From assembly GCF_016862635.1 (NCBI RefSeq), contig NZ_BONI01000088.1:1-36206 (forward strand): a stretch of DNA of 36,206 bases, in the 5' to 3' direction. Below the pieces are notes generated by a model. The model was not told the origin of the DNA and did no database searches. It saw nothing but the letters and a program-made list of their open reading frames with translations. This document shows, piece after piece, positions 1-36,206 of the stretch. The position numbers and the translations under genes are program-made. The DNA is from Catellatospora coxensis. Its GTDB lineage: Bacteria > Actinomycetota > Actinomycetes > Mycobacteriales > Micromonosporaceae. Positions within the stretch are counted from its first letter, which is position 1. Each line of letters starts with the position of its first letter.

Positions 1-36
1 ATGCCCGTAATCGTCGGCCAGAGTCGCCGAGGACAG

Positions 37-101
37 TGATCGCTGTTTCCGGTCAGAATCCGTGGCAAGACCGCAGATCGTGACCGGAAAGCAGCGATCA
101 T
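37..101. repeat. Imperfect inverted repeat
   Basis: The left arm at 37-55 (TGATCGCTGTTTCCGGTCA) pairs with the right arm at 81-100, which reads TGACCGGAAAGCAGCGATCA. The only difference is one extra base in the right arm. The loop of about 25 nt has no open frame of note. With the second hairpin next to it, this looks like the end of a mobile element or a recombination remnant. No transposase is visible, because the window starts here. Confidence 0.6.
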
Positions 102-127
102 CATGCCGACCAAAGCCCAGCCTGATC

Positions 128-182
128 GATCATGAAGTTAGGGCAGTGACACGCCGTCGAACCTGCCCATAAGTTCATGATC
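128..182. repeat. Inverted repeat overlapping the ligase stop codon
   Basis: GATCATGAA at 128-136 pairs with TTCATGATC at 174-182. Inside it, TTA pairs with TAA and GGGCAG with CTGCCC, giving an 18-bp stem with one mismatch, one bulge and a 16-nt loop. The right arm runs into the stop codon of the minus-strand ligase gene (181-183). It could be the ligase terminator or the terminal repeat of a small mobile element. Such ends can carry a host stop codon. Confidence 0.6.
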
Positions 183-2310
183 AACGCGAGAGGGTGGTGA
201 GGATCTCGGTGGTGGTGGTGAGGTCGCCGGCACGGTGGGCGGCGAGCAGGCGGGCGAACTTGTCGGCGTCGAGGATGGGGAGGCCGAGGTCGGCGGCTTT
301 GGTGGCTTTGGAGCCGGCGCCGTCGCCGACCACGACGAAGTCGGTTTTGGAGGAGACCGAGCCGGAGGATTTGCCGCCGAGTTCCTCGACGGCCTCGTTG
401 CCCTGGTTGCGGGTCAGGCCGGGGACGGAGCCGGTGACGACGACGGTCATCGGGGTGCCGTCGGGGCGGCGCAGGGGCAGCGCGGAGTCCGCGGGGGCGC
501 CGGTGTCGGCGGTCGCGGCCGGGCCGGTCGGTTCGGTCATGTTGACGCCGTGGGCGGCGAGTTTGGCGATCAGCGGGGCGACCTCGGCGAGTTCGGCGAG
601 GATGACGGCGGCACGTTCGCTGCCGATGCCGTCGACCTGCTCCCACTCGGCGGGTGTCGCGGCCAGGATCGCGTCCATGGTGCCGAAGTGGCGGGCGATC
701 CGCCGGGACAGGGTGCGGCCGGTCATCCGGATGCCCAGCCCGGTCAGCACCCGCGACAGCGGCCGGGCCTTGGTCGCGGCGATGCTGTTGACCAGGTTCG
801 TGGCCGACACGGTGCCGAGCCGGTCCATCGCGGCCAGGGTCGGCACGTCGAGGGCGTACAGGTCGGCGGCGTCGGTGATGTGGCCGGCGGCGAGCAGTGC
901 GTCGAGGATCTTGTCGCCGAGTCCTTCGATGTCCATCGCGTCGCGGCTGGTGTAGTACAGCAGCGTGGCCTTCTCGCCGCAGGCGCGGCCGCGGGCGCAG
1001 CGCCACCGCAGGTTGCTGCGGTCGATGTCGCCGCCGCAGCGCGGGCAGTGCTCCGGCGGGCTGAACGGTTCCGCGTCGGCGGGCCGGGCGTCGGGCACCG
1101 CGCCGGTGATCTCCGGGATGACGTCCCCGGCGCGGCGGATGTAGACGGTGTCGCCGGCGCGTACGTCGCGGCGCTGCAGGTCGGTGAAGTTGTGCAGGGT
1201 GGCGGAGGTGACGACGACGCCGCCGACCTGGACGGGTTCGAGCACGGCGACGGGGGTGATGACGCCGGTGCGGCCGACCTGCACGTCGATGCGCAGCAGC
1301 GTGGTGGTGCGGGTGTCGGCGGGGAACTTGTACGCGATGCCCCAGCGCGGCGCGCGGGTCGAGTAGCCGGCCTGCTCCTGGTCGGCGGTGAGGTCGGCCT
1401 TGACGACGACGCCGTCGACGCCGAACCCGAGGTCGCCGCGGCGGGCGCCGAGCGCGGCGACGGCGGCGGTGACCTCGTCGATGTCGGTGCAGACGGCGAG
1501 CCCGGCGGACGACTGCGCGGTCGTGGCCACGCCGAGCGCGCCCAGGTGGTCGATCACCGCGGAGTGGCTGTGGGCGTGTTCTTCGGGCACGCCGTGGGCG
1601 GCGTACGCCATGAACGACAGCGGGACGTCGTAGACCCGCTGGGCGCGCAGCGACCCGGCGGCCGCCGAGCGCGGGTTGGCGAACACCGGCTCACCGTGGG
1701 CGAGCCGCAGGTCGCAGCCCTTGGCGAAGTCGGTGTCGGTCATGTAGACCTCGCCGCGCACCTCGATGGTCACCGGCGCGGACAGGCGCTGGGGCAGGCC
1801 GGCGATCAGGCGGGCCTGGCTGGTGACGTCCTCGCCGGTGTAGCCGTTGCCGCGGGTGGCGAGCTGGGTGAGCCTGCCCTCGGTGTAGCGCGCGGCGATG
1901 GCGAGCCCGTCGATCTTCGGTTCGACGGTGTAGCGGGTCACCGGGCGGTCGAGGGTGCGGTCGAGTTTGGCGGCCCAGTCGCGCAGGCCCTCGCTGTTGA
2001 AGACGTTGCCGATGCTGAGCATGGGCGAGCTGTGCTCGACGTCGCCGCCGACGGTGCCGACGACCGCGGTGGGGGAGTCGCCGGTGCGCCACTGCGGGTG
2101 CTCTCGCTCGCTGGCCACGATCCGGGCGTACAGCGCGTCGTAGTCCGCGTCGTCGAGCAGGTTCTGCTCACCGGCGTAGTACGCGGCGGCCGCGCCGCGG
2201 GCCTGCTCGACGGCCGACCGGTACTCGTCCCGGGTGGCGTGCGGCCGGGCGTGCGCGGGGTCGACGATCGGGGCGACCGCGATGGCGTCGGCGGCGAGGT
2301 CGTTGTGCAT
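181..2310 (-). CDS. ligA: NAD-dependent DNA ligase (LigA family)
   Basis: A 709-residue cytoplasmic enzyme that seals DNA nicks using NAD+. All LigA modules are visible in order: N-terminal Ia region, adenylation domain with HSSPMLSIGN near residue 93 and the catalytic lysine K132 in EPKIDG, OB fold, four-cysteine zinc finger (CPRCGG then CARGRACGEK), helix-hairpin-helix repeats including VDGIGSERAA, and a C-terminal BRCT domain with GGKSSGSVSSKTDFVVVGD. The start at 2310 is preceded by GAAGGAG at good spacing. The frame stays open about 290 bases further upstream, but those residues are not LigA-like. The zinc finger lacks the CPAQ that usually follows its last cysteine, and the helix-hairpin-helix region looks divergent. 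It may therefore be a second, paralogous ligase rather than the housekeeping copy. No gatCAB or other usual ligA neighbours are present. Confidence 0.95.
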   Translation of the reverse strand: MHNDLAADAIAVAPIVDPAHARPHATRDEYRSAVEQARGAAAAYYAGEQNLLDDADYDALYARIVASEREHPQWRTGDSPTAVVGTVGGDVEHSSPMLSIGNVFNSEGLRDWAAKLDRTLDRPVTRYTVEPKIDGLAIAARYTEGRLTQLATRGNGYTGEDVTSQARLIAGLPQRLSAPVTIEVRGEVYMTDTDFAKGCDLRLAHGEPVFANPRSAAAGSLRAQRVYDVPLSFMAYAAHGVPEEHAHSHSAVIDHLGALGVATTAQSSAGLAVCTDIDEVTAAVAALGARRGDLGFGVDGVVVKADLTADQEQAGYSTRAPRWGIAYKFPADTRTTTLLRIDVQVGRTGVITPVAVLEPVQVGGVVVTSATLHNFTDLQRRDVRAGDTVYIRRAGDVIPEITGAVPDARPADAEPFSPPEHCPRCGGDIDRSNLRWRCARGRACGEKATLLYYTSRDAMDIEGLGDKILDALLAAGHITDAADLYALDVPTLAAMDRLGTVSATNLVNSIAATKARPLSRVLTGLGIRMTGRTLSRRIARHFGTMDAILAATPAEWEQVDGIGSERAAVILAELAEVAPLIAKLAAHGVNMTEPTGPAATADTGAPADSALPLRRPDGTPMTVVVTGSVPGLTRNQGNEAVEELGGKSSGSVSSKTDFVVVGDGAGSKATKAADLGLPILDADKFARLLAAHRAGDLTTTTEILTTLSR

Positions 2311-2356
2311 GGTGCGGGCTCCTTCATCCCGGCCTGCGTGGCCAGGCGGCATGCGG

Positions 2357-2362
2357 AGGATA
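2357..2362 (-). promoter_or_regulatory. Probable -10 box of the ligase gene
   Basis: The minus strand reads TATCCT here, about 47 bases before the start codon at 2310. That leaves a leader of roughly 40 nt carrying the GAAGGAG ribosome site. No clear -35 box is seen. Confidence 0.4.
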
Positions 2363-2573
2363 GCCGCCCGGTCTGACACCCGCCGATCATGCGGATGCCG
2401 CTGGGCCGCGTTCTTCGTCGCGCCTGACGCGTTCCGGCCGCCGTGCGCCGGCGGTCCGCGCCGCGCCCGCGCCGCCTGGCCCCCGCGCCCCGGCTCCGCG
2501 CCAGGCTCCTGCGGCCATGGCGCTGCCGGATGGTCTGCGTCGGTGAGGTCTGGTGTCCGCGGTGTCGGGCTTG

Positions 2574-2579
2574 TACATT
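2574..2579 (+). promoter_or_regulatory. -10 box implying a leaderless transcript
   Basis: TACATT ends 6 nt before the ATG at 2586, and that ATG has no ribosome binding site. This is the usual arrangement for a leaderless actinobacterial mRNA. It favours the ATG over the GTG at 2553. Confidence 0.45.
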
Positions 2580-2585
2580 CCGTCA

Positions 2586-4280
2586 ATGACACCCGTCGCA
2601 CCGTCGCCGGTCGAGTCGGCTTCCGGCGGCTCCCGGCTGGTCAGCGGCCTGTTGCTGATCGCGGTCGTGGGTCTTGCCGTGCTGGTGGTGCGGTGGCCGG
2701 AGCCGCCGCCGGACGTGCAGCCGCCGTCCGCGCCGGGCGGGCTCAGCCTCGGTGAGACGACCTGCAGGTCGATCGCGCTGAGCTGGTCCGGGTCCACGGA
2801 CGACACCGAGGTGACCGGGTATGAGGTGCACCGGGACGGTCAGGTCGTCACCAGCGTGGGCGGCAAGGCCCGGTCGGTGGTGCTCACGGAGGTGCCCGCC
2901 GGCACCTGGAACGTCACGGTCAAGGCGCGGGACGAGGCAGGCAACGTGTCCCCGGCCGGCGGCGCGGTGTCGGTGACGCCGCCGTCGTGCGGCGCGGACG
3001 CCAAGGCGCCGAGCACGCCGGGCGGGGTCAAGGCCACCGCGGACGGCACCACGGTCACCATGACCTGGGACGGGGCCACCGACGACGTCGGTGTCGCGGA
3101 GTACGACGTGTTCCGGGACGGGGCGAAGGTCGGCACGGTCTCCGGCGGCGGTGGCCCGCAGTTCACCTTCATCGACCTCGGGGTGCCCGCGTCGGCCAGC
3201 CACCGTTACCAGGTCAGCGCCCGTGACGGGCAGGGCAACGCCTCGTCGCGCAGTGCCGGGGTCGACGTGACCGCGGGCGCGGCGTGCACGCTGCTGTGCG
3301 CGATCACCCCGGTCGGCAAGGACACCGGGGTCGTCTGGGGGCTGGCCGCGCTGCCGGACGGGTCGGTGCTCTACGGCCGGCGGGACACGTACGAGATCGT
3401 GCGGATGGATCCGGCCACCGGCCAGGCCACGCCGCTGGGCACGGTGCCCGGCGGGGTGCGCGCGGGCGGCGACGGGGGCCTGGTGAGCCTGGCCGTGGCG
3501 TCGACGTTCGCCCGGGACCGCTGGGTCTACGTGCTGTACACGACGGCGACCGACAACCGGATCGTGCGGTTGCGCCTGCGCGGAGACGAGCTGGACGGCG
3601 GCTCGATGCAGTCGCTGGTCGTCGGCATCCCGCGGGGCAAGCTGCACAACGGCGGGCGGCTGCGGTTCGGGCGCGACGGCAAGCTGTACGCCGCCCTCGG
3701 CGACGCCGGCAACCCGCGGCTGGCGCAGGACCAGCGCAGCCTGGCCGGCAAGGTGCTCCGGTTCAATCCGGACGGCACCGTGCCATCCGGGAACCCGTTC
3801 GGCGGTTACATCTGGAGCCTCGGCCACCGCAACCCGCAGGGGCTCGCGTTCGACGCGCGGGGCAGGGCCTGGGTGCAGGAGTCGGGTGACGGGCTCACGG
3901 ACGAGACGAACCTGATCGTCAAGGGCGGCAACTACGGCTGGCCCGCGTGCGAGGGCACCGAGGGGGCCGGCTGCGCCAACCCGGGGTACGTCGCGCCGCA
4001 GCAGACCTTCCCGGCGTACGACGGCGGCTGCGGTGGCCTGGTGTTCGTGCGCGACGTCGTCTACGTGGCGTGTGCGGGCAGTTCGCGGCTCTACCGGGCG
4101 GTGCTCGACGGCGACGGCCTCCTCGCCGAGGTGCAGGCGGTGCTCGTCGGCGCCTACGGCCAGCTGCTCACGGTCGAGCCCGGTTCCGGCGGCACGCTGT
4201 GGGTCGTCAGCGCCACCGCCGGAGCGGCGGGAACGCTCGACACGCAGTTCCTGCGGATCACCCTGCCGCCCGCGGCCTGA
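2586..4280 (+). CDS. Membrane-anchored FN3 / PQQ-type sugar dehydrogenase-like protein
   Basis: A 564-residue extracytoplasmic protein. Residues about 17-36 form a single hydrophobic anchor, followed by a proline-rich spacer and two fibronectin type III domains (about 48-132 and 138-226). Each FN3 domain carries the typical SWSGSTDDTEVTGYEVHRDG or TWDGATDDVGVAEYDVFRDG strand. From about 238 to the end is a six-bladed propeller of the glucose/sorbosone dehydrogenase family, with LHNGGRLRFGRDGKLYAALG, SLAGKVLRFNPDG and GHRNPQGLAFD. Family members oxidise sugars with PQQ outside the membrane, though many actinobacterial relatives have no proven substrate. The FN3 repeats suggest attachment to polysaccharide. 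A GTG at 2553 is an alternative start. The gene stands alone, upstream of the flavoprotein gene. Confidence 0.85.
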   Translation: MTPVAPSPVESASGGSRLVSGLLLIAVVGLAVLVVRWPEPPPDVQPPSAPGGLSLGETTCRSIALSWSGSTDDTEVTGYEVHRDGQVVTSVGGKARSVVLTEVPAGTWNVTVKARDEAGNVSPAGGAVSVTPPSCGADAKAPSTPGGVKATADGTTVTMTWDGATDDVGVAEYDVFRDGAKVGTVSGGGGPQFTFIDLGVPASASHRYQVSARDGQGNASSRSAGVDVTAGAACTLLCAITPVGKDTGVVWGLAALPDGSVLYGRRDTYEIVRMDPATGQATPLGTVPGGVRAGGDGGLVSLAVASTFARDRWVYVLYTTATDNRIVRLRLRGDELDGGSMQSLVVGIPRGKLHNGGRLRFGRDGKLYAALGDAGNPRLAQDQRSLAGKVLRFNPDGTVPSGNPFGGYIWSLGHRNPQGLAFDARGRAWVQESGDGLTDETNLIVKGGNYGWPACEGTEGAGCANPGYVAPQQTFPAYDGGCGGLVFVRDVVYVACAGSSRLYRAVLDGDGLLAEVQAVLVGAYGQLLTVEPGSGGTLWVVSATAGAAGTLDTQFLRITLPPAA

Positions 4281-4345
4281 GCATGTGACGAGACTGTGTA
4301 GGTCGCGGGTGGGTGACGTGATGAGACCGTTCCGGGACGTTTTCT

Positions 4346-4366
4346 ATACCTAGATTCTCTAGGTAT
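4346..4366 (+). promoter_or_regulatory. Perfect palindromic operator overlapping -10 box and start codon
   Basis: ATACCTAGA (4346-4354) and TCTAGGTAT (4358-4366) are perfect inverted 9-bp arms around TTC. The palindrome contains a TAGATT -10 box at 4351-4356 and the first two bases of the ATG at 4365, so the message is probably leaderless. A bound repressor would block initiation outright. The arm resembles sites of PadR- or MarR-type repressors. No such regulator is encoded nearby. Confidence 0.75.
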
Positions 4367-5507
4367 GCAGACAGTGGATGTCCTGGTCGTCGGTGCCGGT
4401 CTGGCCGGCCTGCACACGGCCCGCCTGCTCGCGCGACACGAGCTGAACGTGATGGTGGTCGACCGCCGCAGGTCGCTGTCGGCGGGCATCCGCACGACGG
4501 GGATTTTCGTACGGCGCACCCTCGAAGACTTCGACCTGCCCGACCACCTGCTCGGCCCCGGGGTTCGCGACGTGCTGCTGTATCCGCCGTCGCGGCGCGA
4601 CCCGATCCGGCTGACCAGCGACCGCGACGAGTACCGGGTCGCCGACATGCCCGGCGTCTACGAGCACGCGCGCCGCGCGGCCGAGTCGGCAGGGGCCCGG
4701 GTCGTCCTGGGCGTGCGCTACGACGGCTCGTCGGCCGGCGTCGTACGGCTCGAAGGCGCTGAACCGGTGCGGGCCAGGTTCATCGTCGGCGCGGACGGCG
4801 CGCGTTCTCGGGTGGCCCGTGACCTGGGGCTGGACGTCAACCACCGACTTATCGTCGGCGCGGAACTCGTGCACACGATCGCGTCGGGCACCACCACCCC
4901 GGCGTTCCACTGCGTGCTGGACCCGCGGGTCGCCCCCGGCTACCTCGGGTGGGTGATCGACGACGGCCACCACGCGCACGTCGGGGTCGCGGGATATCCG
5001 GACGCGATGCGTGCCGGGGTGCGCCACCTGCTGGAGGAGTTCGCCGCCGACGCGCCGGGCCACGCCGACCCGACCGGCCCGGTCGAGCGGCGGGGCGGCC
5101 CGATCCCGGTCGGCGGCGTGCTGCGCCGGCTGGCGAACCCCGCCGGGCTGCTCGTCGGCGACGCGGCCGGTGCGGTGTCCCCGCTGACGGCAGGCGGGCT
5201 CGACCCCTGCCTGCGGATGTCGGAGCTGGCCGCGTCGGTCGCCGCCGGCTGGCTGCGCACCGGCGACCAGCACGAGCTGCGCCGCTACGACGGGCAGGCG
5301 CTGCGCGGCCGGTTCCGAGGCCGGCTGCTGCTGCGCCGGGTGCTCGCCGGTGTCCGGTCGCACGCCGCCGCGGAGGCGGCGGTGGCCGCGCTGCGCGGTC
5401 GGGCCGGCCGGGCCGCGGCGGCACGTGTGCTGTTCGGCGACGGCTCGTTCCCCGACACCGACCCCCTGCTCGCCCGCCCGGTGGTCAACCGCTACGCCGC
5501 GAGCTGA
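4365..5507 (+). CDS. FAD-dependent oxidoreductase, geranylgeranyl reductase-like
   Basis: A 380-residue flavoprotein. It opens with the dinucleotide-binding motif VVGAGLAGLH (G10, G12, G15), with an acidic residue in VVDRRR ending the second strand. The second FAD motif, LLVGDAAGAVSPLTAGG, lies near residue 262 and is typical of the geranylgeranyl reductase/halogenase-like group in the p-hydroxybenzoate hydroxylase superfamily. GADGARSRVARDLGL at about 145 is the DG motif. Known relatives reduce isoprenoid chains or hydroxylate small aromatics. The substrate here is unknown. The ATG at 4365 abuts the palindrome at 4346-4366 and lacks a leader. The gene follows the sugar dehydrogenase but has its own promoter. 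It faces the GNAT gene convergently. Confidence 0.85.
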   Translation: MQTVDVLVVGAGLAGLHTARLLARHELNVMVVDRRRSLSAGIRTTGIFVRRTLEDFDLPDHLLGPGVRDVLLYPPSRRDPIRLTSDRDEYRVADMPGVYEHARRAAESAGARVVLGVRYDGSSAGVVRLEGAEPVRARFIVGADGARSRVARDLGLDVNHRLIVGAELVHTIASGTTTPAFHCVLDPRVAPGYLGWVIDDGHHAHVGVAGYPDAMRAGVRHLLEEFAADAPGHADPTGPVERRGGPIPVGGVLRRLANPAGLLVGDAAGAVSPLTAGGLDPCLRMSELAASVAAGWLRTGDQHELRRYDGQALRGRFRGRLLLRRVLAGVRSHAAAEAAVAALRGRAGRAAAARVLFGDGSFPDTDPLLARPVVNRYAAS

Positions 5508-5513
5508 CCGGCA

Positions 5514-5540
5514 CGGGCGCGTGGCGACGCGATGCGCCCG
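5514..5540. terminator. Weak hairpin between convergent genes
   Basis: CGGGCGC (5514-5520) and GCGCCCG (5534-5540) form a 7-bp stem with a 13-nt loop. It lies between the flavoprotein stop and the end of the acetyltransferase gene. There is no T tract. Confidence 0.35.
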
Positions 5541-5562
5541 GCACGCGAGCCACGACAGCGGC

Positions 5563-6060
5563 TCAGGCCCGTTCGCCTTCCTCGACCTTGAACGTGCTGA
5601 AGCCTCGGCGGTGGTAGTTGGGCAGCGCGGCCGGATGGTCGGCCGAGGACGTGTGCAGCCATACCCGCCGCACCGTCGGGGTCAGGTCCCACGCCTGCCG
5701 GACGGCGAGCGTCAGCGCGTACCCGCCCAGGCCCCGCCCGACGAACTCCGGCACCAGCCCGAACGTGTCGATCTCCACCTCGTCGTCGGGGTGGAGATCG
5801 CACGCGAGCAGTCCCGCGGGCTCGCCCTCGTGGGAAAGCAGCCAGAAGGCCCGGTCGGGGTGCCGCGCGAACCAGAGATCCCACTCCGGCGCCGTGCGCA
5901 CCGCGCTTCCCCAGCCGTAGGGCGCGCCCATCCGGGCCTGCACCTCGACGACCAGTGGCGAGCGCCGGTCGAGCGCCGCCAGCGCCAGGCCGGGCACCGG
6001 GGCCGCCGGGCGGAACTGCTCCTGGTCGGTCATGTGCACGTAGGTCACGATCTCTCTCAC
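5563..6060 (-). CDS. GNAT-family N-acetyltransferase
   Basis: A 165-residue cytoplasmic protein of the Gcn5-related acetyltransferase fold, which transfers an acetyl group from acetyl-CoA to an amine. The acetyl-CoA binding loop is visible as VPEFVGRGLGGYALTLAVRQ, preceded by the beta-4 strand EVEIDTFGL. It is followed by VRRVWLHTSSADHPAALPNY and the terminal YHRRGF turn seen in many GNATs. The GTG start at 6060 is chosen because a TAGGCT -10 box ends exactly 7 nt upstream (6068-6073), which gives a leaderless transcript. An internal ATG at 6033 is the alternative. Substrate unknown. It is transcribed divergently from the SARP gene. Confidence 0.85.
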   Translation of the reverse strand: MREIVTYVHMTDQEQFRPAAPVPGLALAALDRRSPLVVEVQARMGAPYGWGSAVRTAPEWDLWFARHPDRAFWLLSHEGEPAGLLACDLHPDDEVEIDTFGLVPEFVGRGLGGYALTLAVRQAWDLTPTVRRVWLHTSSADHPAALPNYHRRGFSTFKVEEGERA

Positions 6061-6067
6061 CGGGCGG

Positions 6068-6073
6068 AGCCTA
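6068..6073 (-). promoter_or_regulatory. -10 box of leaderless acetyltransferase transcript
   Basis: The minus strand reads TAGGCT followed by exactly 7 nt and then the GTG start at 6060. No ribosome binding site is present between them. Confidence 0.5.
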
Positions 6074-6211
6074 CCGCCGGTCGCCATGGGGCGCGGGCAC
6101 GTCCGGCCCGCCGCACGACTGTGCCATTTCCGACATCGAGCGACCGCCGGTTGCCTGCCGCCGTCCCTTATGGTGGGTTGCTTTCCTGGTGCGACACAGG
6201 AGGTGCGCGCG

Positions 6212-8956
6212 ATGCAGGTGAGGCTGCTGGGCTCGGTCGAGGTCGTCGTCGGCGGCACGGTGCGGCCGGTTCCCGGGCTGCGCCGCAAGGCCGTGCTGGC
6301 GATGCTGGGCCTGCACCCGGGGCAGATCGTCAGCAGCGACCGGCTGATCGACGCGGTATGGGCGGACGACGCGCCCGCCACCGCGCTCAACACCCTGCAG
6401 CGTCACGTCTCCTATCTGCGCGACCTGCTCGGCGCCAAGGACACGATCACGGCCAGGGCGTCCGGCTACCAGCTGGTCCTCGGCGACGAGGCCACGGACG
6501 TGCTCGCCGCCGAGCGGCTGATCCGCGCGGGCCGGCAGGCCGCCGATCCGCAGCGGACGGTCGTATGCCTGCGGGAGGCCGTCGCGCTGTGGCGGGGCCG
6601 GCCGCTGACCGGGGTCACGACACTGCGCTGGTTCGCCGAGCAGGCCGACCGCCTCGACCTGCTGGAGCACGAGGCGGTCCGGTCCCTGGCCGAGGCCCGG
6701 CTCGAACTCGGCGAGCACCGGCAGCTGATCCCCGGGCTGGAGCAGCTCGTCGCCGAGCGGCCGCTCGACGAGGGGCTGCACCGCCTGCTTTTGACGGCCC
6801 TGTACCGGTCGGGCCGGCAGGCCGCCGCATTGGAGCGGTTCCAGCAGCTCAAACGGCTGCTCGCCGAGGAGCTGGGCATCGACCCGAGCCCGGCGCTGCG
6901 CGAGCTGGAGACGGCGATCCTGCGGCAGGACCCGGCCCTGGACACCCCGGACAGCTCGGCCCGGATCGCCGTCGCGGGCCCGCCGGTGCCGTCCCAGCTG
7001 CCACTGGCGACCAGGGCTTTCGCGCCCCGGGTACGGGAACTCGCCGGGCTCGACGCGATGCTCGCCGACAGCCGCGCCGCCGGCACGATGCTGATCACGG
7101 TGGTGTCCGGGACCGCGGGCGCGGGCAAGACCGCGCTGGCCGTGCACTGGTCCCACCAGGTCCGGCGGTCGTTCCCCGACGGCCAGCTGTACGTGGACCT
7201 GCGCGGCTTCGGCGGCGACAAGCTGATCGACCCGCCCGCGGTGCTGCGGCGCTTCCTCGACGCGTACGGCGTGCCGGGGCATCGCATCCCGGCCGGGTCC
7301 GACGAGCTGGCCGCGCTGTACCGCAGCGTGCTCGCCGACCGGCGGGTGCTGGTCGTGCTCGACAACGCCCGCGACGCCGCGCAGGTGCGGCCGCTGCTGC
7401 CCGGCTCACCCGGCTGCGCGGTGGTGGTGACCAGCCGCAGCAGGCTCACCGAGCTGGTCGCGTTCGAGGGCGCGCAGCCGGTCACGCTCGGCCTGCTCAC
7501 CGACGGCGAGGCCCGTGACCTGCTCGCCCGGCGCATCGGCGCGGACCGGACGGCCGCCGAGCCGGCCGCCGTCGACGACGTCATCGCGCTGTGCGCCCGG
7601 CTGCCGCTGGCCCTGGCGCTGGCCGCGGCGAGCTGCGTCACCCGGCCCGAGCTGGCGATCGCGGAGGTGAACCGGCAGCTGCGCGGGTCCGCGGGGCCGT
7701 TCGGCGCCCTGCAGAGCGTGTTCTCCTGGTCGTACCGGGCGCTCGGCCCCGCCGCCGCACGCCTGTTCCGGCTGCTGGGCCTGCACCCCGGGCCGGACTT
7801 CACCGCACCCGTCGCCGCGAGCCTGACCGGCGTCCCGGTCGCGGCGGTCGGTCCCCTGATCGCCGAACTGCTCGGGGCGAACCTGCTGCAGGAGTCCGTG
7901 CCGGGCCGGTTCGGCTTCCACGACCTGCTGCGGGCGTACGCTCTCGACCGGGCCGGCGTCGACGAGACCGCGGCGGGGCTCGCCGCCGCCGACCGCCGCC
8001 TGCGCGAGCACTACCTGCACACCTCGGTCCGGGCGGCGATGCTGCTCACCCCCGCCCGGCAGCCCCTCACCGGCCTCGCCGCGGCCGGGCACGCCATCGA
8101 GGCCGTGCCCGCCGACCGGGACACGGCCGTGGCCTGGTTCCACGACGAGCGGCAGGCGCTGCAGGCCATGCTGCGCCGCGCCGCCGACGGCGGCCACGAC
8201 GAGCACGTGTGGCAGCTCGCCTGGGCGGTGCAGGACTTCCTCGACCGGTGGGGCCACTGGGAGGACCAGGTGGCCAACCAGCTCCTGGCGACCGCGGCCG
8301 CCGGGCGGCTCGGGCTGCCGGCCGCGCAGGGGCACGCGCACATCAGCGCCTCGACGACGTACGCCCGGCTCGGCGACCACGACCGGGCCCAGGACCACCT
8401 GCAGCAGGCCCTCGACCTGTTCGCCGGGCTCGGCGACTGCGGCGGCCAGGCCAAGGTCCAGTACCAGCTCGGCTGGCTGTGCAACCGGCAGGGCCGGCAC
8501 GGCCAGGCGGTGCGCCACGCCCGGCAGGCGCTGCGGCTGTACCGGGCGGCCGGGCAGCCGATGATGGCCGCGCGCACCCTCAACTCGCTCGGCTGGGGGT
8601 ACGCGCTCAGCGGCGACTTCGTCCGGGCCCGCCCCCGCTGCGAGCTGGCCCTGGCCCAGATGCAGCGCCTCGGCGACCACGCCTTCCAGGCCGGCACCTC
8701 CGACAGCCTCGGCTACATCCACCACCACCTCGGCAACCACGAGCTGGCCATCGCCCACTACCTGCGCGCCCTGGAGCTGTACCGGGGCCACGACGACCGC
8801 TACTACGAGGCCGACACGCTCGACCACCTCGGCGACGCGCACCGGGCGGCGGGCGACCCGGCCGCCGCCCGGACCGCCTGGGCGCAGGCGGTGGACATCC
8901 TCGACCGGCTCGGTCACGCCGACGCGGGCCGGATCAGGGTCAAACTGGCCGGGTGA
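6212..8956 (+). CDS. SARP-family transcriptional activator with NB-ARC and TPR domains (AfsR-like)
   Basis: A 914-residue regulator. Residues 1-95 are an OmpR-type winged helix (LLGSVEVVVGG, then SSDRLIDAVWADDAP and LQRHVSYLRDLLG). The bacterial activation domain BTAD spans about 96-250. An NB-ARC ATPase follows, with P-loop GTAGAGKT at 300-307, Walker B-like RRVLVVLDNARD and the SRSRLTEL sensor. The C-terminal third is TPR repeats such as ARLGDHDRAQDHLQQALDLF. SARPs recruit RNA polymerase to direct heptamer repeats with 11-bp period. Large AfsR-type members add an ATPase-TPR sensor. The ATG has a strong AGGAGGT site. The last 17 bases overlap the 3' end of the opposite-strand secreted-protein gene. 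Its likely target is the operon ending at 8940, whose promoter carries such heptamers. Confidence 0.93.
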   Translation: MQVRLLGSVEVVVGGTVRPVPGLRRKAVLAMLGLHPGQIVSSDRLIDAVWADDAPATALNTLQRHVSYLRDLLGAKDTITARASGYQLVLGDEATDVLAAERLIRAGRQAADPQRTVVCLREAVALWRGRPLTGVTTLRWFAEQADRLDLLEHEAVRSLAEARLELGEHRQLIPGLEQLVAERPLDEGLHRLLLTALYRSGRQAAALERFQQLKRLLAEELGIDPSPALRELETAILRQDPALDTPDSSARIAVAGPPVPSQLPLATRAFAPRVRELAGLDAMLADSRAAGTMLITVVSGTAGAGKTALAVHWSHQVRRSFPDGQLYVDLRGFGGDKLIDPPAVLRRFLDAYGVPGHRIPAGSDELAALYRSVLADRRVLVVLDNARDAAQVRPLLPGSPGCAVVVTSRSRLTELVAFEGAQPVTLGLLTDGEARDLLARRIGADRTAAEPAAVDDVIALCARLPLALALAAASCVTRPELAIAEVNRQLRGSAGPFGALQSVFSWSYRALGPAAARLFRLLGLHPGPDFTAPVAASLTGVPVAAVGPLIAELLGANLLQESVPGRFGFHDLLRAYALDRAGVDETAAGLAAADRRLREHYLHTSVRAAMLLTPARQPLTGLAAAGHAIEAVPADRDTAVAWFHDERQALQAMLRRAADGGHDEHVWQLAWAVQDFLDRWGHWEDQVANQLLATAAAGRLGLPAAQGHAHISASTTYARLGDHDRAQDHLQQALDLFAGLGDCGGQAKVQYQLGWLCNRQGRHGQAVRHARQALRLYRAAGQPMMAARTLNSLGWGYALSGDFVRARPRCELALAQMQRLGDHAFQAGTSDSLGYIHHHLGNHELAIAHYLRALELYRGHDDRYYEADTLDHLGDAHRAAGDPAAARTAWAQAVDILDRLGHADAGRIRVKLAG

Positions 8957-9395
8957 CCAGCTTCGGCCGGGGCATCGGCTGCTCGTTCGCGACGCTGGTG
9001 GAGCAGTCGCCCAGGTCGTCGTCACAGGCGACCTCGACGGCGTACATCTCGGTCACGCAGACGAAGATCCGCACGTCCACGTGGTACAGGCCGCCGACCC
9101 GACGGCAGGTCTCCTCCAGCGGCGGCAGGTCCCCGACCGGCCGGAACGCGCACGCCGTCGACTCCCGACAGCTGATCTCCCCGTCGGGCAGCACGCAGCC
9201 GTACGGGTACAGCGACTTCGGGTCCTCATAGAACGCGCCGCGCAGCTGCTCGCAGACGGCGACCAGGGTCTTCGGCTCGATGCCGCCGGGCGCGGGCTCC
9301 TCGCCGGCGGTCGCGGCGCTCGGCGCCACGCCGACGGCGGCGGCGGCGAGCACGGCGACGGCTGCCAGGCGCAGCATTCTGCTCAGGTGGGCCAC
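8940..9395 (-). CDS. Secreted cysteine-containing protein, third gene of SARP-linked operon
   Basis: A 151-residue protein of no family I recognise. The GTG start at 9395 follows GAAGGAG. An N-terminal signal peptide (MLRLAAVAVLAAAAVG, then a likely cleavage after ATAG) predicts export. The mature part holds eight cysteines, including CEQL, YGC, SCRESTAC, TCRR, FVC, ACDD and DCS, which suggests several disulfides. It also contains GCVLPDG, which resembles GGYLPDG near the end of the neighbouring protein. It lies last in the operon after two hairpins and overlaps the SARP gene tail by 17 bases on the opposite strand. The longer open frame to 9539 has no signal sequence at its start and is not preferred. 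Confidence 0.75.
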   Translation of the reverse strand: MAHLSRMLRLAAVAVLAAAAVGVAPSAATAGEEPAPGGIEPKTLVAVCEQLRGAFYEDPKSLYPYGCVLPDGEISCRESTACAFRPVGDLPPLEETCRRVGGLYHVDVRIFVCVTEMYAVEVACDDDLGDCSTSVANEQPMPRPKLVTRPV

Positions 9396-9413
9396 GATGG
9401 CTCCTTCACGAGG

Positions 9414-9448
9414 GGACGGGGTGGCGGGCTCACCCTGCCACCCCGTCC
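9414..9448 (-). terminator. Strong intergenic hairpin within the secreted-protein operon
   Basis: GGACGGGGTGGC (9414-9425) pairs perfectly with GCCACCCCGTCC (9437-9448). Three more GC pairs lie inside, giving about 15 bp with a single bulge and a 4-nt loop. It sits between the second and third secreted-protein genes. It could attenuate transcription or stabilise the upstream message. Confidence 0.65.
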
Positions 9449-9452
9449 TGAA

Positions 9453-9470
9453 ACGGCGCTGATGCGCCGT
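9453..9470 (-). terminator. Small hairpin after second operon gene
   Basis: ACGGCGC and GCGCCGT form a 7-bp stem around TGAT. The hairpin touches the stop codon of the 9470-9940 gene and stands next to the larger hairpin at 9414-9448. Confidence 0.45.
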
Positions 9471-9940
9471 CAACTCCTCGACAGCAGCACGCACTCCGCG
9501 ACCGAGCGCCCCGTGCTGATGCACATGGTCAGGCACCACTCGCGGCCGTCGGGCAGGTACCCGCCGAAGATCAGCGCCGACCGGAACGGCGCGACCTCGC
9601 CCGGCCCGTCGAACGCCCCGTCGGACAGATCCGTGAACGTCGTGCCGAGCAGGTCCTTGCCGCCCGGCATCGTGCCGAGCACCTTCACCCCGTCGACCTC
9701 GCCACCCGCGACGAGCCTCTCGGCCTGTTCAGCCGTCAGCTCGACCTTGCCCGCGTCGACCGCCAGCACCCGCTGCACCTCGCCCAGCGGACGCCCGGCC
9801 ACCTTCGCCAACTGTTCCAGCATCTCCCGCGGCGCCCCGGCCTGGTCGGCCACGGCGACCGTCGGCCGGTCCTCGCCCGCGTACGCCGGGGACCCGGCCA
9901 GGACCAGCCCGACCGCCACGGCCGCCAACACGACTCGCAT
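9470..9940 (-). CDS. Secreted protein, second gene of SARP-linked operon
   Basis: A 156-residue protein of unknown family. The ATG at 9940 follows a good AGGAGG. The signal peptide is MRVVLAAVAVGLVLAGSPAYA with an AYA-G cleavage site. The mature region has a segment (EMLEQLAKVAGRPLGEVQRV to GVKVLGT) that lines up with one in the upstream neighbour (EMAEIARVITGGKAAVFQRA to GAKVLRT). The two therefore look like paralogues sharing a domain of about 60 residues. The end carries GGYLPDGREWCLTMC and three cysteines in all. It starts 9 bases after the preceding stop, so the two are co-transcribed. The function could be a secreted peptide precursor or inhibitor; nothing in the sequence decides this. 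Confidence 0.75.
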   Translation of the reverse strand: MRVVLAAVAVGLVLAGSPAYAGEDRPTVAVADQAGAPREMLEQLAKVAGRPLGEVQRVLAVDAGKVELTAEQAERLVAGGEVDGVKVLGTMPGGKDLLGTTFTDLSDGAFDGPGEVAPFRSALIFGGYLPDGREWCLTMCISTGRSVAECVLLSRS

Positions 9941-9949
9941 GACGTCCTC

Positions 9950-10687
9950 CTAGAACTGGCAGGTGACGATCGGGATGGTGTCGCTGCCCGGAGGCGGCGG
10001 CGGGAACCAGGTGCAGTGGTCGTGGATCCAGTCGCCGATGCCGTCGATCCCGTCCACGACCCAGTCGATGACCGCCGACACCGCGCCCGTGATCGCATCC
10101 CAGATCTCGCTGAGCAGGTACACCACGACCGGCTCGCCGCCGCCGGCCCCGTCGACGACGTCCTGCACCGTGGACGCCGGGTCGAGCTTGTCGACCGTGC
10201 GCAGCACCTTCGCCCCGGTGGTGTCCTTGCCCGCGAGGATCGCCTCGACCTCGGCCGGGGTGCGCTCGCGGCCGTCGTCGACGGTCACCACCGCCCGCTG
10301 GAACACCGCCGCCTTGCCGCCGGTGATCACCCGGGCGATCTCGGCCATCTCGCCGAACGTCAGATCGCCGCCGCGCTCCGGCCGGTGGAACCGGCGCACC
10401 GACACCTGCCCCTTGGGGCCGACCTGCACGGCCGGTGCGGTGATCAGGTCGTCGGCCTCGTACGGGGCCCAGCCGAACTGCCACAGCCCGGCCACGCAGC
10501 GGAACTCGCCGACCTGCGCGCCCTCGGGCTCCGTCGACGTGCCGCGGACCTCGCCGCGCTCGTCGACCTGCTCGACGACGCAGTCGACCTTGCCGCCCGC
10601 CCTGTCGCCCGCGAGCGCGGGGGCCGCCGCGCCGGCGACCGCCAGCGTGGTGCCCACCGCGAGCGCGGCGACCATCAGCCTTCTCAT
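9950..10687 (-). CDS. Secreted protein, first gene of SARP-linked operon
   Basis: A 245-residue exported protein, family not recognised. The ATG at 10687 follows AGGAGGG. The signal peptide MRRLMVAALAVGTTLAVAGA ends in ALA-G. The mature chain contains the domain shared with the next gene (about residues 115-180, including TPAEVEAILAGKDTTGAKV). A long amphipathic or hydrophobic stretch with repeated W-[IV] pairs follows (AVIDWVVDGIDGIGDWIHDH), then a proline run and a C-terminal CQF. The hydrophobic stretch could be membrane-active. It heads the three-gene operon and lies downstream of the heptamer array at 10738-10766. The frame continues upstream to 10720, but those residues precede the ribosome site. 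Confidence 0.75.
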   Translation of the reverse strand: MRRLMVAALAVGTTLAVAGAAAPALAGDRAGGKVDCVVEQVDERGEVRGTSTEPEGAQVGEFRCVAGLWQFGWAPYEADDLITAPAVQVGPKGQVSVRRFHRPERGGDLTFGEMAEIARVITGGKAAVFQRAVVTVDDGRERTPAEVEAILAGKDTTGAKVLRTVDKLDPASTVQDVVDGAGGGEPVVVYLLSEIWDAITGAVSAVIDWVVDGIDGIGDWIHDHCTWFPPPPPGSDTIPIVTCQF

Positions 10688-10700
10688 GATGCCCTCCTGT

Positions 10701-10723
10701 GTCGTGTCGTACCTGGACACGAC
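10701..10723. promoter_or_regulatory. Inverted repeat in leader of secreted-protein operon
   Basis: GTCGTGTC (10701-10708) and GACACGAC (10716-10723) are perfect 8-bp arms around a 7-nt spacer. The site lies just upstream of the AGGAGGG of the first operon gene. It may be a second operator or a leader hairpin. Confidence 0.5.
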
Positions 10724-10737
10724 GGTCGCAGCGGGCG

Positions 10738-10766
10738 CTGACGCGGGTCTGACGCGTTCCTGAAAC
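10738..10766 (-). promoter_or_regulatory. Candidate SARP-binding heptamer array
   Basis: Three heptamers, CTGACGC, CTGACGC and CTGAAAC on the plus strand, begin at 10738, 10749 and 10760, exactly 11 bp apart with 4-bp spacers. On the operon strand they read GTTTCAG, GCGTCAG and GCGTCAG. Direct heptamers with 11-bp period are the known SARP binding layout. The array ends about 50 bases before the first operon ATG, and a SARP gene is next door. Confidence 0.6.
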
Positions 10767-10818
10767 GGGCATTCCGGCTGCAGGTACCGGGGTTTGGCGA
10801 CCTGGCACGATACATGTC

Positions 10819-11322
10819 GTGAGCTGGTTCATGGTGGCGATGCCGCTGCACGTCGCGCTGGAGAACGGCGGCCTGGCCCGGGCCGCAGACGCGTCCTTGT
10901 CCTTCGGGCTGCCCGACGAGCCGCCGGTCGCCGGTGAGCCGCCGACCGTGGTGCAGGTCCTGTCCGCGTTCCGGCAGGCGGGCTGCCACGGCGACGCGTG
11001 GTTCCGGCTCGCCGTGCCCGACTGCGGCACTGGACTTGCGGTGTGTCCGGATCACGTGAACTGTTCGACGGTAGGCGGGCTCGACCTGGGCGAAGTCATG
11101 TTGGGCGTCGATGGTCGCAGCAGGTCCGAGCCGCTGGAGCCGGGCGACGCCGTGACCGACATCGGGTTTCGCAAACCGGCCGGCGGCGCGGTGCTGGCCG
11201 CGATCCTGGCGCTGGCGTCGCAGTCGGGACCATGGCTGGTGTGCGACGACGGTGGCGACTGCGTGTTCGTGGTGTCACCAGGAGACGATCCGGCGCACCT
11301 CGCGGCGCACTGGCCGTGGTGA
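10819..11322 (+). CDS. Hypothetical protein
   Basis: A 167-residue protein of no recognised family, with normal high-GC codon use. It has no signal peptide or membrane segment. Seven cysteines occur in short motifs (AGCHGD, PDCGTGLAVCPDHVNC, VCDDGGDC). The ending is acidic and tryptophan-rich (DPAHLAAHWPW). The start is uncertain: GTG at 10819 fits the full frame but lacks a ribosome site, and ATGs at 10831 and 10840 are alternatives behind a TACATG box at 10811. It is divergent from the secreted-protein operon and shares its upstream region with the heptamer array, so common control is possible. Confidence 0.6.
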   Translation: MSWFMVAMPLHVALENGGLARAADASLSFGLPDEPPVAGEPPTVVQVLSAFRQAGCHGDAWFRLAVPDCGTGLAVCPDHVNCSTVGGLDLGEVMLGVDGRSRSEPLEPGDAVTDIGFRKPAGGAVLAAILALASQSGPWLVCDDGGDCVFVVSPGDDPAHLAAHWPW

Positions 11323-11362
11323 CACTCGACGGATGACGATGCGGTGACCAGGCAGTCCGCGA

Positions 11363-11719
11363 TCAACGCCCGTCGGTCCCGGCCTTCGGCTGGGCGCCGT
11401 GCGCAGCGGACCGTGGTGCGAAGACGGCCATGGCCAGGAGCCCGACAACGGTGATCTCCAGGATCGCCGAGAATGACTTGACCGTGTTGTGGGCGATCTG
11501 CCACGCCATCGGTACCTCCTGGCCGCGCACAGCCCAGTCGGCGGCCGTGTCGTCGAAGAAGGAGATGGCCGCCGCCAGCAGTACGCTGTTCACCAGCATC
11601 GCGATGCCCGCGGCGAGGGCGAGGTTGCTCGGGCCCGGGCCGACGTCCGCCCGTTTCCGGCACGCGAATCCGATGATCAAGCCCGCGATCGCGCCTGAAA
11701 TGAGGTTGATGGAGAACAT
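11363..11719 (-). CDS. Small hypothetical membrane protein
   Basis: A 118-residue protein with three hydrophobic segments: NLISGAIAGLIIGFA near the N-terminus, LALAAGIAMLVNSVLLAAAI in the middle and FSAILEITVVGLLAMAVFA near the end. Basic residues (CRKR) follow the first segment. The family is not recognised. The ATG at 11719 has GGAG about 10 nt upstream. It is monocistronic as far as can be seen and converges on the hypothetical gene ending at 11322. Confidence 0.6.
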   Translation of the reverse strand: MFSINLISGAIAGLIIGFACRKRADVGPGPSNLALAAGIAMLVNSVLLAAAISFFDDTAADWAVRGQEVPMAWQIAHNTVKSFSAILEITVVGLLAMAVFAPRSAAHGAQPKAGTDGR

Positions 11720-12049
11720 CGGTGTCCGCTCCGTCGCTGCGCTGGGTTCGCGAGACGATACCGGCGCTGCTCGGAGACGGTCCGCACGGGTGCTCCACGA
11801 CCCGGCAGGCGGCCGTAGCGGGGCCTGTGACCTGGGCCGATATCCGTTGCCTGGCCGCCCCGGCCGACCTACATTGGCCTGGACCCGCCCTAGGCACGTC
11901 TACCCGGTAAGGGCGTGCCCGCTGTCGGAGAGGGAGGCAGCCCGTTCGAGCCGGGCCGGGACCGTCAACTTCCGAACCCGCCGCGGGCACCGGAATCCTG
12001 GGCATGCCGCTGAGCGCCCGGTCAGGGCACCACCGGCGTGCTGAGATGG
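11720..12049. other. Intergenic stretch without a convincing gene
   Basis: The open frames here are short or are shadows, and none has a start with a ribosome site. It probably holds the promoter of the small membrane-protein gene ending at 11363. I see no clear -35/-10 pair and no strong hairpin. Confidence 0.5.
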
Positions 12050-12778
12050 TCAGCGCAGTCGTTCGACGGTGACCGGGATCAGGCCCTGGTTGCGGGCGTC
12101 GGCGCGCAGGCGGCCGAGCAGCGCGGTCACCGTGGGGTCCGGGGCGTCCGCGGCGCGGTCGGTGGCCAGGTCAACGGCCCACGCGGTGTCGACGCCGATC
12201 CGGCGCAGCGTCCAGGTCACGGTCTGCCCGTCCAGGGTGCGCCGGGTTCGTCCGGCGATGCGGTGCGCGGCGTCGTCGTGCCGGTCGAACGGCTGCATCC
12301 GCCACCCGCCGCGCAGCGCCGCGAGCCCGGGTTCGGTCAGGTCACCGGCGAGCAGCACCCGGTAGATGCGGCGCTCACCGGTGGCCTGGGCGGGCACCAG
12401 CTGCAGCGGTGCGGCGCCGGGCAGGTCGAGGCGGTCGAGGAAGTGCCGGCGCAGCTCCGGCTCAGAGCCGAGGTCCCCGCCGCCGAGCATCCGGTACGCG
12501 ACGTCCGCGCCGGCCCGGTCGACGGGCGTGACCCTGGCCTGCAGACGGGCGTCGCTGCGCAGGCCCCGGCTGAACGCGGCAGCGCTCCACCAGGTGCCGC
12601 CGGCCGTCCATCCCGCACTGTCCAGTGCGGATGCCGTCCCGTCCGCCCGCAGCACGAACTCCTCGACGACGATGCCCTCCGGTGGCAGCGCGCGTTCACG
12701 GGCCCGGACGTTGGCGAAGACGAGGTAGTAGTCGAGCTGCTCGGCGACGTCGACGGCGGGTTGTCCAGCGCGGCTCAC
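12050..12778 (-). CDS. Hypothetical protein
   Basis: A 242-residue soluble protein of unknown family. Visible features are LDYYLVFANVRARE near the N-terminus, a tryptophan pair in TAGGTWWSAAAFSRGL, and a C-terminal part (RRTLDGQTVTWTLRRIG, then a helix TVTALLGRLRADARNQGLIPV) that could be a small alpha/beta domain. The frame is open to 12871, but a possible -10 box (TATACG, minus strand 12840-12845) lies inside that extension and a terminator-like hairpin sits at its edge. I therefore use the GTG at 12778; GTGs at 12805 and 12823 are alternatives. It is downstream of the ricin-lectin gene on the same strand but separated by the hairpin. Confidence 0.6.
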   Translation of the reverse strand: MSRAGQPAVDVAEQLDYYLVFANVRARERALPPEGIVVEEFVLRADGTASALDSAGWTAGGTWWSAAAFSRGLRSDARLQARVTPVDRAGADVAYRMLGGGDLGSEPELRRHFLDRLDLPGAAPLQLVPAQATGERRIYRVLLAGDLTEPGLAALRGGWRMQPFDRHDDAAHRIAGRTRRTLDGQTVTWTLRRIGVDTAWAVDLATDRAADAPDPTVTALLGRLRADARNQGLIPVTVERLR

Positions 12779-12880
12779 ACGCTCGATGGTGCCGCCGCAG
12801 TCCACCCGGTGGCGACCGGACACGCCGCGCCCGATGTGTCGTATATCGACGCTTGACGCACCCTCCGCCACCGTCCCATG

Positions 12881-12934
12881 GAAAGGAAGGGCACCTTCAC
12901 ATCGCTATGTGTTGTGGAAGGTGCCCTTCCTTTC
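12881..12934 (-). terminator. Long perfect hairpin terminator (AAGGAAGGGCACCTTC type)
   Basis: GAAAGGAAGGGCACCTTC (12881-12898) pairs perfectly with GAAGGTGCCCTTCCTTTC (12917-12934), giving an 18-bp stem and an 18-nt loop. It starts two bases after the stop of the ricin/beta-helix gene and ends in a T-rich arm. From memory, this motif recurs between genes in Micromonospora and Salinispora, which supports the family assignment; that is unverified here. Confidence 0.8.
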
Positions 12935-12935
12935 T

Positions 12936-14555
12936 TCAGCAGCGGGTGATGGCCGAGTTGGTGAGGGTGATGCCGGTGATGGTCAGGTTGTCGGCGCAGG
13001 GATTCTCGACGATGCGGTTGTCGACCAGGGTGAAGTTGCGCAGCGTGATGTCGCGGTTGCCGGGGAATTCGGTGCGTTCGGCCAGGCGGACCTCGCCGCC
13101 GCCGCTGATGGTGCCGCCGTTGGCCGCGATGTTCACGTTGTAGCAGTTCTCGATCAGGATCGCGTTGTTGCCCGTGTTGGCGATGTCGACGCGGTCGATG
13201 GCCGCGCCGCCGCTCTCGGACACGCAGAAGATGCCGCGGCCGCCGCCCCGGGCCCGGACGGTGCCGACCCGGATGTTGGTCGAGTATGCCGATCCGATGC
13301 GGCCGTTGCGGTTGGCCATGCGGAAGGCGGCGTATCCGGTGCCGGCGCCCGCGTTCTCGGCGTCGACGGTGCCGACGGTGGCGTTGATCGTCTGGTTGAG
13401 CAGCAGGCCGGACTCGCCGACGTTGCGGGCGGTGACGGTGCCGACGGTGAGCCCGTCGACGCCGTACGTCTCCACGGCGTGCGAGCTCGCGCCGGAGACG
13501 TACACGTTGTCGATGCGCACGTTGCGGGTCCACTGGCTGGTGTCGCCGCGGTTGTCGATGCGTACGCCGAGCCCGGCGGACAGCCGCATGTCGAGCTGGC
13601 CGAGGACGACGTCGGTGACGTTGCGCATGAAGACGCCGTACAGCGGGGTGCCGGTCAGGTTGAGGTGCTGGACTTCGACCTGGGTGGTGCCGCGGGAGTA
13701 GATGGGTGCCTGGTCGCCGCTGCCCGTGCCGGTGACGTTGATGGTGCCGCAGACGTCGATCGTGGTGTAGCTGGGCAGCGAGATGCGCGCGTTGGCGCTC
13801 ATGGACCCGGAGCCGCGTACGACGACGCGCTGCTTGGCGGTGCGGCCCGCGGACAGGCTGTTGACCGCGGCCTGCACGGCGGAGCGCAGGTCGGAGCCGG
13901 TGTACACGGTGCTGGAGCCGTTGCGGGCGGTCCAGGTGGAGCCGCTGAGCACGGCCTCGGCGTGGAAGGAGCCGCTGCCGCAGCCGGTGCCGCCGCCGGA
14001 GCCGAGTTTGACGAGCTGCCACTGCTGGTTGTAGCCGTCGAGGTCCTGGTATTGCGAGAGCATGCCGCCGTCGGCGGCGGACCAGCTCCACACCTCGACG
14101 GCCTTGCCGCTGTGCCGGTTGATGAACCGGACGTGGCCGCCCGCGGAGTCGGTGACGCCGAAGTGCTGGCGGGTGTTGCCGCTGACGGCCGTGTTCTGGA
14201 CGAGCTGGATGCCGTCGTTGGCGTTGGGCAGTTCCAGGACCTTGCCGCTGTGCACGGAGCGGATCTGGTAGTAGCCGCTGCCGACGTCGACGAAGCGCCA
14301 CTGCTGCACGGCGAGGTCGTTGCGGGTGAACTGGTTGACCGGCGCGCCGTCGGCGGTGGACCAGTTCCAGAGGTCCATCGCCTTGCCGCTGTGCCGGTTG
14401 ACCAGCACGTAGTTGGCCGACGTGTCGATCGTCGCGGCCTGCGCGGTGCCGCCGGACACCAGGGTGCCGGCGGCTACCAGCGCCGCCGTGGCGAGGCCGG
14501 CCAGCGGCAGCCGCCACCGGCGTCCTTTCCGGGTGAGTGCCACCTCGGGTCGCAT
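12936..14555 (-). CDS. Secreted ricin-B lectin / right-handed beta-helix protein
   Basis: A 539-residue exported protein. The ATG at 14555 follows AAGGAGG. A signal peptide (RRWRLPLAGLATAALVAAG, cleavage after AQA) leads into a ricin-type beta-trefoil at about 40-170 with the repeats NRHSGKAMDLW, VHSGKVLELPN and NRHSGKAVEVW and their QQW motifs. After a GSGGGTGCGSG linker come many short beta-strand repeats (VRIDNVYVSG, VEVQHLNLTG, VGTVTARNVG, NRDITLRNFT), typical of pectate-lyase-like parallel beta-helices. The likely role is binding and cleaving a plant polysaccharide. I cannot assign a lyase or hydrolase family. It is divergent from the cellulase gene and has a consensus promoter with a LacI-type operator. 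Confidence 0.85.
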   Translation of the reverse strand: MRPEVALTRKGRRWRLPLAGLATAALVAAGTLVSGGTAQAATIDTSANYVLVNRHSGKAMDLWNWSTADGAPVNQFTRNDLAVQQWRFVDVGSGYYQIRSVHSGKVLELPNANDGIQLVQNTAVSGNTRQHFGVTDSAGGHVRFINRHSGKAVEVWSWSAADGGMLSQYQDLDGYNQQWQLVKLGSGGGTGCGSGSFHAEAVLSGSTWTARNGSSTVYTGSDLRSAVQAAVNSLSAGRTAKQRVVVRGSGSMSANARISLPSYTTIDVCGTINVTGTGSGDQAPIYSRGTTQVEVQHLNLTGTPLYGVFMRNVTDVVLGQLDMRLSAGLGVRIDNRGDTSQWTRNVRIDNVYVSGASSHAVETYGVDGLTVGTVTARNVGESGLLLNQTINATVGTVDAENAGAGTGYAAFRMANRNGRIGSAYSTNIRVGTVRARGGGRGIFCVSESGGAAIDRVDIANTGNNAILIENCYNVNIAANGGTISGGGEVRLAERTEFPGNRDITLRNFTLVDNRIVENPCADNLTITGITLTNSAITRC

Positions 14556-14612
14556 GTTGCCTCCTTCCATCGGGGGACTGTCCGCGGCCGGGGTGATCGG
14601 CGGCTCCAGGCA

Positions 14613-14628
14613 CGGAAAGCGTTTTCCG
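14613..14628 (-). promoter_or_regulatory. LacI-type operator at the ricin/beta-helix gene
   Basis: CGGAAA-GCGT-TTTCCG is an inverted repeat with 6-bp arms and resembles operators of LacI-family sugar repressors. It lies directly downstream of the -10 box at 14635-14640, over the expected transcription start, so binding should repress. It suggests carbon-source control. Confidence 0.6.
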
Positions 14629-14634
14629 CCACGG

Positions 14635-14663
14635 AGGCTACGTCCGATACTCATATGTGTCAA
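14635..14663 (-). promoter_or_regulatory. Consensus promoter of the ricin/beta-helix gene
   Basis: On the minus strand a perfect TTGACA (14658-14663) is followed by a 17-bp spacer and TAGCCT (14635-14640). This is the best housekeeping promoter in the window. It gives a leader of about 70 nt. Confidence 0.7.
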
Positions 14664-14745
14664 TGCCGATCTGTCGGACATGGCGGGCGCTCGTGCGGAA
14701 CGCCTGTCCCGGCCGCGGCACGGGCGATCGGGCATGCGATGCCGG

Positions 14746-14774
14746 TTGACCTCGCCGGGCCGAGCCCTTAAGTT
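14746..14774 (+). promoter_or_regulatory. Promoter of the GH12 cellulase gene
   Basis: TTGACC (14746-14751), a 17-bp spacer and TAAGTT (14769-14774) predict a start near 14781 and a leader of about 128 nt. The -10 box is inside the palindrome at 14768-14794. Confidence 0.6.
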
Positions 14775-14794
14775 TGTCAATACGATAAACTTAA
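14768..14794 (+). promoter_or_regulatory. ROK/XylR-like palindromic operator of the cellulase gene
   Basis: TTAAGTTTGTC (14768-14778) and GATAAACTTAA (14784-14794) are 11-bp arms with one mismatch around AATAC. The site is very AT-rich for this genome. It resembles operators of ROK/XylR-type sugar repressors. It covers the -10 box and transcription start of the cellulase gene. No ROK gene lies in the window. Confidence 0.65.
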
Positions 14795-14908
14795 ATGCGT
14801 CGCCACGGTGTATCCCGCCAGGTCGCTCCGGTCCGGGCCCAGGGCAGCGCCAGCGCGCCGGCCGGCCGGACACCCCCGCGGCGACCGACTCACGAAGGGT
14901 CACCAGTC

Positions 14909-16060
14909 ATGCGCAGACGCACCTCCGCCGCCGCCGCGCTCACCGCGGCCGTCCTGGCCGCCGTCGGCACGGGCGTGATCACGGCACTTCCCTCGTACGC
15001 GGCCACCGGCTGCCGCGTCGCCTATACCGTCACCAACCAGTGGCCGGGCGGATTCGGCGCCTCCGTCGCCGTCACCAACCTCGGCGACCCGATCAACGGC
15101 TGGACCCTCGCCTGGTCCTTCGCGGCCGGCCAGCAGGTCACCCAGTACTGGAGCACCGCGCTGGCCCAGAGCGGCGCGCAGGTCAGCGCCCGCAATGTGG
15201 ACTACAACGGCTCGCTGGGCACCGGCGCGACCACGTCGTTCGGCTTCAACGGCTCGTGGACGGGCAGCAACCCGGTCCCCGCGAGCTTCACCCTCAACGG
15301 CGTCACCTGCACCGGCGTCGCCAACCCCACACCGACCCGCACGGCCGGGCCGTCGCCGTCCCCGTCGCGCTCGATCACGCCGTCGCCGAGCAGCGGCACG
15401 CCAGGCGTGCCCTCCGACGCCGTATGGCAGGCGTCGGGCCAGTGGGACACCTGGAACAACAACGGGTTCACGGTCTACAACAACATCTGGGGTTCCGGCG
15501 CGGGATCGCAGACCGTCTGGGCGCGTTCCGGCACCAGCTGGGGCGTGATCGCCAACCACCCGATGACCTCCGGCGTGAAGTCTTACCCGCACACCGTCAA
15601 GGGCTCGGTCAACCGCACCGTCAGCTCGCTGGCCTCGCTGACCAGCTCGTTCAACGTCAGCGTGCCCAGCAGCGGCGACTACTCCACCACCTATGACATC
15701 TGGGCCAACAACTGGGCGTACGAGGTCATGCTGTGGATGAACTGGAACGGCAACGTCGGGCCGATCGCCGAGCAGTACGACGCCAACGGCGCCGTGCCGG
15801 CGTTCCGCAACGTCAGCCTCGGCGGGCACACCTGGAACATCTACCGGGGCTCCAACGGGGCGAACGCGGTGTTCTCGTTCCTGCGTACCAGCAAGACCAA
15901 CTCCGGCACGGTCGACATCCGCGCCATCATGAACTGGCTGCGGACCCAGGGCTGGTGGGGTGACGTGACCGTGGGGGAGGCCCAGTTCGGCTTCGAGATC
16001 AGCGGGACCAGCGGTTCGGCGGCGTTCACGGACAACAGCTTCTCCATCGCCTGGAGCTGA
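14909..16060 (+). CDS. Secreted GH12 endoglucanase with CBM2
   Basis: A 383-residue cellulase. The signal peptide (RRRTSAAAALTAAVLAAVGT) ends near LPSYAA. A family 2 carbohydrate-binding module spans about 33-136, with GCRVAYTVTNQWPGGFGA, NGWTLAWSF and the terminal VTC. A Pro/Ser/Thr linker (about 137-165) joins the glycoside hydrolase 12 domain. GH12 is a retaining fold; its nucleophile motif YEVMLWMNW gives E272, and the acid/base glutamate in FGFEIS is E363. It should cut internal beta-1,4-glucan bonds outside the cell, with the CBM holding crystalline cellulose. The start at 14909 agrees with the signal peptide; the frame is open to 14795. GAAGGG precedes it. Confidence 0.95.
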   Translation: MRRRTSAAAALTAAVLAAVGTGVITALPSYAATGCRVAYTVTNQWPGGFGASVAVTNLGDPINGWTLAWSFAAGQQVTQYWSTALAQSGAQVSARNVDYNGSLGTGATTSFGFNGSWTGSNPVPASFTLNGVTCTGVANPTPTRTAGPSPSPSRSITPSPSSGTPGVPSDAVWQASGQWDTWNNNGFTVYNNIWGSGAGSQTVWARSGTSWGVIANHPMTSGVKSYPHTVKGSVNRTVSSLASLTSSFNVSVPSSGDYSTTYDIWANNWAYEVMLWMNWNGNVGPIAEQYDANGAVPAFRNVSLGGHTWNIYRGSNGANAVFSFLRTSKTNSGTVDIRAIMNWLRTQGWWGDVTVGEAQFGFEISGTSGSAAFTDNSFSIAWS

Positions 16061-16086
16061 TCGGCGGCAGCCGACCGTGCTCAAAG

Positions 16087-16114
16087 GTGCCCGCCCGGTT
16101 CACCGGGCGGGCAC
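16087..16114 (+). terminator. Terminator of the cellulase gene
   Basis: GTGCCCGCCCGG (16087-16098) and CCGGGCGGGCAC (16103-16114) form a perfect 12-bp stem with the tetraloop TTCA. It lies 26 bases after the cellulase stop. There is no T tract, as is common in actinobacteria. Confidence 0.75.
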
Positions 16115-16167
16115 TGCCCGTGCCCGCGAATCGCGGATGTCCGCTATGGCGGTACCGGTTGCCCGGG

Positions 16168-17094
16168 TCAACGGACCAGCAGTTGAGCGAGATCGGCGGC
16201 AAGTTCGGAGGTACCTGCGGCGATGAACTTTCTTCGTACGCCCATCGCCGTAGCGATGTCATCCAGGTGAGAAAGTCGGTAGTCCAGCGGAAGTACGATG
16301 CCGTCGAGGTCGGTGACGACGCCGCCGGCTGCGTGAAGGACGTAGTGGCCCGGGGCCAGATCCCAGATCGCGAACCCCTTCGCAAATTCGATCATGGCGT
16401 CCGTGAAGCCCGCCGCAACGTGGCAAAGGCCTACTGACCCGAAGTCCACGCCTATCCTGCCCTTGGGCTTGCCCGCGTCGTTGGGTTGAGAAAGCGCCTT
16501 CAGAAAGCGGTGTTGCCGGGCAAGCGGCGTTAGCCGCTCGGCGGGCTTCATCAGAAAGTTCGTCACGATCGAGTCGGTCAGCGCGCGAGTGCGGCGGTTG
16601 CCGAGTCGATGCACGTCGCCCGTGGACGTGATCAGGAACGCGTGATCCTCGGTTCCGTCGTATGCGGCGATGTAGAGCCGGACGTGGTGGAAGATGTCGC
16701 CGATCACAGCCGCGACTGGGCGGCCCATCGAACGCGAGTAGGCCATGACGTGCGTGTAGCCGTGAAGCCCTCGAACGGCGAGTTCGCTGGTGTCGAGTGG
16801 GTCGACGAGGAGGCAGAGGTCGGGGTCGGGGTCCGCGCCAACGACTTGGGGCTCAGCTTCCTCCGACGCGTACACGAATCCGCGAAGGCGCTGCTGCAGC
16901 AGCATCCGATATCGCTCGTGCATCCACAGGTCGTGCTCGGACAGGAAGTTGTCGGTGTGCCGGGCGTTTTCGCTCTCGCCGACATCCCCGGTCAGCGCCG
17001 CGTGCATCAGCTTTGGCCTGATGTCGGTCATGGCCTGGGTCACTGCATCGGCTAGCTGGCGACCGAGTTCGGGGATGTTTTCGTATCTGGTCAA
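16168..17094 (-). CDS. Inositol-monophosphatase-like protein
   Basis: A 308-residue protein of the IMPase/FBPase/CysQ-like fold, which removes phosphate from sugar, inositol or nucleotide phosphates using Mg2+. The metal-site pieces are visible: the glutamate pair in ASEEAE (78-79), DPLDTSE at 98-104 in place of the usual DPIDGT, and WDLAPGH at 244-250 in place of WDxxAG. The altered DPLDTSE means it may have an unusual substrate or reduced activity. The start is TTG at 17094 with GAGGG 8 nt upstream. It begins 16 bases after the XRE-PRTase gene, so the two form an operon. Base composition is less GC-rich than the flanks. Confidence 0.7.
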   Translation of the reverse strand: MTRYENIPELGRQLADAVTQAMTDIRPKLMHAALTGDVGESENARHTDNFLSEHDLWMHERYRMLLQQRLRGFVYASEEAEPQVVGADPDPDLCLLVDPLDTSELAVRGLHGYTHVMAYSRSMGRPVAAVIGDIFHHVRLYIAAYDGTEDHAFLITSTGDVHRLGNRRTRALTDSIVTNFLMKPAERLTPLARQHRFLKALSQPNDAGKPKGRIGVDFGSVGLCHVAAGFTDAMIEFAKGFAIWDLAPGHYVLHAAGGVVTDLDGIVLPLDYRLSHLDDIATAMGVRRKFIAAGTSELAADLAQLLVR

Positions 17095-17110
17095 CTTGTG
17101 ATCCCTCTTG

Positions 17111-18238
17111 CTAACGCAGTTCCAGCGGGGGTTCGATCCCCGGAGGGCTCATGGTGGCCGCAATGAAGATCGCGTCGAACCCGGCGGCCTTCATGATCTC
17201 CGCCCCGGTCAGGTCCTCGAATCCGGAGACTTCGAGATCACTGCCTTTGGTCATGGCGCCGAACACGGCGAAGTAGAGCATGGCTCTTGGGTAGCGCTCG
17301 CGTACCGTCCTGGCGATGTAGCCGACAACGTCCGCATGCTTGACCTCGAAGTCGCAGATGACGATGGTGGCTGTCTCCGGAGCGTCCGGCATGTGCGAGT
17401 CGGGGGCGAGCGTCACCTCGTCCCGGATCTTGTTGCATTTGAGGTACCCGATCGAGCATCGCCCAAACTGGGCGGATGCCAGGAACGTGGCCATCACGAG
17501 GCCTGCCTCATTGATGCCGAAGCAGATGTCGACCTCCAGCCGACGGCCGAGATCCTTGATCTGGCGGCGCAGCCTCTCGATACCGAATCCGAACGTCTCC
17601 CACGTGAGGTCGAGCAACTGGCCGGGTCGTGGATTGGGCAATGAGAACAGCCGGATCGCCGGGTTGCCATGCGTAACGGCGGGCACGGCCAATGTGAAGT
17701 CAGCTCCGATGGTGTTGGTGGTGTCCGGGACCGGCACCACCGAGTTCGGTCCGGCTGATGCACGTGCGATGGGAGTGCTCGGACGCGGTCTGCCGTTCAG
17801 CCGTTTCAAGGACAACTGGTCTTCGGGTGGTAAGCGCTCATAGCAGTCTGCGACAAGATCGGCTGGCGAAAGGTCCTCCTCGCTCACGCCGAGCGGTCCT
17901 CGTCCATATGCGGTTGCCAGTATCAACAGACTGGAGTATGCAGGCGGAGATCCGCCCGCCCCCTTCCCTCTGGACCACGTCTCCCATGAGTTGATCGTGG
18001 TACCCCCGAGGGTGGTCTGATGCTCAGCGACCTCGTTGTATCTCAGGGCTGCCTGGTCTTGGGACAGCCCGGCCGCATACCGGTACGCCTGGATGCAGGG
18101 AAGGTCCCGGTGCCGGTTCATGAGTTCGCTGGCAGCCATCTTGACGGTGCCCAGCTCGCGCCAGAGTTTTTGTCCATGCCTGGCCAGTTCTCGCCCCCGA
18201 GTCTGCGGACTGCGTTGGCCGATCGTCCGGTTGTCCAT
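17111..18238 (-). CDS. XRE helix-turn-helix / phosphoribosyltransferase-like fusion
   Basis: A 375-residue protein. Residues about 45-115 form an XRE-type DNA-binding domain (IQAYRYAAGLSQDQAALRYN, then TTINSWETWSRG and SLLILATAYG). After a linker, residues about 215-360 look like a type I phosphoribosyltransferase fold. VDICFGINEAGLVMATFLA is the early strand-loop, and ATIVICDFEVKHADVVGYIA sits where the PRPP-binding loop lies, though the usual acidic pair and TGxT are not conserved. It may bind rather than use PRPP or a nucleotide. The start at 18238 follows GGAGCGAG; ATG 18265 and TTG 18271 are alternatives. The pairing with an IMPase-like gene suggests a nucleotide- or phosphosugar-sensing regulator. 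That is inference. Confidence 0.65.
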   Translation of the reverse strand: MDNRTIGQRSPQTRGRELARHGQKLWRELGTVKMAASELMNRHRDLPCIQAYRYAAGLSQDQAALRYNEVAEHQTTLGGTTINSWETWSRGKGAGGSPPAYSSLLILATAYGRGPLGVSEEDLSPADLVADCYERLPPEDQLSLKRLNGRPRPSTPIARASAGPNSVVPVPDTTNTIGADFTLAVPAVTHGNPAIRLFSLPNPRPGQLLDLTWETFGFGIERLRRQIKDLGRRLEVDICFGINEAGLVMATFLASAQFGRCSIGYLKCNKIRDEVTLAPDSHMPDAPETATIVICDFEVKHADVVGYIARTVRERYPRAMLYFAVFGAMTKGSDLEVSGFEDLTGAEIMKAAGFDAIFIAATMSPPGIEPPLELR

Positions 18239-18274
18239 GAGCCTCGCTCCGATGTGAGGTTCCATGCGCAAGAC

Positions 18275-18280
18275 AGATTA
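18275..18280 (-). promoter_or_regulatory. -10 box of the XRE-PRTase operon
   Basis: The minus strand reads TAATCT, with the expected start near 18268. That gives a leader of about 30 nt to the ATG at 18238, or a leaderless message from the ATG at 18265. No -35 box is clear. Confidence 0.4.
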
Positions 18281-18388
18281 CCCACTGGAATGGGCAACTC
18301 CTGTAAATGCGAGTAGCTCCGCTGGTAGCCGTCGCCCATAAGGACGTCCCGTAGCGCACTGGCTGGCAGGTGTGGGTCTGCTCAATGT

Positions 18389-18595
18389 TTGACATCGTCG
18401 ATCGTGGTGACGCTGGACGCGGGCATACGAAACGGGAACCGTTGGCTCACGCACCGAGCCAAGCGGCCCAAACCCTCGTCCGTCACGTCACACCGGGCGT
18501 CCCGCCTGCCGTTGCCGCTAGCGAAGCGTAGCGGCGGGTGGGACTTCGGCCACGGCAACCGCCCGCTCCTCAACGTGCTCTTGGAGCAGACATGA
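18389..18595 (+). CDS. Possible small gene overlapping the next start
   Basis: A 68-residue frame from TTG 18389. Its TGA stop overlaps the next ATG as ATGA. The product is basic and serine-rich, with no known motif. Support comes only from the overlap and from the frame being in line with a chain of coupled genes. There is no good ribosome site, and a hairpin (7-bp arms at 18514-18520 and 18529-18535) falls inside it, so it may not be a gene. Confidence 0.3.
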   Translation: MTSSIVVTLDAGIRNGNRWLTHRAKRPKPSSVTSHRASRLPLPLAKRSGGWDFGHGNRPLLNVLLEQT

Positions 18596-19026
18596 CGACC
18601 AGCATCGCCACCTCGACACGGCCGGCGCAGGCACAAGTCGGCGTTGGTGCCATCTCCCAGCGGACCTCGACGTTGTGCAACCTTGTGCGCCGCCTGGCCG
18701 GTCGACAGCCCTGGACAGGCCAGGCAGGAGGTGTCCAGGCGCCGACCGGAACACCGTTCAGCCGGGAATCCGGTTCGCTGGCGATCGCATCCGATTACCC
18801 ACGCGGAACGGACGTGTGGGCATACGTCGCCGGGTCTTGGCTTCCTGCCCAGGTAATCGACACGGACGGCAACTCGGCCATGGTCGCCTACCGTGTTCCC
18901 GGAAGCGGCACCAGATTGGTGGAGGCAGTGCACGCGTCGTATCTGTCACGCCGATGCGACGACCGCCGAACATCATCCGACCTCTCGGCGTCTCAAAGGT
19001 CCGCACGCCCCATCGGCGCGAAATGA
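18592..19026 (+). CDS. Hypothetical protein with SH3-like C-terminal domain
   Basis: A 144-residue protein. The N-terminal half is low-complexity and probably disordered. Residues about 85-130 (RGTDVWAYVAGSWLPAQVID, then AMVAYRVPGSGTRLVEAVHA) look like a small SH3-like or Tudor-like beta barrel. The family is unknown. The ATG has GGAG 7 nt upstream. Its stop overlaps the next start as ATGA, so the two are translationally coupled. It is divergent from the XRE-PRTase operon across a shared promoter region, which suggests it is part of the same unit. Confidence 0.6.
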   Translation: MTTSIATSTRPAQAQVGVGAISQRTSTLCNLVRRLAGRQPWTGQAGGVQAPTGTPFSRESGSLAIASDYPRGTDVWAYVAGSWLPAQVIDTDGNSAMVAYRVPGSGTRLVEAVHASYLSRRCDDRRTSSDLSASQRSARPIGAK

Positions 19027-19313
19027 CAGCAATGCCTGTCGGGACACTCAGCGCCGCCCGCAGGCGCATCTACTCGGCCCTGATCGCCCAGCCCAAGCGG
19101 CACTGGTCTGTCCGGACACTGACTGACGCACTGTCGGCGCATGCGTGCGTTAAAGAGGCTGCGGTCAGAGACGCTGTCAACCTGCTCCTCGCGCAACGCT
19201 TCATGGAACAGGTGCCCTACCAGCGGGCACTCACGGTGGCGCTGACGGCGGGTGGTGAGCAGGCACTCATCGTCGCGCTGCGTCGCGATACGAGGTCGGC
19301 TGAAGGCCCCTGA
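19023..19313 (+). CDS. Small winged-helix-like DNA-binding protein
   Basis: A 96-residue protein coupled by ATGA overlap to the preceding gene. The order of helices fits a winged helix: ARRRIYSALIAQPKRHWSVR, TLTDALSA, VKEAAVRDAVNLLLAQRFME, then a hairpin QRALTVALTAGGEQALIVAL. It is probably a transcription regulator or DNA-binding adaptor for the preceding protein. No closer family is recognised. It ends close to the convergent TetR gene. Confidence 0.6.
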   Translation: MTAMPVGTLSAARRRIYSALIAQPKRHWSVRTLTDALSAHACVKEAAVRDAVNLLLAQRFMEQVPYQRALTVALTAGGEQALIVALRRDTRSAEGP

Positions 19314-19328
19314 TCATTCTGATTCAGG
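19309..19328 (+). terminator. Weak hairpin after the winged-helix gene
   Basis: CCTGATCA and TGATTCAGG pair over 8 bp with one bulge around TTC, followed by a T/G-rich stretch. It contains the TGA stop (19311-19313). Confidence 0.35.
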
Positions 19329-19349
19329 TTGTCGTGTGTTGCATTTCAG

Positions 19350-19937
19350 CTAGACGGGTGTGCGGGTCTCCCGCGTGCGGATGAGGTCGCCGACACGGCG
19401 CAGGGCGGTGCGGACCCGCTGGGTCCAGTCGTCGTCGCCGAGCAGGATCATCGCCTCGCCGCCGAGGAACGACGTTCCGACCAGGACCGCGATGTCGGCG
19501 GCGGTGAAGGGGCCGAGTGAGCCCAGGCGTGCCTCGGCTTCGCCGGCGACCTCTTCGAGCAGGGTCATCCATCCCTGCAGCATGGCGAGCACCCGCTGCG
19601 CGACCTGGGCGTCGGACCAGCCCGCGGCGATCATCTCCTGCAGCACGCGTACGTAGCCGGAGGCCAGGTCGTCGTCGAGGAACTCGCACGCCTGCTCGTA
19701 GCGCCGCCAGAGTGGTTCGGAGGCGGCGTACATCTGGCGCTGCCGGTCGACGAGCCGTGCGTTCTCGTGGTCGAGCAGGGCGAGGACCATGCCCTGCTTG
19801 CCGCCGAAGTGGTAGTGGATCTGGCTGAGCGGCACGCCTGCCTGGTCGGCCACCTTGCGAGTGGACAGTTTGGCGTATCCCTCGGACAGCAGGCACGAAC
19901 GTGCGGCTTCCATGATCTTCGTCGATGCCGTGGTCAA
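19350..19937 (-). CDS. TetR-family repressor
   Basis: A 195-residue regulator. The N-terminal three-helix TetR domain is clear (AARSCLLSEGYAKLSTRKVA, DQAGVPLSQIHYHFGGKQGM). The C-terminal ligand and dimer domain is poorly conserved, as is normal. The TTG start at 19937 has AAGGGG 7 nt upstream. It is divergent from the methyltransferase operon, and the shared 82-bp region holds two copies of one 18-bp palindrome. It should therefore repress itself and the operon and be released by a small lipophilic ligand, possibly a substrate of the operon. Confidence 0.9.
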   Translation of the reverse strand: MTTASTKIMEAARSCLLSEGYAKLSTRKVADQAGVPLSQIHYHFGGKQGMVLALLDHENARLVDRQRQMYAASEPLWRRYEQACEFLDDDLASGYVRVLQEMIAAGWSDAQVAQRVLAMLQGWMTLLEEVAGEAEARLGSLGPFTAADIAVLVGTSFLGGEAMILLGDDDWTQRVRTALRRVGDLIRTRETRTPV

Positions 19938-19947
19938 TCGATACCCC

Positions 19948-19977
19948 TTGTTCGGTCGGTCGACCGAATGTTAACGT
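19948..19977 (+). promoter_or_regulatory. Candidate promoter of the methyltransferase operon
   Basis: TTGTTC (19948-19953), an 18-bp spacer and TAACGT (19972-19977). The first operator lies in the spacer and the second just downstream of the expected start. Confidence 0.45.
19951..19968. promoter_or_regulatory. TetR operator 1
   Basis: TTCGGTCG-GT-CGACCGAA is an inverted repeat with perfect 8-bp arms, the size TetR dimers bind. It lies between the TetR gene and the methyltransferase promoter, 35 bp centre to centre from operator 2. Confidence 0.8.
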
Positions 19978-19985
19978 ACCGCAGA

Positions 19986-20003
19986 TTCGGTCGATCGACC
20001 GAA
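19986..20003. promoter_or_regulatory. TetR operator 2
   Basis: TTCGGTCG-AT-CGACCGAA is identical to operator 1 except for the central dinucleotide and is fully palindromic. It sits over the expected transcription start of the methyltransferase gene, just before its ribosome site GGGGAGG. Confidence 0.8.
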
Positions 20004-20019
20004 CGAAGGGGAGGATCCC

Positions 20020-20772
20020 ATGATCCGGCGGATTCTGGCGGTCGGCTACGGCGTGCTGGCCTACGCCGCGTTCCTGGCGGCGATCGTGTACACCATCGGC
20101 TTCCTGGCCAACACGCTGGTGCCCAAGGGCGTCGACGACGGCGTGGCCGGTCCGGCGTGGCTCGCCGTGGCCGTGGACGCCGGCCTGCTCGGCGTCTTCG
20201 CCGTCCAGCACAGCGTCATGGCCCGGCCGTGGTTCAAGCGGTGGTGGACCCGCTTCGTGCCGGCCGCCGTCGAGCGCAGCACGTTCGTGCTGCTGTCCAG
20301 CCTCGCCGTCGGCCTGCTGCTGTGGCAGTGGCGGCCGCTGACCGCGGAGGTCTGGTCGGTCGAGACAGCCTGGCTGCGGGTGCTGCTGTGGACGGTGTGC
20401 GGGCTGGGCTGGGGCGTGCTCGTGCTGAGCACCTTCCTCATCGGCCACTTCGACCTGTTCGGGCTGCGGCAGGTGCTGGCCCGTGCCCGGGACGCGGACT
20501 ACGCCGAGCCGGGGTTCCGGCAGCCGCTGCTCTACCGCGTCGTACGGCACCCGATCATGGTCGGTTTCATCATCGCCTTCTGGGCCACGCCGGACATGAC
20601 CGTCGGGCACCTGCTGTTCGCCGGGGCCGCCACCGGGTACATCCTGATCGCGGTGCGGTTCGAGGAGCACGACCTGCGTAGGAGCCTGGGCGAGCCGTAC
20701 GAGCGCTACGCCCGGCAGGTGCCCCGCTTCATTCCCCGGGCCCGGCCGGTGTCGGAGCGGGCGGAGGCCTGA
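20020..20772 (+). CDS. mddA: MddA-like membrane S-methyltransferase (NnrU/isoprenylcysteine methyltransferase fold)
   Basis: A 250-residue polytopic membrane protein with about five or six membrane segments. FAVQHSVMARPWFKRWWTRF, VERSTFVLLSSLAVGLLLWQ and the late RHPIMVGFIIAFWATP plus FEEHDLRRSLGEPYERYARQ are the landmarks of the methanethiol S-methyltransferase (MddA) and NnrU branch of the isoprenylcysteine carboxyl methyltransferase superfamily. MddA makes dimethyl sulfide from methanethiol with S-adenosylmethionine. Whether this copy uses methanethiol is inference; its pairing with a hydrolase-glycosyltransferase hints at a lipid or another small lipophilic substrate. The ATG follows GGGGAGG. 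It overlaps no neighbour; the next gene begins 2 bases after its stop. Confidence 0.75.
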   Translation: MIRRILAVGYGVLAYAAFLAAIVYTIGFLANTLVPKGVDDGVAGPAWLAVAVDAGLLGVFAVQHSVMARPWFKRWWTRFVPAAVERSTFVLLSSLAVGLLLWQWRPLTAEVWSVETAWLRVLLWTVCGLGWGVLVLSTFLIGHFDLFGLRQVLARARDADYAEPGFRQPLLYRVVRHPIMVGFIIAFWATPDMTVGHLLFAGAATGYILIAVRFEEHDLRRSLGEPYERYARQVPRFIPRARPVSERAEA

Positions 20773-20774
20773 CG

Positions 20775-22922
20775 GTGCGGGCACGGGAGGCGGACAAGGA
20801 GGGATTCGTCGAGCACGGCGGCGTGCGGATCCACTACGAGGTGTACGGCGACGGGGAGCCGACCGTCCTGCTCATGCCGACCTGGACGGTCATCGACAAG
20901 CGGTTCTGGAAGGCGCAGGTCCCCTACCTGGCCCGGCACCACCGCGTGGTCGTCTACGACGGGCCCGGCAACGGCCGGTCCGACCGCCCGCTCGACCCGG
21001 CCGCCTACCGGCAGGACAACCAGGTGGCGTACGCGCTGAAGGTCCTCGACGCCACCGGGACCGGCCGGGCGATCCCGGTGGCGCTGTCCATGGCCGCCAA
21101 CTGGGCGCTGGAACTCGCGGCGGACCATCCGGACCGGGTCCACGGCACCGTCCTGATCGGCCCGACCGTGCCCATCGCCGGTCCGCCGGACTCGGCCCGC
21201 TCCGCCCACAACCGCGTCGACGGTCCTGCTCCCGAGCTCGGGCCGTCGCAAGTCCCGGCTCTCGGCGGCGATCCGCCCGAGCACTGGCTGAAGTACAACC
21301 GCGAGTACTGGCTGGAGAACTACGACGACTTCCTGTGGTTCTTCATGGGCCAGTGCTTCAGCGAGCCGCACTCCACCAAGCAGATCGAGGACGCGGTCGG
21401 CTGGGGCCGGCAGACCTCGGGGGAGGTGCTCGTCGCCAAGAGCCACGCCCCCTGGCCGGACAACCGGACCCTGGCCGGCTGGTGCGAGCGCATCAAGAGC
21501 CCGGTCCTGCTGATCCACGGCGACGACGACCGGATCAGCCACGTCCACCGCAGCCGGGTCCTCGCCGAACTGACCGGCGGCGACCTGGTGGTCCTCGAAG
21601 GCGCGGGGCACATCCCGCTCGCCCGCGACCCGGTGAAGGTGAACCTGCTCGTCCACCAGTTCGCCGAGCGGTTCCGCGCGCCCGCCCCGCGGCGGCGGAC
21701 CTGGTCGCGGTTCGGGCACCGGCGCAAGCGGGTGCTCTACCTGTGCTCGCCGATCGGCCTGGGCCATGCCCGCCGTGATGCCGCCATCGCCGCGGAGTTG
21801 CGGCTGCGCCACCCCGACGTGCAGATCGACTGGCTGGCGCAGCATCCGGTGACGCGGGTGCTCGAACAGGCCGGGGAGCGGCTGCACCCGGCGAGCCGGT
21901 GGCTGGCCAACGAGTCCGCGCACATCGAGGGCGAGGCGGGCGAGCACGACCTGCACTGCTTCGAGGCGTTGCGCAGCATGGACGAGGTGCTGGTGGCCAA
22001 CTTCATGGTGTTCCACGACGTGGTGCGGGAGACCGCGTACGACCTGGTGGTCGGGGACGAGGCGTGGGACGTCGACCATTTCCTGCACGAGAACCCGGAG
22101 CTCAAACGGTTCGCGTACGCGTGGTTCACCGACTTCGTCGGCTTCCTGCCGATGCCCGACGGCGGGGCGCGGGAGGCGCTGGTCACGGCCGACTACAACG
22201 CCGAGATGATCGAGCACATCGCGCGGTATCCGCGGATCAGGGACCGGGCGATCTTCGTCGGCAACCCTGACGACGTGGTGGACGAGCGCTTCGGACCGGA
22301 TCTGCCGATGATCCGGGACTGGACCCGCGAGCACTACGACTTCGCCGGGTACGTCACCGGGTTCGATCCCGGCACGGTCGCCGATCGGGCGGCGCTGCGC
22401 GCCGAACTCGGGTACCGGCCGGACGAGCGGGTGTGCGTGGTGACCGTGGGCGGCTCCGGGGTCGGCCACCACCTGCTCCGCCGGGTCGTCGACTGCTACG
22501 AGGCGGCGGCCCGGCTCGTGCCGGGGCTGCGGATGCTGGTCGTGACCGGGCCGCGCATCGACCCGGCCTCGATCACCGCGCGGGCGGGCCTGGACGTGCG
22601 CGCCTACGTGCCGGACCTGCACCGGCACCTGGCCGCGAGCGATCTGGCGGTGGTGCAGGGCGGTCTGACCACGTGCATGGAGCTGGCCGCCGCCCGGCGT
22701 CCCTTCATCTACATCCCGCTGCGCCACCACTTCGAGCAGAACTTCCACGTGGCACACCGGCTCGACCGGTACGGCGCCGGGCGTCGGCTCGACTACGACG
22801 ACCTGACGCCGGATGTCCTCGCGCGGGCCGTCGCGGACGAGATAGGACGGGAGGTCGCCTACCGGCCGGTGGAGAGCGACGGCGCGGCACGGGCGGCGGA
22901 GATGCTGTCCGAGCTGCTCTGA
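20775..22922 (+). CDS. Alpha/beta-hydrolase - GT-B glycosyltransferase fusion
   Basis: A 715-residue two-enzyme protein. Residues 1 to about 300 are an alpha/beta hydrolase with nucleophile S105 in VALSMAANWA (ALSMA instead of GxSxG), an acid in HGDDDRIS (about D250) and H279 in GAGHIPLA. Residues about 315-715 are a MurG/UGT-type GT-B glycosyltransferase. It opens with YLCSPIGLGHARRDAAIAAE, has VVTVGGSGVGHHLL, and carries the nucleotide-sugar site VQGGLTTCMELAAARRPFIY with PLRHHFEQNF. The GTG start at 20775 has GGAGG in the end of the upstream gene. The fusion suggests that one compound is both hydrolysed and glycosylated. The degenerate serine elbow may reduce or alter esterase activity. 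TetR control through the upstream operators probably covers this gene too. Confidence 0.85.
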   Translation: MRAREADKEGFVEHGGVRIHYEVYGDGEPTVLLMPTWTVIDKRFWKAQVPYLARHHRVVVYDGPGNGRSDRPLDPAAYRQDNQVAYALKVLDATGTGRAIPVALSMAANWALELAADHPDRVHGTVLIGPTVPIAGPPDSARSAHNRVDGPAPELGPSQVPALGGDPPEHWLKYNREYWLENYDDFLWFFMGQCFSEPHSTKQIEDAVGWGRQTSGEVLVAKSHAPWPDNRTLAGWCERIKSPVLLIHGDDDRISHVHRSRVLAELTGGDLVVLEGAGHIPLARDPVKVNLLVHQFAERFRAPAPRRRTWSRFGHRRKRVLYLCSPIGLGHARRDAAIAAELRLRHPDVQIDWLAQHPVTRVLEQAGERLHPASRWLANESAHIEGEAGEHDLHCFEALRSMDEVLVANFMVFHDVVRETAYDLVVGDEAWDVDHFLHENPELKRFAYAWFTDFVGFLPMPDGGAREALVTADYNAEMIEHIARYPRIRDRAIFVGNPDDVVDERFGPDLPMIRDWTREHYDFAGYVTGFDPGTVADRAALRAELGYRPDERVCVVTVGGSGVGHHLLRRVVDCYEAAARLVPGLRMLVVTGPRIDPASITARAGLDVRAYVPDLHRHLAASDLAVVQGGLTTCMELAAARRPFIYIPLRHHFEQNFHVAHRLDRYGAGRRLDYDDLTPDVLARAVADEIGREVAYRPVESDGAARAAEMLSELL

Positions 22923-22933
22923 CCAGCTGACGC

Positions 22934-23410
22934 CTAGTCCAGCGGGCCGTCGCCCTGGCCGTCGGGGTCGTCCACGATGTGCATCGCGGCCTCCTCGGCG
23001 CTCGCGCCGCCGCCGTCGATGCCCACGTCCCACGCCACCGAGTCGGGCTGGTCGTCCTCGCCGAAGCCCTGGTCGTCGGCGACCAGCCGGCCCGCTCGCG
23101 GCTCGCGGTCGTAGCCGCGCCGGATCAGCTCGTCCTCGTCCTCGTCGACGGGGTCCGCGTACGGGTCGATGTCCGGCTCCTCCTCGGCGAGGTGCTGGTC
23201 GAGGGACTCCCCGGCCAGCGCCTCGGCCGGTGTCGTGCCGAAGCGGTTGGCCCCGGACCAGCGGTCGGTGGCGACCACGCCCGTGTCGAGGGGGTCGGTG
23301 ACCGGATCGCCGTCGAGCGTGTCGGAGGCGTCGAGCACGCCCTCGTCCTCGATCTCGTCCCACTGGCCGACGCCGTCGATGCTGTCGCCCTGCCCGCCGT
23401 CCTGGCTCAT
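22934..23410 (-). CDS. DUF5709 family protein
   Basis: A 158-residue, strongly acidic protein of the actinobacterial DUF5709 family. Visible motifs are GVLDASDTLDGDPVTDPLDTG near the start, RFGTTPAEALAGESLDQHLA in the middle, and the conserved ending AEEAAMHIVDDP. The function is unknown; the protein looks mostly disordered and soluble. The ATG at 23410 has GGAGGAG. It converges on the fusion gene with an 11-base gap. Confidence 0.85.
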   Translation of the reverse strand: MSQDGGQGDSIDGVGQWDEIEDEGVLDASDTLDGDPVTDPLDTGVVATDRWSGANRFGTTPAEALAGESLDQHLAEEEPDIDPYADPVDEDEDELIRRGYDREPRAGRLVADDQGFGEDDQPDSVAWDVGIDGGGASAEEAAMHIVDDPDGQGDGPLD

Positions 23411-23450
23411 GGCTCCTCCCGGTCCGACCTGATATCGCCGGTAAAAGGCG

Positions 23451-23482
23451 AGTATATCTCGGCGGGTCCGGTTCCGAACCGG
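23451..23482 (-). promoter_or_regulatory. Promoter region with palindrome upstream of the DUF5709 gene
   Basis: The minus strand has TATACT at 23451-23456 as a -10 box. Just upstream is CCGGTTC-C-GAACCGG (23468-23482), a perfect palindrome with 7-bp arms covering the -35 position. It suggests repressor or activator control. The leader is about 35 nt. Confidence 0.45.
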
Positions 23483-23571
23483 TGACGGTTCCGATCCCGG
23501 GTGTTCGGGCGTCCGGCTGCGGCACTTGTCGCAGGTGGTGAGTGAGGTAGATCGTACGCAGAAATGCCGAA

Positions 23572-23634
23572 GCCGGGCCGGGTCCGTGCCGGCCACACCC
23601 CTCAGGGGGGACTCGTCACACGTGCCGGCCCGGC
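23572..23634 (-). repeat. GC-rich inverted repeat after the DUF6223 gene
   Basis: GCCGGGCCGG (23572-23581) and CCGGCCCGGC (23625-23634) are perfect 10-bp arms separated by 43 nt, with a small CCCCT/AGGGG stem inside. It may end the DUF6223 transcript, whose stop is at 23644. Confidence 0.4.
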
Positions 23635-23643
23635 GTCGGGCGG

Positions 23644-24075
23644 TCAGCCGATGCGGCGGGTGCGGCGCAGGGCCAGTCCGCCGAGGACGGTGGCGATCAG
23701 GCCCACGATCAGGGCGACGTACGCCCCGCCGCGCCCGTTGCCGGTGCCGATGCCGCTGTCGGAGGTCGCCACGACCAGCGCGCCGAGCGCGAGGCCGAGC
23801 AGCCCCGCGGCGAGGGCGACGGTCGCGCCGAGCCGCCCGTTGCCGGTGCCGAACCGGCCGGTGGGCCGGGCCAGCGCCAGCCAGCCGATGATCACGCCGG
23901 CCAGTCCGATGAGGGCTCCCGCGCTGGCTCCGAGCCGCCCGGCGCTCATCGTGTAGACGCTGGCGGCCGACGGGGCCGCGGCGGCCGGTGCGGCGAGCCC
24001 GAACCCGCCGAGCAGGGCGGCCGCGGCCGCGGCGACGGCGGATCGGGCTGCCGTGCGGGCTGCTGGTGCGATCAT
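23644..24075 (-). CDS. DUF6223 family membrane protein
   Basis: A 143-residue protein with an N-terminal signal or first membrane segment (ARSAVAAAAAALLGGFGLAA) and three further hydrophobic segments. The segments are joined by the repeated GTGNGR motif (RFGTGNGRLGATVALAAGLL, then GIGTGNGRGGAYVALIVGLI). This matches the DUF6223 family of actinobacterial membrane proteins. The function is unknown. The ATG at 24075 follows AAGGAG. Confidence 0.8.
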   Translation of the reverse strand: MIAPAARTAARSAVAAAAAALLGGFGLAAPAAAAPSAASVYTMSAGRLGASAGALIGLAGVIIGWLALARPTGRFGTGNGRLGATVALAAGLLGLALGALVVATSDSGIGTGNGRGGAYVALIVGLIATVLGGLALRRTRRIG

Positions 24076-24292
24076 GTTCCGCTCCTTGTCAGTACGTCTC
24101 GTTGCCGAGAGGGGATGTCACCTGAGCATGTCGCCGGGCGCACCGCCGGGCGTCCCGCAGACGCGGGCACTTCACGCTGCCGCCGCCGGCGCAGGCGGCT
24201 GCCGCGGCCGCCGTAGCCGCCGGGGGAGTACTGCGGCTGCGGTATGCGGCCGCTCGTTCGTGCGCAGGAGTCGGCCCGCGTCCCGGTCCGGT

Positions 24293-24298
24293 TAGAGT
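24293..24298 (+). promoter_or_regulatory. -10 box of leaderless two-component operon
   Basis: TAGAGT followed by 7 nt and the GTG at 24306. There is no ribosome binding site between them. No good -35 box. Confidence 0.5.
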
Positions 24299-24305
24299 TC
24301 GGCGG

Positions 24306-25436
24306 GTGAGCAGGCGATGGCCCGGTGTTCCGGCCGGGGTGACGGATGCGGCGATCGCCGTCGGCGTGGCGGCGACGCTGCTGGTCGCCGGGCTGTCCGG
24401 GGAGCATCCCGGCACGGATGCCGGCCTGCTCGGGTACGCGCTGCTGGTGGCCGGGGGTCTGGCGCTGGTCGCGCGCCGCCGGGCTCCGGTCGCCGTGCTG
24501 GTGGTCACCGGGCTGTGCGCGGTGGGCCACCAGGCGCTCGGCTTCGACGTGCCCGCGGTCGCGTTCCTGTTCGCGGTGTACGCCGCGGTACGCGCCGGGC
24601 ACCGCGCTGTCACGGTGGCGGCGGCGGTGACGATGCTCGTCGCGCTGCCGCTGGCGGCCCTGGCGCTGTCGCCGGACCTGCCCGTGGGGGAGGCGCTCGC
24701 CCGGTCGCGGGGTGCGCTCGAAATAGCGTGGCTGGTGGCGGCCGGTGCGGCCGGGGAGGCGCTGCGGCAGGCCGAGCGGCGGGCCGACGAGGCCGAGCGC
24801 ACCCGGGAGGAGACGGCGCGGCGGCGGGCCGACGAGGAGCGGCTGCACCTCGCGCGGGAGCTGCACGATTCGCTCACCCACCAGATCTCGGTGATCAAGG
24901 TGCAGGCCGCGGTCGCCGTGCACCTGGCCCGCAAGCGGGGCGAGCAGGTGCCCGAGGCCCTGCTGGCGATCGAGCAGGCCGGCCGCGAGGCGTCCCGGGA
25001 GCTGCGGGCGACCCTGCAGGCGCTGCGCGACGACGGCAGCACGCCGCCGCGCGGGCTCGACGACGTGCCGGAACTGGTGGCTCGGGCCCGTACGTCCGGT
25101 CTGGACGCGACGCTGACGATCGCGGGGAGCCGCCGCGACGTGCCGGCGGCGGTGGACCGGACCGCGTACCGGATCGTGCAGGAGTCGCTGACCAACGTCG
25201 CCCGCCATGCCGCCGCGCTGACGGCTTCGGTGCGCATCGACTACCGCCCGGACGCCCTCGCGATCCGGGTCGACGACGACGGCGGGGCCGCGCCGGGCGG
25301 CGCGGCGATCCCCGGGGTCGGGCTGCTCGGGATGCGCGAGCGGGTCACGGCGCTCGGCGGACGGCTGCGAGCGGAGCCGCGCGGCGGGGGCGGGTTCACG
25401 GTCGAGGCCGAGCTGCCCGTGGAGCAGGCGTCGTGA
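24306..25436 (+). CDS. NarL-type sensor histidine kinase
   Basis: A 376-residue membrane kinase. The N-terminal 145 residues hold four to five membrane helices with hardly any extracellular loop, so the signal is probably sensed in or at the membrane. A coiled coil (QAERRADEAERTREETARRR) leads into the HisKA_3 domain with phospho-acceptor H187 in RELHDSLTHQIS. The ATPase domain follows with N box YRIVQESLTNVARHA, RVDDDGG and GVGLLGMRERV. The GTG start is supported by the -10 box exactly 7 nt upstream. Its stop overlaps the regulator start as GTGA, so the two are coupled. Confidence 0.92.
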   Translation: MSRRWPGVPAGVTDAAIAVGVAATLLVAGLSGEHPGTDAGLLGYALLVAGGLALVARRRAPVAVLVVTGLCAVGHQALGFDVPAVAFLFAVYAAVRAGHRAVTVAAAVTMLVALPLAALALSPDLPVGEALARSRGALEIAWLVAAGAAGEALRQAERRADEAERTREETARRRADEERLHLARELHDSLTHQISVIKVQAAVAVHLARKRGEQVPEALLAIEQAGREASRELRATLQALRDDGSTPPRGLDDVPELVARARTSGLDATLTIAGSRRDVPAAVDRTAYRIVQESLTNVARHAAALTASVRIDYRPDALAIRVDDDGGAAPGGAAIPGVGLLGMRERVTALGGRLRAEPRGGGGFTVEAELPVEQAS

Positions 25437-26095
25437 TCCGGGTGGTGCTGGTCGACGACCAGCCGCTGATCCGCAGCGGGTTCCGGGCGCTGCTGGACGC
25501 CGAGGACGACGTCGCGGTGGTGGCCGAGGCCGGCAACGGCGAGGAGGGCCTGCACGCGGTCCGGGCGCACCTGCCCGACGTGGTGCTGATCGACGTGCAG
25601 ATGCCGGTCGTCGACGGGATCGAGGCGACCCGGCGCATCGCGGCGGACCCGGCCTTGGCGGGGGTGCACGTCGTGATCCTCACCAACTACGGCCTCGACG
25701 AGTACGTCTTCCACGCGCTGCGGGCCGGCGCGGCCGGGTTCCTGGTCAAGGACATCGAGCCGGAGGACTTCCTGCACGCCGTGCGCGTCGCGGCGCGCGG
25801 TGACGCCCTGCTGGCACCGTCGATCACCCGCAGGCTCATCGACCGGTACGTCACCGCGCCGCCGCCCCCGGCCGCCGGCGCGGACCTGAAGTGGCTGACC
25901 AACCGCGAGCGCGAGGCCGTCACGCTGGTGGCGCAGGGGCTGTCCAACGAGCAGATCGCCGAGCGGCTGGTGATCAGCCCGATGACCGCGAAGACCCACG
26001 TCAACCGGGCCATGGTGAAACTCCACGCCCGCGACCGCGCCCAGCTGGTGGTGTTCGCGTACGAGTCCGGGTTGGTGGCTCCGCGCGACCGCTGA
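25433..26095 (+). CDS. NarL/LuxR-type response regulator
   Basis: A 220-residue regulator, partner of the kinase before it. The receiver domain has the acidic pair D8-D9 in VLVDDQPL, phospho-acceptor D54 in LIDVQMP, T84 in ILTNYG and K106 in FLVKD. The C-terminal LuxR helix-turn-helix is LTNREREAVTLVAQGLSNEQ, IAERLVISPMTAKTHVNRAM. A proline-rich linker separates the domains. The GTG start overlaps the kinase stop. The targets are unknown; the convergent peptidase genes and the DUF6223 gene upstream are candidates. Confidence 0.93.
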   Translation: MIRVVLVDDQPLIRSGFRALLDAEDDVAVVAEAGNGEEGLHAVRAHLPDVVLIDVQMPVVDGIEATRRIAADPALAGVHVVILTNYGLDEYVFHALRAGAAGFLVKDIEPEDFLHAVRVAARGDALLAPSITRRLIDRYVTAPPPPAAGADLKWLTNREREAVTLVAQGLSNEQIAERLVISPMTAKTHVNRAMVKLHARDRAQLVVFAYESGLVAPRDR

Positions 26096-26106
26096 CCTGT
26101 GGAGCT

Positions 26107-27786
26107 CTACCAGCGGCCGAGCTTCAGCCGGTTGATGCCGAGCAGCGACGCCCAGATCGTGCCGGCGGCCGACAGCAGCAGCATGCTCAGGATGATCTGC
26201 TCGCTCAGCTCGCCGTCGCGCGGCGTCCAGGCGTTGGCCATGCTGATGAAACGCCAGATCAGCAGCCCGGTCAGCGGCGTGACGACGGCGAAGGTGATCT
26301 TCCGGGCGGGCCAGCGTGCCGAGCTGCGCTGCTGCGCCTGCGGCTGCGGGATGCGGTCGGGGCTGCGCGCCGGCATCGGCACGGTGAGGCTGTCCGGCAC
26401 GCCCCGGTCCAGGGCGGCCAGGGCCGGGGCGTCGACGTCGTACAGGGTCGGCTCGATCGTGACGACGATGCCGTCCTTGCCGATGAACGCGCTAGCTCCG
26501 TCGGGCCAGCGCAGCCGCGCCGCGCAGTCGGCGAAGCGCACGGTCAGCGCCTGGCCGGACTTGTCCACGACCGACACGCCGTCGGCGGCGATGACCAGGG
26601 CGGTGTCACCGCCGCCGCGGGCCGGGTGCCGCCGGCCGGTCACCGCGGACTCGGACGTCGCCGGGGCGCACACGAAACCGGACGTCTCGGCGATGACACC
26701 GTAGGGCACCTGCAGCAGCGCGTTCGCGTACGCGTCGGCGGCCACCGCGGCCATGTCCGCGACGGTCACCTCGCGTACGCGGGCGGCGTTCTCGGCGGCC
26801 GTCCGGACGGGTCGGCCGGTGAGCAGGTCGAGGGCGACCGCGGGCAGCCGGGCCTTGTCGTAGTCGGGGTGGTCGACGCCCGCCAGGGCCATGGTCCGCA
26901 CGGCCTCCAGCTCCTGTGCGTCGATGCCGGACTTCGCGAGCTGCTTGAACACGTCGACGAAGCCGTTGAACGCGGCCGAGTGCTTCTCGGGCAGCGCGTC
27001 GACGTACGCGGTGAGGACCGCCATGCCGTCGCCGCGAGGCGAGTAGTCGGTGCTGGCGGTGTAGCTGACCCCGGCGTCCAGGCGCAGCTCCCGGTAGAGG
27101 GCGCGTTCCAGCACGGCGGAGTAGAGCTGCGCGGCGACGCTGCGCGGCACCACCGTGTCCAGCACGATTCCGGCGGCGTCGGCGTGGAAGTACGCCGGGG
27201 TGCCGCGCAGCGCGGACGTGGGCTCCGGCACCGGCCGGCGGGTTCCGGCGGGCAGGCTCAGGCGCAGCTCGGCGGGGATCTCCTCGCCGGACAGCCACAG
27301 CACGGCGTTGTCGCGGGTGAAGTTGGCGGAGGTCCAGCCGCGCAGGTCGTCGGCGCTCGCCCGGTACACGCCGAACTCGTTGTAGGTGAGCAGGCCGTAA
27401 CCCTGCGCGCCGTAGCGCCAGACGGGCAGGCTGCCGTTGACGCCGCCGCCGCGCCCGGACGCCTCCGTGCGCAGGATCTCCTTCTCGACGCCGAGCCGCT
27501 CCAGCGGCAGGTCGGCCAGGGAGGCGCAGAGCTTGTCGAAGAACGCGACGACCTCGGCGGCGGTGCCCCCGGTGTAGAAGTGGGTGACGATCGCGCCGAC
27601 GCTGGCGTTGGCGTGGTGGTCCATCAGCCCGTGGCGGTGCATCGCCAGGTGCTCGACCAGGTGCGTGATGCCGGCCAGCGGCAGCGGCTCGTCGGCGCGG
27701 CCGACCCGGAACATCAGGCCCGCGCGCAGCGGTCCGGACGCTTCGACGAACAGGACCGGCACGCCGTCGATCTGGTGCTCGATCAT
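26107..27786 (-). CDS. M16-family zinc metallopeptidase with C-terminal membrane anchor
   Basis: A 559-residue protein. The M16 (insulinase/pitrilysin) zinc motif HLVEH is intact at 42-46. The third ligand is probably in VEKEILRTE near residue 103, closer than the usual spacing of about 76. The fold continues through the typical SYTASTDYSPRGDGMAVLTA and FKQLAKSGIDAQELEAVR regions. About 430 onward is a different, strand-rich segment, then two membrane helices (FAVVTPLTGLLIWRFIS and QIILSMLLLSAAGTIWASLL). M16 members act on short peptides or in RiPP maturation, usually as a pair of subunits; here only one chain is present, and it is tail-anchored. Its ATG overlaps the stop of the helical-protein gene as ATGA. 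Confidence 0.8.
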   Translation of the reverse strand: MIEHQIDGVPVLFVEASGPLRAGLMFRVGRADEPLPLAGITHLVEHLAMHRHGLMDHHANASVGAIVTHFYTGGTAAEVVAFFDKLCASLADLPLERLGVEKEILRTEASGRGGGVNGSLPVWRYGAQGYGLLTYNEFGVYRASADDLRGWTSANFTRDNAVLWLSGEEIPAELRLSLPAGTRRPVPEPTSALRGTPAYFHADAAGIVLDTVVPRSVAAQLYSAVLERALYRELRLDAGVSYTASTDYSPRGDGMAVLTAYVDALPEKHSAAFNGFVDVFKQLAKSGIDAQELEAVRTMALAGVDHPDYDKARLPAVALDLLTGRPVRTAAENAARVREVTVADMAAVAADAYANALLQVPYGVIAETSGFVCAPATSESAVTGRRHPARGGGDTALVIAADGVSVVDKSGQALTVRFADCAARLRWPDGASAFIGKDGIVVTIEPTLYDVDAPALAALDRGVPDSLTVPMPARSPDRIPQPQAQQRSSARWPARKITFAVVTPLTGLLIWRFISMANAWTPRDGELSEQIILSMLLLSAAGTIWASLLGINRLKLGRW

Positions 27787-28733
27787 CGGGCGCCGCCCAT
27801 CCCGCGCAGGATGCGGCGCACCGATGCGAACTCGTCCTTGTCGAACCAGGGGTAGGAATCGGTGACCCTGTCGCCCAGCGCCGCCATGCGCTCGGCCGCG
27901 CCCGCGTAATCGCCGGCGTGCCACAGGACGAACGCGAAGCACGCCTCGGCCTGGACCCAGCCGTGCACCGGGCGGTGGTCCGGGTGCCCGACCGAGCGGG
28001 CCACCGCGTCCTGGATCTCCGCGAGGACCGGGGGCTGCCGCAGGTAGTGGAGGTTTCCTTCGTGGTACGCGTGCTCCAGGTGCGCTTCGGCGACCACCGC
28101 GGCGTTGAGCGAGCCGGCCGGGGCGTTGTCGGCGCACGCGCGTGCGAAGGCGTGCAGCCTTTCCAGGGAGCCGCCCCATTTCGGGCACAGCTGCTGGAGG
28201 TGGTTCGACTGGGCGGCGACCGGGTTGGCCCGCGCCTTGGCGGCGCGCTCGTAGCGCCGGTTCGCCTCGTCCAGGCCCATGCTCAGGCCGCGCGCGGTCT
28301 TCAGCCGCGACGTCCACGCCGCCACGTCGCCCGGGTTCTCCGCGGTGACGTCGCCCAGCACCTGCTCGGCCTCCAGCAGGATCTTGTGGAACTCCCGGAA
28401 CTGCCTGTCGCTGGTCACGTCCGCCCGGCCCGCGCCGCGGGCGTCCCACGCCATGATGACCAGCCGTGCGCCCAGCAGGGAGCCGGCGAGGGTGGACGAC
28501 GCCGGCCCGCCGCCGGCGGTCCGCAGGAACTTCTCCACGCCCCGGGTCTCCGCGACCAGGTAGGTCGCCACCGTCGGGTCGTTGTGCTCCGGCAGGCGCT
28601 CGAAGTACGCGACCACGGCCGGCCAGTCCTTGGCCCGCAGCGCGGCCCGCAGCGGCGCGAGGTCGGGGTAGTGGTGGACCCGGTCGTGGTGGCTGGACTT
28701 GCCCAGCAGGGCGGACAGATTCGGCAACGGCAC
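27783..28733 (-). CDS. Helical hypothetical protein coupled to the M16 peptidase
   Basis: A 316-residue soluble protein of no family I can name with certainty. It is made of helix pairs resembling TPR-like repeats (HHYPDLAPLRAALRAKDWPA, VAYFERLPEHNDPTVATYLV, YAGAAERMAALGDR). The start is rich in histidine (KSSHHDRVHHYPD). It probably acts as a scaffold or adaptor for the peptidase, because its stop overlaps that gene's start. The GTG at 28733 is supported by a TAGGAT box exactly 7 nt upstream and no ribosome site, indicating a leaderless operon mRNA. Confidence 0.7.
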   Translation of the reverse strand: MPLPNLSALLGKSSHHDRVHHYPDLAPLRAALRAKDWPAVVAYFERLPEHNDPTVATYLVAETRGVEKFLRTAGGGPASSTLAGSLLGARLVIMAWDARGAGRADVTSDRQFREFHKILLEAEQVLGDVTAENPGDVAAWTSRLKTARGLSMGLDEANRRYERAAKARANPVAAQSNHLQQLCPKWGGSLERLHAFARACADNAPAGSLNAAVVAEAHLEHAYHEGNLHYLRQPPVLAEIQDAVARSVGHPDHRPVHGWVQAEACFAFVLWHAGDYAGAAERMAALGDRVTDSYPWFDKDEFASVRRILRGMGGAR

Positions 28734-28740
28734 GGCCGCG

Positions 28741-28746
28741 ATCCTA
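28741..28746 (-). promoter_or_regulatory. -10 box of leaderless peptidase operon
   Basis: The minus strand reads TAGGAT, then 7 nt, then the GTG at 28733. No ribosome binding site is present. Confidence 0.5.
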
Positions 28747-28966
28747 GGGGTCGGGCCGCCTCGTGTGGCGCCCGTTGACCAGTGGAGATGCGATCGAGAC
28801 GGTACCGTGACCAGCCGCCGCGGCCGGCGCGTCCGCTTCGCATCGACGGACCGCGTGTGCGCGGACCTCGCGGTCGAGGTAACGAGTCGATTACGGCCGA
28901 TATCTGAGGGTGGCTGACGTCGTTGGCCGGATGTCCGAAACCGACACGACCGGAGGACGAGCATCC

Positions 28967-30316
28967 ATGAATGTCCGCACCATCCAACGTTCCGGAGCCG
29001 CGCTGGCGGCGATCACGGTGGCGCTCGGCGTCGCCCTGCTGCCGGCGACGGCGTCCCCGGCGGCCGCGCCGTGCCCGGCGGAGTTCACCGCGACCGCGCA
29101 GTCCGACCTGCTCCGGCTGCGGCTGCTGGACCTGCCGGTGCTGCGCGGCCGCCCGCTGGCGGCGCTGAACCTCGCCACCGCCGCCGGGACCGTCGACAGC
29201 AAGGCCCAGCAGGGGACCAGCGTCGCGCGGGCGAGCTTCGCCGACGCCGAGCTGCTCGGCATCGACCCCGGCAAGGTGCTCGCCGCGCAGAGCGACGCAT
29301 CGGCCGCCGGGACGGCCGGACCGCGCGAGGCTCAGCTCGCCGCGCTGACCGTGCCGGGTCTGCTGGAGGCGGAGGCGGGCACGCTGACCTCGGACGCGTC
29401 GTGGCGGCCCGGCTACCGGTGCGGGCAGACCGGACCGCTGACCCGCGCCTCGATCAACGTCGCCTCGCTGACCCTGCTGCCGGGCAGCAGCGGCCGGGTC
29501 TCGGCGGCGGCGGCCGACGGGTCCGCGGCGTCGACGAGCCTGCTGCGGATCGGTTCGGCTGGCGCGGCGCAGACGTTCACCGAGCTGGTCCGGCTGGCCG
29601 ACGGCCGGGTCGGGGTCGCGGCCGGTGCCGGCGGCTCGCTGGCGAGCGTGTCCCTGTTCGAGGGAACCGGGGCCGAGGTCGCGGTGAAGGTGGTCAGCCA
29701 GCCGAAGCTGATGGTGGTCGCCGCGGGCCGCAAAGCCGGCTCGCTGGTCGAACACCAGCCCGCGGTCCTGCAGGTGACCGCAGGTGGACGGCCCGTGGCG
29801 AGCCTGTCGGCGGAGAATACGACCGCCGACGTGTTCGTCGACGCGTCGCTGCGCGGGGGGACGGCACGGCCGTCGCTGCTGTCGGTGCAGGTGTCGATCG
29901 GCGAGGTGAGCCGGAACGTCACCGACTCCGCGGTCGCCGCCGAGGCGGCGACCCTGCGGCTGAAGGTCTCCCTGGGGAGGGTGGTGCTGCTCGACGCGGC
30001 CCTGGGCCATCTCCAGGTGAAGGCCACGTCGGCCAAGCCGTGGGCCGCGACCGCCCCGGCGGCGGCCCGCCGCGACACCGGCGCCGCCGGCCGTCCGAAC
30101 GCGACCGTCGTCACCGGCAGGCAGGCCGAGGTCGTGGCGGCGACGCCCGCCGGGGCCGCGCCGGAACTGAACGCCGTCGCGCTGACCGAGCCGCAGCCCG
30201 GCTTCGCGGAACGGGACCGGACGATCGGGCCGGCCGTCGTCGCCGCGCTGGCGCTCGCGGTAGGTGCCGGACTGCTGATCCGGGGCCGCCGCAGGCTTCG
30301 CGGGGCGACGGACTGA
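28967..30316 (+). CDS. Cell-surface anchored hypothetical protein
   Basis: A 449-residue exported protein. The signal peptide (AALAAITVALGVALLPATAS) ends near AAAP. The mature part has repeated alternating strands (ARASFADAELLGID, ASINVASLTLLPGSSG, VSLFEGTGAEVAVKVVSQPK, LRLKVSLGRVVLLDA), suggesting a long beta-rich fold. The C-terminus is a membrane helix followed by RGRRRLRG, so it is anchored with the body outside. The family is not recognised. The ATG at 28967 has GGAGG about 10 nt upstream; the frame stays open to 28910. It is divergent from the M16 peptidase operon, which would fit a substrate or a shared envelope function (inference). Confidence 0.75.
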   Translation: MNVRTIQRSGAALAAITVALGVALLPATASPAAAPCPAEFTATAQSDLLRLRLLDLPVLRGRPLAALNLATAAGTVDSKAQQGTSVARASFADAELLGIDPGKVLAAQSDASAAGTAGPREAQLAALTVPGLLEAEAGTLTSDASWRPGYRCGQTGPLTRASINVASLTLLPGSSGRVSAAAADGSAASTSLLRIGSAGAAQTFTELVRLADGRVGVAAGAGGSLASVSLFEGTGAEVAVKVVSQPKLMVVAAGRKAGSLVEHQPAVLQVTAGGRPVASLSAENTTADVFVDASLRGGTARPSLLSVQVSIGEVSRNVTDSAVAAEAATLRLKVSLGRVVLLDAALGHLQVKATSAKPWAATAPAAARRDTGAAGRPNATVVTGRQAEVVAATPAGAAPELNAVALTEPQPGFAERDRTIGPAVVAALALAVGAGLLIRGRRRLRGATD

Positions 30317-30339
30317 CCGGCCTACTGGGCGGGCGCCCA

Positions 30340-30378
30340 GCGGCCGCCACCCCGCTCGAACGGCGGGGCGGCGGCCGC
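30340..30378. terminator. Bidirectional hairpin terminator
   Basis: GCGGCCGCC (30340-30348) pairs with GGCGGCCGC (30370-30378). Inside it CCCCGC pairs with GCGGGG after one mismatch, leaving a 7-nt loop. It lies between the converging surface-protein and lipase-maturation genes. Confidence 0.7.
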
Positions 30379-30410
30379 CGCGATGGCGGGTGACGGGCGC
30401 TGCGGGCATG

Positions 30411-31844
30411 TCAGGGGCCTTCGGGAGAGCGGACGCTGTGCCGCAGGGCGACGGGTGGCAGGAACTCCTCGACCAGGGTGCGGTGCCACCAGGCGCCGGT
30501 GGCGCGCCGCTCGGCGACCGTGCTGAACCGGTAGCGGTAGAGCAGGGCCCGTACGTATACCGGGGGCTTGCCGGGGAACGGGTCGGCGCGCAGCAGCCGC
30601 AGCACCGGGCGGTCCCCGGCGAGCAGGCGGCCGAGCAGGGCGAGCAGCCACGGGTGGGCGTACAGCGGGGACATGGCGGCGAACCACATGAGCCAGTCCA
30701 GGCGCAGGTGGTACGGCGCGATCTGCGGCGGCAGCCGGCGGGGGTCGCCGGGTTTGCCTTTGAAGGCGTACTCGCGCCAGAGCGTGTGCGCGCCGGGGTC
30801 GGGGTCGTCGGTGCCCTCGATGACGATCTCGTGCCGGACCTTGGTGACGCTGCCGAACGCGCCGTACGTGTTGACCAGGCGCAGCGGGTCGAAGCTGGAG
30901 TTCATCAGCTGGTGCCGGGACACCAGGTTGCGGGCGGGCCGGTAGCTGAGGCCGATGAGCAGGGCGGCGGCGGCGAGCACGAGCACCTGATACCAGCCGG
31001 GTCCGGTGCCGGCGGCGCCGGTGCCGAGCGGCGCGGACAGGTCCAGCGCCGAGGCGGCCAGGATGATCGCCATCCAGTTCAGCCAGGAGAAGTTGCCCGA
31101 CGCGACCAGCCACAGCTGGGTGACGATGATCAGCCCGGCGGACACGCTCGCGACCGGCTGCGGCAGGAACAGGCCGAACGGCACGACGAGCTGCGTGAAA
31201 TGGTTGGCCGCGACCTCCGCGCGGTGCAGCGGGCGGGGGAGGTGGTGGAACCACCAGCTCAGCGGGCCGGGCATGGGCTGGGTCTCGTGGTGGTAGTACA
31301 GGCAGGTCAGGTCGCGCCAGCACCGGTCGCCGCGCAGCTTGATCAGCCCCGCGCCGAACTCGAGCCGGAACAGCAGCCAGCGCAGCAGCCACAGCATCAC
31401 GATCGGCGGGCCGACCCGGGCGTTGCCCAGGAAGATCGCCAGGAAGCCGGCCTCCAGCAGCAGGCTCTCCCAGCCGAACGCGTACCAGACCTGGCCGACG
31501 TTGACGATCGACAGGTACAGCAGCCACAGCAGCAGCCACATCGCCATCGCGGCCCAGACCGGCACCGCGTCGCCGACACCGGCGAGCAGCGCCGCGGACA
31601 CCGCCACGCCCGTCCAGGCGACCGCGGTGAACAGGCCGTCGGAGTAGCGCAGGTGGAACAGGCTCGGCGCGCGCCGCCACGGCGTGTGGGCCAGGAAACG
31701 GGGCGCCGGGGTGAGGCCGTGCTCGCCGAGCAGGGCCCGGAACTGGTTCGCGGCCACCAGGAACGCGAGCAGGTAGACGGCGGCGAGGCCGCGCTGGAAC
31801 AGCAGCCGGCTCCACCAGTACTCGGGCGCGCTGAACCAGTCCAT
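30411..31844 (-). CDS. Lipase maturation factor family membrane protein
   Basis: A 477-residue protein with about eight to ten membrane segments. It belongs to the family of vertebrate LMF1. The family signatures are FHLRYSDGLFTAVAW, VGQVWYAFGWESLLLEAGFL, RWLLFRLEFGAGLIKLRGD, WRDLTCLYYHHETQPMPGPL, LVNTYGAFGSVTKVRHEIVI and PYHLRLDWLMWFAA. The eukaryotic members fold lipases in the ER; the bacterial role is unknown. It starts 1 base after the stop of the phytoene-desaturase-like gene, so the two are co-transcribed. The ATG at 31844 relies on this coupling. Confidence 0.9.
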   Translation of the reverse strand: MDWFSAPEYWWSRLLFQRGLAAVYLLAFLVAANQFRALLGEHGLTPAPRFLAHTPWRRAPSLFHLRYSDGLFTAVAWTGVAVSAALLAGVGDAVPVWAAMAMWLLLWLLYLSIVNVGQVWYAFGWESLLLEAGFLAIFLGNARVGPPIVMLWLLRWLLFRLEFGAGLIKLRGDRCWRDLTCLYYHHETQPMPGPLSWWFHHLPRPLHRAEVAANHFTQLVVPFGLFLPQPVASVSAGLIIVTQLWLVASGNFSWLNWMAIILAASALDLSAPLGTGAAGTGPGWYQVLVLAAAALLIGLSYRPARNLVSRHQLMNSSFDPLRLVNTYGAFGSVTKVRHEIVIEGTDDPDPGAHTLWREYAFKGKPGDPRRLPPQIAPYHLRLDWLMWFAAMSPLYAHPWLLALLGRLLAGDRPVLRLLRADPFPGKPPVYVRALLYRYRFSTVAERRATGAWWHRTLVEEFLPPVALRHSVRSPEGP

Positions 31845-31845
31845 G

Positions 31846-33309
31846 TCAGCGCCCTGGTTCGGGTGTCCGCACGCCGAAGACCCGGTGCAGCGCGACCCGG
31901 GCGGCGTGGAAGCCGCACATGCCGTGCACGCCGGGTCCGGGTGGGGTGGCCGAGGAGCACAGGAACACGGCCGGGTCCGGGGTGGCGTAGGGGACCGGCG
32001 CGAAGGTCGGCCGGAACAGCAGGTGCAGACCTTCGCAGGTGCCGCCGGCGATGTCGCCGCCGAGGTAGTTGGGGTTGCGCCGCGCGATCTCGGCCGGTCC
32101 GGCGACGGCCCGGGCGAGCACCAGGTCGCGGAAGCCGGGCGCGAACCGTTCCAGCTGCGCCTCGATCACGGGGGTGAGGTCGCCGGTCCAGCCGTTGGGC
32201 ACGTGGGCGTACACCCACAGCACGTGCCTGCCGGCCGGGGCGCGGGTGGGATCGCACAGGCTGGGCTGCGCCACGATGAGGAACGGCGGGTCCGGAGCCG
32301 AGCCGTGGTGCACGGCCCGCAGCGCCGCGCCGATGTCGGTGTCGTACGGGCCGAGGTGGACCGTGCCCGCCTGCCGGCAGGCCGCGGCCGTCCACGGCAT
32401 CGGGCCCGACAGCGCATAGTCGATCTTGAACACGGCGGGTCCGGGCCGGGTCCGGCGCAGCCGGTCCCGGTAGCGCTCCGGCAGCCGGCCCCCGGCCAGC
32501 TCGGCGAGGTGCCGGGGCACGACGTCCAGCAGGTACGCCCGCGCCCGCGGCAGCTCGTCGAGACTGGTCACCAGGCGGCCGGTGTGGACCTGCCCGCCCA
32601 GCTCCTGCAGGTGACCCGCCAGGGCGTCGGAGATCGACTGGGATCCGCCGCGGGCCAGCGGCCACCCGGCGGCGTGCGCGGCCAGGGCGAACATCAGCGC
32701 GACCCCGCCGGTGCCGGGCGAGCCCAGCGGGGAGGTGGTGTGCGCGGCCAGCCCGGCCAGCAGCGCCCGCGCGAGCGGTCCGCGGAACCAGCGCGCCAGC
32801 ATCGCGGCCGGCAGCGCCGCGGGGAGGCCGAAGCGGGCGAGCAGCAGCGGGTGGCGGGGCGCCGCGCCCAGCGGCGGGCGCAGCACGTCGGGCGCCAGCT
32901 CGTCCCAGCGGCCCAGGAACGGCCCGACCAGCCGCCGGTACTGCGCCGCGTCGACGGTCAGCGATGCGGCGGTCTGCGCGACGGAACGCGACAGGGTCGC
33001 CGCCGTGCCGTCCGGGAACGGGTGGGCCAGCGCCACGTCCGGGTGCAGCCACCGCAGGCCGTGGCGCTCCAGCGGCCAGGATCGCAGCACCGGCGACCCC
33101 GCGCCCAGCGGGTGCACGGCCGAGCACGGGTCGTGCCGGAAGCCCGGCAGCGTCAGCTCCTCGGTGCGGGCGCCGCCGCCGACCGTGCCGGCGGCTTCGA
33201 AGACGCTCACCCGCAGGCCGGCTTCGGCGAGGGTCACCGCCGCGGCGAGCCCGTTGGGTCCGGCGCCCACCACCACCGCGTCTACGCCGTCCACACCGCC
33301 ACCAGCCAT
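31846..33309 (-). CDS. Phytoene-desaturase-like FAD oxidoreductase
   Basis: A 487-residue flavoprotein of the CrtI/amine-oxidase superfamily. The FAD site is [20 protein letters not shown] at about 11-30, followed by the [17 protein letters not shown] signature of this family. [20 protein letters not shown] and the C-terminal [16 protein letters not shown] are also typical of actinobacterial phytoene dehydrogenase-related proteins (FAD-binding second half). No carotenoid genes are near, so the substrate is probably another unsaturated lipid. The ATG at 33309 has only a weak upstream site. Its partner in the operon is the lipase maturation factor. Confidence 0.88.
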
Positions 33310-33385
33310 CGCATCAGCCGTCCCGCGCGGAGCACGAGGTCGTCCTGCTGCGTACCCGGGTTCCGGGCCTGCCACACGCGGCCGG

Positions 33386-33649
33386 TCACTCGGGCGGGGT
33401 CGCGCCGAACTTCTCCAGGACCTGCCCCGCGTCGGTCTGCAGCAGGCTGGCGAGCTCGACCAGGGCCCGGGCGGCTGCGAGATCGTCGCCGACGCGCGCC
33501 AGGTCGAGGTCACGCGGATGGCGGTGGGCGGTGCCCGTGCCCTCCAGGCTCGTCCCGTCGCGGCGCAGCCGCGCCACCGCGTTGGTTCGGCGCTCCTCCT
33601 GGACCTCCTGGATGTCCAGCTCGATGATCCAGCGTGTCCTGTTCGCCAT
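33386..33649 (-). CDS. DUF1876 family protein
   Basis: An 87-residue protein of the DUF1876 family, a small alpha-beta fold related to double-stranded-RNA-binding domains. Conserved pieces are [54 protein letters not shown] and LVELASLL. It often occurs among stress or dormancy genes in actinobacteria, but the role is unknown. The ATG at 33649 has GGAGGT. It may be first in a unit with the oxidoreductase, after a 76-base gap. Confidence 0.85.
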
Positions 33650-33758
33650 CGTCCACCTCCATGGGCACCCCTTTCATTCTGCCTCGCGCGTTTTGCCCGA
33701 CCTGCCCCGGCGCTGTGGCCTGCAGAAATGGAAAGTTGTCAGCGGTCACCGGTATGAA

Positions 33759-33773
33759 GGAAGCACTGCTTCC
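33759..33773 (+). promoter_or_regulatory. Palindrome upstream of the primase gene
   Basis: GGAAGCA-C-TGCTTCC has perfect 7-bp arms. It lies about 80 bases before the primase ATG, in the 201-bp region shared with the DUF1876 gene. It could be an operator; no clear promoter is seen with it. Confidence 0.4.
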
Positions 33774-33850
33774 ACGCCTCGCAATACTCGGGTCCGTCGA
33801 TGTCCGGCATCGCGGCCCCGCTGTCGGACCGCCGAAGCGGAAGGGGATCG

Positions 33851-35827
33851 ATGACCACGCGAACGCAATCACCCCACCACGCCGGGCTCCACGCCACCAT
33901 GCTCACCCTGCGGCTGGCGATCGCCGACCTGCACAGCACGTCGGCCTGGTCTCGGCTGTTCGACATCGCGGCCCGCCACCCGGGCCGCGGCGTGCACGAC
34001 GTCCTGCTGATCGCGCGGCAGCGCCCGGACGCCACCGACCTGGCCACCTACGGCCGGTGGCGGGAGCGCGGCGCGCACGTGCGCCGCGGCGAACGCGGCA
34101 TGTCGCTGCTGCAGCCGCTGGACGACACCGGGGACGCCTTCGACGTCGTCACCGCCTTCGACGTCACGCAGACCAACGCGCCGCCCGCGCCCCGGCCGCC
34201 CGCCCATGATCTGGTGCCGGTGGTCGCGGCGCTGGCGGCGATGGCCGAGCAGGCCGGGCTGACCGTGCGGCTGCGCCGCGGGCTGCCCGCCGCGGCCGTC
34301 GCCGAGGGCGACCGGCTCGACCTGGCCACCCACCTGCCGATCTCCGCGACCGCCGGTCACCTCGTCCAGCACCTGGCACAGCGGCTGCTGCCCGCCGGCC
34401 CGGCCCGCGACGCGCGAGCCGCCGGCGTCGCCCACGTCGTCGCCCGGCGCTTCGGCCTGCAGCCACCCGACGCCACCCCCCTCGTCCGCTGGCGGGACGG
34501 GCTGGACCCGGCGGCCGCCGACCGGGCCGTCGTGCACACCGTCACGGCGGTCATCGACAACGCCGACGTGCTCACCGCCCGCCTGCGGCGGGCACTGAGC
34601 CGGCCCGCGGTGAGCGCGCCGAAGCCCGCGCCGCGGCGGCGCGGCGCGCCCCTCCCGGCGCAGCGCAGGCCGGACCGGGCCGCGGAGCCGGAGCCCGCCG
34701 GGCTGTACGCCGTCAACGCCGCCGCCGCGGCCTTCTACGCCGCCCACCTGCCGACGAGCCGTCCCGCGGCGGCTTACCTGCGGTCGCGGGGCATCGCCGA
34801 GGCCGCCGAACCCGGCGGCGGCTGGCAGCTCGGGGTCGCCCCGGCCCACGGCGACGCCCTGCTGCGGCACCTGCGGGAGCTCGGCTACTCGCACCGGGTC
34901 ATGCTCGACGCCGGGCTGGTCGCCGCGAGCCGGCTGCACGGCGGTGCGCTGTACGACGTCTTCCGCGACCGGCTGGTCTTCCCCATTCACGCCCGCGACG
35001 GGCGGATCGCCGGGTTCACCGGCCGCGACCTGTCCGGGCGCAGCAAGGCCAAGTTCTACAACACCCCCGAAACGGCGGTCTTCCGCAAGAGCGAGCTGCT
35101 CTACGGGCTCGCCCCGCAGCTGCGCGAGCAGGGCGCGCCCACCCAGTTCCTCGTCGTCGAAGGGCCCACCGACGCGATCGCCGCCCACCTGGCCTACCGC
35201 GGGCTCGCCGGGGAAGGCGTGACCACCGTCGCCGTCGCCCCGTGCGGCACCGCGTTCACCACGGCCCAGTTCGAGCTGCTCGCCGCCTGCGCCGGCCCGG
35301 ACACCTCGCTGATCATGTCGTTCGACGCCGACAGCGCGGGCGACCGGGCGCTGGAACGGGCCTACCCGCTGGCCGTCACCTGGCCGCACGGCAGGGTCGC
35401 GGGCACCGCACCGGCCGGGTGCAAGGACATCGCGGCGCTGCTGGAAGCCCGCGGTCGCGACGAGGCGCTGCTGGATCTGCTCGCCGCCGAGCGCCCGCTG
35501 CCGCTGCTCGGGGTCGAGCGGGCGCTGGCCAAGGCGTTTCCCGAAGGCTTCCACGGCGACTGGCCGGAGGCGCGGGTCCGTGCTTTCCGGACGGTCGCGC
35601 CGTACCTGCTCGACGCGGTGCGCCAGGGCGACGTCGAGCTGCTGCTGCAGGCGGCGGCGGCACAGCTCGGCGTCGCGCCGCACGAGCTGAGCCAGGGCGT
35701 GGCCCAGCTGTACGGCGGCGACCAGACCGGACCCGGCACCGGGCGGCGGCCGGGTCCGGAAAGCATGGGCGATCAGGTCAGGAAACATGCCGGAAAACTG
35801 CCCGGAATAGCCGCGCAAAGACACTAG
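33851..35827 (+). CDS. ArdC-like N-terminal domain / DnaG-type primase (TOPRIM)
   Basis: A 658-residue protein. Residues about 28-85 (WSRLFDIAARHPGRGVHDVL, LIARQRPDATDLATYGRW, GAHVRRGERGMSLLQP) match the single-strand-DNA-binding N-terminal domain of ArdC antirestriction proteins. From about 290 it becomes a DnaG-type primase core: AAYLRSRGI, the DRLVFPIHARDGRIAGFTGR motif, KAKFYNTPETAVFRKSELLY, and a TOPRIM domain with E437 in VVEGPTDA and the acidic pair D492/D494 in FDADSAGD. The CHC2 zinc-binding domain of housekeeping DnaG is missing, and no helicase domain follows. Such architectures occur on plasmids, phages and integrated elements. The ATG at 33851 has AAGGGG. No replication or integrase gene is close. 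Confidence 0.85.
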   Translation: MTTRTQSPHHAGLHATMLTLRLAIADLHSTSAWSRLFDIAARHPGRGVHDVLLIARQRPDATDLATYGRWRERGAHVRRGERGMSLLQPLDDTGDAFDVVTAFDVTQTNAPPAPRPPAHDLVPVVAALAAMAEQAGLTVRLRRGLPAAAVAEGDRLDLATHLPISATAGHLVQHLAQRLLPAGPARDARAAGVAHVVARRFGLQPPDATPLVRWRDGLDPAAADRAVVHTVTAVIDNADVLTARLRRALSRPAVSAPKPAPRRRGAPLPAQRRPDRAAEPEPAGLYAVNAAAAAFYAAHLPTSRPAAAYLRSRGIAEAAEPGGGWQLGVAPAHGDALLRHLRELGYSHRVMLDAGLVAASRLHGGALYDVFRDRLVFPIHARDGRIAGFTGRDLSGRSKAKFYNTPETAVFRKSELLYGLAPQLREQGAPTQFLVVEGPTDAIAAHLAYRGLAGEGVTTVAVAPCGTAFTTAQFELLAACAGPDTSLIMSFDADSAGDRALERAYPLAVTWPHGRVAGTAPAGCKDIAALLEARGRDEALLDLLAAERPLPLLGVERALAKAFPEGFHGDWPEARVRAFRTVAPYLLDAVRQGDVELLLQAAAAQLGVAPHELSQGVAQLYGGDQTGPGTGRRPGPESMGDQVRKHAGKLPGIAAQRH

Positions 35828-35868
35828 TGACAAAGAAATCAAACACTGGTCTTTATCGTGTCCGCCGC

Positions 35869-35874
35869 TATGCT
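35869..35874 (+). promoter_or_regulatory. Candidate -10 box upstream of the GlnR-like gene
   Basis: TATGCT lies in an unusually AT-rich stretch (35825-35885) between the primase and the next gene, with CTGGTC 17 bp upstream as a poor -35. The leader would be about 120 nt. Confidence 0.4.
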
Positions 35875-35998
35875 CATGGCTAATCACCCGTCAGTGACGC
35901 CGGGACCGACACGGCACCGCACACCCGCGACATCGGCTTTCGGCCGGTGCGCCGCGGTCGCCGGTTCGGTGTGAACCGCGAGCCGACGGAGGCGAACC

Positions 35999-36206
35999 GT
36001 GGAAATCCTGCTCCTGGTGACGGCACGCGCCGGTGAACCATCGGCGGTCCTGCCCGCGATAGACCTGCTCCCGCACACCGTGCGCACCGCACCTCGCGAC
36101 GTGCGCACGCTGGTGTCGGCCCCCACTCCGGACGCGGTGCTGGTCGACGCGCGCACGGAGCTGTCCGAGGCCCGTGCCACCTGCCGCATGCTGCACGCGA
36201 CCGGTC
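35999..36206 (+). CDS. GlnR-like orphan response regulator, N-terminus only
   Basis: The first 69 residues of a protein cut by the window end. The sequence MEILLLVTARAGEPSAVLPA, LVSAPTPDAVLVDARTELSE and ATCRMLHATG matches the atypical receiver domain of GlnR-type actinobacterial OmpR regulators. These have no cognate kinase and keep few of the acidic pocket residues. A DNA-binding winged helix is expected beyond the window. The GTG at 35999 follows GGAGG at good spacing. GlnR proteins control nitrogen genes; this could also be a paralogue with another role. Confidence 0.75.
   Translation, partial: MEILLLVTARAGEPSAVLPAIDLLPHTVRTAPRDVRTLVSAPTPDAVLVDARTELSEARATCRMLHATG

Follow-up and report, generated by a model that had tools for sequence, protein, structure and literature searches.

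A gene for a large SARP regulator in Catellatospora coxensis lies beside three genes for putative secreted proteins (P1, P2 and P3) that have heptamer repeats upstream. We think it very likely that the locus is a self-contained module: the SARP would bind both arrays and drive the transcription of P3-P2 and P1, whose products would be secreted. Judging from the sequence, the best reading is a SARP regulon that is dedicated to secreted proteins, although there are points against its exclusivity. The module is supported by the anatomy of the locus, by linkage in relatives, by the promoter grammar, by the matching occurrence of regulator, protein and array, by the recognition helix, and by a detached gene that bears an array.

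The window, the whole stretch of DNA that we analyzed, is positions 1 to 36,206 (forward strand) of contig NZ_BONI01000088.1 from assembly GCF_016862635.1. Patterns were searched for in the 9.35-Mb genome.

The SARP gene, the P genes and their arrays

The features of the locus are:

6212-8956, + strand: gene for the large SARP regulator, 914 amino acids (from Pfam domains and NCBIfam's AfsR model)
8940-9395, - strand: P1, 151 amino acids, 8 cysteines, GTG start codon, signal-peptide-like start
9432-9437, - strand: -10-like hexamer CAGGGT (P1 promoter), separated by 10 bp from the two-unit site upstream of it
9448-9465, - strand: two-unit site GCATCAG-CGCC-GTTTCAG, upstream of P1
9470-9940, - strand: P2, 156 amino acids, 3 cysteines, signal-peptide-like start
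9950-10687, - strand: P3, 245 amino acids, 4 cysteines, signal-peptide-like start, leading the P3-P2 pair
10722-10727, - strand: -10-like hexamer GACCGT, separated by exactly 10 bp from the three-unit array upstream of it
10738-10766, - strand: three-unit array GTTTCAG-GAAC-GCGTCAG-ACCC-GCGTCAG, with an exact 11-bp period, upstream of P3

The regulator has both halves of a large SARP. The DNA-binding half matches Pfam's Trans_reg_C (OmpR-type, 1.5e-10) and BTAD (5.1e-41), as in the N-terminal part of large SARPs, and the C-terminal half matches NB-ARC (1.7e-07) and TPR_12 (5.5e-28), as in large SARPs of about 1000 amino acids. NCBIfam's AfsR model (NF053617) matches residues 3-901 with 501.8 bits, short of its curated cut-off of 1430, so we do not consider the protein to be an AfsR orthologue by that model.

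The first-pass annotation had the SARP gene converging on an operon of three genes with signal peptides and no recognizable family. The domain searches and the coordinates bear out most of this. The SARP and P1 genes are convergent and their 3' ends overlap by 17 bp (8940-8956), all three P proteins have signal-peptide-like starts (by a crude home-made rule, rather than a trained predictor), and none of them matches a Pfam or NCBIfam family above its curated cut-off. (The best match below the cut-off was P2 to Pfam's Amidohydro_2, E = 0.00039, with 20.7 bits instead of 26.4.) The single operon held only in part. P3 and P2 are 9 bp apart, while P1 is set off from them and has a two-unit site of its own upstream, which the first-pass annotation missed, so there are probably two transcription units (P3-P2 and P1) rather than one.

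Searching PHROGs with the P proteins gave nothing credible (best E = 0.0099), and comparing profiles of P3 and P1 to PDB sequences gave best E values of 0.19 and 0.48, respectively. P2 and P3 have a core of about 70 amino acids in common. P1 evolves faster and is the quickest of the three to change. We considered P1 as a paralogue of P3, but their profiles aligned over the signal peptides alone, so this was not supported. A weak match to P2 was seen in another genome (G025; E = 6.6e-4).

The three heptamers that the first-pass annotation reported, with their exact period, are present, and both sites have heptamer repeats with an 11-bp period near a -10-like element, as in large-SARP promoters. 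The five units in the window are GTTTCAG, GCGTCAG or GCATCAG. In the register used here, each repeat ends 10 bp from the -10; the distance of 8 bp given in the part of the large-SARP literature available to us (PMC10936776) agrees with this when the unit is taken to begin two bases further downstream. The pattern GNNTCAG-N4-GNNTCAG-N4-GNNTCAG has one exact site in the genome (three if one mismatch is allowed), and the reversed pattern, as a control, has none. The exact two-unit array with its -10 also occurs just once in the genome, in this locus. In a generic scan for 3x11 repeats, the window array reached a score of 17 out of 21; among 99 upstream regions, two others reached 17 and one reached 21, and 3 of 198 control stretches equaled or exceeded the window array. 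This generic test did not single the window array out, so the case against a chance repeat comes from its conservation.

Linkage and promoter grammar in related bacteria

The first-pass annotation suggested looking in related genomes for the same genes and heptamers, and we found them. We collected relatives by homology to the secreted proteins alone, leaving the SARP and the repeats out of the search, which gave 38 deduplicated loci from the Micromonosporaceae. (Eight loci were left out as duplicates: L055, L056, L061, L062, L065, L066, L067 and L070. We also left out L052 and L053, which have weak matches and no P-type gene; L127 and L129, which have weak P1 matches and no P or SARP match; and L138 and L139, whose weak matches cover the N-terminal part only and belong to another family. 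L193, L194 and L225 came to light later and were kept apart from the 38. An iterated P1 profile drifted into P2 and P3 and was kept out of the counts.) A SARP gene of matching length adjoins the P genes, or is one gene away, in 37 of the 38 loci, which are not independent events because many are from closely related Micromonospora. At these 37 loci, the SARP match spans at least 876 of the 914 residues; in L048, a single small gene separates the SARP from the P genes. The pairing recurs over several genera and in four layouts (co-directional, convergent, divergent and two-sided).

The survival of the linkage through changes of layout bears on whether the SARP's true target is a biosynthetic cluster elsewhere, with the secreted genes hitchhiking. 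The SARP review, in the part available to us, does treat SARPs as regulators of secondary metabolism (PMC10972967). Against this, the exact three-unit array and the two-unit array with its -10 are each single in the genome, and both are here. Given these sites and the linkage, we consider a cluster elsewhere to be very improbable. Within the window, we scanned 18 of the 31 called genes with Pfam, and found single enzymes such as FAD oxidoreductases but no PKS, NRPS or RiPP cluster.

The promoters have a conserved grammar. Repeats were found upstream of 35/35 P3 genes, 3/3 P2 genes that lead their unit, and 8/8 called P1 genes, and at all 46 of these lead promoters the repeat is followed by 10 bp and then by NANNNT. 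For other genes, NANNNT was at the same offset from the best-scoring register in just 12 of 393 cases. Array scores of at least 14 were obtained for 33/35 P3, 3/3 lead P2 and 2/8 P1 genes (whose sites have two units), versus 0/29 other P2 genes and 2/393 other genes. The window array, which did not contribute to the score matrix, scores 25.6. The held-out scores, the reversed-sequence controls and the promoter counts rule out a chance array. The start codons assigned to some P2 genes are probably wrong (e.g. in L039, L045 and L069), and the gene finder missed the P1 gene of L046, which is not among the 8 called P1 genes; it is preceded by a two-unit site at 8781 and then, after 10 bp, by CAAGGT.

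Among the 11 genomes of the genus, the same five have the SARP orthologue, P1 and the triple TCAG pattern. (The SARP orthologues have at least 65% identity, and P1 was counted at E ≤ 1e-9; the next-best SARP matches have 47% identity at full length or 49% over part of the protein.) In one of the five (G109), the SARP retains only P1 and the P1 site beside it, and a P2-type gene with a three-unit array lies on a different contig, at least 0.49 Mb from the contig's ends. The recognition helix of the window's SARP is NTLQRHVSYLR (residues 60-70), and its motif is present in 23 of 24 rows for linked SARPs, or 22 of 23 distinct ones, versus 0 of 31 paralogues. (The 24-row tree and the helix count include L070, which repeats L044.) In L193, which is from another genus and outside the helix count, a SARP with the helix NTLQRHMSYLR, one residue off the motif, accompanies P1 and a P1-type site, and a DUF3103 protein there also has an array. 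Overall, the linkage, the lead promoters, the co-occurrence within the genus, the helix and the detached gene of G109 favor the proposal of the first-pass annotation, in which a dedicated set of secreted proteins is under the control of the SARP.

Arrays before other genes

In 126 of the 354 genomes from the family, there are triple TCAG arrays at the same distance from a -10, often before other genes, including ABC transporters, a 134-amino-acid protein family and a multicopper oxidase. Among 20 chosen regions around such arrays (8.6-17 kb each), a SARP-like gene was present in just 4 and absent from 16, so other regulators may read similar sites. Another winged-helix regulator (OmpR/PhoP-like) might even read the arrays beside the P genes, with the SARP linked for another reason or merely assisting. 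The 16 regions fit this explanation, as does L130, where P3 and a good array lie beside only a C-terminal remnant of a SARP, and the part of the SARP review available to us reports that AfsR and PhoP have the afsS site in common (PMC10972967). We nevertheless consider another regulator unlikely: within the genus, the array pattern is in 5/5 genomes with the SARP orthologue and 0/6 without it, the exact three-unit array is found at a single place in the genome, which does not look like a global regulon, and the recognition helix is kept in linked SARPs. PHO boxes, which are bound by PhoP, are also 11-bp direct repeats with a TCA core, but their units are GTTCACC-type, with TCAC. Since the units in the window have TCAG and their exact array is found once in the genome, we dropped the PHO box reading.

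The first-pass annotation also stated that homologous operons with neither a SARP nor heptamers would speak against regulation by the SARP. We found one weak instance, a distant P1-P2 fusion (L194) with neither nearby.

Proposed mechanism and known systems

We propose that the large SARP, with its NB-ARC/TPR sensory half, would bind direct repeats of NNTCAG-type heptamers, 11 bp apart, that appear to cover the -35 region of two promoters. It would then recruit RNA polymerase for transcription of P3-P2, from the promoter with three units, and of P1, from the one with two. Direct binding and activation are suggested by the likeness to AfsR. P1-P3 would exit by the general Sec route and become small disulfide-bonded extracellular proteins, as suggested by their signal-peptide-like starts and conserved cysteines. 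More speculatively, they might have an extracellular role directed at other organisms or the environment; P1 is the fastest changing.

A broader scenario is possible but somewhat doubtful: a large-SARP clade in the Micromonosporaceae might have left small-molecule biosynthesis to serve only secreted proteins, with the ribosomally made, disulfide-rich P1-P3 themselves as its bioactive product, either as antagonistic proteins or as a signal outside the cell. The NB-ARC/TPR sensor would switch them on through a portable cassette of array plus -10, which could also bring further exported proteins under its control, for example the DUF3103 protein of L193.

SARP genes are usually read as signposts of antibiotic clusters. 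If the dedicated regulon is real, then a conserved SARP clade with no visible targets other than secreted proteins would broaden the known role of SARPs, and a SARP gene need not flag a biosynthetic cluster. In one literature collection, we found no SARP dedicated to secreted proteins among the matches listed. In related bacteria, the SARP, the P proteins and the putative DNA switch nearly always stay together despite changes in gene order, and the locus defines families of putative secreted proteins outside of the curated Pfam and NCBIfam families. As a compact system with two promoters, it would allow DNA recognition, NB-ARC/TPR sensing and output to be tested together.

In RRNPP pairs, a TPR regulator lies beside a short secreted propeptide. 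The locus is similar in that a TPR regulator adjoins secreted gene products, which are its probable targets, and this pairing recurs in several genera. Fragments of the P proteins might thus re-enter the cell and be sensed by the SARP's TPR half, giving positive feedback. We consider such an autocrine loop quite unlikely. The SARP-type DNA-binding domain differs from RRNPP, and P1-P3 are not short propeptides but proteins of 151-245 amino acids with conserved cysteines and a shared domain, which does not fit RRNPP quorum sensing. Also, no array was seen by eye in the four SARP upstream stretches that we inspected, and no conserved importer gene next to the module caught our attention in the gene maps, which were read unsystematically.

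The dedicated regulon that we favor is closer to known SARP systems, as described in the parts of two sources available to us. The cluster-situated SARPs ActII-ORF4 and DnrI have sites of three heptamers that precede the promoter they act on and overlap its -35 region (PMC10972967), which is like the three-heptamer site here. They control biosynthetic genes, whereas the products here are proteins, with no biosynthetic cluster among the 18 of 31 genes scanned. AfsR of Streptomyces coelicolor has a SARP-NOD-TPR architecture and acts at afsS, where 11-bp direct repeats lie over the -35 region and the promoter has TTCAGC at -35 and CACTGT at -10 (PMC10936776). The window's SARP resembles AfsR in its architecture, in the 11-bp repeats over the -35 region and in the AfsR-model match across most of its length. 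It differs in that its probable targets are secreted proteins instead of afsS, and in that it appears to be a local rather than a global regulator.

The SARP locus and its proteins

The window is contig 88 of a 9.35 Mb genome. Domain scans and gene calls confirmed the first-pass annotation's description of a large SARP gene that converges on three minus-strand genes for secreted-type proteins of no known family (P1, P2, and P3), and the three heptamers with an exact 11-bp period were indeed found upstream of P3, at 10738-10766.

Features of the SARP locus in the window
6212-8956, plus strand: SARP gene (914 aa; Trans_reg_C, BTAD, NB-ARC, and TPR domains)
8940-9395, minus strand: P1 (151 aa; signal-peptide-like start; 8 Cys)
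9432-9465, minus strand: two-unit site and -10 before P1
9470-9940, minus strand: P2 (156 aa; signal-peptide-like start; 3 Cys)
9950-10687, minus strand: P3 (245 aa; signal-peptide-like start; 4 Cys)
10766-10738, minus strand: three-unit array before P3, GTTTCAG GAAC GCGTCAG ACCC GCGTCAG, then 10 bp, then GACCGT

The SARP gene and P1 overlap by 17 bp. The signal-peptide-like starts come from a crude in-house rule, not a trained predictor. None of the three proteins reached a curated cut-off in a scan of Pfam and NCBIfam (P2 has a sub-threshold Pfam match to Amidohydro_2, E = 0.00039), and a PHROGs search with them gave no credible match. A core of about 70 amino acids is common to P2 and P3 (hhalign probability 97.0); the profiles of P1 and P3 aligned over the signal peptide only. 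By rough estimates, dN/dS is about 0.37-0.75 for P1, compared with 0.21-0.45 in P2 and P3 and 0.15-0.28 in the SARP, so P1 appears to be the fastest-changing protein of the module. In the gene maps that we read, we noticed no conserved gene for export or processing beside the module, so export of P1-P3 by the general Sec route would be the simplest reading.

In the whole genome, GNNTCAG-N4-GNNTCAG-N4-GNNTCAG has one exact site, and two further sites if one mismatch is allowed (control: 0). The two-unit form with a -10 has a single exact match; it precedes P1, which therefore most likely has a promoter of its own. (With one mismatch, this pattern matches four further places, including one within the P3 array; control: 2.) The proposed three-gene operon is therefore probably two units, P3-P2, which the array precedes, and P1, whose likely two-unit promoter had been overlooked.

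The window also has a perfect 8-bp inverted repeat in the leader of P3, after the -10 and ahead of the start codon (10701-10723; GTCGTGTC/GACACGAC), and a long inverted repeat, GGAAAGGAAGGGCACCTTC...GAAGGTGCCCTTCCTTTC, that lies between two minus-strand genes (about 12880-12935) and may be terminator-like or a mobile repeat. Elsewhere in this genome (L171, contig C26, about 5960-5988), a large SARP gene and a small one diverging from it flank a further array of SARP type built on another unit, TACCATC, which occurs three times with an exact 11-bp period. On contig C10 (L172), an NB-ARC/TPR protein (5070-7400) that resembles the SARP's sensory half and has no SARP domain match converges with a ricin-type lectin protein (4478-5035) whose start is signal-peptide-like.

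Conservation of the SARP, the secreted proteins, and the arrays

Among 200 genomes from the family (Micromonosporaceae), P3 had matches (E ≤ 0.001) in 21 genomes from 11 of 44 genera. Larger flanks showed real loci in 19 genomes, including the window's; L052 and L053 turned out to be spurious matches. We added loci from the genus (by P1 search), from the order (by P3 profile, which hit 21 of 397 genomes, including two weak hits in another family), and from named genomes (at least 16). After eight duplicates were dropped, 38 loci remained. Each had been picked up through homology to the secreted proteins, using neither the SARP nor the repeats; many are from closely related Micromonospora, so independent events are fewer than our counts suggest.

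In 37 of the 38 loci, the P genes have a SARP neighbour whose match covers at least 876 of 914 residues (with one small gene in between at L048). The SARP may be followed by P3-P2 on the same strand, convergent with the P genes (as in the window), divergent from them, or flanked by P genes on both sides (L046 and L047). At L130 (genome G516), only a C-terminal SARP remnant with an internal stop (6344-6538) remains, beside a P3 with a good array. In another family, a 103-aa protein with a signal-peptide-like start resembles just the N-terminal part of P3 (L139, genome G408, 7296-7607), and no SARP match was found nearby.

We scored promoters with a matrix trained on 17 P3 arrays. The window's array, which was held out, scored 25.6. 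Across 339 kb (both strands), 26 places scored at least 14, a count that includes the trained arrays and shifted registers, versus none in the reversed control; at a cut-off of 10, there were 41 places versus 7. Scores of at least 14 were found for 33/35 P3 promoters (the exceptions, L047 and L051, scored 9.1 and 12.0) and for 3/3 P2 genes that lead their transcription unit; the other P2 genes all scored below 0 (29/29). All 8 called P1 genes are preceded by two-unit sites. Among other genes at the 38 loci, 2/393 scored at least 14 and none reached 16; both encode Micromonospora TPR regulators with a Trans_reg_C domain and their own array.

In 46/46 lead promoters, a hexamer NANNNT follows the last unit after 10 bp (44 in the register chosen by score, and two, P1 of L035 and L044, reset to the two-unit register), versus 12/393 other genes with NANNNT at the same offset. 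Between the end of the array and the start codon lie 44-68 bp, and four loci (L044, L046, L068, and L069) have a degenerate third unit. The gene set and heptamers that the first-pass annotation suggested looking for in relatives recur there.

At three loci (L039, 12038-12066; L131, 11080-11108; L134, near 2876 on the minus strand), a Micromonospora TPR regulator whose Trans_reg_C domain is C-terminal has its own array, GGTTCAG/GCGTCAA at 11 bp; next to it lies a protein of 264 aa whose start is signal-peptide-like.

In a tree of SARPs, the 24 linked sequences (23 distinct) group with one paralogue, L004 (SH-aLRT 97), which has NB-ARC and TPR domains and lacks matches to Trans_reg_C and BTAD. 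The recognition helix (residues 60-70) fits N[TS]LQ[RSA][HN][VI]S[YH]LR in 23/24 linked SARPs (22/23 distinct) and in 0/31 paralogues from the window's genome and genus; this motif was written from the linked SARPs themselves, so the contrast reflects conservation and is not an independent prediction.

Within the genus, full-length SARPs of at least 65% identity occur in 5 of 11 genomes (the next-best matches are 47% if full-length and up to 49% if partial). The same five have P1 at E ≤ 1e-9, and a sixth has a weak, unconfirmed hit (E = 0.002). The triple TCAG pattern with a -10 is also in those five and in none of the other six, and one of the two sites in G087 precedes an unrelated 134-aa protein. 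In G109, the SARP (84% identical) has only P1 with its site beside it. Because the genes on both flanks of the module are conserved, the simplest reading is that P2-P3 were lost from this locus. The pattern search located a P2-type gene with a three-unit array on a different contig of this genome, no less than 0.49 Mb from the contig ends; it starts 50 bp after the array's -10, and its protein is identical to that of L126 at 115/145 residues.

Similar arrays before other genes

A P1 profile matched 11 of 354 genomes from the family, including two new loci. At L193 (genome G031), the SARP is 60% identical and its helix, which is outside the count for linked SARPs, reads NTLQRHMSYLR. P1 has a two-unit site, then 10 bp to GACAGT. 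Divergent from this SARP is a DUF3103 protein (9989-11244; Pfam, 1.3e-23) with a three-unit array and 10 bp to CACCGT. Its start looks signal-peptide-like by eye and was not flagged by our rule, and it is possibly another exported target. At L194 (genome G095), P1-like and P2-like parts are fused in one protein (6269-6982), with neither a SARP match nor an array within 14 kb. Homologues that lack both were to count against the link to the SARP; this distant fusion is one such case, in weak form.

TCAG-N7-TCAG-N7-TCAG-N11-A-N3-T occurs in 126 of the 354 genomes (control: 0 among the matches listed). A SARP-like gene is present in 4 of 20 hand-chosen regions around such sites, and the downstream genes encode ABC transporters, the 134-aa family, a multicopper oxidase, and others. 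This type of array is therefore a widespread promoter class, and the regulator cannot be told from the site by itself. The proposal that the SARP switches on a dedicated secreted set is well supported by comparison across loci, but similar arrays precede other genes.

Proposed regulation and comparison with AfsR

We infer that a signal on the NB-ARC/TPR half would release the SARP, which would then activate both promoters. As a guess, three units before P3-P2 versus two before P1 might give different sensitivity. The promoter grammar is ordinary for a large SARP, but the regulon, as far as can be seen from sequence, is dedicated to secreted proteins. For AfsR (PMC10936776), 8 bp separate the array from the -10, instead of 10 bp here; the two agree if the unit is taken to begin two bases further on.
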